From positions 62,001 through 126,000 of the forward strand of contig CAJXQI010000010.1 in the NCBI GenBank assembly GCA_913058395.1: DNA of 64,000 nt, in the 5' to 3' direction. Position numbers and translations under genes: made by a program. Within the stretch, counting starts at the first letter, position 1, and each line of letters opens with the position of its first letter. The notes beneath the pieces were generated by a model that did not search any database, was not told where the DNA came from, and was given only the letters and a program-made list of their open reading frames with translations. Source of the stretch: an uncultured Colwellia sp. (GTDB lineage: Bacteria; Pseudomonadota; Gammaproteobacteria; Enterobacterales; Alteromonadaceae). Positions 1-64,000 of this stretch are shown here, in pieces.

Positions 1-513
1 AATGACGCTCACTTGTCTGCAACTTGGGATCGTTACCATTTAATGGGCGATGTAATGCGTGGTGAAACATCTGATGTGATCAATTTAGATTTATCTTCAG
101 AAATTGCCGCTGCAATAGCAGATGAACCAACAGTACTAGCTCCTCGAACATCTAATAACTTGGCAGCGAAATTCAAAGCTAAAGTTGTACATCTTGCTAA
201 ACCGTTTGGTCAAATGGCAATTGCTGCCTCAGCAGCAGGTTTGATGGTAATGGGCGTACAACAAAACTCAGCTGACAATAATGTAATATTGCCAGAAAGC
301 CAGGTGGTTAAAACGATGCCATTTGGTGGTATTGCTGAACCCGTTAGTTTGAACTTTCAACAAACCAATCGCACCAATGAAAAACAGGCCTTTGTTGAAC
401 AACAACGTCGTTTTCAAGCTTTATTATCCGATCATCAACAACAAATTAAGTTAAGCTCTGTTGATGTTAGCGAACAAGCTAAACAAGAGAAGGTTGAAGA
501 TCCGGTTAAATGA
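1..513 (+). CDS. rseA: Anti-sigma-E factor RseA, 5' end cut by the window
   Basis: RseA is an inner-membrane protein that holds sigma-E (RpoE) inactive until envelope stress triggers its proteolysis. The frame is open from base 1 (reads N-D-A-H-L-S), so the true start lies outside the window. The first visible residues fit the RseA N-terminal sigma-binding domain (W-x-x-Y-H-L followed by D-V-M-R-G). A single membrane segment near A-I-A-A-S-A-A-G-L-M-V-M-G is followed by a periplasmic tail rich in Q. The stop overlaps the rseB start by an ATGA junction, as expected in the rpoE-rseA-rseB-rseC operon. A TTG at 13 could be read as a start, but it falls inside the conserved domain and is very unlikely. 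Confidence 0.9.
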   Translation, partial: NDAHLSATWDRYHLMGDVMRGETSDVINLDLSSEIAAAIADEPTVLAPRTSNNLAAKFKAKVVHLAKPFGQMAIAASAAGLMVMGVQQNSADNNVILPESQVVKTMPFGGIAEPVSLNFQQTNRTNEKQAFVEQQRRFQALLSDHQQQIKLSSVDVSEQAKQEKVEDPVK

Positions 514-1472
514 AATTAATTCGTAGTCTGCTGTTACTGGTAACCATAAGCACATCTGTAACAGCCAATGAAACTGAACAAGCCGAACCTTGGCTTGAAC
601 GCCTTGCACAATCTTTGCAATCCCTCAATTTTAGTACTTCCTTTGTTGTAGTAAAAAATAACCAAGCTGAACCCTATCACTGGTTTCATGGTGTAAATGC
701 TGATGGTGATGAATTAGAAATCCTCTCATTACTCAATGGCCCTCGACGCGATATTTTACGTAAGAAAAATGTTGTAAGTTATATTGAGCCAGAATTACCT
801 CCATATTCAGTTGTTTCTCAACAGATTTCTGGTCCTATTCCTGCCATTTTAAGGATGGATGCGACAACACTTTCACAAACATATGACTTTATTTCTGTTG
901 GACGTAGCCGCGTATTGGGCCGCCCAGCGCAATTAATACGTATTGTTTCTAAAGACCCTCACCGTTATGGGCATTGGCTTTGGTTAGATCAAAAAACGGG
1001 TATGCTGCTCAAGTTAGCAATAGCTTCACGTACAGGGCAATTATTAGAGCAAATTCAATTTACCCATTTAGATATTACACCTGAACTTAGTGAAAGCTTA
1101 CAAAAATTACAACAAAGTACACTACCTAAAGTGATTGAAATACCCGAAGGTTATCAAGCACAAACATTACAATGGCAAGTCAAATGGTTGCCAGAAGGTT
1201 TTAAACAAATCAATGCTAATCGTCATCGTATTTCAGCGACGAAAAAGCCTGTGGAATTTATGCTATTCAACGATGGCCTAGTTGATGTTTCTGTTTATGT
1301 TAATGGCAGTGAATATACACAACGTGCCACTGATTATGTAATGGATGGTGCAACTGTCGTATTAAATCAAGTAGTGAATGGTTTTGAAGTCAGCGTAGTA
1401 GGTAAAATCCCTGCTAATACAGCCAAAGCCATTGCAGATTCTGTAGTATTGATGTCAAAAACTGTACCATGA
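510..1472 (+). CDS. rseB: Periplasmic sigma-E regulator RseB
   Basis: RseB binds the periplasmic part of RseA and protects it from DegS, and it is thought to sense mislocalised lipoproteins or LPS. The 320-residue length is normal for the family. An N-terminal signal peptide (M-K-L-I-R-S-L-L-L-L-V) is followed by the MucB/RseB lipid-binding-like domain (W-L-E-R-L-A-Q-S-L-Q-S-L-N-F) and the smaller C-terminal domain after about residue 210 (Q-V-K-W-L-P-E-G-F). It overlaps rseA by four bases at its start and rseC by four bases at its end, so translation is probably coupled through all three genes. Confidence 0.94.
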   Translation: MKLIRSLLLLVTISTSVTANETEQAEPWLERLAQSLQSLNFSTSFVVVKNNQAEPYHWFHGVNADGDELEILSLLNGPRRDILRKKNVVSYIEPELPPYSVVSQQISGPIPAILRMDATTLSQTYDFISVGRSRVLGRPAQLIRIVSKDPHRYGHWLWLDQKTGMLLKLAIASRTGQLLEQIQFTHLDITPELSESLQKLQQSTLPKVIEIPEGYQAQTLQWQVKWLPEGFKQINANRHRISATKKPVEFMLFNDGLVDVSVYVNGSEYTQRATDYVMDGATVVLNQVVNGFEVSVVGKIPANTAKAIADSVVLMSKTVP

Positions 1473-1945
1473 TTGAAGAGCGTGCGACGGTTGTTGCGAT
1501 TGAAAATGACAATATTACCGTTACTAGTGAGTTAAAATCTACTTGTAGCGGTTGTAAACAAATTGATAATTGTGGCAGTGGACAAGTGGCGAAAGCTTTT
1601 CCTCAAAAGCAGCTTTCTTTAACGGTAAAATCAACTATACCATTGCAGTTAGGTGACAAAGTGATAATCGGCTTGAGCGAATCTGCATTGTTATCATCTG
1701 CGTGGCAGGTATATTTATTACCGCTATTTGGCTTGCTTTCGGCAGCATGGCTCGGACAATGGTTAGTAAACAATAATATACTTGGCCATGAATTCTACGC
1801 TATTATATTTGCTGTAGTTGGTGGTTATGCTGGTTTTTTATTGGCTAAACAACAACAAAGTAAGCTTCATAAATGTGCGGAATTAGCGCCAAAAATTATT
1901 CGTCGTCAAAATCAAAACATCGCTATTACAGAAATCACTGATTGA
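1469..1945 (+). CDS. rseC: RseC/MucC family membrane protein
   Basis: Fourth gene of the usual rpoE operon and a positive modulator of sigma-E or of SoxR reduction (the RsxC-linked role known in enterics). The 158-residue protein has an N-terminal cytoplasmic part with a cysteine cluster (C-S-G-C-x5-C), then two membrane helices around residues 68-110 (W-Q-V-Y-L-L-P-L-F-G-L-L and A-I-I-F-A-V-V-G-G-Y-A-G-F-L-L). The start overlaps the rseB stop (ATGA). RseC/RsxC proteins are implicated in resetting SoxR in E. coli, which is worth noting because a SoxR-like operator lies near the right end of this window. Confidence 0.9.
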   Translation: MIEERATVVAIENDNITVTSELKSTCSGCKQIDNCGSGQVAKAFPQKQLSLTVKSTIPLQLGDKVIIGLSESALLSSAWQVYLLPLFGLLSAAWLGQWLVNNNILGHEFYAIIFAVVGGYAGFLLAKQQQSKLHKCAELAPKIIRRQNQNIAITEITD

Positions 1946-2033
1946 ATCGCAACAAAAGATAGCCCCAGCGCGCTAAATTAGCTAAAATCTCGCCATTATT
2001 GAATTAACTACAAGCTTATTTGACTTCCCATTT

Positions 2034-3824
2034 ATGAAACATATTCGAAATTTTTCTATTATTGCCCATATTGATCACGGTAAATCAACGCTTTCAGATC
2101 GCCTAATACAACATTGTGGTGGCCTGCAAGAACGTGAAATGGAAGCCCAAGTGCTTGATTCAATGGATATTGAGCGCGAACGTGGTATTACCATCAAAGC
2201 ACAAAGTGTAACACTAGACTATAAAGCTAAAGATGGTGAAGTGTACCAACTCAACTTCATCGACACGCCAGGCCATGTTGATTTCTCTTATGAAGTTTCA
2301 CGTTCATTAGCTTCATGTGAAGGTGCTTTACTTGTGGTTGATGCTGGACAAGGGGTTGAAGCTCAAACGGTTGCCAATTGTTATACCGCTATTGAAATGG
2401 ACTTAGAAGTTCGCGCAATTCTCAATAAAATTGATTTACCGCAAGCAGATCCTGAGCGTGTAAGTGAAGAAATTGAAGATATTATCGGTATTGATGCGAC
2501 TGATGCAGTGCAATGTTCTGCTAAAACAGGCATTGGTATTGAAGATGTATTAGAAGACATTGTTGAACATATTCCAGCACCAGAAGGTGATGTTGATGCA
2601 CCGTTGCAAGCATTGATTATCGATTCATGGTTCGATAACTACCAAGGTGTTGTTTCACTGGTTAGAATAATAAATGGCCAAGTGAAAAAAGGCGATAAAA
2701 TGGTAGTTATGTCTACCGGGCAAACACATATTATTGATAAAGTCGGTATTTTCACTCCTAAACAAACAGACACTGGCATATTGAAAACAGGGGAAGTTGG
2801 TTTCATTATTGCTGGCATTAAAGAAATTCATGGTGCACCTGTAGGTGACACTATTACTATCTTTAAGAAAGAAGCTGAAAACGCACTTCCAGGCTTTAAA
2901 AAGGTTCAACCACAAGTTTATGCCGGCATTTTCCCGATCAGCTCTGATGATTATGAAAACTTCCGTGACGCGTTAAATAAACTTAGTTTAAACGACGCTT
3001 CTTTATTCTTTGAACCAGAGAATTCATCAGCACTTGGTTTTGGTTTTCGTATTGGTTTCTTAGGCATGTTGCACATGGAAATTATTCAAGAGCGCCTTGC
3101 TCGTGAATATGACCTTGATTTGATCACAACAGCGCCAACGGTAAATTATGAAATTGCTTGTACCAATGGTGATATTTTATCAATTGATAACCCTAGCGAC
3201 TTACCGGCAATTAACAATATTGAAGAAATCCGCGAACCAATTGTACAAGCAAATATTTTGGTACCTCAAGAGCATTTAGGTAATGTAATTACCTTATGTA
3301 TTGAAAAACGTGGCGTACAAAAAGACATTATTTATCACGGCAACCAAGTAGCAGTAACTTATGAGTTACCAATGGCTGAAGTGGTAATGGACTTTTTTGA
3401 TAAATTAAAATCAACTAGTCGTGGTTACGCCTCACTTGATTATAATTTTGTTCGTTTTGAAGCAGCTGACATGGTTCGTGTTGATGTCATGATTAACGGT
3501 GATCGTGTTGATGCACTTGCGATGATCACGCACAGAGCTAACTCTGTTGCACGTGGTCGTATGTTAGTTGAAAAACTGAAAGAGTTAATTCATCGCCAAA
3601 TGTTTGATATCGCAATTCAAGCGGCAATTGGTAACAACGTAATTGCTCGTACTACCGTTAAGCAATTACGTAAAAACGTAACGGCAAAATGTTACGGTGG
3701 TGATATCTCTCGCAAGAAAAAATTATTACAAAAGCAAAAAGATGGTAAAAAACGTATGAAACAGGTCGGTAACGTTGAAGTACCGCAAGAAGCGTTTTTA
3801 GCTGTACTTAAATTAGATAACTAA
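2034..3824 (+). CDS. lepA: Elongation factor 4 (LepA) GTPase
   Basis: Ribosome-associated GTPase that acts in translation initiation/back-translocation. The 596-residue length is standard. G1 motif A-H-I-D-H-G-K-S-T lies near residues 11-19, the switch G-I-T-I-K-A-Q near 51, D-T-P-G-H near 78 and N-K-I-D near 132. The C-terminal LepA-specific region ends K-K-K-L-L-x-K-Q-K-x-G-K-K-R-M-K-x-x-G. The start is fixed by homology ([10 protein letters not shown]), yet the 20 bases before it (ending TTGACTTCCCATTT) contain no purine-rich ribosome binding site. lepB follows 44 bases downstream, the usual arrangement. Confidence 0.97.
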
Positions 3825-3868
3825 TTAGCACTATAACTAACTATAGTTAATTACATAGTAGGGATAAT

Positions 3869-4819
3869 ATGGCAGTTTACTTTTCAATATTTTTAGTCAT
3901 TGTTACCGTTATTACGGGCATTGTGTGGCTAGCTGATAAATTTTATTTAGCGCCACAACGACAACTTAAACTTGTTAATGCTCAGGCGCAGTGTGATACG
4001 CCGCTAGGTGATGAAATTACGGCTAAATTGACTGAGCCTTCTGCAATTGTAGATACGTCAGTGCAAATTTTTCCAGTTATCGCCTTTGTGTTGATATTGC
4101 GCTCATTTATCTATGAACCATTTCAAATTCCATCTGGTTCTATGATGCCGACGTTACTCGATGGTGACTTTATTTTAGTGAATAAATTTAACTATGGTTT
4201 GCGCGATCCCGTAGTTCGTAACAAGTTTATTGAAATAGGCTTGCCTGAACGTGGTGATGTAGTGGTATTTAAGTATCCTATAAACCCTCAAATTGATTAT
4301 ATTAAGCGTGTTGTTGGTTTACCTGGCGATAGGGTTATATACCGTGATAAGTCTATTTATATTCAACCCGCATGTGATCCTTCGCTAGATAGCTGTCCAA
4401 AGCTTGAAAAAGTGATAACAGAGTTCGTTAGCAAAGGTGACTATAGCTCTTATGGCCGAGAACTCTATCGCTATTCGGCAAATATGGGAGATAAAACTCA
4501 CGACTTGCTAGTTGATAATGGTGTTTCTGCGCAACGACAGGCATCAGCATTTTGTGCTAGTGCTGAAGGAAATTTATGTCAACAGTCAGGAACGGCACGC
4601 GACGAATTTGTCGTGCCTAAAGGTCATTACTTTGTCATGGGTGATAACCGTGATAATAGCCTAGATGGCCGTTTTTGGGGCTTTGTACCAGAAGATAACT
4701 TAGTTGGCGAAGCCGTTGCTATTTGGATGAGTTTCGATTTTGAGCGAACGCCAGAAAGCTTCTTACCACGTTGGATACCAACAGGTGTGCGTTTTTCTCG
4801 TATCGGCGGAATTGAATAA
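3869..4819 (+). CDS. lepB: Signal peptidase I
   Basis: Membrane serine protease that removes Sec/Tat signal peptides in the periplasm. The 316-residue protein has a first membrane helix at residues 3-22, a second at about 68-86 ([13 protein letters not shown]), the catalytic serine in P-S-G-S-M-M-P-T near residue 93, and the general-base lysine in [11 protein letters not shown] near 150. The conserved G-D-N-R-D-N-S-x-D-G-R box is present near 258. A TAGGGATAAT stretch supplies the ribosome binding site. It sits directly upstream of rnc with a two-base gap. Confidence 0.96.
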
Positions 4820-4821
4820 TT

Positions 4822-5511
4822 GTGTTAAATACTCCAGCAGCTATCGCGCGGTTATCGAAGAAAATAGGCTATAGTTTTAAAGAGCCTAAATTATTATTGC
4901 AAGCATTAACGCACCGCAGTGCAAAAGGTGCCCATAACGAACGCTTAGAATTTTTAGGTGACTCTATTTTGGGTTTTGTTATTGCGGAAGTTTTATTTAA
5001 GCAATTTCCTGATCATGCTGAAGGTGACTTAACTCGAATGCGCTCAAGCTTGGTTAAAGGCGTTACTTTGGCTGAAGTAGGGCGTGACTTTGGTTTAGGT
5101 CAGCACCTTATTTTAGGGCCTGGCGAGTTAAAAAGTGGTGGCCATCGTCGTGACTCTATTCTTGAAGATGCAATTGAAGCAATTATTGGCGCGGTTTATT
5201 TAGACTCTGATTTGCCGACATGTCAGGCGCTAATATTATCTTGGTTCGAAAAACGTTTAGCGGATATTAAACCGGGTAATGAACAAAAAGATCCTAAAAC
5301 ACGTTTACAAGAGTACTTGCAAGGACGAAAAATTCCTTTACCACAGTACGAAGTAATTAATACGACTGGGCAATCACATAATCAGCAGTTTACCGTACGA
5401 TGTACAACGAGTGTGCTGGACAATGAAGTGATCACTAAAGGCAGCAGCCGTCGTAAGGCTGAGCAATCAGCCGCTTTACAAGTTTTAACCTTAATTGAAA
5501 AAGCTAAGTAA
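4822..5511 (+). CDS. rnc: Ribonuclease III
   Basis: Double-strand-specific endoribonuclease that processes rRNA and structured mRNAs. The catalytic domain shows the signature [11 protein letters not shown] near residues 41-51 and [10 protein letters not shown] near 115. The C-terminal double-stranded RNA binding domain runs from about residue 155 ([11 protein letters not shown]) to the end. The start codon is GTG, only two bases after the lepB stop, so it is probably translationally coupled. The 229-residue length is normal. Confidence 0.96.
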
Positions 5512-5543
5512 GCTTTTCGACACCTTAAGTTGATAAAAAACTC

Positions 5544-6455
5544 ATGACAACAGAACAAAAATATTGTGGTCTTATTGCCATTGTTGGCCGTCCAAATGTT
5601 GGTAAGTCAACCTTACTTAATACCTTGCTTGGTCAAAAAGTTAGCATTACCTCACGCAAGCCACAAACAACTCGCCATCGTATTTTAGGTATTTTATCTG
5701 AAAAAAATCATCAGGCTGTTTTAGTTGATACTCCGGGCTTACACTCGGAAGAAAAGCGTGCGATTAACCGATTAATGAACCGTGCAGCAAGTAGTACATT
5801 AGCTGAAGTAGAAACCATTGTATTTTTAGTTGAAGGTACTCATTGGACAAGTGACGATGAAATGGTACTGACAAAAATAAAAAACAGTGGTGCGCCATGT
5901 GTTTTAGTCGTGAATAAAATTGATAATATTCAAGACCGAGATAGTTTATTACCACATTTGCAAAAGCTAGGGGCTATGCATGATTTTGCTGATATTGTGC
6001 CAATTTCAGCCAGTAAAGGTGATAACGTAGATGCGATTAAAGACATTTGTTTAAAAGCATTACCTGAAGGGGATTTCTGGTTTCCTGAAGATTATATTAC
6101 TGATCGCTCTAGTCGTTTTATGGCCTCTGAAATAGTACGCGAAAAATTGATTCGTTTTACTGGTGATGAATTACCATACTCGACCACGGTTGACATAGAA
6201 CAGTTTAAAGTTGATGAAAAAGGTATTTTACATATCAATGCATTAATTTTAGTCGAACGTAGTAGCCAAAAGCGTATGGTAATAGGTAATAAAGGTGAAA
6301 AATTAAAAGTCATTGGCCAAGAAGCAAGACGCGATATGCAAACATTATTCGATCGCAAAGTGTTCTTAGAAACTTGGGTGAAAGTTAAGTCTGGATGGGC
6401 TGATGATGAAAGAGCATTAAGAAGTTTAGGCTACGGCGATGACTATTCGGGCTAA
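5544..6455 (+). CDS. era: GTPase Era
   Basis: GTPase needed for 16S rRNA maturation and 30S assembly. G1 G-R-P-N-V-G-K-S-T lies at about residues 15-23, followed by the Era-specific [13 protein letters not shown], then D-T-P-G-L near 62 and N-K-I-D near 125. The C-terminal KH RNA-binding domain has [10 protein letters not shown] near 246. The 303-residue length is typical. It is co-directional with rnc (32 bases) and recO (53 bases), the classic rnc-era-recO run. Confidence 0.97.
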
Positions 6456-6508
6456 TTGTGATTAGAAAACTTTACTTAATTGTTTAGCCTATTGATGCAG
6501 AGAGTTTA

Positions 6509-7195
6509 ATGCAAGAAACTACTCAGTTAGCGTTTGTTCTACATAGTCGACCTTATCGAGAGAACCAAGTTCTTGTCGACTTGCTAACTGAGAATGATGG
6601 CAAAGTGGCTGCTTTAAGTTATGTCGGTCACTCGAGCAAATCAAGCCGTAAAGCTTTACTACAACCTTTTATCCCCGTTAACGTGACGTTGAAAGGACAA
6701 TACGCGTTAAAAAATTTAGCGCGTGTAGAGCCTGCTGGAAAGTCCATTCTTTTAAAAAAAAACGCACTGTTCAGTGCTTTTTATATCAATGAATTACTGG
6801 TTAAATTATTAGCTGAAAATATTCCCTGTATCGAACTATTTCAGCAGTATCAAGCGAGCTTGCAGGGCTTGCTTGATGCGAGCGAGTTAGAAATAACTTT
6901 GCGTCAATTTGAATTGGTGTTGCTAGCAGAGCTCGGTGTTTCTTTTGACTTTTCTTTGGTTTTTGAACACACTGCTTCGGGGTTTTATTATTTGCCAGAA
7001 GACGGTTTTATTCCCGCTTATACGGTACTTAAACAAACTTGCTATGACCGAATGCATTTGCAAGCAATCGCAGAGCAAGACTTTTCCGATCCTGCGACAT
7101 TAACAACATTTAAAGTTTTAATGAGGCAAGTGATTAACCACTTACTCGGTGGCATACCATTAAATAGCCGTAAGTTATTTAGTAAAAAAGTATAG
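6509..7195 (+). CDS. recO: DNA repair protein RecO
   Basis: RecO loads RecA onto SSB-coated DNA with RecR in the RecFOR recombination pathway. The 228-residue protein has the N-terminal OB-fold (A-F-V-L-H-S-R-P-Y-R-E-N-Q-V-L-V near residues 8-23) and the helical C-terminal domain ending L-G-G-I-P-L-N-S-R-K-L-F, both standard for RecO. The position between era and pdxJ is the conserved gammaproteobacterial order. No zinc-binding cysteine pair is obvious, as in many gammaproteobacterial RecO proteins. Confidence 0.94.
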   Translation: MQETTQLAFVLHSRPYRENQVLVDLLTENDGKVAALSYVGHSSKSSRKALLQPFIPVNVTLKGQYALKNLARVEPAGKSILLKKNALFSAFYINELLVKLLAENIPCIELFQQYQASLQGLLDASELEITLRQFELVLLAELGVSFDFSLVFEHTASGFYYLPEDGFIPAYTVLKQTCYDRMHLQAIAEQDFSDPATLTTFKVLMRQVINHLLGGIPLNSRKLFSKKV

Positions 7196-7247
7196 CTGTC
7201 ATTAAAACTTCAATAGTAACTTTAGTAGTTAAAATAAGAGATTGAAT

Positions 7248-7985
7248 ATGAAAGATATTTTATTAGGCGTAAACGTAGACCATATTGCGACATTACGACA
7301 AGCGCGTGGTACAAACTACCCAGATCCTGTTTACGCTGCGTCTGTTGCTGAACATGCTGGTGCTGATGGTATTACGGTACATTTACGTGAAGATCGCCGT
7401 CATATCCAAGACCGAGACATTCATGTATTAAAGCAAACATTACATACGCGCATGAACTTAGAAATGGCAGTTACTGATGAAATGCTTGATATTGCTTGTG
7501 ATGTTAAGCCTGTTTTTTGCTGTTTAGTACCTGAAAAACGCGCTGAATTGACCACTGAAGGTGGATTGGATGTTGCGGGTCAACAAGAAAAAATTAATGC
7601 TGCTGTTGCTCGGCTAGCTGATGCAGGTATTCAAACCAGTTTATTTATTGATGCTGATAAAAACCAAATTGATGCAGCATTAGAAAGTAAAGCGACTTAT
7701 ATTGAAATTCACACTGGTCAATATGCTGATGCCGCCAATGAAGACGAACAACAGGCTGAACTTGAACGTTTAATTGCTGGTATTGAATATGCTCATTCAT
7801 TGGGCTTAAAAGTAAATGCAGGCCATGGTTTAAATTATTTCAATGTTAAACCTATTGCGGCTATTCCTGAAATAATTGAGCTTAATATTGGCCACGCTAT
7901 TATTGCTCGTGCTGTTATTGATGGCTTAGATAAAGCAATACGCGATATGAAGCGCTTAATGCTTGAAGCTCGCGGCTTAGTATAA
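7248..7985 (+). CDS. pdxJ: Pyridoxine 5'-phosphate synthase
   Basis: Condenses 1-deoxyxylulose 5-phosphate with 3-amino-2-oxopropyl phosphate in vitamin B6 synthesis, in the cytoplasm. The family signatures are all present: [14 protein letters not shown] at the N-terminus, [15 protein letters not shown] near residue 43, and A-G-H-G-L-N near 192. I place the start at ATG 7248 (245 residues) rather than at an in-frame TTG two codons earlier, because AATAAGAGA just upstream gives a normal spacing to the ATG. Confidence 0.95.
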
Positions 7986-8012
7986 GTAGTAAGCATTATA
8001 TTACTGTTGGCT

Positions 8013-8019
8013 AAAGGAG
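8013..8019 (+). promoter_or_regulatory. Ribosome binding site fixing the TTG start of acpS
   Basis: AAAGGAG lies six bases before the TTG codon at 8026. No ATG in the same frame occurs close by, so this site decides the start. Confidence 0.75.
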
Positions 8020-8025
8020 TAAGTT

Positions 8026-8406
8026 TTGTCGGTTATAGGTATCGGAACAGATATAGTTGATATTCGCCGTATTGCTAAGATGGCAGAAAACGCGCAGCTA
8101 CGATTAGCTAAACGTGTGTTAACCGACAATGAACTCCAACGGTATTTATCTATGAAACAGCCTGAACGTTTTCTCGCAAAACGTTGGGCTGGTAAAGAAG
8201 CAGCAGCAAAATCACTCGGCACGGGTATTGCTGCTGGCGTTTCATTTCAACATTTTGAGATTGTCTCATTAGACTCAGGTCAACCGACTCTGGTCTTAAG
8301 TTCTAAAGCGTTAACTTTAGCTGAAAAGCTAGGGGCTAAATCTTGGCATATATCACTTTCTGATGAAGTTAAATATGCGACAGCGTTTGTGGTTTTGTCT
8401 CAATAG
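8026..8406 (+). CDS. acpS: Holo-[acyl-carrier-protein] synthase
   Basis: Transfers phosphopantetheine from CoA to acyl carrier protein. The 126-residue length is standard. Motifs G-I-G-T-D-I-V-D-I-R-R-I at residues 5-15 and R-F-L-A-K-R-W-A-G-K-E-A-A-A-K-S-L-G-T-G-I at about 46-66 contain the magnesium and CoA binding residues. The start codon is TTG at 8026, supported by the strong AAAGGAG at 8013-8019 seven bases upstream. pdxJ-acpS adjacency is the usual order. Confidence 0.95.
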   Translation: MSVIGIGTDIVDIRRIAKMAENAQLRLAKRVLTDNELQRYLSMKQPERFLAKRWAGKEAAAKSLGTGIAAGVSFQHFEIVSLDSGQPTLVLSSKALTLAEKLGAKSWHISLSDEVKYATAFVVLSQ

Positions 8407-8540
8407 TTTTATTTTTCAGCTTTCTAAAATCAACATTAACTATTTATTGAAATAATATCCTGCTAGAAATTATTTATGTTCTATACTTAAATTGCGCTTG
8501 GTGGATTTATTAATTAACTAGAGTTAATTTAGGAGTTGGT

Positions 8541-8786
8541 ATGCAGTCGCAAAAACAGCCCATTGTAGATAGAAGACAAGAGCCGCCCGAACAATCTGTT
8601 TGGTGGTCTAAATTATCGCTTGCACAAAAATTTTCTGCCAGTAGCTTAGGGAAGTTTGGTTATGAGTTACGCTTTGTACGCAATGAGCAAGGGCATAGTT
8701 TAGCTATATTGATGTGTAATACAGGGATTGCAGTGATCACTGAAGATGGCGATATTAATACCTCCCCCGAGATAAAAATACGTTAA
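8541..8786 (+). CDS. Small conserved-looking cytoplasmic protein, unknown function
   Basis: Eighty-one residues, no signal peptide or membrane segment. A good ribosome binding site (TAGGAG at 8530-8535) precedes the ATG. The sequence is polar at the start (R-R-Q-E-P-P-E-Q-S-V-W-W-S-K-L) and then alternates hydrophobic residues (Y-E-L-R-F-V, L-A-I-L-M, I-A-V-I-T-E-D-G-D-I) in a way that suggests a small beta-sheet domain. It stands between acpS and barA, after a 134-base gap. I recall short proteins of this kind near acpS or barA in alteromonads, but I cannot name a family. Confidence 0.7.
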   Translation: MQSQKQPIVDRRQEPPEQSVWWSKLSLAQKFSASSLGKFGYELRFVRNEQGHSLAILMCNTGIAVITEDGDINTSPEIKIR

Positions 8787-8859
8787 TAATAGGTTTATCA
8801 ATACTTTCTAATTTTTATGTTATCTACAGTACTAATATTTTATTAGCTTAGTGAGGTTG

Positions 8860-11646
8860 TTAAAACTTCTTAATAAAGTCAGTAGCGTCCTCTAATACCA
8901 AATCAATTTGTTCAAAAAATTCAAAGAACTCCGGCTCTAAATCATCTAAAGCAATACCACGTTTTAACTCTGTTTCTAATTCATGGGTAACCTTGCCTAG
9001 ACTTGGTACGCCAGAATAACAGCAGGCGCCATTAAGTTTATGAATTAATATTTTAAGCTGTTCTAGATCTTGTGATATTAATGCTTCAGATATACTGGTT
9101 TTGCTTTCGGGTAGGCTATTAACAAGGCCAATAAACATATCTTTGGCTAAGGTTTCTTTTTGGCCAGCGCGCTTTAGCGCTAACGGCCAATCAATAATGG
9201 TTGGTCTTGCATTTGTAATAACTTTCTCTGTTGGTGCGACAATGGCTTGAGCATTGTCATTCGCTAGTAGGCTTGAGTCACAATACTCATAAATGGAGTG
9301 ATGTAGCATAGCTTCATCTATCGGCTTAGTTATAAATGCATTAAAGCCTTTACCTAATAGTTTATCTTTTTCCTCTCCGAATACGTGAGCTGTTACCGCT
9401 ATTATTGGCGTATGTTCATTTAATGTTTGCTGGCGAATAATTGATAACGCTGAAATACCATCCAATACTGGCATTTGAATATCCATAAAAATTAAGGCAA
9501 ATTTTTCATGCCTGCATAGCTCAACCGCTTGTGCACCATCAGTAGCGGTTGTGACTTCATGAACTTGCTCAAGTAGTAGTTCATTTATTAACTTTAAATT
9601 TGCTTCATTATCATCAACCGCTAGCACCTTAATAGGGGCTTTCTTTTCAGGTAAGTCAAATAACCTTGCCTGCTCAGGAGCCTTTGCGGGTAGTAGCGTC
9701 TTGCCCAATCGTTGAACGGTTATAGGTTTACTGATGCAAGTTTTCGCACCACTTGAGATAAGGGCTTCATGTAAGCTAGGTGAGTTACTATTTATTGCTA
9801 AATGCACTGATGGAATTAAGTCCTGAAGTGTAAAAACTAGTGCTTTGAGCTCATTAAGTGCTGCTGGTGTGACATCATGTCCAATTAACGCAAAGTCAAA
9901 TGCAGACATTTGTTTTTTGTTCGACATTAGCTGTGCTAGTTCACTAGGCAGGGTTATACAGGTAGTTTTCATTTGCCAGCTTGATAATATTTCAGTAGTC
10001 GCTAAGCGGCTTGCTGCATGAGGCTCGTAATAGAGTATTGTTTTATTTGCTAAAGGCTCAGGTATTGGAGCTTGCAATGTTGGTATTGGGTTAAGTTCAC
10101 ATTGAATGGTAAACCAAAAAGTAGAGCCTTCATTCTCGATACTTTCAAAACCAATTCCACCATGCATTTCGGCAACTAAGCGTTGTGAAATCACTAAGCC
10201 TAAACCTGTGCCACCATAGATACGCGTGACACTTTTATCGCCTTGACCAAAGGCTTCAAAAATTGAATTTTTCTGTTGGTTTGATATACCGATACCGGTG
10301 TCTTGAACCGTGACTCTCATTTTATATAAGTTTTTTGCGATAACATTGCCGTCGATATTGATATCAACAGCGCCTTTATCGGTAAACTTAATAGCATTAC
10401 TGGCAAGGTTAACCAGTACTTGCTTGATGCGCATGGCATCGCCAATCAACGAGTCTGGTAATTGTGGGCTAACACGTAAAGATAATTCAATATTTTTCAT
10501 GTGGGCACTTGGTGCCAACAACGTTAATGTTTCTTCTACAGACTCTCGAATAGAAAATGGAATATTTTCGATAACCATTTTTCCTGCATCAAGTTTTGAG
10601 AAGTCTAAAATATCATTAATTATTGATAATAAATTACCGGCAGAACGCTCGATGGTTTGTAGGTGATCTCGTTGTGTATCACTCAAGCGGGTTTTCAAAA
10701 CTTGTCGAGTAAAGCCGATAACACCATTAAGCGGAGTTCTTAACTCATGGCTCATATTAGCTAAAAATTCTGATTTGACCTTGTTGGCATCTTGGGCTTT
10801 GCGCTTGGCAATATCTAACTCGACGTTTTGAATTTCAAATTGCTCTAAGCTTTCTCGTAAATCTATTGTTGCTTGATCAATGCTGCGTTGCATTTCATCT
10901 TGATAGTCACCTAGCGATTGTGCCATGGCGTTAACGCCATTTTTCAAAAAATTTAACTCACCTATCAGTTGACCGCTAATTCGGCTTTCAATTTTTCCTT
11001 CACGAATTCGATCAATGGCTAAAACCATTGAGGAAATAGGGCGAGTTACATTATTAATTAACTTAAATGAGAAAATAGCACTAATCATGATACCGAAGAG
11101 TAAAATAAAGAATGTACTAACTAATAAGTCTTGCTGTGCGTATTTAACGCTACTTTTATCTATTTGAATAGCAATGTAACCAATAACGTCAGTGTTATTA
11201 GTTAATGCGGGAGTATTATTATGTTGGGTGAGTTCATCTATTATTGGTGCTCGATAAACTAGATAATCACCGTGATCATCATATTGTGTGCGAGCCGGTA
11301 AGCTCTGGCCTGCTTTTATACGCATGGTATGCGTGTCACCGTGATAGGCACTAGTGACAAAAACTTGGTTGTCTTTGGTAAAAATCGCAATGCTTTTTAT
11401 GATGTCAGACTGACTGCGATGACTAAATCCAATAAGGGTTCTTAAACTATCTCTCTTTTTCTCTAATAATGGTGCAGCACTACTTATTGCTAGCGGATCT
11501 ATGATGCTACTGGCTCTTTGGTAAATAAATTGATCGAGCTCATGATAACGGCTATAAGATAAATAACCCGCTACAATGATACTGATGATGGCCGTAGGAA
11601 CGATCGTTAGTAAAATTACCCAATCTTTCAGGCTTATTTTATGCAT
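8860..11646 (-). CDS. barA: Tripartite hybrid sensor histidine kinase BarA
   Basis: Inner-membrane sensor that phosphorylates UvrY/GacA and so controls the CsrA-binding small RNAs and carbon metabolism. Domain order in 928 residues: membrane helix at about 9-29, periplasmic region to about 173, second helix at about 174-195, HAMP, coiled linker, HisKA with the phospho-accepting His300 (S-H-E-L-R-T-P-L-N-G), HATPase with N-A-I-K-F, D-T-G-I-G-I and G-G-T-G-L-G-L, a degenerate receiver, a full receiver with phospho-acceptor Asp722 (F-M-D-I-Q-M-P) and an HPt domain with His869 (I-H-K-L-N-G-A). It is divergent from rlmD, and the barA / rlmD-relA-mazG order is conserved in many gammaproteobacteria. 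Confidence 0.93.
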   Translation of the reverse strand: MHKISLKDWVILLTIVPTAIISIIVAGYLSYSRYHELDQFIYQRASSIIDPLAISSAAPLLEKKRDSLRTLIGFSHRSQSDIIKSIAIFTKDNQVFVTSAYHGDTHTMRIKAGQSLPARTQYDDHGDYLVYRAPIIDELTQHNNTPALTNNTDVIGYIAIQIDKSSVKYAQQDLLVSTFFILLFGIMISAIFSFKLINNVTRPISSMVLAIDRIREGKIESRISGQLIGELNFLKNGVNAMAQSLGDYQDEMQRSIDQATIDLRESLEQFEIQNVELDIAKRKAQDANKVKSEFLANMSHELRTPLNGVIGFTRQVLKTRLSDTQRDHLQTIERSAGNLLSIINDILDFSKLDAGKMVIENIPFSIRESVEETLTLLAPSAHMKNIELSLRVSPQLPDSLIGDAMRIKQVLVNLASNAIKFTDKGAVDINIDGNVIAKNLYKMRVTVQDTGIGISNQQKNSIFEAFGQGDKSVTRIYGGTGLGLVISQRLVAEMHGGIGFESIENEGSTFWFTIQCELNPIPTLQAPIPEPLANKTILYYEPHAASRLATTEILSSWQMKTTCITLPSELAQLMSNKKQMSAFDFALIGHDVTPAALNELKALVFTLQDLIPSVHLAINSNSPSLHEALISSGAKTCISKPITVQRLGKTLLPAKAPEQARLFDLPEKKAPIKVLAVDDNEANLKLINELLLEQVHEVTTATDGAQAVELCRHEKFALIFMDIQMPVLDGISALSIIRQQTLNEHTPIIAVTAHVFGEEKDKLLGKGFNAFITKPIDEAMLHHSIYEYCDSSLLANDNAQAIVAPTEKVITNARPTIIDWPLALKRAGQKETLAKDMFIGLVNSLPESKTSISEALISQDLEQLKILIHKLNGACCYSGVPSLGKVTHELETELKRGIALDDLEPEFFEFFEQIDLVLEDATDFIKKF

Positions 11647-11787
11647 TTTTTGCCGAGCTTTAGTGTAAAATCATTGGGTTAATAATCGTATAATGGCACA
11701 GTTCAAGCCAATACCAAATAGAAAATAATATACTCAGACAGCAAATATATAAATTTTGCTGTTTGTTGATGGTAAAGATAAATCACT

Positions 11788-13104
11788 ATGGCAAATTTTT
11801 TCAAAGCAAGTCCTAAAAAATCACAAGCTCAACAGCAAGTCACGGTCACTGTTACTCGCCTCGACCAGCAAGGTTGTGGTGTCGCTTCTATGGGTAAAAA
11901 ACCAGTTTTTATTGACGGCGTTTTACCTGGTGAAATAGCAGAAGTGAAAGTGTCTCAGCAAAACAGCAAGTTTGCTAAAGCAAAACTGATTAAGCTTGTT
12001 AAAAGCAGTGCCGAGCGAGAAGAAGTTAAGTGTGGCCATTATTACCAATGTGGTGGCTGTAATTTGCAGCATATGGAATATACAGCGCAAATCGATTTTA
12101 AGCAGAACAAAGTAGCGCAGTTATTTTCACGCCAATCAATTGATGGCAATTTACCTTGGCAGGCTGCGATGACCAGTGACGCTTGGCATTATCGTCGCAA
12201 AGCTAGAATTGGTGTGCAATATAATAAACGCGGCGAGCCAATTGTTGGCTTTCGACAGCGAGAAAGTAATAACCTGACTGAAATAAAGTCTTGCCCAGTT
12301 TTAGTTACTGATTTTTCTGATATATTTCTTCAGCTAAGAGGTATATTGCCAAAACTTTCTGGTAAGAATGCTATTGGACATATCGAAATAATTGCTGCGA
12401 ATAACAATGCTGTTGTAGTTCGCCAGTTAAGTAAAATGTCAAAAACAGACAAACAATTGTGGTTGCAGTTTGCTGATGAAAATCAATACTCGGTGTACAT
12501 TGATGATGGCAAGCAAGTAATGCCATTATCTGGCGATAGCGCATTATCTTATGCGTTAACTGCTACCTTAGATATTGAATTTTCGGCGACTAGTTTTATC
12601 CAAGTTAATCATAGTGTGAATCAAAGCATGGTTAAACAGGCACTTGCTTGGTTAAACCTTGAAAAAGATGATGTTGTATTAGATTTATTTTGTGGCTTAG
12701 GGAATTTTAGCTTACCTATTGCTCAATGTGTTCAATCAGTTGTTGGTATTGAAGGCGTACAGGATATGGTGCTACGTGCTGATGATAACGCTAAAGCAAA
12801 TGGTTTAAGTAACTGTCAGTTTTATCAAGCTGACTTAAACAGTGAGTGGGAAAGCCAACCTTGGGCACTATCAACTTATACTAAAGCATTACTTGATCCT
12901 GCAAGAGCTGGTGCTTATGAAGCGCTAACTCAGTTAATCAAATTCAATATTAAAAAGCTCCTATATGTTAGTTGCGATCCAGCATCTCTTGCTCGTGATA
13001 CTAAGCTGCTTGTAGAGCACGGCTATAAAATTGAAAAAATAGCGATAATGGACATGTTTTCACAAACAAAGCATGTTGAAACTATGGTAATGTTTAGTCT
13101 ATAA
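11788..13104 (+). CDS. rlmD: 23S rRNA (uracil-1939-C5)-methyltransferase RlmD
   Basis: Methylates U1939 of 23S rRNA using SAM. The 438-residue protein starts with a TRAM domain (T-V-T-V-T-R-L-D-Q-Q-G-C-G-V), then the iron-sulfur cysteines C-G-H-Y-Y-Q-C-G-G-C near residues 78-87. The Rossmann SAM motif V-L-D-L-F-C-G-L-G-N-F-S-L-P lies near 297, with D-P-A-R-A-G near 370 and the catalytic cysteine region Y-V-S-C-D-P-A-S-L-A-R-D near 392. It lies 81 bases upstream of relA, the usual neighbour. Confidence 0.95.
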   Translation: MANFFKASPKKSQAQQQVTVTVTRLDQQGCGVASMGKKPVFIDGVLPGEIAEVKVSQQNSKFAKAKLIKLVKSSAEREEVKCGHYYQCGGCNLQHMEYTAQIDFKQNKVAQLFSRQSIDGNLPWQAAMTSDAWHYRRKARIGVQYNKRGEPIVGFRQRESNNLTEIKSCPVLVTDFSDIFLQLRGILPKLSGKNAIGHIEIIAANNNAVVVRQLSKMSKTDKQLWLQFADENQYSVYIDDGKQVMPLSGDSALSYALTATLDIEFSATSFIQVNHSVNQSMVKQALAWLNLEKDDVVLDLFCGLGNFSLPIAQCVQSVVGIEGVQDMVLRADDNAKANGLSNCQFYQADLNSEWESQPWALSTYTKALLDPARAGAYEALTQLIKFNIKKLLYVSCDPASLARDTKLLVEHGYKIEKIAIMDMFSQTKHVETMVMFSL

Positions 13105-13185
13105 GTCTCAGACAATTAGGCTATTTTACATCTAGTTATTTACTAGAGGTTTATTGATTAACTTAAGTCAAAGGTAGGGAATTCC

Positions 13186-15387
13186 ATGGTTTCAGTGCGT
13201 AAATCACATCAAATGTCGGCAGCAAGCTTTGAACAATGGCTAGACACATTGGATTTAAACGCAGCCAAAAAAAAATCGTTAGAAGAGCTGTGGCAAAGCA
13301 CACATCATTTCTTTGATGCCAATACTTCTTGCCAAACTAAATCGCTAGAAATGGTCGAAATACTATCCGGTTTAAATCTTGATACCGAATCATTGTGCGC
13401 TGCTTTTATTTGCCCGCTTTTTGAATATGACCACATTTCTTTAGAGTACATTGAAGAGCACTTCTCGCCACAAATTTATATGCTTTGCAAAGGCGTAAGC
13501 CAAATGGAAGCTATTAAGGCATTGCAACAGACGCAATCAAGCCAAGTTAGTGCAAATCAAATAGATAATATCCGCCGTATGTTACTCGCGATGGTAGAAG
13601 ATGTTCGCGCAGTAGTAATAAAGCTTGCTGAGCGGTTATGCCATTTACGATTGGTTAAAAATAGCGATGAAGAAAGTCGAGTATTAGCCGCTAAAGAAAC
13701 TGCAAATATTTACGCGCCTTTGGCTAACCGTTTAGGTATTGGTCAATTAAAGTGGGAGCTAGAAGATATAGCGTTTCGTTATCTACACCCTGATGTTTAT
13801 AAAAAAATTGCCAAACAACTAGATGAAAAGCGTCTTGATAGAGAACGCTACATGGTTGATTTCGTTGATAACGTATCAAACCAACTTAAAGAATCCGATA
13901 TTAAAGGTGTGGTTTACGGACGCCCCAAGCACATTTATAGTATTTGGAAGAAAATGCAGCAAAAGTCGTTAGACTTTGAGCAATTATTCGATGTTCGTGC
14001 CGTTCGCATTGTTGTTGATGAACTACAAGGTTGTTATGGCGCATTGGGTATCGTGCATACCGGCTGGCAACACTTACCTAAAGAGTTTGATGATTATGTT
14101 GCGACACCGAAAAGTAATGGCTACCAATCAATTCATACTGTTGTTATTGGCCCTGAAGGCAAAGCTATTGAAGTTCAGATCAGAACTCAACAAATGGACG
14201 ATGATGCTGAACTAGGTGTAGCAGCACATTGGCGTTACAAAGAGGGTAGTGCAAGCGGTAAAACATCTGGCTTTGATGAAAAAGTGAGTTGGTTAAGGAA
14301 AATATTACAATGGCAGGAAGATGTTTCTGAAAGTGGCGAACTAATTGACGAACTGCGCAGCCAGGTTTTTGAAGACCGTATTTATGTTTTTACGCCAAGT
14401 GGCGATGTTATTGATTTACCAAGCGGCGCAACACCGTTAGATTTTGCTTACTACATTCATTCTAATGTTGGTCATAGTTGTATTGGTGCTAAGGTTTTTG
14501 GCCGTATTGTGCCATTTACTCATAAGTTGCAAACCGGTGACCAAGTTGAAGTGTTGCGCAGCAAAACACCTAACCCGAGTCGAGATTGGTTAAACCCAAG
14601 CCTAAACTATATTCATACACCAAGAGCAAGAGCTAAGGTTCAACACTTTTTTCGTTTACTTGACCGCGATAAAAATATTATTGCCGGAAAAGAGTTATTA
14701 GAAAATGCCTTAGCAAAGGTCCAGCTTTCCTTAGCAAAAGTTGATTTATCAGAGGCGACAGAGCGCTTTAACCTAACTCATAATGATGACCTTATTGCCG
14801 GTGTTGGCGCAGGTAGTATTCGCTTATTACAAGTGGTTAACTTTTTACAGCAACTTGATTCAAAAACTAAGCCGGTAGAAGAAATTGATCCGCAAAGTTT
14901 AGTTCGTCAACCGCAACAGGCGGGAACACAAGCTGCTGATAGTAATGGCATTACAGTTTCAGGTGTTGGTAATTTATTAACGCATATGGCGAAATGTTGT
15001 CAACCTGTGCCTGGAGATGAAATATCAGGCTTTATTACTCAAGGGCGAGGAATATCGGTGCATCGTCTTGATTGTGAACAACTTGCTAATGCTCTAAATC
15101 AGCAGCCGGAACGTGAAGTTGATGTGCAATGGGGTATCGACAATAATCAAAGCTACCAAGTTAGTATTAATATAATCGGTAGTGATCGCCAAGGTTTATT
15201 ACGCGATATTTCAACCATTATTTCTAATGAACGAGTTAGCATTATTGGCCTTGAAAGTAATACCGACCACGCAAAACAAAGTATGAGCATGGGCATAAAA
15301 GTAGAAATTAGCAATAACGAAGCATTAACGCGTTTAATGACTAAATTAAATCAACTTGATGATGTTATTGATGTTAAAAGATTATAA
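13186..15387 (+). CDS. relA: GTP pyrophosphokinase RelA
   Basis: Ribosome-associated (p)ppGpp synthetase of the stringent response. The 733-residue protein has an N-terminal pseudo-hydrolase domain that lacks the H-D-x-x-E-D motif of SpoT, as expected for a synthase-only RelA. The synthetase domain carries D-V-R-A-V-R-I near residue 270 and Y-V-A-T-P-K-S-N-G-Y-Q-S-I-H near 303. A TGS domain (V-F-T-P-S-G-D-V-I-D-L-P) begins near 402, a zinc-finger-type region (C-C-Q-P-V-P-G-D) near 605, and an ACT domain (S-D-R-Q-G-L-L-R-D-I) near 665. GGTAGGG precedes the ATG. Confidence 0.96.
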   Translation: MVSVRKSHQMSAASFEQWLDTLDLNAAKKKSLEELWQSTHHFFDANTSCQTKSLEMVEILSGLNLDTESLCAAFICPLFEYDHISLEYIEEHFSPQIYMLCKGVSQMEAIKALQQTQSSQVSANQIDNIRRMLLAMVEDVRAVVIKLAERLCHLRLVKNSDEESRVLAAKETANIYAPLANRLGIGQLKWELEDIAFRYLHPDVYKKIAKQLDEKRLDRERYMVDFVDNVSNQLKESDIKGVVYGRPKHIYSIWKKMQQKSLDFEQLFDVRAVRIVVDELQGCYGALGIVHTGWQHLPKEFDDYVATPKSNGYQSIHTVVIGPEGKAIEVQIRTQQMDDDAELGVAAHWRYKEGSASGKTSGFDEKVSWLRKILQWQEDVSESGELIDELRSQVFEDRIYVFTPSGDVIDLPSGATPLDFAYYIHSNVGHSCIGAKVFGRIVPFTHKLQTGDQVEVLRSKTPNPSRDWLNPSLNYIHTPRARAKVQHFFRLLDRDKNIIAGKELLENALAKVQLSLAKVDLSEATERFNLTHNDDLIAGVGAGSIRLLQVVNFLQQLDSKTKPVEEIDPQSLVRQPQQAGTQAADSNGITVSGVGNLLTHMAKCCQPVPGDEISGFITQGRGISVHRLDCEQLANALNQQPEREVDVQWGIDNNQSYQVSINIIGSDRQGLLRDISTIISNERVSIIGLESNTDHAKQSMSMGIKVEISNNEALTRLMTKLNQLDDVIDVKRL

Positions 15388-15414
15388 GTAGTGAGTAGGT
15401 AGAGTGAGTAAATT

Positions 15415-16215
15415 ATGTTAATGGCAAAACCCTCAATGGAAAAGCTGCGTTGGATTATGCAGGCATTGCGCGACCCTGTAACTGGCTGCCCGTGGGATAT
15501 AAAACAAACCTTTGCTTCTATTATTCCTCACACTATCGAAGAAGCTTACGAAGTTGCTGATGCGATAGAGCAAGAAGACTTTACTGAGCTTGAAAAAGAG
15601 CTTGGCGATTTGCTATTTCAGGTGGTCTTTTATAGCCAACTTGGTAGTGAAGAAAAGCGTTTTGATTTTGATAGTGTTGTTGCTGCGATTTGTGAGAAGC
15701 TAATTCGTCGCCATCCCCATATATTTGCCAGTAGTGATTTTGCATCAGACGCAGAGATTAAAGCTAATTGGGAAAACGAAAAAGTAAAGGAACGTCAGCA
15801 CAAGAATAACGACCAAGCGTTAAGTATATTGGCTGACATTCCTCGTAATTTACCTGCATTATCTCAAGCGGCTAAAATTCAGAAACGCTGTGCTCATGTC
15901 GGTTTTGACTGGGACAACATTGATGATGTATTTGCCAAAGTTGCAGAAGAAGTTCAAGAAGTAAAACAAGAGCTACACAATAACGACATTGCTTTAGCAG
16001 AAGAGTTAGGTGATTTGATGTTTGCGGTGGTTAATTTATGTCGTCATGCTAAACAAGACCCTGAAGTTATATTGCGTCAAGCCAATCAAAAGTTTACTAA
16101 GCGTTTTCATGGTGTTGAACAGCGAGTAACAAACTCAGAAAAAAACTTTGAACAACACTCTTTAGATGAATTAGAGGCTTATTGGCAACAGGTAAAGATT
16201 GTTGAAAAATCATAA
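15415..16215 (+). CDS. mazG: Nucleoside triphosphate pyrophosphohydrolase MazG
   Basis: Hydrolyses (d)NTPs to monophosphates and moderates (p)ppGpp effects in E. coli. The 266-residue protein contains two MazG repeats: C-P-W-D near residue 24, then E-E-A-Y-E-V-A-D-A-I and E-L-G-D-L-L-F-Q-V-V-F-Y near 43-75, and a second E-E-V-Q-E-V with E-E-L-G-D-L-M-F-A-V-V-N-L near 180-215. It starts 27 bases after relA, so the two are likely co-transcribed. ATG at 15421 is an alternative start two codons in. Confidence 0.95.
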   Translation: MLMAKPSMEKLRWIMQALRDPVTGCPWDIKQTFASIIPHTIEEAYEVADAIEQEDFTELEKELGDLLFQVVFYSQLGSEEKRFDFDSVVAAICEKLIRRHPHIFASSDFASDAEIKANWENEKVKERQHKNNDQALSILADIPRNLPALSQAAKIQKRCAHVGFDWDNIDDVFAKVAEEVQEVKQELHNNDIALAEELGDLMFAVVNLCRHAKQDPEVILRQANQKFTKRFHGVEQRVTNSEKNFEQHSLDELEAYWQQVKIVEKS

Positions 16216-16275
16216 TTAGCTGTTCACTAAACTACTGATAAATCTTCTTATAAAAACAAACTAACCGAGGTTGAA

Positions 16276-17076
16276 ATGTCTTCATTACCTGCACTAATTG
16301 ATTGTATTTTATCGTTAAATAACAATATTGCTACTTTAACTTTCAACCGTCATGATGTGCGTAATGCCCTGACGAGTACTGCAATCGCAGATGATATTGT
16401 CAATACCGTTGAATGGATAAATAAAACCCCAGAAATTGCCGTATTGATTATTACTGGTGCAGGCTCTGCTTTTTCTTCCGGTGGTAACATTAAAGATATG
16501 GCTGAGCGGGCAGGTGATTTCGCTGGCGATGTTCAAGAGCTTGAAAGACGTTATCGCGAAGGAATTCAACGTATTCCATTAGCATTACATAAATTAGAAG
16601 TGCCAGTTATTGCCGCGGTTAACGGCCCCGCAATAGGTGCCGGTTTTGATATTGCCAATATGTGTGACATTCGAATAGCGTCAACAAAAGCAAAATTCGG
16701 TGAGACCTTTGTTAATTTAGGCATTATTCCTGGTGATGGTGGAGCATGGTTTATGCAACGGTTAATCGGCTATCAAAAGGCTGCAGAGTTGACTTTTACT
16801 GGGCGTGTAATCGATGCTGTTGAAGCTAAAGAAATAGGCGTGGTGTTAGATGTTACAGAGCCAGAAAGCTTACTAGCCAAGGTGAATGAGCTTGCCGATG
16901 AAATAGCATCGAAACCAGTTGCTTCACTTCGTTTAACTAAACGGTTGATGAAGTTAGCCCAGCGTACTGAATTACCAGACTTCCTTGATATATGTGCAGT
17001 ATTTCAAGGTATGTGTCATAACAACCCTGAGCATTTGTCGGCAGTAAATACTATGATTGAAAAGTTGGCAAAATAG
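16276..17076 (+). CDS. Enoyl-CoA hydratase/isomerase (crotonase) family protein
   Basis: Crotonase-fold enzyme acting on a CoA thioester, probably in fatty or amino acid catabolism. In 266 residues the oxyanion-hole segments are clear: A-F-S-S-G-G-N-I-K-D-M near residue 72 and N-G-P-A-I-G-A-G-F-D-I-A near 115. The catalytic region G-E-T-F-V-N-L-G-I-I-P-G-D-G-G-A-W near 142-158 has the pattern common in crotonase-like proteins annotated as enoyl-CoA hydratases. CGAGG lies before the ATG. Substrate cannot be told from sequence. It is 60 bases after mazG and could be in the same transcript. Confidence 0.85.
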   Translation: MSSLPALIDCILSLNNNIATLTFNRHDVRNALTSTAIADDIVNTVEWINKTPEIAVLIITGAGSAFSSGGNIKDMAERAGDFAGDVQELERRYREGIQRIPLALHKLEVPVIAAVNGPAIGAGFDIANMCDIRIASTKAKFGETFVNLGIIPGDGGAWFMQRLIGYQKAAELTFTGRVIDAVEAKEIGVVLDVTEPESLLAKVNELADEIASKPVASLRLTKRLMKLAQRTELPDFLDICAVFQGMCHNNPEHLSAVNTMIEKLAK

Positions 17077-17083
17077 CTTGTTT

Positions 17084-17108
17084 TCGAGCTCAGTTATCGA
17101 GCTCAGTT
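17084..17108 (+). repeat. 12-base tandem repeat after the crotonase gene
   Basis: TCGAGCTCAGTT occurs at 17084-17095 and again at 17097-17108 with one base between. It lies in the convergent gap and has no evident role. Confidence 0.6.
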
Positions 17109-17131
17109 GTCCACACTCGACTGACCTGAAC

Positions 17132-17158
17132 ACTAGCGTATTGTTTAAATACGCTAGT
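17132..17158. other. Hairpin between convergent genes, possible weak terminator
   Basis: ACTAGCGTA at 17132-17140 pairs perfectly with TACGCTAGT at 17150-17158 around a nine-base loop. No T run follows on either strand, so a classical Rho-independent terminator is not shown. Its place between two convergent genes suggests transcript ending or 3' protection. Confidence 0.45.
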
Positions 17159-17179
17159 CCAAATAGTAATAATAGGGTT

Positions 17180-18193
17180 TTAATTACTTAATAAAGTACT
17201 TAATTGCTCAATGACGTTATCGATATTGGCTTTATTAATATCTAAGTGCGTTACTAGGCGCATAGGATTCCCTGCTGTTAGCAGAATGTTTTTGGCCTTT
17301 AGCTGCCCAACAATATTATTAATATCAATTGTGTTTGAAAATTTTGCAAATACCATATTGGTTTCTACGTGATCTTCATTTACTTCAACATTAGGTAGTA
17401 GGTTCAACTGCTGGGCTAAGTACTTAGCATTGTCATGATCTTGCTGTAATACCTTAGGGTTTTCTTCAAGTGCTATTTTTGCCGCAGCGGCTATGATACC
17501 TGCTTGTCTCATCCCGCCGCCAACAACTTTACGCCAGCGCTTGGCATCTCTAATTAAGCTTTCAGAGCCTAATAGTATCGAACCAATTGGCGCGCCAAGC
17601 CCTTTTGAAAGGCAAATAGACATTGAATCTACATGCTGGCAGATTTCGGTAATATCAACGTTTAAAGCAGTTGCTGCGTTATAGACTCTGGCACCATCTA
17701 AATGTAATTTTAGGTTATGCTGATTGGTAAATTCGCGGGCGTTAGCCATGTATTTCAAGGGTAATACTTTGCCATTAATGGTATTTTCTATACTTAATAA
17801 TGTTGTACGAGCGAAATGGCTATCGTCAGGTTTTATCGCCGCGGCTAGTTTTTCAAAGCACAAACTACCATCTTTTTCATTCTCAATAGGTTGTGGCTGA
17901 ATTGAACCAATAATTGCCGCGCCGCCGCCTTCAAACTTATAGTTATGAGCCTGTTGACCGCAAAGGTATTCATCGCCACGTTGGCAGTGTGCCATTAATG
18001 CCAATAAATTAGCTTGTGTTCCCGAGCTACAAAACATTGCATTGGCGAAACCATGTCGCTTTGCTGCCCACCGCTCTAATTCGTTTACTGTTGGGTCGTC
18101 ACCATAAACGTCATCACCTACTTCAGCATTTGCCATTGCGTCACGCATCGTTTGACAAGGGCGGGTAACGGTATCAGAGCGAAAATCAATCAT
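17180..18193 (-). CDS. ltaE: Low-specificity L-threonine aldolase
   Basis: PLP enzyme that splits L-threonine or allo-threonine into glycine and acetaldehyde in the cytoplasm. The 337-residue length is normal. The N-terminus I-D-F-R-S-D-T-V-T-R-P is diagnostic, followed by G-D-D-V-Y-G-D-D-P-T-V near residue 27, H-L-D-G-A-R near 168 and the PLP-binding lysine in C-L-S-K-G-L-G-A-P-I-G-S near 200. It is a single gene, separated from the YebC-family gene upstream by a strong terminator. Confidence 0.93.
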   Translation of the reverse strand: MIDFRSDTVTRPCQTMRDAMANAEVGDDVYGDDPTVNELERWAAKRHGFANAMFCSSGTQANLLALMAHCQRGDEYLCGQQAHNYKFEGGGAAIIGSIQPQPIENEKDGSLCFEKLAAAIKPDDSHFARTTLLSIENTINGKVLPLKYMANAREFTNQHNLKLHLDGARVYNAATALNVDITEICQHVDSMSICLSKGLGAPIGSILLGSESLIRDAKRWRKVVGGGMRQAGIIAAAAKIALEENPKVLQQDHDNAKYLAQQLNLLPNVEVNEDHVETNMVFAKFSNTIDINNIVGQLKAKNILLTAGNPMRLVTHLDINKANIDNVIEQLSTLLSN

Positions 18194-18258
18194 GGTGTAC
18201 CTCTTTTTTATTATGTTATGGACTTATGTTTTGGGCGATGACTTTAGTTTTGAGCATC

Positions 18259-18289
18259 AAAAAAGGCATCAATGATGATGCCTTTTTTT
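18259..18289 (-). terminator. Rho-independent terminator of the YebC-family gene
   Basis: AAAAAAGGCATC and GATGCCTTTTTTT flank the loop AATGAT, giving a GC-containing stem extended by A/T pairs. On the minus strand the stem is followed by a T-rich run, so it ends the YebC-family transcript 19 bases after its stop. It can also work on the plus strand. Confidence 0.85.
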
Positions 18290-18307
18290 AATCTGTATTG
18301 CGTAAGT

Positions 18308-19033
18308 TTACTCAGCAATATCAGCATTGTGGTAAACGTTTTGAACGTCGTCACAATCTTCTAACATATCAATGAATTTTGCAAAGTTAGCTAAATCATC
18401 TTCACCAGAAACTTCAGTATAAGTTTGTGGTACCCAAGTGATCTCTTCAACTTCTAAAGAATACTCCGGCATAGAGTTAGCAAACTCAGTTTTAATTTTA
18501 AAGAATTCAGTATGCGGTGCATGTACGGTAATAATGCCGTCTTCTAAATCAACGTCGGTAACGTCAATATCAGCCATCATTAATGTTTCTAATACAGTTT
18601 CTTCATCTTCACCTTTAAATGCAAAAACGGCTTGATGATCAAACATGTGTGAAACGGTGCCAGATGAGCCGATTTTAGAGTATGTCTTAGTAAAACATTG
18701 GCGAACATCTTTAATGGTACGGTTACCGTTATCTGTTAAGCAATCAATAATAACCATGCAGTTACCAGGACCAAAGCCTTCGTAGCGCGCTTCTACGTAA
18801 TCTTCACCACCAGCGCCTTTTGCTTTTTCAATTGCTTTGTCGATAACGTGTGTAGGTACTTGGTCTTTTTTTGCTTTTTCAATTAAGCGACGTAATGACA
18901 AGTTAGTATCAGGGTCTGGACTACCATTTTTCGCAATAACGTAAATTTCTTTACCATATTTTGAATAAACTTTAGTTTTTTGACCAGCCGTTTTGGCCAT
19001 AGATAATTTACGGTTTTGGTATGCTCTGCCCAT
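18308..19033 (-). CDS. YebC/PmpR family probable transcription/translation factor
   Basis: YebC-family proteins are reported as DNA-binding regulators and, more recently, as ribosome-associated factors that relieve proline-rich stalling. In 241 residues the family pattern is complete: M-G-R-A-x-Q-N-R-K near the start, [11 protein letters not shown] near 22, D-P-x-x-N-L-S-L-R near 41, R-Y-E-G-F-G-P-G near 83, and acidic C-terminus [14 protein letters not shown]. The M-G-R-A start resembles the YeeN-type paralogue more than canonical YebC, so I give no symbol. Confidence 0.9.
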
Positions 19034-19183
19034 CTGAATACGTCTCGTTGTTCATAATTAAAATTTCTATGGCTAGATTCTAACGGGTCGTGTCGGCTAT
19101 TTCTAGTGCTGTGCCCAATTGTCCTTTCAATATTTAAAAAAGCATGTGAAAATTTGATCTAAATTCTTATCAAATTATTAATT

Positions 19184-19786
19184 ATGTCGGATTTGAACGT
19201 AATTATTGCCGCAGATATTTTTGGCACTAGCCCCGAGTTTAAAACGTTATGTCAGCAAATATCTTTAGCTGAAGTCGGTTCAGCAGCCACGAATTATCAT
19301 GTCGTGGGCCCATATCAAAGGCAGCCAGATAATTTCTCCTCTGAAAAAAGTGCCTATCAGTATTTTATCGAGCATGTTGGTGTTGAAGCTTATAGCGAAA
19401 AATTACTGTCAATAATAGAAGCTAGCTCTGGGCCTAAGTTACTTATTGGTTTTAGTGTCGGTGGCAGTGCTATTTGGCGCTTAACGCCAAAGTTAGCAAG
19501 CTCTGGCGTTATATCAACTATTTGCTTTTATAGTAGTCAAATTAGGCATATGACTGAAATTGAGACAACCGTACCTTGCCAGTTTGTATTGCCAAACTCA
19601 GAAGAGCATTTTTCGGTTAATGAATTAAAAGCAAAAATGCAAAATAAGCAGCAAGTGAATGTTGAACAGTGTTGTTATCAACATGGTTTTTTAAACAAAT
19701 TATCAAATAATTATAATCAAAGTGGGGCTACACAATATATTAGGAATATTCAAAAATTTATTACTAAAGCCAACTTGTTACTCTGA
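19184..19786 (+). CDS. Small alpha/beta hydrolase, dienelactone-hydrolase-like
   Basis: A 200-residue cytoplasmic protein. The nucleophile elbow G-F-S-V-G-G at about residues 88-93 and a late histidine in Q-H-G-F near 165 fit a compact alpha/beta hydrolase of the dienelactone-hydrolase type. The N-terminal strand V-I-I-A-A-D-I-F-G also resembles that family. The nucleophile appears to be serine rather than the cysteine of true dienelactone hydrolases. Substrate unknown. It is divergent from the YebC-family gene. Confidence 0.7.
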   Translation: MSDLNVIIAADIFGTSPEFKTLCQQISLAEVGSAATNYHVVGPYQRQPDNFSSEKSAYQYFIEHVGVEAYSEKLLSIIEASSGPKLLIGFSVGGSAIWRLTPKLASSGVISTICFYSSQIRHMTEIETTVPCQFVLPNSEEHFSVNELKAKMQNKQQVNVEQCCYQHGFLNKLSNNYNQSGATQYIRNIQKFITKANLLL

Positions 19787-19934
19787 TGGCATATTGGTTT
19801 TATATTTTTTTGTTATTCGAATTGTGATTAAGCTATGGCTTTGATGTTGCTTAAGGTTTTCGTTATTTTGTATTGTTTAATGAGCTACAGGGTGAGAAAA
19901 TTGTTTATCCAAAAGGACTTTAGGTTAAGTGGCA

Positions 19935-19961
19935 TTAACACTTTATTGTTTTAAGTGTTAA
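19935..19961. promoter_or_regulatory. Perfect inverted repeat upstream of the sensing/uptake operon
   Basis: TTAACACTT at 19935-19943 and AAGTGTTAA at 19953-19961 form nine-base arms around nine bases. It lies about 115 bases before the binding-protein gene and 150 bases after the hydrolase gene. No T run follows, so an operator is more likely than a terminator. Inference only. Confidence 0.4.
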
Positions 19962-20074
19962 ATTAGTTATTGAAGCTTTTAAATATTCATTAAGCTTTGT
20001 TTTCCTAAGTTAATTTTATATGCCGTTTACTAAAAAATATCACTAGATCGCTATTTTCGATATACAGGGAGTTA

Positions 20075-21010
20075 TTGTTGCGTCGTTTTAGTTTATTTAT
20101 CATGCTGGCTTTTCATTTTGTTTGGAGCAGCTCCGCTTTTTCTGCAGAATCTGATGATATTGCCATTTTTTATCCTGATGTGGCTGAGCCCTATAAATCC
20201 ATCTATCAGGAAATAATCTCAGGTGCTGAGAATGCCAAAATTACTGATGATCAAAATAGCCAACTTATCGTTTTTACACTTGAAAAAGATTTTGACGTCT
20301 CCCGTATTACTCGTCAATTAAATAACAAAGGTATTAAAAAAGTTATTGTTTTGGGACGAGTGGGACTTAAGTTGGCAAGGGCATTGAAGGATGACTTTAT
20401 TGTTATTTCAGGTGCTTTACCTATCACACCCAATACCCTTTCAGGGATTAGCTTAATTACCGACCCCGAATATTTATTCAAATATTTAACTTTGGTCGCT
20501 CCTAAGGTTGACACGATACATGTTGCTTATAGCAAAGCAAATGATTGGTTAGTTAATTTAGCGAAGTCAGCAGCAATGGCACAAGGTTTTAAACTTGATA
20601 TGCGCAAAGTCGATTCAACTAAGCAGGCCATTGAGTATTATCAACAGTTGTTTACTCGAGGTTTATCTGAGAAAGATGCTATTTGGCTACCTATTGACCG
20701 AGTTTCTTCACAAGATAAAGTGACGTTACCATTTATATTGGAAAAGGCATGGGCTGAAGATATTGTTGTTTTTTCAAGTAAGCCTTCACATGCAAAACGA
20801 GGTGCACTTTTTTCTACATACCCTGACAATTACGGCCTTGGTCAACAACTTTATAAAATGATTCATGAGCATAATGGTGACATTGAAGCGAAACCGTTCT
20901 CAGCCTTAATATCGACATTATTGGCCGTAAACTTGCGAACAGCAGCTCATTTAGGCTTCAAGTATAGTAAAGAGCAGCAAAAAAACTTTCAATTAACTTT
21001 TCCAGAGTAA
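20075..21010 (+). CDS. Periplasmic ABC-type substrate-binding-like protein
   Basis: A 311-residue exported protein with the fold pattern of the ABC_sub_bind family (I-A-I-F-Y-P-D, then K-K-V-I-V-L-G-R-V-G and a second lobe with V-V-F-S-S-K-P-S-H-A-K-R-G-A-L-F-S-T). The signal peptide covers about residues 1-24 and ends S-A-F-S-A. No ABC permease or ATPase is nearby, so it may serve as a ligand sensor for the kinase that follows six bases later. The start is TTG at 20075 or, better spaced from GGGAG at 20067-20071, TTG at 20078. Confidence 0.75.
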   Translation: MLRRFSLFIMLAFHFVWSSSAFSAESDDIAIFYPDVAEPYKSIYQEIISGAENAKITDDQNSQLIVFTLEKDFDVSRITRQLNNKGIKKVIVLGRVGLKLARALKDDFIVISGALPITPNTLSGISLITDPEYLFKYLTLVAPKVDTIHVAYSKANDWLVNLAKSAAMAQGFKLDMRKVDSTKQAIEYYQQLFTRGLSEKDAIWLPIDRVSSQDKVTLPFILEKAWAEDIVVFSSKPSHAKRGALFSTYPDNYGLGQQLYKMIHEHNGDIEAKPFSALISTLLAVNLRTAAHLGFKYSKEQQKNFQLTFPE

Positions 21011-21016
21011 ACATGC

Positions 21017-22567
21017 ATGACAGTAATTAGGTCACTATTTAATTCCAAAGCTAGTTTCAAACAGCAATTATTAATGTTGTTTTTTGCCAGTCTTACTTGC
21101 TTAGCGATAACTACTTCAACTATTACGGCATGGCAAACCAGTATTGAGTTGAGAAAGTCTACAATAGAAACTGGTTTACAAATTTCTAATAATTTAGCTG
21201 ATCGCCTTATTTTAGCGTTACTTACTGCCAGTAAAGAAAATGCCCATGGCGCCATTACTAATACACTAGGTTTTAAGTCTGTTGATAGTATTTCTGTCTA
21301 TAAAGATGATGCAAGTTTACTTGTTTATAACTCAAAAAATGAAAGTAAAGCCTCAGTTTTAGTCCCTAATACAGAATTAACGTCTTCACAGCTTTATCAA
21401 GAAACTGAATTGACATGGACGTTTTTTGCGCCAGTTAAATACATAGAAGAAACTGATGATATGGAGCTAATAGAGCCTGCCGCGAATAGTCAAAAAGAAC
21501 AAATTTTAGGTTATGTTCTAGTGAAATATAACAAACAAGCACTTCATGCTATTCAGCGCTCAATTGTGATTAATAACATTGTTATTGCCGGTGTTTTATC
21601 ACTATTACTTTTGCTATTGATGCTTTGGGTTTTGAATCGTTTAACTACGCCGTTATTGCGTTTGTCGCAAACTATGGCTCAAGCAAGAGATTCAGGCCAT
21701 TACACCAATGCTGACGTTTGTGGGCCTTTAGAAATTCGACAAATGGCCGGTATTTACAACCAAATGATGACAACGTTAGGTAACCAAAACTTAGCATTGG
21801 AAAAAAGCCATGACACTTTAGAAACCGAAGTTACGTCTCGAACAAAAGAGCTTGTTGTTGCACGTGATGCCGCATTAACTGCTAGTCGGCTGAAGTCAGA
21901 ATTTTTAGCGAACATCAGCCATGAATTACGTACGCCGCTACAAGCGATTATTGGCTATACCGATTTAGTGCGTGAAGATCTAGAGCTAGAATGCATGACT
22001 GTTCAAGCTGAAGATCTAAATAAAAGTATTCGCAGTGCTCATGTGTTGTTGGCATTGATCAATAACATACTTGATTTAGCAAAAATAGAAGCCGGTAAAA
22101 TGGAATTGAATGTGAAGTCTGTTGATATAAAACAGTTAATTGACGAGACCATTGAAACCATAAAACCGATGGCAGATGCTAACGAAAATCAATTGTTGAT
22201 AGAAAATACAATTGAACAGAGAATTTTAAATTTAGATCGACAAAAGGTTATGCAAATTTTGTTAAATTTACTGAGCAATGCTTGTAAATTTACTGCTAAA
22301 GGACGTATTACCTTTACCGTTTATAATGATGATAAATTTCTATATCTATCTATTGCCGATACTGGCGTTGGTATCCCCAAAGATAAATTAGAGTTTATCT
22401 TTGATAAATTCACTCAAATTGATGGCAGTCAAACGCGTAAGTTTGAAGGCACTGGTTTAGGTATGGCAATTACCCAAAAATTCTGTGCTCTTATGTTGGG
22501 TGAACTAACAATTGATAGTGAATTGACGGTTGGCACCACAGTAAAAGTGATAATTCCGATAAATTAG
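21017..22567 (+). CDS. Membrane sensor histidine kinase
   Basis: A 516-residue kinase. Membrane helix one spans about residues 17-38, a periplasmic domain of about 135 residues follows, helix two spans about 176-203 (I-V-I-A-G-V-L-S-L-L-L-L-L-L-M), then HAMP, a coiled linker, HisKA with His302 (I-S-H-E-L-R-T-P-L-Q-A-I) and HATPase with N-A-C-K-F, D-T-G-V-G-I-P and G-T-G-L-G-M-A-I. There is no attached receiver and no response regulator gene beside it. It starts six bases after the binding-protein gene, and the TonB receptor follows, so the kinase probably reports occupancy of that uptake route. Confidence 0.85.
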   Translation: MTVIRSLFNSKASFKQQLLMLFFASLTCLAITTSTITAWQTSIELRKSTIETGLQISNNLADRLILALLTASKENAHGAITNTLGFKSVDSISVYKDDASLLVYNSKNESKASVLVPNTELTSSQLYQETELTWTFFAPVKYIEETDDMELIEPAANSQKEQILGYVLVKYNKQALHAIQRSIVINNIVIAGVLSLLLLLLMLWVLNRLTTPLLRLSQTMAQARDSGHYTNADVCGPLEIRQMAGIYNQMMTTLGNQNLALEKSHDTLETEVTSRTKELVVARDAALTASRLKSEFLANISHELRTPLQAIIGYTDLVREDLELECMTVQAEDLNKSIRSAHVLLALINNILDLAKIEAGKMELNVKSVDIKQLIDETIETIKPMADANENQLLIENTIEQRILNLDRQKVMQILLNLLSNACKFTAKGRITFTVYNDDKFLYLSIADTGVGIPKDKLEFIFDKFTQIDGSQTRKFEGTGLGMAITQKFCALMLGELTIDSELTVGTTVKVIIPIN

Positions 22568-22681
22568 TGAATAATTATCTAATCTAAACAAATGTTTATA
22601 TTGAAAAATATTGATGATTCACTACACTTAAGAATTAAATTTTTAAGTTTTTTAACCACTAACGTAGACAAGGTGTTTTGC

Positions 22682-24808
22682 ATGCTATTAGCCCGTAAAG
22701 TTATCAATTGTTTAATTTTTTTAGCTTTGTCGAATAGTACTTTTGATGCTTTTGCTGATAATAACGATTTTGCTGAATTTGAAGAGTCACTAGCAGACTT
22801 TTACGGTGATGAAGAGTTTATTTCTTTAGCTACTGGTAGTAAAAAACTGATTAAAAAAGCTCCGTCTGTAGCATCTGTTATTACTGCAGAAGAAATTCGC
22901 AATATGGGAGCAAGAAATCTCTCTGAAGTATTAGATACTGTACCTGGGTTACATGTTTCAAAAAGTGGTCAGAACATGGCGCCAGAATTTTGGTTTCGCG
23001 GTATTTCAACCACGTTTACGCCACAAACGTTATTTATGGTTAATGGTACGTCAACGAAAAGTGTTGTACGGGGGGATAATCATACTATTTGGGGCGAATA
23101 TCCAATTCATGCCATTGAACGGATTGAAATTATTCGCGGTCCTGGTTCAGCGCTGTATGGTGCTGATGCTTTTTCTGGTGTTATTAATATTATTACCAAA
23201 AAAGCTGATAAAGGCCGTGCTAATGAGATCGGCGCTAAGTTTGGACATTTTAATACCGTCAATGCTTGGCTTAATGGTCAATTTGAGATCGGCAGTTGGA
23301 GGTTTGCGGCAAATTTTGAGTATTTAGGTAGTGATGGTTATGAGGGAATGGTTGATGAAGATGCCCAAAGTGCTATAGATCAAGCATTTAAAGCTACTGG
23401 TGCTCCGTTCGCCTCTTTGGCACCTGGTTATTTAAATGTCGGCTTTGATGCACTTGATATTTGGCTTTCCGCTGAGAATGACTTATTTAATATTGATATT
23501 GGCTTTCAAGAAAGAAGTGACGTTGGTACTGGTCAAGGGGCAACTGAAGTTTTAGATACCAATGGCCGGTTTGGTAGTTACAAAAAAATAGTAAGTGCGT
23601 CTTTAAAAGAGCAGAGCATTTCAAATCAATTATTTATTAGCGGTAAAGTTAGCTATTACGGCTCAAGCCAAGAAATAGAAGAAGACTTACTTTTGTTTCC
23701 AAAAGGTGCATTTTCAGGGGCTTTCCCTGATGGTTTAATTGGTAACCCTGGTTGGGAAGAGGAAACGACACATATTGAGTTAAACGCTAGATATTCGGGG
23801 TTTGACAGCACAGAGATAAGTTTTGGTACTGGCTATGAGCGACAAAACCTTTATCAAGTGACAGAAAGTAAAAACTTCTATGCCGACTTTAGTCCAAGGC
23901 CAAATGGTGTTGAAGATGTGTCTGATACTGGTGAAGTATTTATGCCTGAAGCTGACCGAGAAAGTTATTTTATATATGTCCAAGGGGTAATGCAGTTGGC
24001 ACCTGATTGGGAGCTAACAGCAGGTGGACGATTTGATGACTACACCGATATTGGTTCTACAACTAACCCTAGGCTTGCGCTTGTTTGGTCGACAAGTTTA
24101 AATTTAACGACAAAATTTTTGTATGGACGAGCATTCAGAGCACCATCATTTGCTGAGTTATTGACTTTAAATAACCCTGTTGCCTTAGGGAACCCTAATT
24201 TAACCCCTGAAAATATTGATACAATAGAATTAGCGTTTAACTATCGTTACTCACCTGAACTTTCAATAGATTTTAATGTTTATCAATACGAAATCGAAGA
24301 TTTAATTACTTTTGTACAAAATGCTAATAGTGTTACTGCGACTGCGCAAAACCAAGGTCAAAGAACCGGTCGCGGTTTTGAGGCGCATTTAATTTATCAC
24401 TATCAAGAAAACCTAGTTTTTCATAGTAACTTTGCTTATGTAAAGGCTGAAGATGACATTGCCAAGAGTAACGTTGGAGAACACCCTAGTTTGCAAGCTT
24501 ATGTGCGAGCTGAGTGGCAAATAAGCGAGCGGTTGAAGTTAAATAGCCAAGTCAGCTATATTGCAAACCGTTCAAGAGTACCTGGCGATGTACGTGCAGA
24601 GTTAGATGATTATACCTTGGTCAATGTGGCTGCTAACTATTCATTTCCTACCAATGGAGTGGTTGTAGAGCTTAATGTTGTGAATTTGTTTGATGATGAT
24701 ATTAGAGAGCCTAGTTCAGCCAATGTCACTGCAGGGCAAATTAATATACCAAACGACTTGCCTCAAGCTGATCGGAGTGTTTATTTGGCGGTTAGTAAAA
24801 CCTTTTAA
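22682..24808 (+). CDS. TonB-dependent outer-membrane receptor
   Basis: Gated outer-membrane channel for a scarce ligand such as a siderophore, haem or cobalamin. I start it at ATG 22682 (708 residues): ACAAGG precedes it and the signal peptide M-L-L-A-R-K-V-I-N-C-L-I-F-L-A-L begins there. An upstream in-frame ATG at 22592 would bury the signal. The plug domain runs from about residue 58 (V-I-T-A-E-E-I-R-N-M-G-A-R-N-L) through G-P-G-S-A-L-Y-G-A-D-A-F-S-G-V-I-N-I-I-T. The barrel ends Y-L-A-V-S-K-T-F with a terminal aromatic. The ligand is not evident. It forms the third gene of the binding-protein/kinase unit. Confidence 0.88.
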   Translation: MLLARKVINCLIFLALSNSTFDAFADNNDFAEFEESLADFYGDEEFISLATGSKKLIKKAPSVASVITAEEIRNMGARNLSEVLDTVPGLHVSKSGQNMAPEFWFRGISTTFTPQTLFMVNGTSTKSVVRGDNHTIWGEYPIHAIERIEIIRGPGSALYGADAFSGVINIITKKADKGRANEIGAKFGHFNTVNAWLNGQFEIGSWRFAANFEYLGSDGYEGMVDEDAQSAIDQAFKATGAPFASLAPGYLNVGFDALDIWLSAENDLFNIDIGFQERSDVGTGQGATEVLDTNGRFGSYKKIVSASLKEQSISNQLFISGKVSYYGSSQEIEEDLLLFPKGAFSGAFPDGLIGNPGWEEETTHIELNARYSGFDSTEISFGTGYERQNLYQVTESKNFYADFSPRPNGVEDVSDTGEVFMPEADRESYFIYVQGVMQLAPDWELTAGGRFDDYTDIGSTTNPRLALVWSTSLNLTTKFLYGRAFRAPSFAELLTLNNPVALGNPNLTPENIDTIELAFNYRYSPELSIDFNVYQYEIEDLITFVQNANSVTATAQNQGQRTGRGFEAHLIYHYQENLVFHSNFAYVKAEDDIAKSNVGEHPSLQAYVRAEWQISERLKLNSQVSYIANRSRVPGDVRAELDDYTLVNVAANYSFPTNGVVVELNVVNLFDDDIREPSSANVTAGQINIPNDLPQADRSVYLAVSKTF

Positions 24809-24886
24809 CGGCATTTTTAGCTAGGTGACGTGATTTACTTGAAACAAAAATCAATAAAATTAAATTGAGCGAAATAGAACTTAGAT

Positions 24887-24943
24887 AAAAAGCTATAACC
24901 TGAATCTTACCTATATAAAGTAAAGATTAGTTATAGCTTTTTT
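24887..24943. terminator. Bidirectional Rho-independent terminator
   Basis: AAAAAGCTATAAC at 24887-24899 pairs with GTTATAGCTTTTTT at 24930-24943, and the loop can fold further through ATCTTAC and GTAAAGAT. T runs occur on both strands. It lies between the convergent TonB receptor and citrate-synthase-like genes. Confidence 0.85.
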
Positions 24944-25012
24944 GCTTCCATTTTAAGTGTTTTTTCAGCTAAGTTTTCAATTGTACTGGATAACTGAAAT
25001 TAGCTGAAAGAG

Positions 25013-25807
25013 CTAACACCATTCTCTTTTTGCTGTGCCTGTATATGTCACTCTATCGCAGCGAATAGGTAAAAAACTACCTTCAGGATTTTCTTTTGCC
25101 TCGATATAACATGGCGGCATACCAGCCAAAACGAGTGGTGTTGTGAACAAATGAAATTCTTCAGGAGTGAAGCCTAAATCAGCACACAATGCACAATAAA
25201 GTGCGGCAACATTCATACTTAGCCCTTTTGACTTTTTCAAGTGCTGTGCAAGCTCTAGTGCTATTTTTATATGCTCTCCAGAGCTAAAGCCTAATTCATG
25301 GGCAAAATTGACGACATGCGGTATACGTTCATCAGAACTCGCTAACGGTCGTCCATACCCATATATCACCTTATGTTTTAAGAGCTCTTTAGCTGCAAAA
25401 TCAGAAATTGAAATTCCTTGCTTTTGCGCATGTGCAGCACGTTGAAAGAAATCAATCCCAACTTTTAAAGGTTTGCCACCATAGATTGATGCTTCAAATA
25501 CGGTTATGCCTATGCTTAATGCTAAAGAAGCTGTGCTTCTTGAGGAGGCAGCAAGCGCGGTAATATGGTTGGGCCAAATGGCTTTATCAGGATAACTGGT
25601 GCTTACCCAAATAAAATTCAGCAGTTTTAATTCATTTTCGGTAAATTCTCGACCAGTGATACCAAAGGCAAATAATTCGATCCATTGACTGTTTTTAAGT
25701 TGATGGTGTAAATCTTTACCTCGGTAAACAACTCGCTCGCCTAAGAAACCTTTGCCCATTCTCGTAATGATAGTATCTTCGTGGTTTAGCTTTATTTGCT
25801 GGCTCAT
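25013..25807 (-). CDS. Citrate-synthase-fold protein B, catalytic residues replaced
   Basis: A 264-residue protein matching the two-domain citrate synthase fold from the large-domain helices to the C-terminus (I-R-C-D-R-V-T-Y-T-G near 248). The landmark motifs are altered: the usual H-G-G is Y-G-G-K-P-L at 109-114, the G-F-G-H-x-V-Y histidine is arginine in G-Y-G-R-P-L at 150-155, and the N-x-D-F-Y aspartate region reads G-L-S-M-N-V at 195-200. I therefore doubt ordinary citrate synthase chemistry. The start overlaps the stop of protein A by ATGA and AAAGGA precedes it, so the two are coupled and may form a heteromer. CitE-type or citryl-CoA-lyase-like labels are possible alternatives. Confidence 0.75.
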   Translation of the reverse strand: MSQQIKLNHEDTIITRMGKGFLGERVVYRGKDLHHQLKNSQWIELFAFGITGREFTENELKLLNFIWVSTSYPDKAIWPNHITALAASSRSTASLALSIGITVFEASIYGGKPLKVGIDFFQRAAHAQKQGISISDFAAKELLKHKVIYGYGRPLASSDERIPHVVNFAHELGFSSGEHIKIALELAQHLKKSKGLSMNVAALYCALCADLGFTPEEFHLFTTPLVLAGMPPCYIEAKENPEGSFLPIRCDRVTYTGTAKREWC

Positions 25808-26652
25808 AAGTCGAATCCTTTTACAGTTGGTAAGCCCAGTGAGCCTGGGTCATCAGTTAATATGGTATTTTGTCCAAAGAATGGAAACTTCTTCCAGCCT
25901 AGTTGCTCTTGCTCCAAGGCATGTACTGCCGCGCCTGGTAAACGTAGGATTAAGAACAGCATTTCGGCTTGTTTTGCGTTTAGTCCCAAATCGAACATCG
26001 CGCTGGCAATTACGCCAGTCATACTTAGTGGATATTGGATAAGTTGTTCGAATTGTTCTCTGTGCTGTTTTAGCCAAGCTATTGCTCCGTTTGGACAAAT
26101 AGTGGCTAACTGCTCAAGTGTTTGCAAGATCGGGGTCGGGCACGTTTCACCGTTAGGTTCAAAACCTGGTGCGTGTTCGTATTCTGACCATATATCAACA
26201 CGGTCATAATCTTGGTTTGGTTTACTTAAGAAGTTTTCCCACTCAGTTAGCTTGCAGCCACTTTTTTGCCATTGTTGAACTAAGGTGAAAATTTCTCTAG
26301 CACCACCATATTGACCTGCACCTACACCTAATGCAGCAATTAATGATGCGGCAGCGGTAGAGCCGCCAACTCCAGCATTCATTGCTGCGCGAATACTTTC
26401 GTCACGCATACCAGGATTTGCAATGGCAATAGCTATTTTTTCCAATAATTGTGCTTGAGCCGAGTTTGGGCGCTCTCCAACAAACAATAAATACCAGTAT
26501 TCACTTAAGCTAGCTTTGGGAAGGATGTCTTGATAGACGTTATAGCCATAGCAATAGCTACTTTTTGCAGTGAATGGGTTATTGCTTTCCGGCTCTTCCA
26601 GCCAAATACTTGATTGATAGTTTGGTTTATTTACTTTTGTAGAATTAGACAT
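25804..26652 (-). CDS. Citrate-synthase-fold protein A, catalytic residues replaced
   Basis: A 282-residue citrate synthase relative. The conserved C-terminal helix motif L-P-G-A-A-V-H-A-L-E-Q at 238-248 is a clear match to the family's V-P-G-W-x-A-H-x-L-E-Q. The region G-A-G-Q-Y-G-G-A-R-E at 111-120 stands where G-P-L-H-G-G-A is usual, so the first histidine is tyrosine. A-P-G-F-E-P-N at 161-167 replaces G-F-G-H-x-V-Y, and Y-P-L-S-M-T-G at 207-213 replaces N-x-D-F-Y-S-G. All three catalytic positions appear lost. AGGAGG precedes the start, three bases beyond the ThDP gene's stop. It is not simply half of one broken gene, since protein B repeats the same landmarks. Confidence 0.77.
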   Translation of the reverse strand: MSNSTKVNKPNYQSSIWLEEPESNNPFTAKSSYCYGYNVYQDILPKASLSEYWYLLFVGERPNSAQAQLLEKIAIAIANPGMRDESIRAAMNAGVGGSTAAASLIAALGVGAGQYGGAREIFTLVQQWQKSGCKLTEWENFLSKPNQDYDRVDIWSEYEHAPGFEPNGETCPTPILQTLEQLATICPNGAIAWLKQHREQFEQLIQYPLSMTGVIASAMFDLGLNAKQAEMLFLILRLPGAAVHALEQEQLGWKKFPFFGQNTILTDDPGSLGLPTVKGFDL

Positions 26653-26655
26653 CTT

Positions 26656-28452
26656 TTATCCTCCTGGAGTTGCTGATTGATTTGCTAAGCCTTTTACGCG
26701 TTGTCCCATTGGCGGTATCTCTGTTGGGTCAATATGTAAATCAATCATAGTTGGAGCTTGTTTACTGCCAAGGCGATGCCAATTGATGTTCATTAACTCA
26801 TCAACTGTTTTAATTTGAATACCTTCAATGCCCATGGCTTCTGCCATTTTTGCGTAGTTAATTATCGGTAGTTCAAAGCCAATTTGTTCTGCTCCACCAA
26901 GTTTTTGGCCATGTTTGACCATACCAAGAGCGCTGTCATTGAAAACAACATAGATGACAGGTAATTGATGTTGTAAAGCCGTTGTTATTTCTTGGCCTGC
27001 CATTAGGTAGCTGCCGTCACCTGTAATGCAAACACTGGGCTTTCCACTGCCGATACAATTACCAACAGCAGCGCCAATTGCCCACCCCATGGAGCCAAAA
27101 CCCATGGCAATATGATAATGACCAAGCGTATTACTTGTCTGGTGATAATGAGTAAACCAAGCCCAAACATTGCCTGCATCGAAATGTAAACGATATTCAG
27201 CAGGAATGTGCTTAGCAAACTCAACAACCACGCGCTGTGGCTTTAATGGCAATGCATCTGAGTAGCAACTTTTAGGCAAGTTGAGTTGAACTTGTGGACC
27301 GCAAATAGCTTTTTGTTCGAGAAAGTGTTGCTTAGTAATTTTTGATGAACCCCAAGATTTCCCCCACTTTATTCCTTGCTTGATATTGCTATTTAGCTGT
27401 TGGAAGATAGCGCTTAAATCGCCGCAAATGTGATGTTTTGCCATTGGCGTTCGCGCGAAGTGTTCGTTGATTTCATCAATATGAACTAACTTTTCACTTA
27501 ATAAACTATTACTCCAACCATTAGTGCCCAATTCCGATATTTGTGTGCCTATAGCAATGATGGTGTCAACTGAATCGTCAAGTAATGCATTTTCTGCGCT
27601 TTCATGGCCCGCGAAACCGAATACGCCATGGTACTGTGGATGAAAACAATCTATCCAACGCTTGGCTGCAGGCCCTGTTGTAATAGCCGCATTTGTTAAC
27701 TCTGCAAATTCAATGATTGCATTTATTGCCTTGCCACAGTCTCGACCAAGAAAAAGCGCGATTCGCTTGGAGCTCGTTAAAATGTCAACTAACTTTGAAA
27801 TTGCCAGGTCATCAACCAATGTTATTTCATTCATGAGATTATTAGGATTGAAAGTTGGAAGTTTAGTGGCTTGTTCTCGTAAGATATCTGAAGGAATGCT
27901 GATATGAGCAGGGCCGTTAGGGGCTCGAAAAGCTGACATAATTGCTGCTACTAACTTGGTGTTAATCTGCTCTGCATGAGAGATAAGGGTGTTATAAGTT
28001 GTGCAATAACGAAAAATACCAACGGTATCTATTGCAGTGCAAGATGATTCTTGCAGGGCGTTTTTGCCAAACTTAGGTAATGGTGTTTGCGCTGTTATAA
28101 CTAACATTGGAATATTATCAGCATAAGCGGATGCAACCCCAGTAAGTAAGTTAGTTGAACCAGGGCCTGTTGTGGCGCAGCAAACACCAAGCTTACCGGT
28201 TTCTCTTGCATAGCCTTCAGCCATAAATGCTGCACCAGATTCATGTCGAGCGACTATTACTTTTGGTCCTCCGTGTGGTTGGTTTCTGGCAATAGCATTA
28301 TAAAGTGGCTCTATTGCGCCGCCGGGAACACTAAAAATATACTCTACTTTTAGTGCTTTTAGGTAGGCAACGATTAAGTCTGCATTGTCCCAAGATAGTT
28401 GGGAATTGAAGTTATCAGGGGTGTTGCTTGATGGTGAAATTGACTGAGTCAT
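26656..28452 (-). CDS. Acetolactate-synthase-like ThDP-dependent enzyme
   Basis: A 598-residue thiamine-diphosphate enzyme of the acetolactate synthase / benzoylformate decarboxylase superfamily. The N-terminal pyrimidine-binding domain has the catalytic glutamate Glu71 in A-R-H-E-S-G-A-A-F-M-A-E-G-Y. The C-terminal PP domain has the ThDP/Mg motif G-D-G-S-Y-L-M-A-G followed about 27 residues later by N-D-S-A-L-G-M. No regulatory ilvN-type subunit adjoins; instead two citrate-synthase-fold proteins follow within the same operon. That context argues against branched-chain amino acid synthesis. The product could be an acetohydroxy acid, a decarboxylated aldehyde or a CoA-linked product. Confidence 0.82.
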   Translation of the reverse strand: MTQSISPSSNTPDNFNSQLSWDNADLIVAYLKALKVEYIFSVPGGAIEPLYNAIARNQPHGGPKVIVARHESGAAFMAEGYARETGKLGVCCATTGPGSTNLLTGVASAYADNIPMLVITAQTPLPKFGKNALQESSCTAIDTVGIFRYCTTYNTLISHAEQINTKLVAAIMSAFRAPNGPAHISIPSDILREQATKLPTFNPNNLMNEITLVDDLAISKLVDILTSSKRIALFLGRDCGKAINAIIEFAELTNAAITTGPAAKRWIDCFHPQYHGVFGFAGHESAENALLDDSVDTIIAIGTQISELGTNGWSNSLLSEKLVHIDEINEHFARTPMAKHHICGDLSAIFQQLNSNIKQGIKWGKSWGSSKITKQHFLEQKAICGPQVQLNLPKSCYSDALPLKPQRVVVEFAKHIPAEYRLHFDAGNVWAWFTHYHQTSNTLGHYHIAMGFGSMGWAIGAAVGNCIGSGKPSVCITGDGSYLMAGQEITTALQHQLPVIYVVFNDSALGMVKHGQKLGGAEQIGFELPIINYAKMAEAMGIEGIQIKTVDELMNINWHRLGSKQAPTMIDLHIDPTEIPPMGQRVKGLANQSATPGG

Positions 28453-28535
28453 AATTTCTCTCTCTTAGTTAAGTCGGCTTATGCCAACGACAACTAGATC
28501 TTAGAAATAATGTCAGTCAGATAGTATGATTTAAA

Positions 28536-31052
28536 TTAACTCTTTGCGCAGCAGACCTCTTTCATTCGAGGTGAAAGCTCTTCAATGGGAATAGGTTTGC
28601 CTAAATGATAGCCTTGAGCAAAAGTAACGCCTATTTCTCCAAGTATTATTAGGGTTTCTTCGTTTTCGACAAACTCGGCAACAGTGCTTTTTCCTAGTGC
28701 TGATGCAATTTCATAAATAGATTTAACTAGTGCGAGGTCAACACTGTTTGTTGCTAAATCAACAACAAAAGAACCGTCTATTTTTACGGATTGCGCAGGG
28801 ATTTGTTTTAAATAATTAAAAGTACTAAAACCAGTACCAAAATCATCTATCGAGAACTCACAGCCCAACTTACCAATGCGAGATATAATTTTTTTAGTTT
28901 CACCGATATTACTTAAACTAGCACTTTCGGTTAATTCAAAAATTATTCGTTCTGCATCGACTTTATTAACCTCTATTGCTTCCTGGATGATAGGTACTAG
29001 TTTTTCATCACTAAAGCCTTGTGCAGATAAATTGATAGCTATTTTATGTAACTCAGGGTGTTCTGCTAGGTATTTAATCGCCTTAGCAATAACTTGTCTA
29101 TCTAATAGCTTCATACCGCCACCACGCTCAAGTGCTGGAATGAACTCTCCGGGAGGAACAATTTTACCATCGAGTTTGAGTCTAACTAACGCTTCATAAT
29201 AGGCGACTTTTTTAGTGGCAATTTCTACCACTGGCTGAAAATATAAAACTAAATTATCATCAACAACTGCTTGGTGTAGTTTTCTTACCCACTCTAAACT
29301 TAGCTGTAGTTCTTTACTATGAATATCATTCTGATCGTAGATATGTGCCATATTTCGACCTTGCTTTTTAGCAGCATAAAGCGCGATATCAGCTTGCTTC
29401 ATGTACTCTTCAGCGCCTTCTTCATGGCCGTCAATTTCTGAAATACCAATTGAGCAATTAACTTTGAAAGTTTCGCCTTCAATTTTACATTGATACTCAT
29501 CAAGCAGTTTACAAATATTATCTGCAAGTTTTAGTGCTATTTTTTGATTAGTATTAGGTAAAAGTAAAGCAAATTCATCACCACCAATACGGGCAAAAAA
29601 ATCAGCTTTACGTAACCGATTACTAATCAGGGTTGATATATTTCTCAAAACACTGTCACCATGATGGTGACCCGCGGTATCGTTAATCACTTTAAAGTGA
29701 TCTAAATCTAGGTAAAGCAATGCATGTGGACCACTTCCTCGCATTGCTGTAGCTGCATATTGATTTAGTTCAGTTTCAAAATAATGACGATTGAATAATC
29801 CTGTTAAGCCGTCGTGCATGGCCAAATACTCTAAATCACGCTGGGCTTTTTTTCTTGAAGTTATATCATCAATGGTTCCAGAAATACGATAACTTTCATT
29901 GTCATTACAAAGAGTAAGCTCCAAACGCGCTTCAACCCATAAGTCATCATTTATTCTGTTTTTCAGTTTAAATTCAAAATGTAAGGAGTTAACTTTACCG
30001 GTTAAAATAGGTTGTAATTGCTCGCTAGTATTTAAATTCATGAATTCAGGAGGTTCAATGTATTCATCAAGTTTTGAAAGCAGAGATTCATGAACTTTAA
30101 AACCCGTTAGCTTTTCCCAAGCTTTATTAATAAAGGTTATTTTTCCTGTTATATCAAGCTCAATAACAACACTGCCTAACTGGTCTAATAATAATTGGTG
30201 GGCATCGTGTATTTGCTTATATTCAGATTGGCTTTGCTGCAAAGATTTAACTTTATTCGCAAACTGCTCATTGCTGATCATAAAATCTTCACGGCGGGTT
30301 GCAGTTTCGCACACTCGCCTTAATTGCTCTGCTCGAAAGGGTTTTGTGACAAAGTCGGCGGCGCCATTTAGCATTAATTCTTCAGCCAATTCCATCGTGT
30401 GATTGGCAGTCATAATAACAACAGATTGATCAGGCTTTTCTTGCATTATTTGATCAAGAACTTGATTTCCAGAAAGCCCCGGCAGCATGACATCGAGCAA
30501 TACTAAGGCATAATCGTTTTTACGCCATAAATTTAAACCAGACTCGCCGTCTACAGCGGTATCAATAGTGAAGCGGCTGGCTAAAATTCTTTCAACTAAA
30601 TGACGAGTGTCAGGGTTGTCTTCTACTACTAAAACAGAGGTCTTTGCCATCTCTTGCAGTGTTATAAGCTCATTTTCGTTAACTATATCTAAAAGCTTAG
30701 CGTGGTCGCTGTATGGAACTAAGCCATTGATGTCAAATTCTCTCGCGGTGACATTTGCAATATGTTCACACCAAATATCGGCAACAATGACAAATTTTGT
30801 TTCTGCAGCGCACTTAAGTACACCCGAACGTATCAACCTAGCCAAACGCCAACCGTCGAAGTCATCTAAATGAATATTACTTATTACAAAGTCTACCTGT
30901 TCATTCTTTAATATTTTTATTGCTTCTTTGGTGTTTGAGGCCGTGATGATTTTGTATGAAGTACCATTACTTAAGAGTTCGTTTAAAACATTCAAATGCT
31001 CTAAATCAGTGTTTAACAATAATAGCTGCTTTAACACAGTTGGAAATGTCAT
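28536..31052 (-). CDS. REC-REC-PAS-GGDEF-EAL cyclic-di-GMP signalling protein
   Basis: An 838-residue cytoplasmic protein. A degenerate receiver spans about 1-125, a complete receiver follows (V-L-V-V-E-D-N-P-D near 142, phospho-acceptor in L-L-D-V-M-L-P near 185, K-P-F near 235), then a PAS domain, a GGDEF domain with A-R-I-G-G-D-E-F and an R-K-A-D inhibitory site five residues earlier, and an EAL domain with Y-E-A-L-V-R and D-D-F-G-T-G-F. Both catalytic signatures look intact, so it could make and degrade c-di-GMP. Its cognate kinase is not adjacent. It lies upstream of the ThDP operon on the same strand with an 83-base gap. Confidence 0.9.
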   Translation of the reverse strand: MTFPTVLKQLLLLNTDLEHLNVLNELLSNGTSYKIITASNTKEAIKILKNEQVDFVISNIHLDDFDGWRLARLIRSGVLKCAAETKFVIVADIWCEHIANVTAREFDINGLVPYSDHAKLLDIVNENELITLQEMAKTSVLVVEDNPDTRHLVERILASRFTIDTAVDGESGLNLWRKNDYALVLLDVMLPGLSGNQVLDQIMQEKPDQSVVIMTANHTMELAEELMLNGAADFVTKPFRAEQLRRVCETATRREDFMISNEQFANKVKSLQQSQSEYKQIHDAHQLLLDQLGSVVIELDITGKITFINKAWEKLTGFKVHESLLSKLDEYIEPPEFMNLNTSEQLQPILTGKVNSLHFEFKLKNRINDDLWVEARLELTLCNDNESYRISGTIDDITSRKKAQRDLEYLAMHDGLTGLFNRHYFETELNQYAATAMRGSGPHALLYLDLDHFKVINDTAGHHHGDSVLRNISTLISNRLRKADFFARIGGDEFALLLPNTNQKIALKLADNICKLLDEYQCKIEGETFKVNCSIGISEIDGHEEGAEEYMKQADIALYAAKKQGRNMAHIYDQNDIHSKELQLSLEWVRKLHQAVVDDNLVLYFQPVVEIATKKVAYYEALVRLKLDGKIVPPGEFIPALERGGGMKLLDRQVIAKAIKYLAEHPELHKIAINLSAQGFSDEKLVPIIQEAIEVNKVDAERIIFELTESASLSNIGETKKIISRIGKLGCEFSIDDFGTGFSTFNYLKQIPAQSVKIDGSFVVDLATNSVDLALVKSIYEIASALGKSTVAEFVENEETLIILGEIGVTFAQGYHLGKPIPIEELSPRMKEVCCAKS

Positions 31053-31398
31053 AAGGGCTCATCCGTGAATGGTGATAATTACATCTAAAAAAGTACTATA
31101 TAATATTATAGCAGGCGATAGAAGTTAGTAAATGTGACTGATTGTAATGTAGTTTTTAATTAGTCGTTGAATTGTCCTAATGGCCTAGTTCACTTTGTAA
31201 ACAGTCCGATCTTAGAGGCTTTATAGTTGCAGACAAAGGTAATGACAATGAAGTTATTACTGTGAGGTTCCTACGGATAAATAAAGGTAGCTAAACTCAA
31301 ACTCTGTATGCCATTGTTAAACTCAACAATGGCATTTTATTAATGAAAGCTAATTATTATTCTGCTTTGAGTGTAAGGCAGGTTTGAATAATAAATTT
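31053..31398. other. Gene-free stretch holding an orphan hairpin
   Basis: About 345 bases between the GGDEF-EAL gene start and the end of the small membrane protein gene. It should contain the GGDEF-EAL promoter on the minus strand near 31070-31110 (an AT-rich TATAATATTATA occurs at 31100-31112). On the plus strand I see only a seven-codon reading frame near 31241 and a terminator-like hairpin at 31308-31338. No upstream plus-strand gene exists for that hairpin to end, so a small RNA or a gene remnant is possible. Confidence 0.5.
31308..31338 (+). repeat. Hairpin repeat copy 1 at the left edge of the flotillin cluster
   Basis: ATGCCATTGTT and AACAATGGCAT form a perfect 11-base-pair stem around AAACTC, followed by TTT. 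The copy at 40781-40811 is identical over 31 bases except one loop base. It lies 60 bases beyond the end of the minus-strand membrane protein gene, so it marks the left limit of the cluster. Confidence 0.8.
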
Positions 31399-31824
31399 CT
31401 ACTTAGCATCCGGTAGTTTTGCGTCAAGAGCTTTTAACGAACGTAAAAATAAGCCAAGCCCGCCTATCGCTAAAACTAAAATAACAATTAAATCAAATGA
31501 CGTCATGGTTTTAAATGAAAATCGGATTGATGATATTACACCAAATATTAAACCAGTAACTGAGCCTATTGAAAGCACCCAACCGAGTATGTTTTTACTG
31601 TTATAAAAAATGAGTCCAACACCAAAAATAAACGGGATCATGATCATGCCGCTAGTTATATTTATGTTTCCACCCATGGCAGAAAAGCCATATAAGCTTC
31701 TGCTCATGCCAAAGCTTGATGTGACCGTAATAGCGTTTAGTAGCATATAAAAGCCACCACACATCATAATTAAGCCAATGAAAAAATGGCCAAATCCACC
31801 TGAAGTCCCACCTGCACCTCTCAT
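31399..31824 (-). CDS. Small four-helix membrane protein of the flotillin cluster
   Basis: A 141-residue protein with four predicted membrane helices (residues about 11-33, 54-72, 77-97 and 111-128) and a glycine-rich N-terminus. It ends with a short charged tail. It is the second gene of a two-gene minus-strand unit after the zinc-ribbon protein (23-base gap), and it is divergent from the flotillin genes. Its family is unknown to me. The helix pattern fits an integral partner of a membrane scaffold. Confidence 0.7.
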   Translation of the reverse strand: MRGAGGTSGGFGHFFIGLIMMCGGFYMLLNAITVTSSFGMSRSLYGFSAMGGNINITSGMIMIPFIFGVGLIFYNSKNILGWVLSIGSVTGLIFGVISSIRFSFKTMTSFDLIVILVLAIGGLGLFLRSLKALDAKLPDAK

Positions 31825-31847
31825 ATTATTTTCCTCTAATTTTGTTA

Positions 31848-32396
31848 TTACTTTTCTGCAGAATATGGATCTTCAGCTAACAAATAAGCTCTCAAGTCAG
31901 CTTTATTTGATTGTTGGTATAACCACTCTCTAAGCTCTTTTACTTTTTTGTAAGAGTCTTCTCCAAACTTATCCTGATATATTTCTGAAAAATTTTCTTT
32001 AGTATTATTAATACGAATATTACGCTGCCAATGTGCAGTAAGAACCGCATTTAATGAACCAGCTAGTCCCTCATTTTTGAGTAACTCCCATTCACCTTTG
32101 TCTAACCAAACTCCGCCAACACTGGCACTGTAATCAATTCGATGTTCAGTGGCTGTTGATAAGCGTAACTTGCGCATAATCGTGCCTGTTATGGGGCATA
32201 ATAATGCTTGTTTTGTTTCATCGACTTCACAATGCACATTTTCGTCAAAGGTAAATTGAGGGTTTCTTTCTTTCCATGCCACATAATCTTCTATTAACAC
32301 CCAATTTCCCTGACATGATGAACAGGTATGCGCTCTAAATTGTCCTTCGATAAATGTTGGTATTAAATCACCCTGCTTACAACTTGTACAATTCAT
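31848..32396 (-). CDS. Zinc-ribbon (TFIIB-type) protein
   Basis: A 182-residue cytoplasmic protein. The N-terminal zinc ribbon is C-T-S-C-K-Q-G-D-L near residue 3 with the second pair C-S-S-C near 26, and a downstream copy-like region C-P-I-T-G-T-I-M-R-K-L with V-W-L-D-K-G-E-W-E-L near 110 matches the zf-TFIIB family pattern (G-V-W-L-D-x-G-E). It is first in a two-gene unit and divergent from the YqiJ-like gene with 271 bases between them. Function is unknown; such proteins recur beside membrane-linked gene groups. Confidence 0.8.
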   Translation of the reverse strand: MNCTSCKQGDLIPTFIEGQFRAHTCSSCQGNWVLIEDYVAWKERNPQFTFDENVHCEVDETKQALLCPITGTIMRKLRLSTATEHRIDYSASVGGVWLDKGEWELLKNEGLAGSLNAVLTAHWQRNIRINNTKENFSEIYQDKFGEDSYKKVKELREWLYQQSNKADLRAYLLAEDPYSAEK

Positions 32397-32667
32397 AAAA
32401 GTTATGTCCTTATATAATTATTATCGTTTGCTATGTTATAAAAATACCACACATCTGCAGCTTTATATATAGCTCTAAAAATCAATAAAATCAGATGAAT
32501 GCGACGGTATATTTTAATGATTTTTAGTCATATTCATGTTAATTTCATTGTTATAAAGTTGTTAATCACTATACGTCTTTGACATATTATGTCAAAGGCG
32601 TATAGTGATTATAGAAAAATAATGAATATTGAAATAGTGAAAGTAGCTATTTGTTTAAGGATAAACT

Positions 32668-33294
32668 ATGGAACAACTGTTAGCCGTCGCGTCGCAATTT
32701 CCTACTGTAATATACTCCACACTGCTCGGCATTGTGGTGGTTTATTGGCTTGTCGGAATGTTAGGGCTTATCGACTTAGACTTTTCAGGCGATATAGAAC
32801 TAGATAGTGAGATAGAAGTATCTGTTGGAGGACTAACAGGTTTACTACTGACATTTGGTTTGACGGGAGTACCGTTTACGCTGGTGATTAGTATCATTAT
32901 TCTTACTTGTTGGTTAGTCAGTATCTATTTACAGTTCTACTTACTCACTTGGTTACCTGATGGTTGGCTCTATTACCTGATGGGTGCAGTGAGTAGCTTT
33001 ATTGTTTTTTTAATCTCACTGCCTGTCACCGCTGTTATTATTCGTCCTTTAAAAGGTATGTTTAACAGTGTAGAAACAGCAACAAGTCATCATTTAGTTG
33101 GCAAAGATGCCACCATAGCAACCGGAACCGTTACTGAAACTTTCGGACAAGCGCGTTTATTTAATGACGGTGCTGAAATCTTACTAGACGTACGATGCTC
33201 TGCAGAACACGCATTAACAATGGGTGACAAAGTTCTTGTTATTGAGTACTTGCAAGAAAACCACGCTTATATCGTTACACCTTATACAACTTAA
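32668..33294 (+). CDS. YqiJ-like membrane protein with C-terminal OB-type domain
   Basis: A 208-residue protein with three membrane helices (about residues 12-33, 53-82 and 90-128) and a soluble C-terminal domain after about residue 135 (H-H-L-V-G-K-D-A-T-I-A-T-G-T-V) that has the beta-rich pattern of NfeD/OB-fold domains. This layout is that of E. coli YqiJ, which is encoded next to the flotillin YqiK, exactly as here. AAGGA precedes the ATG. It likely anchors or organises the flotillin in the membrane. Confidence 0.82.
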   Translation: MEQLLAVASQFPTVIYSTLLGIVVVYWLVGMLGLIDLDFSGDIELDSEIEVSVGGLTGLLLTFGLTGVPFTLVISIIILTCWLVSIYLQFYLLTWLPDGWLYYLMGAVSSFIVFLISLPVTAVIIRPLKGMFNSVETATSHHLVGKDATIATGTVTETFGQARLFNDGAEILLDVRCSAEHALTMGDKVLVIEYLQENHAYIVTPYTT

Positions 33295-33369
33295 TTAATT
33301 ATTAGAAAAACCATCATTTATTTGGTCGCTTTTACGTGGCTGTTGTTTTAAAAAAAGAGGAAGAAACAC

Positions 33370-35352
33370 ATGGTAATGGAACCACTTTATCTAGCTATTG
33401 GAATTGGCGTACTTTTTGTCTTTTCACTGTTAATCATGATCGCGAAGTTTTACAACAAAGTAGAACAAGGCCAAGCACTTATCATTAACAAATTGCGTGC
33501 AGAGCCTGAAATTAGCACAACGGGCGGAATGGTTATCCCTGTTATTCATAAAAAAGAAATTATGGATATTTCAACAAAACGCATGATGCTTGAACGTAAA
33601 GGCCGTTCTGGACTTATCTGCCAAGACAATATTCGTGCTGACATTATTATTACCTTTTATATACGGGTAAATGAAACCAAAGAAGATATTCTTCGCGTTG
33701 CTAAGCAAGTGGGGTGTGAGCGTTCATCTTATCCTGAAACTTTGCAGGAGTTATTTGAAGCAAAATTCTCCGAAGCGCTTAAAACTGTTGGTAAACAACT
33801 AAATTTTACCGAGTTATTCACTCAACGCGATAGATTCCGTGACAAGATTAAGGAAGTTATCGGCCAAGACTTATCGGGTTATGTACTAGAAGATGTTGCG
33901 ATTGATTTCTTAGAACAAACATCGATTCATGATCTAGACCCAAATAATATTATGGATTCAGAAGGTATTCGACGCATTACTGAGTTAACAGCTCAACAAA
34001 GTGTAGAAACTAATGACTTAAAGCGACAAGAAGAAATTCGCATCAAACGACAAGATATTGAAGCAGAAGAAAAACAATTAGAACTTGAACGACAACTAGC
34101 CGATGCAAAAGCAAAGCAAGGACGCGAAATAGCTACCGTTCAAGCGCGTGAAGAAGCTGAAACAGCAAAAATTGTTGAAGAAGAGCGTTGTAAATCTGAG
34201 CAAGCAAGAATAGAAACAGAACAAGTTATTGCTGTTGCTGAAGAAAATAAACAACGAGAAGCGGACATTGCTGAACAAAACCGTTTCAGAGCGGTCGCGA
34301 TTGAAGAAGAAAAAGTGACACGTGCACGCCAAATTGAAGAAATTGATCGTCAAAAAGAAGTAGAAGTGCTACGCATTGATAAAGAAAAAGTTTTAGAAGT
34401 TGAGCGTAAAAATATCGCCGAAGTACAACGAGAGCGAATTGCCGTAGAAAAAAATGTCGCGGAAGAAGAAGAGCGCATTAAAGACTTACGCGTAGTATCT
34501 GAAGCTAACCGTCAAAAAGACGAGCTTGTAATTAAAGCTAAAGGTGAAGCGGAAGAAGCATTGGTGAAAGACATTGAATCGGCAAAAGCACAAGAACAAG
34601 CTGCAGAACATACCGCAAGAAAAATGCAAACTATTGCTGAAGCTGAATTAAAAGCGGCAAGTAAACAAGCAGAATCTAAGAAGATATTAGCAGAAGGTAA
34701 CCAAGCGGAAGCCGCGTCACAAGGGCTAGCTGATGCACAAATTACTTTAGCGCAAGCTGACGCTCATGAAAGACAAGGTGAAGCTGAAGCGAAAGCACTT
34801 GAACTTAAATTAACCGCAGAAGCTAAAGGTATTGAAGAAAAAGCCATGGCTGAAGCAACAGGCTTACGTGAAAAACAAGACGTGCTTAACGCCATGTCTG
34901 AGCAAGCACGAGAGTTTGAAATATTTGGTTTACGCTTAGGTCAAGAACGAGAATTAACCTTAGCTAAATTAGATAACAGCGTTGATTTAGCTGAAAAACA
35001 AGCTGGCGTGCTAGCAACAGCGCTTAGTGAAGCCAATATTAATATTATGGGTGGAGACGGTGAATTCCTGAATCAGTTTATGAAGTCTATTACTGTCGGT
35101 AAATCTATTGATGGTTTAGTCAATGAAAGTGAAACTGTACAAAAATTATTTAAAGACCATTTAGCTGGTGATCGCAACATTATGGATGATCTTGGTGGTG
35201 TACTTGCTGGCGCTTCGCAAACCAGTGAAACCATGAAGAACTTTAATATGGCCAAATTACTCTCAACTTTAAATAACGCTGACGACACGCAAAAAGGTGC
35301 GTTGGCAAGTTTATTAAATTTGGGAAATCAAGGCACATCAAACGTAAAGTAA
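33370..35352 (+). CDS. Flotillin family protein, YqiK type
   Basis: A 660-residue membrane scaffold protein. One N-terminal helix (about residues 5-26) is followed by a Band7/SPFH domain (Q-G-Q-A-L-I-I-N-K-L near 34 through I-D-F-L-E-Q-T near 180), then a very long charged coiled coil rich in E, A, K and Q from about 210 to 520, and a C-terminal flotillin region. This matches YqiK. AGAGGAAG provides the ribosome binding site. It lies 75 bases after the YqiJ-like gene and 85 bases before the AAA+ ATPase, suggesting one operon that builds a membrane microdomain with an ATPase. Confidence 0.88.
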   Translation: MVMEPLYLAIGIGVLFVFSLLIMIAKFYNKVEQGQALIINKLRAEPEISTTGGMVIPVIHKKEIMDISTKRMMLERKGRSGLICQDNIRADIIITFYIRVNETKEDILRVAKQVGCERSSYPETLQELFEAKFSEALKTVGKQLNFTELFTQRDRFRDKIKEVIGQDLSGYVLEDVAIDFLEQTSIHDLDPNNIMDSEGIRRITELTAQQSVETNDLKRQEEIRIKRQDIEAEEKQLELERQLADAKAKQGREIATVQAREEAETAKIVEEERCKSEQARIETEQVIAVAEENKQREADIAEQNRFRAVAIEEEKVTRARQIEEIDRQKEVEVLRIDKEKVLEVERKNIAEVQRERIAVEKNVAEEEERIKDLRVVSEANRQKDELVIKAKGEAEEALVKDIESAKAQEQAAEHTARKMQTIAEAELKAASKQAESKKILAEGNQAEAASQGLADAQITLAQADAHERQGEAEAKALELKLTAEAKGIEEKAMAEATGLREKQDVLNAMSEQAREFEIFGLRLGQERELTLAKLDNSVDLAEKQAGVLATALSEANINIMGGDGEFLNQFMKSITVGKSIDGLVNESETVQKLFKDHLAGDRNIMDDLGGVLAGASQTSETMKNFNMAKLLSTLNNADDTQKGALASLLNLGNQGTSNVK

Positions 35353-35427
35353 TCATACCAAGTTGATTCATTAATCAGTAGGTCATACACAGCTTGTCGA
35401 TATAGATAAGCTGTGTACCAGTTGCAT

Positions 35428-35431
35428 GGAG
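35428..35431 (+). promoter_or_regulatory. Ribosome binding site deciding the ATPase start
   Basis: GGAG lies six bases before ATG 35438. An in-frame ATG at 35426 overlaps this site and has no such element itself. Confidence 0.65.
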
Positions 35432-35437
35432 TTTTAC

Positions 35438-38400
35438 ATGACAGATAAGGAAAGTGCTACTAATCAAGCCGTGGCTGAAGGTGGTTCGTATGAACTGATT
35501 CAGCGTCGACTATCAGTATTAGGTAGCGATCTAAATACACACATAAAACAACTGAATGAAGAACGTATTTCGACATTTGGCTCTACCGAAATGAAAGTGG
35601 ATGCTCGGGTACGTGTTCGAACTGAGCATAACTGTATTGCGCGCGATATTGCTGCTATTGGTAACACTTTACTTTTTGGCTACAACGTATTTTTGGGTTT
35701 AAAACGCAATATAACTGTTGCTGATGTGTTCAGCTTACACCAGATAAAAGATAGCGACGGCGAAGTTGAAATTCTTGATCTACCTATCACAGGTAGTTTT
35801 CTTGAAAGCCCTGATTTTGTTCGAGACTTTGACGAACTTTACACTTATTACAAAAAAACATTTTTAGCGCATGTTTATCGACAAGGCAGCAAAGTATTTG
35901 CCATTTTTCAAATTGGTGAACGCCTTGATGACATTCGTGTATTTCGCTGGGGAATTGATGCCGAACAACAAGTTACCTATATTGATAATCGCGGCGAACG
36001 AGACATTAAGCAGCCAGACAACTTTGATTTTGAATGGCAAAAGGTATCACGAGAACAGCAAGAACAAGGTAAATACCCGCATTTTAATTTATTAGATACG
36101 CTTTTTGTTGAAGCCACTGGCGGCTCAATTACCTTAAAAGTTGAAAACAATACTGAAGAAGGACAAGGCATATATTCAGAGCCTGTTGATGACGAGCACC
36201 AGTCGTTAGATGATGCCGATATTCAATATGCCAAAGTAGGGGAATTAATCCTGCTTAAAATAAAGCCTTATCGTGAAGAACAAACGCGTCATCTAATTTT
36301 TAACTGCAAAACTCAACAGGTACTAAGACAAGACGCAATAGCGCATACCTGTATTCAATTACCAGAAGACCACGGTATTATTTTCCCTGGTGGCTACTAC
36401 CTGCAAAATGGTGAATATAAAAGTTTCGACGATGACGCCCAAAACTTACAACTACACCGAGTGGTTAAATCGCCAAACGGTGAAGACTTTCTCTATACGT
36501 TCTACGAGCCTAACGAAGGTCAGTATGCCTTATTTGGCTACAACCTGATCACCAGAACGCTGCAAAATCCAATTTATGGTCACGGTCAAAGCTTATATAA
36601 TGATGGTAGAGTCGTCGTTTTCAGCGCTGAAACAGAACCTTCACGCGTGCATGCCATGCAGGTTTGGCAAACTCCTTTTTGTAGTGAAGAATTTGCCAGC
36701 AACCAGCCAACCGATAACAGCTTTTTTGGTAAAATAGGTAACCCGGAATTGGTTCGTGGCGTGTCTGACTTATACGGTGTTGTAAAGCTAATATCAGTAC
36801 AACAACCTAGCGCCCAACACTTTAATGATTTAGTAAAAGAGTCAAAGCAGCTTTTTGATAAATATCATTGGCTTGACGATAGCAAGTTAGCCACGCTTAA
36901 TGAAATTTTAAAACAGGTTGTTACAACCTCAGAGCTAGTGCTCGACGAATTCGAAAAAGTTAGCAGTATTAAAGAAAACTCCGACATTGTAATGTTAGCA
37001 GCGAAAAATAAACTGCAAGAATTTACGACGCAGCTGCAAAAGCCTCAATTTAATACCGCTAAGCAATTCGTTGATAACTTAACTGAACTAGCACAGTTTA
37101 AAGGCGAGTTAATATCTCATAAAGAATTACGTTATGTTGATGTTGAAGAAATTGATGCAATGGATGTTAGTTTAACAACATTAATTCAAAACCTCAGCCA
37201 AGTAACGGCAGATTTTTTACAGCAAGATGGCGCACTAACACCCTATCAAAATACTATTGCTGAAATAGAAGCTGCTGTTGAAGCTAGCGAATCTATTACG
37301 GCTCTTAAACCTATTCGTGCTGATATTGAGGCGCTTGTTGAAGGCTTAGAATTACTTAACCGAACCATGCTCTCTCTAGAAATAGAAGACAGCAGACAAA
37401 GAACGCGAATTTTAGAAGATATTTCCGCAGTATTTAGCCAAATAAACCGTGTCAAAGCCAATGCTGATATTGCCGCTAAAAGCGTTGGTAGTGATGAAGC
37501 GCGTGCAGAGTTTGGCGCACGATTTAAATTACTCAGCCAAAGTGTTACCAGCGGTTTAAATGCCAGTGATACGCCTCACTCTTGTGACCAGCAGCTTTCG
37601 CAAATATTAATGCAATTAGAAGACTTGGAAAGTCAATTTAGCGACTATGATGAATTCTATAGTGAAATTATTGCTAAAAGAGATGAAGTTTATGACAACT
37701 TTGAACAGCATAAACAGCAGCTTATGGATGCGCAGCAACGTCGTTGTCTTAACTTAAAAACAGCGGCAGATCGCATCATTGAAGGCGTTGTTCGTCGCAG
37801 CCAAAGCTTTAATGAACAAGATAAACTCAACAGCTATTTTGCTGGCGACCCTATGGTGGCAAAGCTTCGAAAAGTTGTCGAACAGCTGCGAGAGCTAGAT
37901 GACAACGTCAGAGCTGATGACATTGACGCTCAAATAAAAAATGCTAAAGAGCAAGGTGTTCGAGCACTACGAGATAAAACTGATATCTATTCAGCCGATG
38001 GCAGCTTAGTAAAAATTGGCGAGCACCAATTCTCAGTCAATAGACAAAAGCTAGAATTAACCCTATTACCACGTGATGAAAATATGGTTGTGCACATAAG
38101 TGGCAGCGAATATTTTGAAACTTTAGCACCAGAACTATTTGCTGATACTGAATACTTATGGCAACAAGAGCTTATTTCTGAAAGTAGCCACGTTTATCGC
38201 GGTGAGTATTTAGCGGCTTCACTGTTGTTTGATGCTGAAGCCTCTGGGCCTGCTGCGTTAAAGCAATTCTATGATGCAGTTAAAACCAATACATTAGTCG
38301 ATGTTGTTAGAAAAGCCGCAGAGCCAAGGTATCAAGAAGGTTACGACAAAGGTGTGCACGACGCTGATGCCGCATTAATTTTAACGCAATTATTATCGTT

Positions 38401-40723
38401 AAGAGCATCTATCGGATTACTAGCTTACCCCGCAGCAGAAAGAAGGTTAGCAGTATTATTTTTTAATACCGAATTAACCGATGAAGCGCGAGATGACTTA
38501 ATTAATCGCTGCCATAACTTGTATTTAATGGAGCAAACGTTTGGCGGTAGTGAATTACGGCAACAGTTGAGTAGCGAACTTGTCACCATATTAAACCGCT
38601 ACCTTGAAAGTCAGTCGTGGTTAAATTGCGATACGGCGTTATCTGCAGCATATATTCTTGAAGAATTGGCTAAAGCAGAAGAAAAGTTTGTTATCAAAGC
38701 GGCAAGTGTCGAGTTGGTTAGCCAATTACAAAGCCAGCTTAAGCATAAAAGTTTAGAAAAGCAGATCTCCGGTGCGTTATCAGCTTGTTCTACGCTTGAG
38801 CAAAAATATCGACTGCACTTTGCTTGGTTGCAGTCTTACGTGAATCATCAAGCACTTGATGGTCAGCAAGATATGCTAATTGAAGCTGCTTTAATGATGA
38901 CCTTGAAACAAGAATGCCAGTTCTATACCTCGACAGCTAATACCGACTGTATTGTGGAAGGATTACTTGGCCAACACAGTAGTATTGACGATAGAAAGTT
39001 AGCCATTAATTATCAAGCGTTTATCACTAAGCTTCGTCAGTTTTGTAATGTTCATGTGCCAGCATTTACCCAGTTCCATCAGAAAAAGCAGCAAGTACTC
39101 GTTCAACAACGTAAACGGCTGAAGTTGGAAGAATTCAAACCTAAAGCATTGTCATCGTTTGTGCGTAATAAACTCATTAACGATGTCTACTTTCCTATTA
39201 TAGGCACTAATTTAGCAAAGCAAATTGGTGCAGCAGGCAATAATAAACGCTCTGACTTAATGGGCTTGCTATTACTTATTTCTCCTCCCGGCTACGGTAA
39301 AACAACGTTAATTGAATATGTTGCTAGCAAGCTGGGGATGACGTTTGTAAAAATTAATTGTCCTTCAATCGGCCATGAGCAACTATCGCTTGATCCCGTA
39401 CAAGCAAACAATTCAACCGCTAAAAATGAAGTGGAAAAAATTAATTTAGCCTTTGAAATGGGCAATAATGTCATGCTTTATTTAGATGATATTCAACATA
39501 CTAATCCTGAATTTCTGCAAAAATTTATTTCACTTTGTGATGGTTCTCGAAAAGTTGATGGCGTATGGAATGGCGAAAGTAAAACTTACGATATGCGCGG
39601 TAAGAAATTTGCCGTAGTCATGGCAGGTAACCCATATACAGAATCAGGGGAAGCATTCACTATTCCAGATATGTTAGCGAACAGAGCCGACATTTATAAC
39701 TTAGGTGATACCTTAAGTGGCCGTGAACATGAGTTTTCATTGAGCTTTATCGAAAACAGCTTAACCAGTAATGCATATATGGCACCACTGGCTACTCGTG
39801 ATATGGACGACCTGTATAACCTCGTTAAAATTGCAGATGGAGAATCTGTAGCAACTACAGAGCTAAAGCATGGCTACTCTCAAGCGGAAGTAAATGAAAT
39901 TGTTGCCGTTATTCAACGTATTCGTAAAATTCAGCAAACCGTTTTAAAAGCCAATGAGCAATACATTGCATCAGCAGCGCAAGACGATAAATATCGCACC
40001 GAGCCACCATTTAAGCTCCAAGGTAGTTATCGTAATATGAATAAAATGGCTGAAAAAGTTGTGCCAGTAATGACTGACGAAGAAGTGGAACAGCTTATTG
40101 CGGATCACTACCGTGGTGAAGCGCAAACATTAACAGTAGGGGCAGAAGAAAATTTACTGAAGCTAGCTGAGCTTAAAGAAAACCAAAGCAGTGAACAAAA
40201 TGAACGTTGGCAGCAGATAAAAGATGACTTTGTCCGTCATCAAAGTCTTGGTGATAGCGACAACCCAATAGCCGCTATTGCCAGTCAGGTTTCATTGCTA
40301 CAAAAAGGGTTAAGTCAAATAGGGAAAGCGCTACAAGAGCCGCAATCTGAAGCGTTAAATCGTTTAAATGAAACCGTAGCTAACCTTGAGCTTTCAGTTA
40401 ATATCGAACAACCTGATATTGCAGAGCCTGTGCTATCAAATGTTGGAAATAACGCTGAAGAACTAAATAGTACCTTGTCATTATTTGCGCAGAATTTGGA
40501 GTCCTTTTTGACGCCGCTAATCGAAACGTTGCAAAGCAATAAAGCGCTTGATACACAAATGCTTGCCACTTTAAAGAGTTTAGATTTTACTTCCGATCAG
40601 CGAGCAAATCATACGCGACCAAAAGTACGTTCAGAAACTCATGTGCAAAAAATTAGTCGAGAATTAACCGACAGCAAAAAAAATAATGCTGATGAAACTT
40701 CTCAAGAGAATGCAGAAGTATGA
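35438..40723 (+). CDS. Giant AAA+ ATPase, DNA-repair-ATPase-like, of the flotillin cluster
   Basis: A 1761-residue cytoplasmic protein, counted from ATG 35438. The N-terminal half resembles the large domain found in proteins annotated as ATPases involved in DNA repair (beta-rich region to about residue 400, then long helices with coiled-coil character to about 880). The AAA+ module lies near the C-terminus: Walker A P-G-Y-G-K-T-T-L at about 1284-1291, Walker B V-M-L-Y-L-D-D-I-Q-H at about 1345-1354 and a sensor-like V-V-M-A-G-N-P near 1392. A final helical tail follows. The repair label is historical; the constant company of YqiJ and flotillin suggests a membrane-remodelling or stress role. 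What it acts on is unknown. Confidence 0.82.
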   Translation: MTDKESATNQAVAEGGSYELIQRRLSVLGSDLNTHIKQLNEERISTFGSTEMKVDARVRVRTEHNCIARDIAAIGNTLLFGYNVFLGLKRNITVADVFSLHQIKDSDGEVEILDLPITGSFLESPDFVRDFDELYTYYKKTFLAHVYRQGSKVFAIFQIGERLDDIRVFRWGIDAEQQVTYIDNRGERDIKQPDNFDFEWQKVSREQQEQGKYPHFNLLDTLFVEATGGSITLKVENNTEEGQGIYSEPVDDEHQSLDDADIQYAKVGELILLKIKPYREEQTRHLIFNCKTQQVLRQDAIAHTCIQLPEDHGIIFPGGYYLQNGEYKSFDDDAQNLQLHRVVKSPNGEDFLYTFYEPNEGQYALFGYNLITRTLQNPIYGHGQSLYNDGRVVVFSAETEPSRVHAMQVWQTPFCSEEFASNQPTDNSFFGKIGNPELVRGVSDLYGVVKLISVQQPSAQHFNDLVKESKQLFDKYHWLDDSKLATLNEILKQVVTTSELVLDEFEKVSSIKENSDIVMLAAKNKLQEFTTQLQKPQFNTAKQFVDNLTELAQFKGELISHKELRYVDVEEIDAMDVSLTTLIQNLSQVTADFLQQDGALTPYQNTIAEIEAAVEASESITALKPIRADIEALVEGLELLNRTMLSLEIEDSRQRTRILEDISAVFSQINRVKANADIAAKSVGSDEARAEFGARFKLLSQSVTSGLNASDTPHSCDQQLSQILMQLEDLESQFSDYDEFYSEIIAKRDEVYDNFEQHKQQLMDAQQRRCLNLKTAADRIIEGVVRRSQSFNEQDKLNSYFAGDPMVAKLRKVVEQLRELDDNVRADDIDAQIKNAKEQGVRALRDKTDIYSADGSLVKIGEHQFSVNRQKLELTLLPRDENMVVHISGSEYFETLAPELFADTEYLWQQELISESSHVYRGEYLAASLLFDAEASGPAALKQFYDAVKTNTLVDVVRKAAEPRYQEGYDKGVHDADAALILTQLLSLRASIGLLAYPAAERRLAVLFFNTELTDEARDDLINRCHNLYLMEQTFGGSELRQQLSSELVTILNRYLESQSWLNCDTALSAAYILEELAKAEEKFVIKAASVELVSQLQSQLKHKSLEKQISGALSACSTLEQKYRLHFAWLQSYVNHQALDGQQDMLIEAALMMTLKQECQFYTSTANTDCIVEGLLGQHSSIDDRKLAINYQAFITKLRQFCNVHVPAFTQFHQKKQQVLVQQRKRLKLEEFKPKALSSFVRNKLINDVYFPIIGTNLAKQIGAAGNNKRSDLMGLLLLISPPGYGKTTLIEYVASKLGMTFVKINCPSIGHEQLSLDPVQANNSTAKNEVEKINLAFEMGNNVMLYLDDIQHTNPEFLQKFISLCDGSRKVDGVWNGESKTYDMRGKKFAVVMAGNPYTESGEAFTIPDMLANRADIYNLGDTLSGREHEFSLSFIENSLTSNAYMAPLATRDMDDLYNLVKIADGESVATTELKHGYSQAEVNEIVAVIQRIRKIQQTVLKANEQYIASAAQDDKYRTEPPFKLQGSYRNMNKMAEKVVPVMTDEEVEQLIADHYRGEAQTLTVGAEENLLKLAELKENQSSEQNERWQQIKDDFVRHQSLGDSDNPIAAIASQVSLLQKGLSQIGKALQEPQSEALNRLNETVANLELSVNIEQPDIAEPVLSNVGNNAEELNSTLSLFAQNLESFLTPLIETLQSNKALDTQMLATLKSLDFTSDQRANHTRPKVRSETHVQKISRELTDSKKNNADETSQENAEV

Positions 40724-40780
40724 GTTACTTGAGTTCAAACTACCCAAGCATGAACTAACAAGCGTGAGTGCAAGTAATTA

Positions 40781-40812
40781 ATGCCATTGTTAAACTGAAC
40801 AATGGCATTTTT
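40781..40812 (+). terminator. Terminator of the flotillin/ATPase operon; hairpin repeat copy 2
   Basis: ATGCCATTGTT and AACAATGGCAT enclose AAACTG, followed by TTTTT. It stands 57 bases after the ATPase stop on the same strand and is a good Rho-independent terminator. It duplicates the hairpin at 31308-31338 with one loop change. Confidence 0.85.
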
Positions 40813-40871
40813 CTTTATGACAATTAGTTAATGATAATTAATCAGCAAAAGATATTTTAGAGTGCTAGCTG

Positions 40872-42365
40872 CTATTTAACACCATGCATTAATTTATTAA
40901 TCTTCGGACCAATAATAAACAGCAATGCCCCGCCTAGTGTCAGCAACCAAAAGCTGAAGGTAAAACCACTTAATGCTGATGCGACTGTCATGCCTGTTTC
41001 ACCACTCATTGAGCCAGCTAATATCCCTGAAAAGTTGTTGCCAATAGCCGTACTTAAAAACCAGCCTCCAAATGCAAAGCCAGCCAGCGAAGCGGGTACT
41101 AACTTACTTACCATGGATAAACCAATGGGTGATAAGCACAATTCACCTATAGTGTGTAATACGTAGCAGGCTGCTAGTGGCCAAATCGGGATCATGTTAT
41201 TGGCATCAAGTAAGTTTTCTAACGCATAGACTAATACTAAAAAGCCAAGTCCAGTGCCTAATAGTCCTAGGGCAAATTTGCGTGGAATGCTCGGTTCTAC
41301 TTTTTTCTTATGCATGAATATCCAAAGCGCAGAAACGAGCGGTGCAAAAATTAATATTGCTACTGAATTGACCGATTGAAACCAAGCAATTTTAAATTCA
41401 ACCACTTCGGTAATACTTCTATCAACAATGTTTTGTGCTAAAAAAGTAAACGAGCTGCCTGCTTGTTCGAAAAACATAAAGAAAATAACATTGAAAACGA
41501 ACATGATAAGACAAGCAATTACCCGTTCAAAAGCAACCTTGCCATCGTTTTTGGTTTGCTTTAATAGTATAAAAGCTAAACCAACAAATAAGGCGAATAA
41601 TATCCACGCTAGTACTTGCGCGCCAGCATAAGTCATTAAAATATAAACTGGGATAATAGAAACAAGTGCGCCAAAAACAACGGTGACTAAATTCTTTGTT
41701 CTTAGAGGTGTTTTCTTAACGGCTCCTACGCCTTTTAATTGGCGACGACCAATATAAAACCAAATATAACTAATCAACATACCAACGCCAGCAGCGCCAA
41801 ACACGGCTTTGTAGTTATCCATCACCGGTGTATCGGTTAACGTGCTTGCCAGCCATTGGGTAATTATCGGTGATACCATAGCGCCGGCATTAATACCCAT
41901 GTAAAAAATACTAAAACCACTGTCACGGCGATGATCATCAGCGGCATATATTTTTCCAACTAAGTTCGAAATATTAGGTTTAAATAAGCCGTTTCCAACA
42001 ATTACCGTGGCTAAGCCAATCATAAAAAATGTTTCATCGGGCAACATAATCAGGAATAAGCCACAGCCCATAATGACAGCGCCAACTAAAATAGAGTGCT
42101 GAGAGCCAATCACCTTATCGGCAATATAACCACCAAAAATAGCGCTGGCGTAAACTAAAGCTAAGTATGAACCGTAGGTATTTGACGCAAAAGATTGCCC
42201 AGATGTATCACCATTAAAAAACTGTGCAACGATGTAAAGTGTTAATGCCCAACGAATACCATAGAAAGCAAATCGCTCCCAAAACTCTGCCATAAATAGC
42301 ATCCAAAGTGGTTTTGGATGCCCCCATAAATCATCAAATTCGGGTAACACTTGTGTTGAGGCCAT
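40872..42365 (-). CDS. Proton-coupled oligopeptide transporter (POT/PTR family)
   Basis: Imports di- and tripeptides with protons across the inner membrane. The 497-residue protein shows the family motif E-F-W-E-R-F-A-F-Y-G near residue 28 and about twelve to fourteen membrane helices. The second family stretch, F-S-I-F-Y-M-G-I-N-A-G-A near 148, is also present. It is divergent from a winged-helix regulator and shares with it a promoter region that carries repeated GGTGAA elements. Nearby M24 peptidase and gamma-glutamyltransferase genes fit a peptide-use context. Confidence 0.92.
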   Translation of the reverse strand: MASTQVLPEFDDLWGHPKPLWMLFMAEFWERFAFYGIRWALTLYIVAQFFNGDTSGQSFASNTYGSYLALVYASAIFGGYIADKVIGSQHSILVGAVIMGCGLFLIMLPDETFFMIGLATVIVGNGLFKPNISNLVGKIYAADDHRRDSGFSIFYMGINAGAMVSPIITQWLASTLTDTPVMDNYKAVFGAAGVGMLISYIWFYIGRRQLKGVGAVKKTPLRTKNLVTVVFGALVSIIPVYILMTYAGAQVLAWILFALFVGLAFILLKQTKNDGKVAFERVIACLIMFVFNVIFFMFFEQAGSSFTFLAQNIVDRSITEVVEFKIAWFQSVNSVAILIFAPLVSALWIFMHKKKVEPSIPRKFALGLLGTGLGFLVLVYALENLLDANNMIPIWPLAACYVLHTIGELCLSPIGLSMVSKLVPASLAGFAFGGWFLSTAIGNNFSGILAGSMSGETGMTVASALSGFTFSFWLLTLGGALLFIIGPKINKLMHGVK

Positions 42366-42444
42366 AATTCCTTCCTTTTGGATTATTAATTTTATTTGTT
42401 GTCATATCAGCTTACGCCGATAGCTTTTTGGTACTTGAAGCTAA

Positions 42445-42544
42445 GGTGAAGCAACTTAAAAGTTTTGGTGAAGCTTTGGTGAAGAGTGAAGGAAAACGGT
42501 GAAAGAGCACGAAAACCTGCTAAGAATCATTGCACTTTGGTGAA
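42445..42544 (+). promoter_or_regulatory. Phased GGTGAA direct repeats, candidate operator
   Basis: GGTGAA occurs at 42445-42450, 42467-42472, 42478-42483, 42498-42503 and 42539-42544, with a variant AGTGAA at 42485-42490. The exact copies start 22, 11, 20 and 41 bases apart, close to whole turns of B-DNA. They lie in the divergent gap between the transporter and the winged-helix regulator, so they may be its binding sites. Confidence 0.55.
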
Positions 42545-42592
42545 AAGGCGATAAATTAATGGGTATAACGCAATAGCAGAAATAATGATTTA

Positions 42593-44290
42593 GTGGCCGA
42601 TAAATATAATAAGACAACACGCTACCTCATTGACGATTTGAACTTAGATGTTCAACGCGGTGAATTAACACGCCATGAAGAAGTTATTACCTTACCTAAA
42701 CTGAGTTATGACCTGCTTGTAGCATTAGCGAAATCAGCCCCAGCATTGCTCAGTCAAGAACAGCTAATGGCCATTGTGTGGCCAGACAGAGTTATTGGTG
42801 ATGAAACCTTAAAACAACGAGTGAAGTTGCTGAGAAAATCGTTAGGTGATGATGCCAGCGCGCCAACTTATATTGAAGCGGTTCGTGGTCGAGGTTATCG
42901 ACTTATTCCAGCCGTAAAATGTGAATGTGTAGTGCGAAGTCCACCTTCAGTTATGCTTGATCTTAGTGCTAACGACAGATTCCCTAGTATTGCCGGTAGT
43001 CAATTCGGCACAATGTGGCGACGAATGTCGTTACTTGGACTAGCGGCTTTTATTGGCATATTAGTGAGCTTAACGCTGAGCACTTCCTTACCTAATAATG
43101 TCATTGAAGAAAACCCTTCGCTAAATAGCGGTTCAACTAATGAAGCCAGTAATGAAGGTTCGGAAAAAACCAATGCTGAACGTTTGTACTTGCGTGGTCG
43201 AGACTATTATCATCGTTATCGTAAGCAAGACAATGACATTGCTATCGACTTTTTTCTAAAAGCGATAAATGAAAATGATACTTTTGCACCAGCTTACGCG
43301 GCACTCAGCCAAGCTTATAGTCAAAAATACTTTCAATTTTCAGGTCAAGAAAGTGACAAGCAACTTGCCATTGATAACGCTTACCAAGCGTTAAGTTACG
43401 ACAATCAATCGGCAGACGGCTACAAAGCACTAGGCACCGCCTACTATGTGGCTGGCTGGCTATCAAAAAGCATTAAAACCTTGCATAGAGGTTTAGCAAT
43501 TGAAGCTAATGAAATTGAAATCCTGATCAACTTAGCCTTTATTTATTCAGAGCAAGGTGAACTAGAAAAAGCACTACATTGGCATAAAGTCATATTAGAA
43601 CAAGCACCTGAACATGCGTTAGCCATGATGCATACTGGGCTAACATTACAACGCGCTAAACAATTTGATGTAGCTAAATTGTGGTATGAAAAAGCACTAA
43701 CCTTACAGCCTGATTATCTATTAACCACTTATCATTTAGCGCAGCTGGCGATTGAGAAACAAGATTATATTGAAGCCTCAAACCTTATCAGTGAAGTCAG
43801 CCAAACCAATACAAATCAGCAAGCTTTATTACTACAAACGCAAGCTGACATTGAATACTTTCAAGGTAAATTAACGTCGGCGCAACAACTTTATCAGCAA
43901 GCGGAAACATTGAAAGTAAATGAAGCATATTCTCGCGCTAACGTGCTAGCACGGTTATTGGCAGACACTATAGTGAAGAAGCAAGAAAATAATATTGATA
44001 AGCCGATAGTAGATTTAGATGAACAGACCTTTTCGTTGCTAAAGGCAAAGCAACAACAAGGTAATGAACAAGCCGAATTAAGTTTATTACTGGCGGAAAT
44101 TTACAGCGAGAAAGGGCAGTTTACACTGGCAATGCGTTACTTAACGCAAGCGCTAGAACAAGGTTACCAATTAGATTATCGGGTATTAGATGCGCCATTA
44201 TTTAATGGGCTTCGTGAACAAGCCGTTTTTCAACGTTTAACCAAACAGCAAAAAGAAGCGATACCTGTAGATAACTTCTTTTTGCTGTAA
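42593..44290 (+). CDS. CadC/ToxR-like winged-helix transmembrane regulator with TPR repeats
   Basis: A 565-residue protein with GTG start. The N-terminal OmpR-type winged helix covers about residues 8-108 (L-P-K-L-S-Y-D-L-L-V-A-L-A, V-W-P-D-R-V-I-G-D-E-T-L-K-Q-R-V, and E-A-V-R-G-R-G-Y-R-L-I-P). One membrane helix lies at about 144-165. The periplasmic part carries tetratricopeptide repeats (for example A-P-A-Y-A-A-L-S-Q-A-Y near 232 and the following helix pairs to about 430). This is the CadC/ToxR one-component layout. It is divergent from the peptide transporter, its most likely target. Confidence 0.85.
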   Translation: MADKYNKTTRYLIDDLNLDVQRGELTRHEEVITLPKLSYDLLVALAKSAPALLSQEQLMAIVWPDRVIGDETLKQRVKLLRKSLGDDASAPTYIEAVRGRGYRLIPAVKCECVVRSPPSVMLDLSANDRFPSIAGSQFGTMWRRMSLLGLAAFIGILVSLTLSTSLPNNVIEENPSLNSGSTNEASNEGSEKTNAERLYLRGRDYYHRYRKQDNDIAIDFFLKAINENDTFAPAYAALSQAYSQKYFQFSGQESDKQLAIDNAYQALSYDNQSADGYKALGTAYYVAGWLSKSIKTLHRGLAIEANEIEILINLAFIYSEQGELEKALHWHKVILEQAPEHALAMMHTGLTLQRAKQFDVAKLWYEKALTLQPDYLLTTYHLAQLAIEKQDYIEASNLISEVSQTNTNQQALLLQTQADIEYFQGKLTSAQQLYQQAETLKVNEAYSRANVLARLLADTIVKKQENNIDKPIVDLDEQTFSLLKAKQQQGNEQAELSLLLAEIYSEKGQFTLAMRYLTQALEQGYQLDYRVLDAPLFNGLREQAVFQRLTKQQKEAIPVDNFFLL

Positions 44291-44313
44291 ATAACGATTT
44301 ATACTTTAGAAGG

Positions 44314-45624
44314 TTAAATAGTTGCTAACTTAACAAGCTTACCGATTGGATCATCTAACGAACTTGGCGGCATTGTGAACCATTGCGGGCCATTTTTCGT
44401 CATGTAAATACAGTCTTCTAAGCGCACACCAAATTCACCTTGAATATAAATACCGGGTTCATTTGAAAAACACATGCCTGGTTTTAATATTTCAGTTTCA
44501 CCATGAACAAAGTTAACGCTTTCATGGCCTTCCATACCAATACCATGGCCTGTTCTGTGCGAAAGCCCTGGTAACTTGTAACCTGGTCCAAAGCCTTTTG
44601 TTTGATATAATTTGCGCACGGCGTCATCAACTGAACCTGCTTGGTTGCCAATTTTTGCTTGTTCAAAAGCAACTTGTTGTCCTTGCCTTACCGTTTGCCA
44701 AACTTCTCGTTGTCGTTTGCTTGGCTCACCAAAAACAAAGGTACGACTAATATCTGACTGATAACCATGAACATTACAACCGCAGTCCATCAGCACAATT
44801 GAACCTTCAGTTAAAGTTTGTTTTTGTTTGGTGCCGTGCGGATATGCGCTAGCTTGGTTAAATAACGCCATGTTCCACGCGCCTTTGCCGCCAAGTTGGG
44901 TTTGTGCACTTTTCATTAATGACTTAACATCGCCTTGGTTCATACCAAGCGCTAATTTTGACCAAACGTGTGCATACGCAAGTAAAGTAACTTCGTTAGC
45001 TTTATGCATTAATTCAAGTTCATGCTGACTTTTATACATACGACAGCCACGGGTGACAGGCTCTGCGCTAACATGCTGCATATTTGAAAGCTCAGCCATT
45101 AAGCCACTCATAACAAAATAACGTACCGAATTTTCAAAGGCTATTTTACCTTTGTTTATTCCGGCATCAGCCAAAATTTGTTTTATCAATACAAATGGGC
45201 TTTCATGTTCTTGCCATACGCGAATGTCGTCACTTACCGCTAAACTTTCACGTACACTAGGCTCTTCAAAAAATGGACAAACCACGGCAACATTGCCTTC
45301 TCGTGGAATTACCACCGCCGTTAAACGTTCACTGCGCCACCATTGTATGCCTGAGAAATAATCCATCGCTGCGCCAGGTTCAAGCACCATTGCTGCAATA
45401 TCAAGTTGCTGCATTAATTTTTGCGCTTTGGCGATACGTTGCAGTCTTTCTGCTTTGCTAATCGGTTTTACTGAACCGGTAATAGGGGCTAATTTTTTTG
45501 TTGTGCTTTTAGTTGGGCTTTCATTGTCGGCGTGGTTGCTGCTGCCAAGTGCACTTGAGGCAATACTTAACGAGGCTAGGCTTGCACCGCTGGCTTTTAA
45601 AAAGGCTCTTTTGGTTATATTCAT
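44314..45624 (-). CDS. Exported M24 metallopeptidase (Xaa-Pro aminopeptidase type)
   Basis: A 436-residue pita-bread-fold peptidase. The N-terminus M-N-I-T-K-R-A-F-L-K-A-S resembles a Tat signal (K-R-x-F-L-K) with a hydrophobic run ending S-S-A-L-G, so export of a folded metalloenzyme is likely. Metal ligands are visible in M-D-C-G-C-N-V-H-G-Y-Q-S-D-I-S-R-T-F near 277-294, H-R-T-G-H-G-I-G-M near 355, S-N-E-P-G-I near 387 and V-R-L-E-D near 401. It probably cleaves N-terminal residues before proline or acts as a creatinase-like enzyme. Divergent from the gamma-glutamyltransferase gene. Confidence 0.88.
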   Translation of the reverse strand: MNITKRAFLKASGASLASLSIASSALGSSNHADNESPTKSTTKKLAPITGSVKPISKAERLQRIAKAQKLMQQLDIAAMVLEPGAAMDYFSGIQWWRSERLTAVVIPREGNVAVVCPFFEEPSVRESLAVSDDIRVWQEHESPFVLIKQILADAGINKGKIAFENSVRYFVMSGLMAELSNMQHVSAEPVTRGCRMYKSQHELELMHKANEVTLLAYAHVWSKLALGMNQGDVKSLMKSAQTQLGGKGAWNMALFNQASAYPHGTKQKQTLTEGSIVLMDCGCNVHGYQSDISRTFVFGEPSKRQREVWQTVRQGQQVAFEQAKIGNQAGSVDDAVRKLYQTKGFGPGYKLPGLSHRTGHGIGMEGHESVNFVHGETEILKPGMCFSNEPGIYIQGEFGVRLEDCIYMTKNGPQWFTMPPSSLDDPIGKLVKLATI

Positions 45625-45684
45625 TTGTCATCCTGATTTAGCCATCAGTAGAAACATGGCAATTGCTTGAACGAGTTAAATTTT

Positions 45685-45730
45685 TAATGGCTTCACGCTA
45701 GCGGTTTTTTAATGGTCGAGCAAGCCATTA
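45685..45730. other. Inverted repeat in the M24/GGT divergent promoter region
   Basis: TAATGGCTT at 45685-45693 and AAGCCATTA at 45722-45730 are perfect complements across 28 bases, in the intergenic region shared by the two exported-enzyme genes. An operator is possible; chance is not excluded. Confidence 0.3.
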
Positions 45731-45894
45731 CCGACAAATTGTTGGCAATTTAAGATGAAATAGGAAAAATTCAATTAATGGTGAGTGGGCTGTGCGACTT
45801 AACGTGAAAATTGGGCATATCAGCGAGTATTTTTTGTACATCATTAAATAGCGTGTTATCAATAATGTTCGGCTTTAAATGAGAATAATAAAAG

Positions 45895-47661
45895 ATGATA
45901 AAGCACCATACATTTTCGCGTGTTAGCCGCGCAGTTTTAAAATTTAGTCTTGTTGTAACTGCCGTCGCCACGTCGACTGTTGTCTTACAAGCTAACGCCA
46001 ATGCTGACCGAGTTACCGGTAAAACCCATGCCACACGCTCAGAAGTGATTGCTGCTAATGGTATGGTGGCAACTAGCCAGCCATTAGCCACTCAAATTGG
46101 TTTACAAGTGCTTAAAGATGGCGGCAACGCTATTGATGCTGCCATTGCCGCAAATGCTGCGCTTGGCTTAATGGAACCAACAGGTAATGGTATTGGTGGT
46201 GATTTGTTTGCCATAGTTTGGCACGCGAAAAGCCAAAAGCTTTACGGTTTAAATGCCAGTGGTCGTTCACCTAAGTCACTTACTGTTAAAAAATTAAAGG
46301 CTGAATTGTCAGCGCAAAATCGAGAAAATATTCCTCCTTACGGCATGTTACCTATTTCAGTACCGGGAACAGTTGATGGCTGGTTTGAAATGCATGACAA
46401 ATTCGGCAAAATACCAATGAATAAAGTGCTAGAGCCTGCCATTGATTATGCCAATAATGGTTTTCCGGTAAGTGAGTTGATTGCTTACTATTGGGATCGC
46501 AGTGTTCCTAGGTTGTCACCACAGCCAGGCAGTTTTAAAAGCACTTTTACCATTAACGGTAAAGCGCCGCGTAAAGGACAAATATTTAAAAATCCTGAAC
46601 TGGGCAATACCTTATCGTTAATCGCACAACAAGGTCGAGAAGCGTTTTATCAAGGTGAAATAGCCGACAAAATTGATAGCTTTATGAAAGCTAATGGCGG
46701 TTATATTTCACGTGACGACTTAGCTAGTCATACTTCAACTTGGGTTGAACCTGTTTCAACGAATTATCGTGGCTACGATGTTTTTGAGCTGCCGCCAAAT
46801 GGCCAAGGTATTGCCGCGTTGCAAATGTTAAATATGTTAGAGCCTTACAACTTAGCCGAGATGGGCTTTTTGTCAGAGCAAGCACTGCATGTAATGACTG
46901 AAGCTAAAAAGCTAGCCTTTGAAGATCGAGCTAAGTTCTATGCCGATACTGACTTTTATGATGTGCCGCTTACCGGGTTAATTGATAAGAAATACGCCAT
47001 GGAACGTAAAAAGTTAATTGGCGAACGTGCGGCCAAACGTGTAGATGCGGGTAATCCAGCCATGTATCAAGGCGATACTATTTATTTAACCACTGCTGAT
47101 AAAGACGGTAACATGGTCTCGCTTATTCAAAGTAACTACCGTGGTATGGGCTCAGGTGTTGTTGTGCCGGGTTTAGGTTTTGTTTTTCAAGACCGAGGTC
47201 AACTGTTCTCGATGGACGAAACGCACGCTAATGCTTATCAACCGAATAAACGTCCGTTTCATACCATTATTCCAGCTTTTGTTATGAAAGATGGTAAACC
47301 TTTTATCAGCTTTGGTTTAATGGGCGGTGCGATGCAGCCACAAGGGCACGTGCAAATCGTTACTAACATTATTGATTTTGGTATGAACCTACAAGAAGCG
47401 GGCGATGCCACACGCTGGCAGCATTACGGTTCAACTGAGCCGACTGAAGCGAATGGCAAAACCTTAGTTGATGGTGGTCAGCTGGTTATCGAATCTGATA
47501 TTCCTTACCAAACGGTACGTGGCTTAATGCAACGTGGCCATAAAGTGGGTTTTGATATGGGCGGCTATGGCGGCTATCAAGCGATCATGTGGGACGATAA
47601 AGAAAAAGTATATTACGGCGCTTCTGAATCAAGAAAAGACGGACAAGCCGCCGGATACTAA
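45895..47661 (+). CDS. Gamma-glutamyltransferase family enzyme
   Basis: A 588-residue exported Ntn-hydrolase that acts on glutathione or other gamma-glutamyl compounds in the periplasm, self-cleaving into two chains. The N-terminal signal (V-S-R-A-V-L-K-F-S-L-V-V) precedes A-N-G-M-V-A-T-S-Q-P-L-A and G-G-N-A-I-D-A-A-I-A. The cleavage/nucleophile residue is Thr395 in Q-G-D-T-I-Y-L-T-T-A-D-K-D-G-N. The later G-Q-V-like C-terminus reads M-G-G-A-M-Q-P-Q-G-H-V-Q. A single threonine stands where E. coli GGT has two. Paired with the M24 peptidase, it fits peptide or glutathione scavenging. Confidence 0.88.
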   Translation: MIKHHTFSRVSRAVLKFSLVVTAVATSTVVLQANANADRVTGKTHATRSEVIAANGMVATSQPLATQIGLQVLKDGGNAIDAAIAANAALGLMEPTGNGIGGDLFAIVWHAKSQKLYGLNASGRSPKSLTVKKLKAELSAQNRENIPPYGMLPISVPGTVDGWFEMHDKFGKIPMNKVLEPAIDYANNGFPVSELIAYYWDRSVPRLSPQPGSFKSTFTINGKAPRKGQIFKNPELGNTLSLIAQQGREAFYQGEIADKIDSFMKANGGYISRDDLASHTSTWVEPVSTNYRGYDVFELPPNGQGIAALQMLNMLEPYNLAEMGFLSEQALHVMTEAKKLAFEDRAKFYADTDFYDVPLTGLIDKKYAMERKKLIGERAAKRVDAGNPAMYQGDTIYLTTADKDGNMVSLIQSNYRGMGSGVVVPGLGFVFQDRGQLFSMDETHANAYQPNKRPFHTIIPAFVMKDGKPFISFGLMGGAMQPQGHVQIVTNIIDFGMNLQEAGDATRWQHYGSTEPTEANGKTLVDGGQLVIESDIPYQTVRGLMQRGHKVGFDMGGYGGYQAIMWDDKEKVYYGASESRKDGQAAGY

Positions 47662-47729
47662 GCACAAATGTTAGCCATGAATTTTAACGTTAACTACTGC
47701 TGATTATTGACAATATTTGCTATGCTGTT

Positions 47730-47762
47730 GCCAACTGACTTACTAAGTTAGTTGGCTTTTTT
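47730..47762 (+). terminator. Rho-independent terminator after the GGT gene
   Basis: GCCAACTGACTT and AAGTTAGTTGGC form a 12-pair stem with one G-T wobble around ACT, followed by TTTTTT. It sits 69 bases after the gene's stop. Confidence 0.9.
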
Positions 47763-47811
47763 AACTGCTTAAGAAACATAAATTTAAATACTGGAAATAA
47801 GAACATCGCTG

Positions 47812-48063
47812 ATGGCAAAACCCAATAAAAAAGGCCCAAGCAAAACTGTTGATATATTTTGCAACAGCTGCAATACGATATTATTTAAATATCGCAAGGG
47901 CGGCAAAGGCGCATTAGTAAAAAGCTTCAAAGAACGTATTAGCCAAGACTACACTTTCACGCCTTGTATTTGCCCTAAGTGCCAAAAACCATTTGCCCGT
48001 GAGACCTTGATTCGTGGTTTACCTGCTTATAAATTTATTGGTGGCAAGGTTTGGTTTAAATAG
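47812..48063 (+). CDS. Small zinc-ribbon protein, unknown function
   Basis: Eighty-three residues, basic. Two cysteine pairs, C-N-S-C near residue 17 and C-P-K-C near 56 (with an extra C two residues before), look like a zinc ribbon with a 35-residue insert rich in lysine and glycine. The basic charge suggests nucleic-acid binding. GGAAATAAGAA precedes the ATG. It stands alone after the GGT terminator. Confidence 0.7.
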   Translation: MAKPNKKGPSKTVDIFCNSCNTILFKYRKGGKGALVKSFKERISQDYTFTPCICPKCQKPFARETLIRGLPAYKFIGGKVWFK

Positions 48064-48207
48064 TTGAAAAAATAATTGATTCTTTCAATTGTAAGTTGTG
48101 TTTTAAATTCCCTTTGACTCATTCCAAGGAAACCTAAGGCTAAAAATAAATTAAAACTTATGGTTTCTAAGGTTTTGATAATATGAGATATTAATACTAA
48201 ATAAACA

Positions 48208-48240
48208 TTATGGTACGGTAATTATCAGTAAGTACCATAA
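48208..48240. promoter_or_regulatory. Inverted repeat before a small unknown operon
   Basis: TTATGGTAC at 48208-48216 and GTACCATAA at 48232-48240 are perfect nine-base arms around 15 bases, 31 bases before the next start. A further ACCATA at 48243-48248 repeats half of it. Operator or 5' leader hairpin, by inference. Confidence 0.45.
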
Positions 48241-48271
48241 TAGACCATAGATAAAAATATAGACTCAAATC

Positions 48272-48901
48272 ATGATTAAACTTTTAAAATGGTTTTTTAT
48301 TAAAGCGTGGCCTATCGTTGCTCTAATCCCAATAATTGCTATTCACTTTCTACTTTTAAATATGGAATGTTTTAGTAAAGAATATTTATGTTACAACAAT
48401 TCAGAAATTAATAAGTTAGTTTCGCTTTTGATGCAACTGTCAGGGGGGCTGCTTATTTTAATTTCAATTGATTCAAACATAGGGTTATTTAAAAACAGTT
48501 CATTATTAGGCGGAATTTTTGACTGGTATGAGCAAAGACCTTGGAGAAAGCATGAATCTAAAAACGCTAGCGCAAGCGTTTCACTAACACTTCCCCCTTT
48601 AGAATTTAGTGCTCGAGGGCATATAGTCCCAACTACACTGGAAGCAAAGGTTGAGCTGTTAGAGACTAAAATAAGCTGGCTTAATGAAGATATTAATAAA
48701 AACAAAAAAGAAATTGACGGACGATTACAAGCCTTAAAGTCAACAATCAGCCAAGATCATAGTGCTCACACTGAGAAAATAAATGACTTACAAAAAAGTT
48801 TAATTCAATCTTCCATCGGTGGGCTAAAGTTGCAAGTGTTTGGGGTCATTTTAGTTTTTTATAGCCCAGTCTTTGAGTTATTTTACCTAATAACAAAATA
48901 G
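48272..48901 (+). CDS. Membrane protein with cytosolic coiled coil, unknown function
   Basis: A 209-residue protein. Two N-terminal membrane helices (about residues 9-29 and 46-66) are followed by a soluble part with P-P-L-E-F-S-A-R-G-H-I near 110, a coiled coil from about 124 to 175 (L-E-T-K-I-S-W-L-N-E-D-I) and a last helix near 187-206. I do not recognise a family. Codon use looks more AT-rich than that of its neighbours, so it may be acquired. It ends 10 bases before the next small gene and probably shares its transcript. Confidence 0.65.
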   Translation: MIKLLKWFFIKAWPIVALIPIIAIHFLLLNMECFSKEYLCYNNSEINKLVSLLMQLSGGLLILISIDSNIGLFKNSSLLGGIFDWYEQRPWRKHESKNASASVSLTLPPLEFSARGHIVPTTLEAKVELLETKISWLNEDINKNKKEIDGRLQALKSTISQDHSAHTEKINDLQKSLIQSSIGGLKLQVFGVILVFYSPVFELFYLITK

Positions 48902-48911
48902 AAAGGGAATT

Positions 48912-49304
48912 ATGAAACTATTATTAACATTAACACTATTGTCATCACCAGTATTTGCAACCAAACCTGACTTAAGTACTTTTTCCGAATCTTTGGACTA
49001 TGCGCAAGTCACGAAGGTGTTAGCGACGCAAAAATCTGACGGCACATGGTGTTTTGGCACCTCTGTTAAACACAATGATCAAGGTTGGGATCACTACGCG
49101 GATGGTTGGGAAGTGATAGATTTAGATGGCAATAAACTTGGCTACCGACAACTACATCACCCACATGTTCATGAACAGCCGTTCACTCGTAGCCAATGTA
49201 ATATAGACATACCAACAGATATTTCTCAGGTCATTGTTCGGGCTAAATGCAATCAGCATGGTTATGGTGGAAAGGCGATGGTTGTAGAGCTTAGTAAAAA
49301 CTAG
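48912..49304 (+). CDS. Secreted small protein, unknown function
   Basis: A 130-residue protein with a cleavable signal peptide (M-K-L-L-L-T-L-T-L-L-S-S-P-V-F-A). The mature part has three cysteines and the notable stretch H-H-P-H-V-H-E-Q-P-F-T-R-S near residue 81, which I recall in other small exported proteins of marine bacteria, without a known function. The histidine run could bind metal. GAAAGGGAA precedes the ATG. It ends before a strong terminator. Confidence 0.72.
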   Translation: MKLLLTLTLLSSPVFATKPDLSTFSESLDYAQVTKVLATQKSDGTWCFGTSVKHNDQGWDHYADGWEVIDLDGNKLGYRQLHHPHVHEQPFTRSQCNIDIPTDISQVIVRAKCNQHGYGGKAMVVELSKN

Positions 49305-49365
49305 TGCGGTAATTGAAGTTACTATTCTTTTGCTATTTACGTTTTGCAGCTAATAAACTAATAAT

Positions 49366-49392
49366 AAAAACGCGACCTTAAGTCGCGTTTTT
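49366..49392. terminator. Bidirectional Rho-independent terminator
   Basis: AAAAACGCGAC and GTCGCGTTTTT flank a five-base loop. T runs on both strands serve the convergent secreted-protein and amylase genes. Confidence 0.9.
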
Positions 49393-49432
49393 ATATGAAT
49401 AGTAGAATATTTTATTTATCTAAAATTACCGC

Positions 49433-50845
49433 CTATTCCATTAGCCACATTCTCGCTTTACGTCCTGGCAAGTAAAACTTATGCCATTGGCTATTCACGT
49501 TTTGTACATCAACACCTTCGACAACGTCACGGTAGTTCTTATGCCACCAAAGGTTATGCTCAGCAGTATTTATCCAAACATCTTGACCGCTATCACACTT
49601 GTTAATGCCGACAACGCCGATATGATCACGTTTGAATAAAATAATACAGTCGTTAAAGTTCATGACCTGCATGCCGTGACCTTGTGCAGCATTGTGAAAC
49701 TTAACCATGCCGGCGATATCTGAGCGTTTGTATAAATCAACCCAGCGGCTACCGTCGTTACTTTCATTGTGATCAGAGTAGATCATTGGTGTGCCGCCAT
49801 CACGTCCCATAATATAGGCGTTGGCTAAGGTTTCATCGGTGGCATTAAGAATTTGATATCTAAAACCATCGTTGCTTGGAATATCATGAGTAATTGAAAA
49901 CGTTACCGCTTTGTCGCCTGATAATGCTTGGCCGTATGCGCCTGGGTCAGCTAGTTGATTCATTGAACCACCAAAACCAAGTGCGCCACGTAGAGAGGCG
50001 AATAACGGGAAATCGTAAGCACTATGGCCGGTGTCGTTTAAATAAGGGGCAAGGAAGCTATCATAGCTATTGTCGCCAGCGCCACCTGAAGTGATTATTT
50101 CGCCAAATACATGTACACCACTTTTAATGTTGTCATTAAATACGGCATTGATGTGGTAATTGCTCATGTGTTTTGCAGCATCAACACGAAAGCCCGTAAC
50201 GCCAATCGTTTTTAAAGCTTGTAAGTAAGTTTGTTGCTGTGAAACTACCCAATTGTTTGGGTCTAAATCAGGTAAGCCTACATCGCCATTACCACCACAT
50301 AAACGCCAATATTGCACGTGGCCTGGGTTGCCCCAGTCAGTTATACAACCTGCAGGATGAAAATCATCAGCGCCCAAACTACCTTGTTGTAAGTCTCCAA
50401 ATAGTTTAATTGAATTGTAATAAGTACTATCAGCGGCATATTCAGCAAGTACATCAGCACCTGGGTAGTTTAAGTCTGAGCGTTTGTATGATTCGTTTGC
50501 CATATGGTTGAATACGATATCAGCATAGGTTTCTACGCCCTTCGCTTTTAGCGCATTAACCATGTCTTTAAAATCGTTGGTATCGCCAAGTGGGCTGTGA
50601 ATAATACGTAAGTCTTGTGGTTGATAGCGAGCCCACCATTCGTTACCTGATGACTTGTAGGCGGGAGAAACGAGTACTTTTTTATAGCCTAAGTCGGCAA
50701 TTTCTTGCGCTTTGGCGGCAACGTCGTCGTAAGTCCAATTAAAAGCATGCAGTATTGTGTCTGCACTTGATAATTGGCTAAACAGTAGGGTGCTGGTAAT
50801 AACTGATGCCTGTGTGAATCTTTTCAACATTGATGTAGATTTCAT
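49433..50845 (-). CDS. Secreted alpha-amylase, GH13
   Basis: Endo-acting alpha-1,4-glucanase of 470 residues, secreted through an N-terminal signal peptide (T-S-T-L-L-F-S-Q-L-S-S-A). Catalytic residues are in place: nucleophile Asp222 in G-F-R-V-D-A-A-K-H, acid/base Glu249 in V-F-G-E-I-I, and Asp321 in I-T-H-D-I-P-S-N-D. The calcium/region I motif D-I-V-F-N-H is near 109. Size and sequence style recall the compact amylases of cold-adapted Pseudoalteromonas. No starch-binding domain follows. The start has GAGGAAAG as ribosome binding site, within a structured leader. Confidence 0.92.
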   Translation of the reverse strand: MKSTSMLKRFTQASVITSTLLFSQLSSADTILHAFNWTYDDVAAKAQEIADLGYKKVLVSPAYKSSGNEWWARYQPQDLRIIHSPLGDTNDFKDMVNALKAKGVETYADIVFNHMANESYKRSDLNYPGADVLAEYAADSTYYNSIKLFGDLQQGSLGADDFHPAGCITDWGNPGHVQYWRLCGGNGDVGLPDLDPNNWVVSQQQTYLQALKTIGVTGFRVDAAKHMSNYHINAVFNDNIKSGVHVFGEIITSGGAGDNSYDSFLAPYLNDTGHSAYDFPLFASLRGALGFGGSMNQLADPGAYGQALSGDKAVTFSITHDIPSNDGFRYQILNATDETLANAYIMGRDGGTPMIYSDHNESNDGSRWVDLYKRSDIAGMVKFHNAAQGHGMQVMNFNDCIILFKRDHIGVVGINKCDSGQDVWINTAEHNLWWHKNYRDVVEGVDVQNVNSQWHKFYLPGRKARMWLME

Positions 50846-50851
50846 ACTTTC

Positions 50852-50919
50852 CTCGTTAATTTTCGTTAGCTTATTTTATTATGTTTCTAATTTGTTAACG
50901 AGTTGAGCATAAAATAAGC
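50852..50919 (-). promoter_or_regulatory. Interleaved inverted repeats in the amylase leader/promoter
   Basis: CTCGTTAA (50852-50859) is complementary to TTAACGAG (50895-50902), and GCTTATTTTAT (50869-50879) to ATAAAATAAGC (50909-50919). The two pairs interleave, which on RNA would be a pseudoknot order. The arm nearest the gene overlaps the GAGG ribosome binding site at 50851-50854. They may instead be operator sites if transcription starts closer to the gene. Confidence 0.5.
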
Positions 50920-51125
50920 ATCGAATATTAACTAGGTGTTTACATACGTATTCATTTTTATTGTTTTAGTTGGCGAATAGCTGAAAAAGGCTTTAATTGC
51001 TTGAACAATGACGTTGTTTTAAAAAGATAAATTAGCTGAAGAGGGAGGGGAATTTAATTGAGCTAGCTTGGTTACTTCATTCACCTTTAAAAATATAAAT
51101 GTTGCTGCTAGCTCAAAGCATGTGG

Positions 51126-51740
51126 CTATGTTTGAGTATTTTTTGCTTCATTACGCTGCTGAGCTAACGCTTGAAGTTGCTTTGATTGCTGATGCAAGCT
51201 GTTGCGAACTAGCAATTCACGGTCTTTTTCACGAATATGATGAAACACTACTTTATGTTGTTTATGGTCGTCATTTTCTTCGCAGCTGATGATTTCACCA
51301 AGGCAAAATAATGCGCTGTTGTCTTCAGCAAAAAATAGCTTCAAATATATGAAGTCACCAATGTTAAATGTCGATTCAAGGTTGGTGTTGAATATAATGC
51401 CGCCACCGCCAAACTTGGTTGCTTGAAAGCGGTCATTTTCCACATTTTCTTGGCTAAGAATATAACCGACCAGTAAATCCATTTTTTGCGCTTGATGGTT
51501 TAAGTATTCCATCAACTGGCTTGCAACGCCTGCTACTGCTTGTAATGGGCGCAGGGCGCTTTGGTCTAATGTTGTTATTTCAGATGCAATTTTAAAGGGT
51601 GCTGGCATTTCTTCAATAAACTCTTCGTAACTCGGCAATTGTGCAGAGCCTAAAGGTGAAACATTAATATTGAAGCGGTAATCAATAGAGAAAAACTCAT
51701 CGAATTGCGCTAACTTTGTCTTATCTTCTGGCGTTGACAT
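51126..51740 (-). CDS. PilZ-domain-like protein, probable c-di-GMP effector
   Basis: A 204-residue cytoplasmic protein. The second half (about residues 110-180) has the beta-rich pattern of PilZ domains (F-K/Q-A-T-K-F-G-G-G-G-I-I-F-N-T then F-N-I-G-D-F-I-Y-L-K-L). The usual R-x-x-x-R and D-x-S-x-x-G signatures are only partly kept, so c-di-GMP binding is uncertain. The tail is a charged helix with many glutamines. I start it at ATG 51740, where AAGG lies eight bases away. A GTG at 51749 touches that site and is less likely. Confidence 0.65.
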   Translation of the reverse strand: MSTPEDKTKLAQFDEFFSIDYRFNINVSPLGSAQLPSYEEFIEEMPAPFKIASEITTLDQSALRPLQAVAGVASQLMEYLNHQAQKMDLLVGYILSQENVENDRFQATKFGGGGIIFNTNLESTFNIGDFIYLKLFFAEDNSALFCLGEIISCEENDDHKQHKVVFHHIREKDRELLVRNSLHQQSKQLQALAQQRNEAKNTQT

Positions 51741-51831
51741 GATGGTCACCTTAATGAGTTTTTAAAACTTACTTTTTACTGAAAATAAGTATTATTGGAG
51801 CTAAGTGTTAACGAAAAAACTACTATTGAAA

Positions 51832-52434
51832 CTAGCCGTTATTGACGAGGAAAACGTTAACAGCGCATTCGCACATTTCATCAATTTGACTTTCCTGTGC
51901 GTAAATTCCGTCAATCACTAAACGCGCAATACCATGTAAAGTTGCCCAAGAAACTTGCGCTAACCTTAAGGTATTTTCTTCACTGTTAATAATGCCTTGT
52001 TCTTGCCAAAGCTTAATCATTTCTACTTGGTAATTGAAACTGGTGTAAGCAATATTTTTAAGTGTTGCAGTACTGTTGTTTTCTTTCCAAATAACCCGAC
52101 CAAACATCAGTTCGTATAACGATGGATTTTCGTTGGCAAAGCCAATATAAGCGTGCACAAAGCTACGGTACTTGTCGACATTAGACAGGTTTTCTTGTGT
52201 GAAAATTTCACTGGAAATTTGATGCCAACGTTCAAATGCCTGCTCAGCAATAGCACATAACAAGTCATTTTTATCAGTAAAATGATGATAAGCAGCGGTA
52301 CGAGAAACACCAATTTTCTCGGCAAGCTTACGTAATGATAAACCTTCAATGCCGGCTTCTGCCACCATATCACTGGCCGTGCTCACTAATGATTTACGTA
52401 AATCGCCGTGATGATATTTAGTTTTAGTGATCAT
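51832..52434 (-). CDS. TetR-family transcriptional regulator
   Basis: A 200-residue repressor. The N-terminal helix-turn-helix (L-S-L-R-K-L-A-E-K-I-G-V-S-R-T-A-A-Y-H-H-F near residues 33-53) is typical. The C-terminal domain (R-S-F-V-H-A-Y-I-G-F-A-N-E-N-P-S-L-Y-E-L-M-F) fits the TetR_C group found with F-x-x-x-N-P-x-L-Y-x-L-M-F. It follows the exporter gene on the same strand after 31 bases and may regulate it. Confidence 0.88.
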   Translation of the reverse strand: MITKTKYHHGDLRKSLVSTASDMVAEAGIEGLSLRKLAEKIGVSRTAAYHHFTDKNDLLCAIAEQAFERWHQISSEIFTQENLSNVDKYRSFVHAYIGFANENPSLYELMFGRVIWKENNSTATLKNIAYTSFNYQVEMIKLWQEQGIINSEENTLRLAQVSWATLHGIARLVIDGIYAQESQIDEMCECAVNVFLVNNG

Positions 52435-52465
52435 TAGTGAACAACCCTAGCATTGACGGTATTCA

Positions 52466-53692
52466 TTAAAGCGTTTTTCTTGAAGGTAGTGCGACATTGG
52501 CAAAGATTAATCCCGCAATTAATGACATGAAAATCAAGAAAGCTTGGGAGCCAATATCGGTTGCATTCAATATGGTTTGCCCGGAAACCGCGTGATTTAA
52601 ACCAATATAAACTTTACTACCAGGAACCAGTACGACTAGCCCTAATAACTTTACCACGCTTGATGGTAAGTTCATGATACGTGAGAAAATGTTACTATAA
52701 ATACCTAAAGCAAAAGCACCGACAAAAGCGCCTAAAGCGACACCTAAATATTCTGCGCCTATGATGCTAGCGCCAAAAGCCACATAACCTGAAATAATGC
52801 CCCAAGGTGCATCTTTTTTACGGCATTTAAATAGTATTACTAAGCTGATTGATAACGTGGTTACCGCTGCCCATACCGTCCATTCAGGAGTATGTGATGG
52901 CTCAATAAAAGCGACTTCACCCCAAAGCATTTTGCCTAATGCAATACCTAATACACTACCAAAATAAATTTTAAATAGGATCATTAACGCATCCATAATA
53001 CGAGCGGTGCCAGACATTAAATTTCGGGCGGCAAGTTCTGACAATGCTAAGGTCAATGCTAAGCCAGGTATAAAGGCGATAATGCTCGATAAAATTACCA
53101 GCGGAATATTGATACTAGGATCGACCAATGCAATGGCAGAAGCTAAAACTGCGCTTGTTAGTGCCGATATAGGCTCTAACATGTCGGTAACTCGCTTCGA
53201 ACGTTCGGCCCAAAAGGTAAATAAACAAACGACCATGCCGAGTAAGGTTGACCAGAAAACATCGTTCCAGCTAGTTTGCATTAGCATGGCAAACGCACCA
53301 CTTGAGGCGCCAAAAGCAAGGAAAGTCAAAAAGCGTCCGTATGGATTGGGTTTATTGGCAATATCGTCAAGGCGTTCAATAGCTTCTGCTAAGGTTCTTT
53401 GGCCTGAGGTTAACTCGTCAACTAACTCATCAGCACGGGCTAATGAGCCTAAATCGAGATCGCCAGGGGCAACACGAAGAATGTGGTTGTAGTCTTGATT
53501 TTCGTGGTCTTGTGATAATACAAATGTTAACGATGTAGGCGTGATCACGAAAGAGCCAAACAGCCCTAAACTTTCAGAAACATTGGTTAAATGCGCTTCT
53601 AAACGGTATGCAGGTGTACCAAATTTATGTAAGGCTTTGCCTAAACGAATTATAAACCGACGTTTATCGATAAAATTATCAGTATTTGCCAT
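52466..53692 (-). CDS. Threonine/serine exporter family membrane protein (ThrE, YjjP-YjjB fused)
   Basis: A 408-residue inner-membrane protein, started at ATG 53692 because the family's N-terminal region (F-I-I-R-L-G-K-A-L-H-K-F-G-T-P-A-Y-R-L-E near residues 13-32) begins there. A much earlier ATG at 53797 would add 35 residues unlike the family. A soluble N-terminal domain is followed by about ten membrane helices in the ThrE arrangement, equal to YjjP plus YjjB in one chain. It may export threonine, serine or small carboxylates such as succinate. The upstream ribosome binding site is weak. Confidence 0.85.
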   Translation of the reverse strand: MANTDNFIDKRRFIIRLGKALHKFGTPAYRLEAHLTNVSESLGLFGSFVITPTSLTFVLSQDHENQDYNHILRVAPGDLDLGSLARADELVDELTSGQRTLAEAIERLDDIANKPNPYGRFLTFLAFGASSGAFAMLMQTSWNDVFWSTLLGMVVCLFTFWAERSKRVTDMLEPISALTSAVLASAIALVDPSINIPLVILSSIIAFIPGLALTLALSELAARNLMSGTARIMDALMILFKIYFGSVLGIALGKMLWGEVAFIEPSHTPEWTVWAAVTTLSISLVILFKCRKKDAPWGIISGYVAFGASIIGAEYLGVALGAFVGAFALGIYSNIFSRIMNLPSSVVKLLGLVVLVPGSKVYIGLNHAVSGQTILNATDIGSQAFLIFMSLIAGLIFANVALPSRKTL

Positions 53693-53870
53693 GGCAAAAT
53701 CATTCACATTGAAAATAATTTTATATGGTAAATGATTAATTTTAAAATGAAAGCATAGAAGTGTGATCTGGCAAAAATTATTGAAAATAGTACGCATTTT
53801 GTCGTTGATTAGAAAGTTTGCGGATAGTGCTAAGTTCGGTATGATGAATCAGACAAACGATTTTATTTGA

Positions 53871-54056
53871 GTGACGGATTTTATGACTTTATTGATTATT
53901 TTACTGTGTGTTTTTGCTGCCGTAGCGGCAATGGTTGTGCTAGGTGAGCGTTTTGGTAAACCGATGGAAGCAGAGCAGCAACAAAAATATTCTAAAATAT
54001 TATGGGTGGTGGTTTTTATTGCTATTTTTGCCGCTATTATTCGCGAGATGGTTTAG
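53871..54056 (+). CDS. Small single- or double-helix membrane protein
   Basis: Sixty-one residues. Helices at about residues 5-23 and 41-57 with a short charged loop containing G-K-P-M-E-A-E-Q-Q-Q-K-Y between them. The start may be GTG 53871 or ATG 53883. It ends convergently over the last four bases of the TANGO2-family gene. Family unknown. Confidence 0.6.
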   Translation: MTDFMTLLIILLCVFAAVAAMVVLGERFGKPMEAEQQQKYSKILWVVVFIAIFAAIIREMV

Positions 54057-54808
54057 CTAGGTATTATTTGAAATTCAGTATGGTTTAGCACCTTACCTTC
54101 ATTGTTGTAGTTACGTTCATAAACTTCAATTTCACCGGCTTTATTCTGTAATATGATAGCGGTTGAACGGGTACCGTATTCAGGGGAAAAAATAAAAATA
54201 CTACTCAGTAATAACTCTAACTCAGCACTTAAGCCCGTATCAGGCAGGTGCTGATCTTCCGCAATATCTTGGTTTGTCATTACCGTAAAAAACTGCTCAA
54301 TATTTATTTCTTCATTGGTAATTAATTTTTCGAGTGTTGTTAACCCTGAAGCCATTTTTGGCCAAATATCATCGAGTGCGCCATTACAAACACTATGAAC
54401 CCCCTTTGCTAGCGTTACGAATTTCTTATTAACGCTATCGAATGCTTGTAGGTTATTTAATTGCCCAAAAACTAAGTTGAAATCGTTATATTGCTCAGAT
54501 TCATTGGTTAAAACTTGCTGGGTACTTTCGTCATTTGTTGTTAATGCTTGTACGACCAAGTCACCACGTGAACGCTTATTTTCATCAAAATTTGCCGGTC
54601 GGCGAAAGTTAGTTAAAGCTGAAAAGTTGCCGTTAGGGTTTAAGCCTAACCACGTACCTCCTGCTTGTAAGTCTTTGCCTGCCAGAATATTTTTCTCAGG
54701 CCACCAGTGCATATTTTGTGTTGGTCTTTGATGAAATTCATCACGGTTTGCACAAATAATCACGGGGTAGTCAGAATGTTGTTCAACGGCAATAAATAAA
54801 ATACACAT
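54053..54808 (-). CDS. TANGO2/NRDE-family protein
   Basis: A 251-residue protein with the diagnostic N-terminal M-C and C-A-N-R-D-E-F near residue 19, plus A-G-x-D-L-Q-A-G-G-T-W-L-G-L-N near 43-57. The family (TANGO2 in eukaryotes) has a presumed N-terminal-nucleophile-like fold with Cys2 as candidate nucleophile, and has been tied to haem and lipid handling. The exact bacterial role is unknown. The gene is convergent with, and overlaps by four bases, a small membrane protein gene. Confidence 0.88.
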   Translation of the reverse strand: MCILFIAVEQHSDYPVIICANRDEFHQRPTQNMHWWPEKNILAGKDLQAGGTWLGLNPNGNFSALTNFRRPANFDENKRSRGDLVVQALTTNDESTQQVLTNESEQYNDFNLVFGQLNNLQAFDSVNKKFVTLAKGVHSVCNGALDDIWPKMASGLTTLEKLITNEEINIEQFFTVMTNQDIAEDQHLPDTGLSAELELLLSSIFIFSPEYGTRSTAIILQNKAGEIEVYERNYNNEGKVLNHTEFQIIPS

Positions 54809-54851
54809 AATTTACCTTTGTAGGGCTTTGCCCGTGTAACTGAGAACTAAG

Positions 54852-54917
54852 TTTATTGATAATTTACTGAGAGTTTACCGGTACTTTATTATGTTCAGAA
54901 ATTAGCTTATCAATAAA
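54852..54917. promoter_or_regulatory. Widely spaced inverted repeat upstream of the class II aldolase gene
   Basis: TTTATTGATAA (54852-54862) and TTATCAATAAA (54907-54917) are perfect 11-base complements 44 bases apart, in the divergent gap between TANGO2 and aldolase genes. It could hold a pair of operator sites on roughly the same DNA face (55 bases between corresponding starts). AT-rich arms make chance plausible. Confidence 0.35.
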
Positions 54918-55035
54918 TTGAATTAGTTTAGCTATATCTAAGAATATCTGGTGCTTTAACTCAACTTCATCTTAGGATATGGTTTGTAGCATAAAAATCA
55001 CACATTTAGTTGAAATAATAAGGTATTACACGCTG

Positions 55036-55806
55036 ATGTTAACTCTCCCCATAATTGATTTAAAAAATAAAGTATCAGCGCTAGAGTGGCAACTTAGAGT
55101 TGATTTAGCCGCATGTTATCGCTTAATTGCATTACACGGTTGGGACGATTTAATTTATACCCATGTTTCAGTGCGAATACCTGATACTGAACATGTATTG
55201 ATAAATGCTTTTGGTTTGCGCTTTGATGAAATTACAGCGTCGAACTTAGTGAAAATTGATATGGCAGGCAATATTGTTGATGTTGACTGTCCTTTTGAGT
55301 TTAACCCTGCTGGTTTTACTATTCATAGTGCCATTCATGAAGTTCGTCATGATGATATTTGTGCCTTACACGTGCATTGTAATGAAGCAATAGCAGTAGC
55401 AAGTTTAGAAGAAGGGCTGTTGCCAATTAGCCAATATTCAATGTTTGCCTTAGCGTCGATGAGTTATCACGACTATGAAGGCTTAGCGGTAAATGACGCT
55501 GAAAAGTTGCGTTTACAGCAAGATTTGGGTGATAAAAACTTTATGCTACTGCGCAACCACGGCGCGTTAACCATGGGGAAAAGCATTGGTGATGCGTTTA
55601 TGCACATGTACGATTTAATACGCGCCTGCCAAATTCAAGTTCAAGTGATGTCGACTGGCATGAAACCGATATTAGTCAACCAAAGTATTGTTGATGGCAT
55701 TAAAGGCCAAGCAGATATTGTTCATACTGGCTTAACCGGTGGGCAAAAAGCATGGCCGGCGATGCTGCGTCGGGTTTATAAAGTAGATCCTAGTTTCGCG
55801 TTATAG
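55036..55806 (+). CDS. Class II aldolase/adducin family protein
   Basis: A zinc-dependent aldolase-like enzyme acting on sugar phosphates or keto acids. With the start at ATG 55036 it has 256 residues; an ATG at 54979 would add 19 residues and has AGGA too close to it. Metal ligands are visible as C-A-L-H-V-H-C near residues 100-106 and L-L-R-N-H-G-A-L near 162-169. It precedes the enolase-superfamily gene by 52 bases, and the two plausibly form a sugar-acid pathway with the lactonase and dehydrogenase genes 3 kb away. Confidence 0.8.
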   Translation: MLTLPIIDLKNKVSALEWQLRVDLAACYRLIALHGWDDLIYTHVSVRIPDTEHVLINAFGLRFDEITASNLVKIDMAGNIVDVDCPFEFNPAGFTIHSAIHEVRHDDICALHVHCNEAIAVASLEEGLLPISQYSMFALASMSYHDYEGLAVNDAEKLRLQQDLGDKNFMLLRNHGALTMGKSIGDAFMHMYDLIRACQIQVQVMSTGMKPILVNQSIVDGIKGQADIVHTGLTGGQKAWPAMLRRVYKVDPSFAL

Positions 55807-55858
55807 CGATGAATTGATAGCTGATAAAATTAACACATAAGAATTTAAAGAGAGCGTA

Positions 55859-57043
55859 ATGAAAGTAACTCATGTAGAAATTTTTGATATTGAATGTCCG
55901 AAGCGTCCCGGCTGGAATCCGGTGTTTATTCGCGTGCATACTGATGAAGGCATTAGTGGCGTTGGTGAAGCTGGTCTTGCTTACGATTGGGGACATAGCG
56001 CTGCGGCGGCAATGCTAAAAGAAATTAGCGAAGCGGTGCTTATTGGCTTTAACCCTTTTAATACTGAATTACTTTGGTCACGTATGTTGCGAGAAAGCTT
56101 TTGGGGACTAGGCGGCGGCCCTGTGCTTTATTCTGCAATGAGCGCGATAGATACCGCATTATGGGATATTAAAGGTAAAGCTTTAGGTTTGCCGGTCTAT
56201 CAATTACTAGGCGGTAAAACGAATGACAAGCTACGAACTTATGCTAGCCAGTTACAGTTCGATTGGGACACACAAATCAACAAACTAATCGAGCCAGCAC
56301 AATACGCCGAAGCGGCATTAAAAGCGGTTGCACAAGGCTATGACGCGGTAAAAGTTGACCCGATTGTTTATAACCAAGATGGCAGTTCGTCGTTTGATCG
56401 CACAAAGCTATTTACCCCGAAACAAATGCGCTTATTTGGCAATCGTTTACGCGCTATTCGTGATGCTGTTGGTGAAGATGTTGATATTATCTTTGAATCG
56501 CATTCGTTAATGGGCGCGGCATCAGCTATTCAAATGGGCAAAATTGTTGAAGAAGTTGGCTGTATGTTTTATGAAGAGCCGGTTAATTATTTAAATTCAG
56601 CGGTACACAAAAAAGTGGCTGATAACGTTAATGTACCGATTGCCGGTGGCGAGCGTTTATATCACCGATGGGATGTGCGCCCTTACTTTGAAGATCAAAG
56701 TATTGATGTTTTACAACCTGATATTGGCTTATGTGGTGGTTTTACCGAAGCTAAAAAAGTGTGTGATTATGCCGATGTTTACGATATTCGTATTCAAGCC
56801 CATGTTTGTGGCGGCCCAGTAGCAACAGCCGCTTCGTTGCATTTAGAAACTGCGATTCCAAACTTTTTAATTCATGAGCATCATACTTATGCGATAAAAG
56901 ATTGGAACCGTGAGTTATGCTTACAAGACCCACAGCCAATTAATGGCTTTTTTCAAGCGCCGGATACTCCAGGTATTGGTATTGAACTTAATGATGAAAT
57001 CGTCAAGCGTTCGCCTAATGTGACGGTGAATGCGCTAAAGTAA
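55859..57043 (+). CDS. Mandelate racemase/muconate lactonizing-type sugar-acid dehydratase
   Basis: A 394-residue enolase-superfamily enzyme. The metal ligands can be read as Glu213 (with base His215 in F-E-S-H), Glu239 (Y-E-E-P) and Glu265 (G-G-E-R-L), with Asp288 and His315 (Q-A-H-V-C-G-G-P) completing the barrel's catalytic ends. The acidic-x-His arrangement is that of galactonate dehydratase-type members. The sugar acid dehydrated is not clear. AAAGAGAG gives the ribosome binding site. A strong terminator follows. Confidence 0.86.
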   Translation: MKVTHVEIFDIECPKRPGWNPVFIRVHTDEGISGVGEAGLAYDWGHSAAAAMLKEISEAVLIGFNPFNTELLWSRMLRESFWGLGGGPVLYSAMSAIDTALWDIKGKALGLPVYQLLGGKTNDKLRTYASQLQFDWDTQINKLIEPAQYAEAALKAVAQGYDAVKVDPIVYNQDGSSSFDRTKLFTPKQMRLFGNRLRAIRDAVGEDVDIIFESHSLMGAASAIQMGKIVEEVGCMFYEEPVNYLNSAVHKKVADNVNVPIAGGERLYHRWDVRPYFEDQSIDVLQPDIGLCGGFTEAKKVCDYADVYDIRIQAHVCGGPVATAASLHLETAIPNFLIHEHHTYAIKDWNRELCLQDPQPINGFFQAPDTPGIGIELNDEIVKRSPNVTVNALK

Positions 57044-57064
57044 GCTGGCTAAATTCAAGCACTA

Positions 57065-57090
57065 AAAAGGGGAGCGAAAGCTCCCCTTTT
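57065..57090. terminator. Bidirectional Rho-independent terminator with GNRA loop
   Basis: AAAAGGGGAGC and GCTCCCCTTTT enclose a GAAA tetraloop. It lies between the convergent dehydratase and Lrp-family genes. Confidence 0.92.
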
Positions 57091-57140
57091 AGTTTCTTTT
57101 GCCTCAAAAACAATGACCTACTGGCGCTGTCTTTTTTTGA

Positions 57141-57599
57141 CTAAATATAATCGACAGGCAAAGCCGTGGTGTATTTAATTTCTTCCATCGCGAAGCTTGA
57201 ACTGATATCGGCAAAGCTTGCTCGTGTTATCAAGCGTTTATAAAAGCTGTCGTAGGCTTTCATATCAGGCACGGCAACGCGTAATAGGTAATCAACCTCA
57301 CCACTCATGCGGTAAAACTCGATAATTTCAGGAAAGTCTTCAGCGACGTTTCTAAACTCACTTAACCATTCAGGATTATGTTGATTCGTTTTGATGGTAA
57401 CAAATACCGTTAAGCCAACATTGAGCTTTTCAGGGTCGGCAAGTGCAACACGACCTTTTATGATGCCAGACTTTTCCATGGCTTGAATGCGACGCCAACA
57501 AGGTGTGGTTGATAAACCTACTTGGCTGGCCACATCACTAACCGAAGAAGTGCAGTCATTTTGTAGAATTTTTAATATTTTTTTATCGAATGAATCCAT
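57141..57599 (-). CDS. Lrp/AsnC-family transcriptional regulator
   Basis: A 152-residue regulator of amino-acid-responsive genes. The N-terminal helix-turn-helix is V-S-D-V-A-S-Q-V-G-L-S-T-T-P-C-W-R-R-I near residues 20-38, and the RAM ligand domain starts near residue 60 with V-F-V-T-I-K-T and includes R-M-S-G-E-V-D-Y-L-L-R-V-A-V near 95-110. Its target may be the aldolase-dehydratase genes next to it or a distant amino-acid operon. Confidence 0.92.
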   Translation of the reverse strand: MDSFDKKILKILQNDCTSSVSDVASQVGLSTTPCWRRIQAMEKSGIIKGRVALADPEKLNVGLTVFVTIKTNQHNPEWLSEFRNVAEDFPEIIEFYRMSGEVDYLLRVAVPDMKAYDSFYKRLITRASFADISSSFAMEEIKYTTALPVDYI

Positions 57600-57685
57600 A
57601 GCGTTTCAGATGAAATAATTTTTTATAATTTACTCAGTATGTGAAATTATATTGCGATAAATCAACGCTTATGGCGAGAACTATT

Positions 57686-58696
57686 TTAATCAGCAATGAT
57701 ATTTTTTGCTTTGTCTGAATACATATCAGCATCGGCCGCCGCTAATAACGCTTTCGTTGTTTTGCCATCGTCAGGGTAGGTGGCAATGCCAATACTTGCC
57801 GTTACTGAAACATTTATATCGCCATATTGGATAGGTGCTTCGATGGTTTCTAGTAATTTTTGTTTAATTTTGTCGTTATTGATTTTTTTGTTCATCACGA
57901 TAACAAACTCATCGCCACCAATTCTAGCTAACGTGTCGGTTTCTCGCACGGCAGCTTTGACTACTTTACCGATATTAGTAAGTACTAAGTCGCCACATTG
58001 ATGACCGTAATTGTCATTAACTGGTTTGAATTTATCGAGATCAAAATACACTAAACTAAATTGAGAGTTGTTTCTCTGTGCTTGCGCTATTTGATAATTA
58101 ACACGGTCAATAAGTAAGTTTCGATTGGCACAACCAGTAAGTTGATCATACAAAGCGAGCTTTTTAAGTTGTCGTTCTTGCACCGTTTTTTCAGCCAATA
58201 ATATATTGGTTTCGATGATATGAGAGACATAGCGAAGGTCATTTTCTACGATAAGCTTTAGCTGACCTAATGTTTTATCTAACGCAGTTGAATAGTCTGT
58301 TGCTTTGGTATCAATAATACAAAAAGAGCCAAAAAGTGCACCGTCAGGCCAGTATAGTGGATAGCCTAAATATGACCTTACTGGCCCTTTGCTTACCGGT
58401 GGAGCACATGCCCATTCACTATCATCTATGGCATTTTTAACATAAAGTTTGTCGTTAGTTTCAACAATGCGGCGGCAAAAGCTCTTAATGTTCCAAGGCC
58501 AAGTGGCATTTACTTGCAAGAAGTTGTCGTCGTTGTCACTAGTGGCAACAACATTAAAGGTTTGTTGGCGATATTGCACAATAACGCCGCTAGCAGCGTC
58601 AAATAGCTCTGCCATTAAGTTAACAAGTTGTTGCCAATTTTCGGTATTTAGGTTCTCTAACGGGTGTTCAATAATGCAATTTGAGGTATTAATCAT
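57686..58696 (-). CDS. GAF-domain diguanylate cyclase
   Basis: A 336-residue cytoplasmic protein. A GAF-like sensor domain fills about residues 12-155 (F-C-R-R-I-V-E-T, Y-L-G-Y-P-L-Y-W-P-D-G-A-L-F-G-S-F-C-I-I-D), a short helix links to a GGDEF domain from about 178 with A-R-I-G-G-D-E-F and an R-E-T-D inhibitory site five residues before it. It should make cyclic-di-GMP. No membrane segments are seen. Confidence 0.88.
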   Translation of the reverse strand: MINTSNCIIEHPLENLNTENWQQLVNLMAELFDAASGVIVQYRQQTFNVVATSDNDDNFLQVNATWPWNIKSFCRRIVETNDKLYVKNAIDDSEWACAPPVSKGPVRSYLGYPLYWPDGALFGSFCIIDTKATDYSTALDKTLGQLKLIVENDLRYVSHIIETNILLAEKTVQERQLKKLALYDQLTGCANRNLLIDRVNYQIAQAQRNNSQFSLVYFDLDKFKPVNDNYGHQCGDLVLTNIGKVVKAAVRETDTLARIGGDEFVIVMNKKINNDKIKQKLLETIEAPIQYGDINVSVTASIGIATYPDDGKTTKALLAAADADMYSDKAKNIIAD

Positions 58697-58821
58697 ATTT
58701 TTATTATCCGCAGAATTATTTTGCTATTTAATACTCTGAAATTTCATTGTGTGAGTAGATAATCGCTGATTCGAAAAAGTTATCGTTTTAGTATAGTAGG
58801 TTACAGGAAAAAAAATGCAGC

Positions 58822-59697
58822 TTAAAAGCGATAAAAGTTGTGAGCATTTTGGTAACAAAGCTGACTTATATCATTGCCAGTTAACTGTTCATTGTCATCT
58901 TGCTTGATCTCACAGTGATTAAGCCAATTGTCTTGATAGCTTGTCTGCCATAAGCATAATGGAAAATTACTTGCTAGCATGACACGTGAAAGCCCAAAGC
59001 TTGCTATACATTGGCTAATCACTTTTTGTTGCCAACTTTTGCTGTAATTTCTGTCAGCCATTTCGAAACCAGAACACTTAATATAAATGTTGCTAAATTC
59101 ACTTAAGCGCTGAAGATTTACTTGCCATTGTGTTGTGCTATGTTCAATGCTTAAAGGTGGCCAACCGGCGTGATTGATACAATAGAATAGACCCGAAGTA
59201 GCCGATATTATTTCAATTAATTGCTCAATAACTTGGCTATCAGACAATGATAGTTGCAGTTCAAAGCTGAGTTGCTTTATTGCTAAAAGCTGTAAGTTAA
59301 TAAGGCTGTTTTCATGTTCAAGTATACTTAACGCTTCATCGTCTAAAATGTGGCGGATGCCAACAACACTTTTATAAGCTAATAATTTATCTAGTTGCTG
59401 TGAAAATATTTCTGGCATTAAAGTAATATCGAGACTGGCAACTGAGCGGAAGTTGCTTTGGCAGTTTTGCTCTAACCATGCAATTTCTCGCCATGGTTGT
59501 TGGTTATCAAATCCGGCCTCAATATGCACAAAACCAGCAAGGCTGAGTGGTGAAGCAAGCTTAAGGTCTTGCTCATTGAAGTTTTTCGCAATCACTGACT
59601 TATCTGGCCAAAAGGGTGGGTTTTCCGCTTTCAACCAGTGGTATTGACCTTTGTTAAGATCAAATAAGTGCAGATGAGGATCAATGATATTCATCAT
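58822..59697 (-). CDS. Amidohydrolase-family lactonase, L-fuconolactonase-like
   Basis: A 291-residue amidohydrolase of the family that includes L-fucono-1,5-lactonase. The start M-M-N-I-I-D-P-H-L-H-L-F-D has the H-x-H metal site, and the next stretch L-N-K-G-Q-Y-H-W-L fits that group. Y-C-I-N-H-A-G-W-P-P near 170 holds a further ligand histidine. It follows the SDR gene on the same strand with a 10-base gap, so the pair makes and opens a sugar lactone. The sugar is inferred, not shown. Confidence 0.78.
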   Translation of the reverse strand: MMNIIDPHLHLFDLNKGQYHWLKAENPPFWPDKSVIAKNFNEQDLKLASPLSLAGFVHIEAGFDNQQPWREIAWLEQNCQSNFRSVASLDITLMPEIFSQQLDKLLAYKSVVGIRHILDDEALSILEHENSLINLQLLAIKQLSFELQLSLSDSQVIEQLIEIISATSGLFYCINHAGWPPLSIEHSTTQWQVNLQRLSEFSNIYIKCSGFEMADRNYSKSWQQKVISQCIASFGLSRVMLASNFPLCLWQTSYQDNWLNHCEIKQDDNEQLTGNDISQLCYQNAHNFYRF

Positions 59698-59707
59698 GTT
59701 TTTTACA

Positions 59708-60433
59708 CTATTGCGCAGTGTAGCCGCCGTCGATCACTTGTAAGCTACCGGTGATAAACTTTGCTTTGTCTGAACCGAGAAAATAGACCAGCTCTGCAAC
59801 TTCTTCTGCTTGTCCTAATCTGCCCAACGGTTGTAATGCTGCTTCTTCTGCATGTACTTCAGCTTTGTTGGCACCAGACTTTTCACAATAATTATTAATA
59901 GCTTGATGATAAAGCGGTGTTTCTATCGTACCTGGGCACACGGCATTAGCGCGAATATTAAATTGTGCGTAATCAAGCGCGGTAGTTTTAGCCATTGATG
60001 CCAAGGCGGCTTTACTGAGGTTGTAGGCGAATGAGTTATATTTGGCTATTAATGCTTGGTCAGAAGCCATTAAAATTATTGCACCATTTTGCTGTGTTTT
60101 CATCACTGGTAAAACAGCTTTTACTGCCGCGTATGCACCTTTAACATTGATATTAAAAACCCGTTCTAATTCATCTTCACTAGTGTTTTCAATAGAGCCA
60201 GAGAAATGAATGCCGGCGTTAGACACTAAAACGTCAATCGTGCCTTGTTTTACGATGTCATTAATGATTTGGCTGACCTGACTCACTTGCGTAATATCGC
60301 ATTGGCAAAACTCACCAAAGTCTGAAGGGCTAATATCTAGATTAAATACTTGATATTGCTTAGCTAAAAATAGTTTAACTATACTTAAACCAATTCCTGA
60401 GCTACCACCGGTAATAACACACACTTTTTTCAT
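59708..60433 (-). CDS. Short-chain dehydrogenase/reductase, sugar or sugar-acid type
   Basis: A 241-residue NAD(P)-dependent SDR. The coenzyme motif G-G-S-S-G-I-G lies at residues 9-15, N-A-G near 73, and the catalytic Y-x-x-x-K as Y-N-L-S-K near 138 with a serine in A-S-D-Q-A. The sequence resembles sugar or 2-keto-3-deoxy-sugar-acid dehydrogenases. It is the first gene of the SDR-lactonase pair. Confidence 0.85.
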   Translation of the reverse strand: MKKVCVITGGSSGIGLSIVKLFLAKQYQVFNLDISPSDFGEFCQCDITQVSQVSQIINDIVKQGTIDVLVSNAGIHFSGSIENTSEDELERVFNINVKGAYAAVKAVLPVMKTQQNGAIILMASDQALIAKYNSFAYNLSKAALASMAKTTALDYAQFNIRANAVCPGTIETPLYHQAINNYCEKSGANKAEVHAEEAALQPLGRLGQAEEVAELVYFLGSDKAKFITGSLQVIDGGYTAQ

Positions 60434-60676
60434 ATTCAGAACACATTAATGATTTTGTTAAATAATATCGTTTACTTGTGCTCAGGGCTACCGCTATCGC
60501 ATACTAGGAGCTAATGATTAGTAAACATATTTTCTACCGAATATAAAAGTTAATAAATATGTGTAGTAAAAAGGCAGTGAAATTTGTATCGGCTGAATGC
60601 TTTAAGCAATATATTCGGTCTGTAAAAGCTGCTAAGTAGTGTTTGCATTTTTCAAGGAAATAAAGAGGTCGTCAGA

Positions 60677-61105
60677 TTGAGAAATTTGAAAGAAAAATTA
60701 AAAGTTTATTACATCATGAGTGTGTTTAGTGTGCTATTTGCCTTACTTGGCTTTAGCTATAATGCATGGCGTATGGAGGTTAGCGAAGAAAATAATAATG
60801 TCAGAACAGCTGCTTTTGAAGTGTTTGAACATCTGGGCGAATTAGAACATATTATTTTAACCGCACATTATGACGGCGATGAAATTTCCGGCAATCCTCG
60901 TAAAGGTTGGGTTGAAGTTGGCTTAGTTGTCGACTTGAGCGCTCTTATCGATCCCGATGTTGCTGATAAAGCGGTTATGCTGAAAGCGGAATGGGCTGAC
61001 TCTTGGCATTTGATGAATGAAGAAGAAACCGTTGTTAAAGCCTTGGTGAGTAAAATTGACGATACTCGCATGGCCATTAAAATGGTATTAAAGGAAATGA
61101 GTTAA
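60677..61105 (+). CDS. Small membrane-anchored protein, unknown function
   Basis: A 142-residue protein with TTG start; AAAGAGG at 60662-60668 fixes it. One N-terminal helix (about residues 11-30, Y-Y-I-M-S-V-F-S-V-L-F-A-L-L-G-F) is followed by a soluble alpha-rich domain (F-E-V-F-E-H-L-G-E-L-E) that probably faces the periplasm. I do not recognise it. Confidence 0.68.
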   Translation: MRNLKEKLKVYYIMSVFSVLFALLGFSYNAWRMEVSEENNNVRTAAFEVFEHLGELEHIILTAHYDGDEISGNPRKGWVEVGLVVDLSALIDPDVADKAVMLKAEWADSWHLMNEEETVVKALVSKIDDTRMAIKMVLKEMS

Positions 61106-61108
61106 AGA

Positions 61109-61142
61109 ATACCAAAAGCAGGTACTGCACCGCTTTTGGTAT
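61109..61142. terminator. Hairpin between convergent genes, likely terminator
   Basis: ATACCAAAAGC and GCTTTTGGTAT form an 11-base stem around 12 bases. The T run is short, but the place just after the small membrane protein stop and before the convergent peptidase end supports the call. Confidence 0.55.
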
Positions 61143-61165
61143 CTTAAGCTTACTTTACCTTGCTG

Positions 61166-62695
61166 CTATTTGGCTAATTCAACCAATACCGCAGTATACA
61201 TTTTCAAATTCAATACAAACTGATCCATGGTAATAAATTCATGCTCAGAATGTCCGGTGTATTCAGTGTTTGGCATCGATGGACCAAAGCTTACCGCGTT
61301 AGGGAATAAACGTGAATTTGTACCACCACCAATAGCAATCGGCTTAGCGTCTTTAATACCAGTAAAATGACTAAATACTGATAGCAAGGTATCAACATGT
61401 GGCGCACCTTTTTGAATGAAAGGGTCACCAATATAATGTTCAAGTTCAGTCACGTTAGCGTCAAACCTATTATTCCAATCAACAACTGTTTGATGAATTT
61501 CATCACCAAGTTGCTGCTTAGTTTTACCTTGAGGTCGACGTAAATTAATGTTCAGCTCTAAATTGTCATCGCTTTGCTTAATCACCGTTGGAGCTACCGT
61601 CATCGGGCCCATAAAGTCATCTTGATACGCGATATTACCGAATTTTTCCCCTTCTAACCCCAAACCGATATTGTCATTAACAAAGTTAACTAAAGTACCA
61701 GGGCCATTGTTCACCCAACGTGTGCGTGATAATAAGTCTGCTAAGTAAGGAATAGCGTTAACACCATCATCAGGTTTTGAAGAGTGTGCTGATTTACCCA
61801 AGGCTTTAATGATTAGTGTGCTGTCTTTTAATTCAAGATCAAAACTGACACCTTGGTAATCACGCGCTTTACGCATTAAACGTTGCAGTAGCACAATGTT
61901 AGCATTTTCAATGGTTGCGCTGGCATCTTCAGGAATTTGGCTGCCAAAGAAACCACCAGTGAATTCACTGATATAAGGAGAAATGGTTGGCATTTCTTGT
62001 TTGTTAAAAACTAACTTAATAGTGCCATAACCTTTTTCAGCCGTTACCACGGGATACTCAGCATCAATAGTGATGTTGGTTTGTGGTAAGTCGTGAGTTT
62101 TAATATAAGCTTTTAAAGGCTCCCAGTCAGACTCTTCCGCCATATAAACATATAACTCGATACGTTTATTAAGTGCAATGCCTTTATCTTTAATGGCTTT
62201 CATCGCATAAAGTGCGGTAGAAATAGGGCCTTTGTCATCTTCAGTACCTCGGCCAATTAAGCGGCCTGGCTCTGTTGTGGTATCAAGTTCAAATGGCGAC
62301 TTAGTCCACTTTTCAGGGTTAACCGGTTGCACATCACCGTGAGTAATAATGCCAACACGTTCTTTTTGATTGCCTAAGCCAATTACCACTACGTAGCCGT
62401 CATCGGTAAAGTCTAAGCCTAGCGCTAATGCTTGCTTTTTTAACTCTGCTTTAAAGGCAATATGGGCTGGATTGTCGTTAGCAGAGACGCCGTCTTTTGC
62501 TAAGGTATTGTACTTAACAAGTTCACGTAAGCTATTAACCATATCTTTTTGGTAAGTTGATACGGCGTAGTCTGCGGTATTTTTTGCGAGAGCACTCACT
62601 GGTTCAGTTTTTGCCTCAACAGATAGGCTTATCGTTAATGACAAAACTGATGAAGCCATGATGGCTATAGGTAAAAATGTAAATTTTTTAAACAA
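61166..62695 (-). CDS. Secreted M20-family dipeptidase (PepV-like)
   Basis: A 509-residue zinc peptidase. The signal peptide runs to about residue 28 (S-L-S-V-E-A). Zinc ligands are visible: H-G-D-V-Q-P near 118, G-R-G-T-E-D-D-K-G-P near 148, A-E-E-S-D-W near 191, I-D-A-E near 214, and a late histidine in H-S-E-H-E-F near 486. The G-G-G-T-N-S-R motif near 464 fits the PepV/Sapep group, which cleave dipeptides. It is convergent with the small membrane protein gene and probably monocistronic. Confidence 0.9.
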   Translation of the reverse strand: MFKKFTFLPIAIMASSVLSLTISLSVEAKTEPVSALAKNTADYAVSTYQKDMVNSLRELVKYNTLAKDGVSANDNPAHIAFKAELKKQALALGLDFTDDGYVVVIGLGNQKERVGIITHGDVQPVNPEKWTKSPFELDTTTEPGRLIGRGTEDDKGPISTALYAMKAIKDKGIALNKRIELYVYMAEESDWEPLKAYIKTHDLPQTNITIDAEYPVVTAEKGYGTIKLVFNKQEMPTISPYISEFTGGFFGSQIPEDASATIENANIVLLQRLMRKARDYQGVSFDLELKDSTLIIKALGKSAHSSKPDDGVNAIPYLADLLSRTRWVNNGPGTLVNFVNDNIGLGLEGEKFGNIAYQDDFMGPMTVAPTVIKQSDDNLELNINLRRPQGKTKQQLGDEIHQTVVDWNNRFDANVTELEHYIGDPFIQKGAPHVDTLLSVFSHFTGIKDAKPIAIGGGTNSRLFPNAVSFGPSMPNTEYTGHSEHEFITMDQFVLNLKMYTAVLVELAK

Positions 62696-63164
62696 GTGGT
62701 ACTCCAGTGGCTAGCTATTTTTCGTGGTTATAATAGCGCAAGTTAAATGGCTCTAATAGATACAAATTGATGAGTTATCAACTTATACAGTTCATACCTG
62801 CTCAATTTTTGCAATGAGGTTCAATATTGGACAGTTATCGCATTTGAGAATTATGACCAGAAAAGTGGTAAATGGTTTCTTAAGATTGAGTAAAGCTGCC
62901 ATTGTGCATGAAATTAAGCATGGATAATCATTAAGTAATGGACTGAGTCAATGTTAGAATAGTGCTAAGATAAAATGCATGGTGCTTGAAATTAGGTTGC
63001 TGAAATGACTATCTATATTAATGCTGTATGGATTTGTAGTTAGAAAATATTTATAAATAATATATTGACCTCAACTATGGTTGAGGTCTTATGCTGTGGC
63101 GAAATTAATACAGAAATGTTGTGGGTATGGAAATACGACGGCATTTCAACTTAGGAAAACTTTT
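62696..63164. other. Gene-free stretch with SoxR-type promoter in its right part
   Basis: About 470 bases. The left part should hold the promoter of the M20 peptidase on the minus strand. From 62760 to 63050 I find no convincing reading frame or structure. The right part contains the operator described separately. Confidence 0.6.
63065..63095 (+). promoter_or_regulatory. SoxR-type promoter and operator of the efflux operon
   Basis: A -35 element TTGACC (63065-63070) and a -10 element TATGCT (63090-63095) are 19 bases apart, the long spacing typical of MerR-family promoters. Within the spacer lies the palindrome GACCTCAAC - TATG - GTTGAGGTC (63067-63088), whose core CCTCAA-N6-TTGAGG is the classical SoxR box. 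It points to the RND adaptor gene 70 bases downstream. SoxR would activate it on redox-cycling compounds. Confidence 0.8.
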
Positions 63165-64000
63165 ATGAAATTACTCCCTTGGCTTAGTGTTGTTGTTATT
63201 GTGTCTGCTTCTGTTGGCGGGCTGTTTTATTACAAAGATTCATTGTCTAACAATCAACAAATGCAGTCTGGCCCAGAGCCAAGCGCAAAAGTAGAAGCTT
63301 TTCGTGCGGTTAATGCTAACTACCAAAAACAACTTTCAGTGATTGGGGAAGGGCATGCGGTAAAGTATATCGCTTTAAAAAATGAGCTTGCTGGCAAGGT
63401 AAGTAAACTTAATATTGCCTCAGGTGATGTTGTTAAAAAAGGTCAAGTGTTACTTGAGTTAGAGCACACAGAAGAGTTGGCATCATTGGCATCAGCAAAA
63501 GCGACTAAAATTTTAAAGCAGCAAACCTTAGCGCGTTATCAAGAACTTGCGAAAGAAAAGCGTATTAGTAAAGAAAATGTTGATGTTGCCCAAGCTGAGT
63601 ATCGTATTGCCATAGCTGATATTACCCGCTTAGAAGCGATTATTGCGAAAAAAGTTATTGTTGCGCCGTTTGATGCCAGTATTGGTATTCACAATATTAG
63701 TGTTGGGCAATTTCTTGACAGTAATACTGATATTACTGACTTAATCGGTATTGATGATTTCATTTGGGTCGATTTTAAAGTGCCGCAAATTTACCCGCAA
63801 TTAGCGATAAACAGTACTGTTGAAGTAACGGCTAGTGGTGCTTCTTCATTAGTTGGCGTAAGTAGTGCTGCCGTGATTAGTTCAGTAGAACCTTTATTAA
63901 CACAAGACTCTCGTCAACTTAAATATCGCGCTAAAGTGCTTAAGTCAGAGTTGGAGGTTAAGCCTAATCAATTAGTTAAAGTTGCTGTACCTATTACATC
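63165..64000 (+). CDS. RND efflux periplasmic adaptor (HlyD/MFP family), 3' end cut by the window
   Basis: The frame runs from ATG 63165 to the window edge, at least 278 residues, so it is incomplete. An N-terminal membrane anchor (L-P-W-L-S-V-V-V-I-V-S-A-S-V-G-G-L-F-Y-Y) is followed by the barrel-sandwich/lipoyl half motif L-A-G-K-V-S-K-L-N-I-A-S-G-D-V-V-K-K-G-Q, a coiled-coil hairpin (T-L-A-R-Y-Q-E-L-A-K-E) and the second half V-A-P-F-D-A-S-I-G. This is the MexH/AcrA-type adaptor that links an RND pump to an outer-membrane channel. AGGA precedes the start. The pump gene presumably lies beyond the window. Confidence 0.88.
   Translation, partial: MKLLPWLSVVVIVSASVGGLFYYKDSLSNNQQMQSGPEPSAKVEAFRAVNANYQKQLSVIGEGHAVKYIALKNELAGKVSKLNIASGDVVKKGQVLLELEHTEELASLASAKATKILKQQTLARYQELAKEKRISKENVDVAQAEYRIAIADITRLEAIIAKKVIVAPFDASIGIHNISVGQFLDSNTDITDLIGIDDFIWVDFKVPQIYPQLAINSTVEVTASGASSLVGVSSAAVISSVEPLLTQDSRQLKYRAKVLKSELEVKPNQLVKVAVPIT

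Follow-up and report, generated by a model that had tools for sequence, protein, structure and literature searches.

A ThDP enzyme and two degenerate citrate-synthase-fold proteins belong to a conserved module of seven genes that also encodes a TonB receptor and a c-di-GMP regulator: a candidate make-and-sense system

LuxP‒LuxQ and TorT‒TorS are pairs of a periplasmic binding protein and a histidine kinase. In GltB‒GtrS a binding protein is likewise reported to work with a kinase (PMC7927077). The part of a 2022 review consulted here states that, within the clan of periplasmic binding proteins, SBP_bac_3 alone has been studied in c-di-GMP networks (PMC8846402). On the side of synthesis, the excerpted account of scytonemin describes ScyA as joining two aromatic 2-oxo acids, after which ScyC handles the labile product, and reports that the Nostoc cluster pairs ScyA with TyrA (PMC4870267). 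The locus described here lies in a stretch of 64,000 nucleotides (the window) from an uncultured Colwellia sp., where genes reminiscent of both kinds of system are found together in a conserved module of seven:

20075..21010, plus strand: PBP, a periplasmic ABC_sub_bind-type binding protein adjoining HK, 311 aa (Pfam ABC_sub_bind)
21017..22567, plus strand: HK, an sCache_4-HAMP-HisKA-HATPase sensor histidine kinase, 516 aa (Pfam)
22592..24808, plus strand: TBDR, a TonB-dependent outer-membrane receptor, 738 aa (Pfam Plug and TonB_dep_Rec)
25013..25807, minus strand: B, a degenerate citryl-CoA-lyase-fold protein, 264 aa (AlphaFold with Foldseek, profile to 6hxp, residue counts)
25804..26652, minus strand: A, a degenerate citryl-CoA-lyase-fold protein, 282 aa (same evidence as for B)
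26656..28452, minus strand: T, a ThDP-dependent enzyme of the acetolactate synthase / ScyA / BbmA / CsmA group, 598 aa (Pfam, PDB matches)
28536..31052, minus strand: RR, a REC-REC-PAS-GGDEF-EAL response regulator, 838 aa (Pfam)

T, A and B form one operon, as a first-pass annotation of the sequence had proposed, with a T‒A gap of 3 bases, an ATGA overlap of A and B, and an AGGAGG-type ribosome binding site 5′ of A. The span marked in that annotation (25013‒28452) encloses a real T-A-B unit but missed the four linked genes for the TonB receptor, the binding protein, the kinase and the GGDEF-EAL regulator. The match of PBP to ABC_sub_bind (26.1 bits) is barely above the cutoff of 25.9, and its score against NCBIfam TrpX (33.7 bits) is far below the cutoff of 390; the HAMP domain of HK was assigned from a match below the Pfam gathering cutoff. 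The nearest solved relatives of the receptor are CirA (colicin I receptor), PirA and BtuB, with CirA and BtuB matching mainly through the plug. Scans for promoter-like sites (34 versus 37.7 in shuffles) and terminator-like sites (13 versus 8.9) were not taken as evidence.

T contains all three Pfam domains, TPP_enzyme N, M and C, and possesses the catalytic Glu and the GDG...N motif of ALS/ScyA-type ThDP enzymes; no variation is seen at Glu71, Asp479, Gly480 or Asn505 across all 35 aligned rows. The best PDB matches are BbmA (E 6e-89) and CsmA (5e-74), and the T family profile scores both of them above every acetolactate synthase in the PDB copy (400 bits for BbmA versus 290 for the best acetolactate synthase). 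T also misses the acetolactate synthase equivalog cutoff (292.7 versus 538 bits) and that of the ScyA-related family (270 versus 1000 bits). The products of BbmA and CsmA were not found in the literature, among the matches listed. The same genome holds another acetolactate-synthase-like match of 317 bits.

The AlphaFold models of A and B (pLDDT 89.4 and 92.0) both show the citrate-synthase fold in Foldseek, with the citryl-CoA lyase 6hxp as first match for A (E 2.9e-8, TM-score (query) 0.64) and for B (E 7.2e-11, TM-score 0.81). Profile searches link both to 6hxp as well (E 6e-25 for A, 3e-17 for B). Sequence support for the citryl-CoA-lyase fold is otherwise weak: with Pfam Citrate_synt (cutoff 27) B scores 39.4 bits and A 17.5 bits, and the best NCBIfam citryl-CoA lyase scores, 52.7 and 54.8 bits, miss the cutoff of 245. 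The His/His/Asp catalytic triad of citrate synthase and citryl-CoA lyase is absent from A and B of the window. In the profile alignment to 6hxp the three sites are Tyr115, Pro166 and Thr212 in A and Tyr109, Arg153 and Ala201 in B, where the placement of Arg153 is ambiguous by one residue, the alternative being a deleted His. Thus the triad loss noticed in the first-pass annotation is real, whereas the residues it gave for the Asp site (Ser/Met) are in fact Thr in A and Ala in B. The L-S-M string that it took as a change shared by both proteins at this site is a misalignment, and is ruled out by the offset of two residues between the two strings and by its non-conservation in the relatives shown.

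Among the relatives of B, Tyr or Phe at site 109 and Arg153 are each present in 42 of 42 rows, and site 201 is Gly or Ala in 35 of 42 and never Asp (0/42). Seventeen columns of B are invariant over the 42 rows, including Asp159-Glu160-Arg161, Asn199, Tyr255, Gly257 and Arg261, and therefore the earlier view that these changes are not decay holds for B. The columns of A are less uniform. The first triad column is very mixed (Tyr in 9/43, His in one, L084) and the third is Thr in 22/43 and Asp in 0/43; the second lacks His in all 43, but in 13 of the rows His stands one residue downstream, which makes it less certain that A has lost the second His.

A and B are a pair in all 42 family and order loci, A being directly before B on the same strand, and a putative A/B heteromer is plausible. 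Their association with the ThDP enzyme, also proposed at first pass, is seen across whole genomes: among 196 genomes of the family, T is strong in 35 and B in 35, and 34 of the 36 genomes with either have both. The strong T matches all score at least 597 bits and the next scores 326 bits. In one genome (L189) T and A are naturally fused into a single protein of 886 aa, and B adjoins it. In the class sample, B reaches at least 200 bits in 41 of 369 genomes, our own included; nine of the B loci there lack T on the same stretch, and T was found elsewhere in seven of the eight of their genomes that were searched. Hence A and B as ordinary citrate synthases without the ThDP gene were looked for and none were found. 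T is often encoded apart from A/B, and is on the opposite strand in 11 of 33 family loci. Of 159 confirmed relatives, the best 80 make up the named loci. Because the named and unnamed sets overlap (contigs of equal length from Catenovulum, Colwellia, Pleionea and Aliikangiella are examples), counts from one set are not independent of those from the other. Weak A matches in two genomes, G002 (E 1e-4) and G440 (E 5e-4), were judged not to be A and left out of the architecture counts; weak B matches in G058, G016, G916 and G907 were examined and set aside.

At the thresholds set, all seven genes are present in 28 of 34 family loci. TBDR is found in 33/34 (and in 8/8 order loci), HK at 200 bits or more in 33/34, PBP in 32/34 and RR at 300 bits or more in 28/34. 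Over 125 loci, the gene clusters found in more than a quarter are A/B, TBDR, T, RR, PBP and HK, and lowering the limit to 10 loci adds only an SDR; SDR genes form a cluster in 28/125 loci, often beside A/B, but were not counted as a core part because they are not always beside A/B and SDRs are common. Two loci, L227 and L228, are receiver-only: the receptor half is intact and their genomes contain no A, no B and no strong T match.

The 33 complete loci, a set restricted to those in which each of the seven genes passes its threshold, reveal two histories, one shared by A, B and the TonB receptor and another by T, HK, PBP and RR. On the B tree the A/B type forms a single clade (100/100). The A and TBDR trees each show one change of type and the T, PBP, HK and RR trees five each, and for these last four a single clade is rejected (p-AU ≤1.5e-5); all of the trees except the B tree are quick ones. 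A, B and the receptor therefore behave as a swappable cassette. This exchange was missed in the first-pass interpretation, of which the A/B pairing and the link to the ThDP enzyme stand. It should be said that A, B and TBDR are adjacent, so that a single recombination tract could move all three without any lock-and-key relation.

At three loci the sensor is replaced while a c-di-GMP domain is kept: a YfiR-HK with REC-HD-GYP (L047), YfiR with CHASE8-GGDEF-EAL (L096), and an HK fused to GGDEF-EAL (L097). Tailoring-type genes, namely an Asn-synthase-type amidotransferase, a sulfotransferase, an O-methyltransferase and an MFS gene, adjoin some modules. Beside T-A-B at L047, the one locus where this was noticed, stands a chorismate mutase/prephenate dehydrogenase (245 bits, cutoff 273) that is additional to another TyrA-like gene elsewhere in the genome.

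What, then, could such a module do? We propose, with our judgement evenly balanced, that its product is a small molecule which is taken back up and used as a signal. T-A-B would be the synthesis genes: T would condense 2-oxo acids, probably aromatic ones, in an acyloin-type reaction to a labile 2-hydroxy-3-oxo acid, and the A/B pair, with its citrate-synthase fold and replaced triad, would bind this citrate-like α-hydroxy carboxylate and set the final product. The product would leave the cell, the matched TonB receptor would bring it into the periplasm, and PBP and HK would sense it there and relay the information to the GGDEF-EAL regulator, altering c-di-GMP. This make-and-sense reading is drawn from the T-A-B linkage, the T-A fusion, the presence of T elsewhere when it is not beside B, and the receiver-only loci; from the co-exchange of A, B and TBDR, the sensor swaps that keep a c-di-GMP domain, and the tailoring-type neighbours; and from T being nearer to BbmA/CsmA than to acetolactate synthase, together with the TyrA-like gene at L047. 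Several observations count against it. PBP, with its five changes, tracks T, HK and RR rather than A/B, although a protein that directly binds a ligand specified by A/B would be expected to change along with them. The gene clusters of the 125 loci include no recurrent exporter. G655 (99% complete) and G870 (79%) have T-A-B without such a receptor, and the receptor subfamily at 780 bits or more occurs without B in at least 5 of 161 genomes, a lower bound because five candidates per genome were scored. Catabolism-like neighbours, of the fatty-acid or amino-acid kind by eye, are present at L036, L037, L062‒L064 and the Aliikangiella loci. The Fur-like 15-mer before PBP, described below, weighs on the same side, as does the basis of the aromatic-substrate idea, a weak similarity and one genome.

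An alternative interpretation is that T-A-B makes a chelating α-hydroxy ketone or acid, that its complex with the metal enters through the TonB receptor, and that the two-component system senses metal status. Synthesis genes are exchanged along with the matched receptor in pyoverdine-type systems, and CirA, PirA and BtuB as the closest receptor structures fit such a role. A Fur-like 15-mer with three mismatches lies 356 bases before PBP (19705‒19719), where the preceding gene ends, and overlaps a promoter-like site; the window has 15 such 15-mer matches versus 8.0 expected, a number reached in 1 of 100 shuffles. However, no 19-mer Fur box within three mismatches occurs in the window, the B‒TBDR and T‒RR gaps contain no 15-mer match, and metal regulation by a Fur box, though possible, is not supported. 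Moreover, the output is a c-di-GMP enzyme, and the clusters present in over a quarter of the 125 loci include neither an inner-membrane importer nor a metal reductase. We regard a metallophore as rather unlikely. Less probable still is that the receptor and sensor detect an outside compound which T-A-B degrade, with T benzaldehyde-lyase-like and A/B lyase-like. TonB receptors import nutrients too, receiver-only genomes could belong to organisms that sense the compound but do not break it down, and genes that by eye look catabolic (for an enoyl-CoA hydratase, a hydroxyisobutyrate dehydrogenase and an acyl-CoA dehydrogenase) flank the module in groups of related genomes; but these neighbours are each in just 5 or 6 of 125 loci, the accessory genes adjoining A/B look biosynthetic, and the swapping of A/B type with the receptor but not with T would be odd for a single degradative route.

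The remaining explanations concern A and B themselves. If T alone made the product, A and B could be its non-catalytic subunits or activators in place of IlvN, as the vanished triad in both and the T-A fusion would allow. We consider this improbable: many of the 17 invariant columns of B are polar, A/B has been exchanged at least five times under T when a structural subunit should co-evolve with its enzyme, and T often lies apart from A/B or on the other strand. The first-pass annotation had A/B as a heteromer that passes a CoA thioester or 2-keto acid to the ThDP enzyme or takes one from it. Their fold, that of citryl-CoA lyase, agrees with this; nevertheless the catalytic residues for CoA esters are missing from the window proteins, the clusters in at least 10 loci (some of which lack annotation) include neither a CoA ligase nor a thioesterase, and nothing was found that points to CoA in a product or acceptor. 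We judge this handover very improbable.

To return to the make-and-sense reading, we suggest more tentatively, and with some doubt, that the module stands for a new class of signalling, in which a ThDP enzyme and degenerate citrate-synthase-fold twins make a diffusible molecule in variants set by A/B type, a co-exchanged TonB receptor reads it in sender-receiver and receiver-only genomes, and c-di-GMP is controlled; the proposed spread, equally doubtful, would cover Gammaproteobacteria, Desulfobacterota and beyond. Should this be true, it would be a widespread signal system whose synthase, receptor and output have been identified. The citrate-synthase fold would then have a new chemistry, a TonB receptor would be serving signal specificity, and the ligand question would be directly testable via three small genes. 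No published description of the module is among the matches listed from the open-licence PMC literature, so absence from print is not proven. As far as those matches show, the enzyme pair and the exchangeable cassette of A, B and receptor would be undescribed even if the product were a metallophore.

A and B have the same fold and length as the citryl-CoA lyase of Hydrogenobacter thermophilus (6hxp) in the citrate synthase superfamily, and B retains the Asp-x-Arg of the second motif and the Y-x-G-x-x-x-R tail. Different from citryl-CoA lyase, they are two separate, co-occurring genes, and the triad is lost in both window proteins. ScyA and ScyC, as the excerpted account presents them, are the precedent for a ThDP enzyme with a partner, comparable to T with A/B (PMC4870267); here, however, T is accompanied by the A/B pair and the receptor-sensor half, and neither ScyB nor ScyC is among the annotated neighbours. 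The link of putative synthesis genes to a dedicated receptor and sensor is a quorum-sensing-like feature. The module resembles the Cqs and Lqs systems in having a dedicated synthase and a histidine kinase, with a regulator in Lqs, and its product may likewise be an α-hydroxy ketone (PMC3376566, PMC3285556). CqsA and LqsA are PLP enzymes using acyl-CoA, whereas the synthase candidate here is a ThDP enzyme, and a PLP-dependent CqsA-type synthase is not among the clusters in at least 10 of 125 loci. The excerpted descriptions of CqsA/CqsS and LqsA/LqsS include no TonB receptor or binding protein, and their regulators differ (PMC3376566, PMC3285556). As for GltB‒GtrS, LuxP‒LuxQ and TorT‒TorS, the likeness is that PBP and HK are encoded together; unlike them, the module adds a TonB receptor and has a GGDEF-EAL protein as its output.

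The three core genes are packed on the minus strand of the window, and re-examination confirmed the layout described in the first-pass annotation, with a gap of 3 bases between T and A and an ATGA overlap between A and B:

26656-28452, minus strand: T, an intact ThDP enzyme
25804-26652, minus strand: A, a protein of the citryl-CoA-lyase fold
25013-25807, minus strand: B, a protein of the citryl-CoA-lyase fold

The intactness of T was established by a domain search together with a residue check in relatives. The AlphaFold models of A and B have pLDDT values of 89.4 and 92.0, respectively, and the citryl-CoA lyase structure 6hxp is the top Foldseek match of each. The four other genes of the module, encoding a TonB receptor (TBDR), a periplasmic binding protein (PBP), a histidine kinase (HK) and a REC-REC-PAS-GGDEF-EAL regulator (RR), flank this interval on either side. 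A flotillin-like protein of 660 residues, recognized by eye at 33370-35352 on the plus strand, has no relation to the module. No published description of the module was found in a search of open-licence papers.

In the family sample of 196 genomes, A is present in 36, counting the genome of the window and one weak match (G002; G and L numbers denote comparison genomes and loci carrying the module or parts of it). B occurs in the window and in all the wide loci of 34 foreign genomes, being in two pieces in G073, and T occurs in the same loci except on the short contig of G032. Most of these family loci also carry TBDR, PBP, HK and RR.

Gene content of module loci at fixed score thresholds; HK and RR are general families, for which the thresholds may admit others. 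The locus sets overlap, and contig ends cut some loci.
Family loci (34): A 34, B 34, T 33, TBDR 33, HK 33, PBP 32, RR 28; all seven 28
Order loci (8): A, B, T and TBDR 8 each; HK, PBP and RR 7 each
Class loci (40): A 37, B 40, T 31, TBDR 31, HK 25, PBP 26, RR 24; all seven 15
Named loci (best 80 of 159): A 78, B 80, T 66, TBDR 75, HK 48, PBP 40, RR 54; all seven 32

At 200 bits or more, B is found in 41 of the 369 class-sample genomes, own genome counted. Its carriers include Pleionea, Aliikangiella, Pseudoalteromonas, Colwellia, Catenovulum (including Catenovulum agarivorans DS-2), Neptuniibacter, Teredinibacter and Cellvibrio, further Gallionellaceae, Desulfuromonadales, Desulfobulbaceae and Candidatus Electrothrix, and single MAGs labelled Nitrospirae, Chloroflexi and Polarisedimenticolaceae.

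T, A and B are a linked set, and the earlier proposal that A and B act with the ThDP enzyme is supported by their co-occurrence and by a natural fusion. T scores in the family sample are bimodal, with 35 genomes scoring at least 597 bits and the next at 326 bits, from which point downwards the T-like proteins are ordinary acetolactate-synthase-like enzymes. B reaches at least 300 bits in 35 family genomes, 34 of which have both B and a strong T (hypergeometric p ~1e-35, relatedness ignored). Two genomes depart from this pattern. In G032 (80% complete), A and B sit on a contig of 4.9 kb and the genome yielded no strong T; in G040, T is almost full length (profile positions 5-557 of 590) and adjoins a short frame that opens as A and closes as B. 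In G591 (L189:6875-9535), T (residues 14-594) and A (608-871) form one frame of 886 residues, and B begins where this frame ends.

Nine class loci have B with no T on the same stretch, and eight of these genomes (all but G746) were searched for T elsewhere. In seven of the eight, a T scoring at least 660 bits lies elsewhere in the genome, and the matches in G750 and G754 each contain one in-frame stop; no T was found anywhere in G682. Among the eight, G690, G750 and G732 showed no A beside this B. In L186 (G750) and L187 (G732), A is absent or a mere trace next to B, and a transposase-like fragment was seen by eye within the L186 interval. TBDR, B and T are each in pieces in L218 (G588), with normal scores for A, HK, PBP and RR; this locus, L217 (G040) and L034 (G073, with B split over two frames) are decayed modules. 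The B matches of G697, G809 and G904, all of one genus, contain one in-frame stop each.

Profile alignment to 6hxp places Tyr115, Pro166 and Thr212 of A, and Tyr109, Arg153 (or a His lost by a one-residue deletion) and Ala201 of B, at the His/His/Asp positions. The first-pass claim that both proteins lost the triad stands for B, in which Arg153 and Tyr or Phe at 109 are each fixed in 42 of 42 relatives, and is less clear for the second His of A. The triad sites of A drift: the first is His in 1 of 43 rows (L084), the second column has no His in 43 rows while 13 have one a residue later, and the third has no Asp in 43. The L-S-M motif said to be common to both aspartate sites did not survive alignment, the two strings being offset by two residues. 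Judged from these alignments, the triad loss is old, clean in B and less clean in A at the second His. Invariant residues are Asp159, Glu160, Arg161, Asn199, Tyr255, Gly257 and Arg261 in B, and Gly36, Arg83, Leu104, Gly117 and Pro239 in A. Of the two proteins, B is predicted to be the catalytic one.

Distances and trees were computed over 33 complete loci, all trees except that of B being quick trees. Pairwise distances correlate at 0.88-0.95 among T, HK, PBP and RR and at 0.95 between A and B, whereas A or B against the former block gives 0.55-0.60; TBDR is intermediate, at 0.75 against A and B and 0.65-0.70 against the other four. One of two A/B types, type I (the window, L033, L035, L036, L037, L078 and L081), forms a single clade in the B (100/100), A (100) and TBDR (100) trees, whereas the type labels require five changes on each of the T, PBP, HK and RR trees. 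A single type I clade is rejected for T (p-AU 4.4e-6), PBP (1.5e-5), HK (1e-71) and RR (1e-50, on a tree with a long-branch warning), the p values being too small by some margin as the group was defined after the identities had been seen. The simplest account would be that A, B and the receptor gene, as one contiguous block, were exchanged repeatedly while the RR-T and HK-PBP flanks stayed conserved. Exchange of the modifying enzymes along with the outer-membrane receptor is consistent with a product and a receptor that match; however, adjacency by itself would carry A, B and TBDR together, and the history of PBP does not follow A/B.

The T-A-B half and the receiver half (TBDR, PBP, HK and RR) can separate, the receiver half more clearly, because both receiver-only genomes and T-A-B genomes without the receptor exist. 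G155 (complete; L227:5625-13134) and G092 (85% complete; L228:3613-11037) have intact PBP, HK, TBDR and RR, and genome searches found no A, B or strong T in either. RR and TBDR of G155 are 147 bases apart, where its congeners G109 and G174 hold A-B and T. Conversely, G655 (99%) and G870 (79%) carry T-A-B, and no such TonB receptor was found in them at E 1e-60. G101 has TBDR, HK and PBP on a contig that is cut off at TBDR, with no A, B or strong T found, G046 retains PBP-HK-RR alone, and the receptor subfamily reaches at least 780 bits in at least 5 of 161 genomes without a strong B.

The sensor is swapped for unrelated parts in several loci (YfiR-HK, YfiR plus CHASE8, or an HK fusion), which still have a GGDEF-EAL or HD-GYP protein. 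Output through c-di-GMP may not be universal, since the two signalling proteins annotated in L149 have no c-di-GMP domain. In L091, L096, L098 and L100, A-B-TBDR occurs with T fragments or no T, and PBP-HK-RR gives way to a YfiR-like gene cluster and a GGDEF-EAL enzyme of the membrane, the latter annotated in L096; G625 and G754, the probable counterparts of L091 and L096, have T elsewhere in the genome.

Most of the genomics would be kept if the product were a metallophore instead of a signal, if the module were a nutrient sensor, or if a different extracellular compound were involved. A weak Fur-like match lies 356 bases before PBP. In two sets of related genomes (L036, L037 and L062-L064; the Aliikangiella loci), the genes on the flanks of the module look catabolic by eye; those in the five related genomes of the first set resemble valine catabolism (hydroxyisobutyrate dehydrogenase, enoyl-CoA hydratase and SDR). 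A built product is hinted at by other neighbours: an Asn-synthase-type amidotransferase cluster directly downstream of B (L039, L060, L082, L083, L093 and L139; six loci with one organism counted twice, and annotation of one member), a cluster of sulfotransferases found in four loci (again with one member annotated) and, once each, genes for an O-methyltransferase, a condensation-domain-like protein and an MFS protein. Amidation of the product by the Asn-synthase-type enzyme is possible.

For such a biosynthetic product, family knowledge suggests that T would condense two 2-oxo acids. The direct product of this condensation is an alpha-hydroxy carboxylate like citrate, the sort of molecule bound by the citrate-synthase fold. 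The Asp-x-Arg motif of B still has its Arg, a residue that in pig citrate synthase contacts a carboxylate. From the product type, the ligands of the fold and this Arg, we propose that A and B would hold and convert the T product, with B catalytic. There are hints of an aromatic substrate for T: an extra chorismate mutase/prephenate dehydrogenase lies beside the module at L047:12951-14096 (245 bits, cutoff 273) in a genome with another TyrA-like gene elsewhere, and PBP is weakly similar to TrpX. The best solved relatives of T, from its family profile against the PDB, are BbmA and CsmA. Another relative, ScyA, couples indole-3-pyruvate and 4-hydroxyphenylpyruvate into a labile product, which is then processed by its partner ScyC (PMC4870267).
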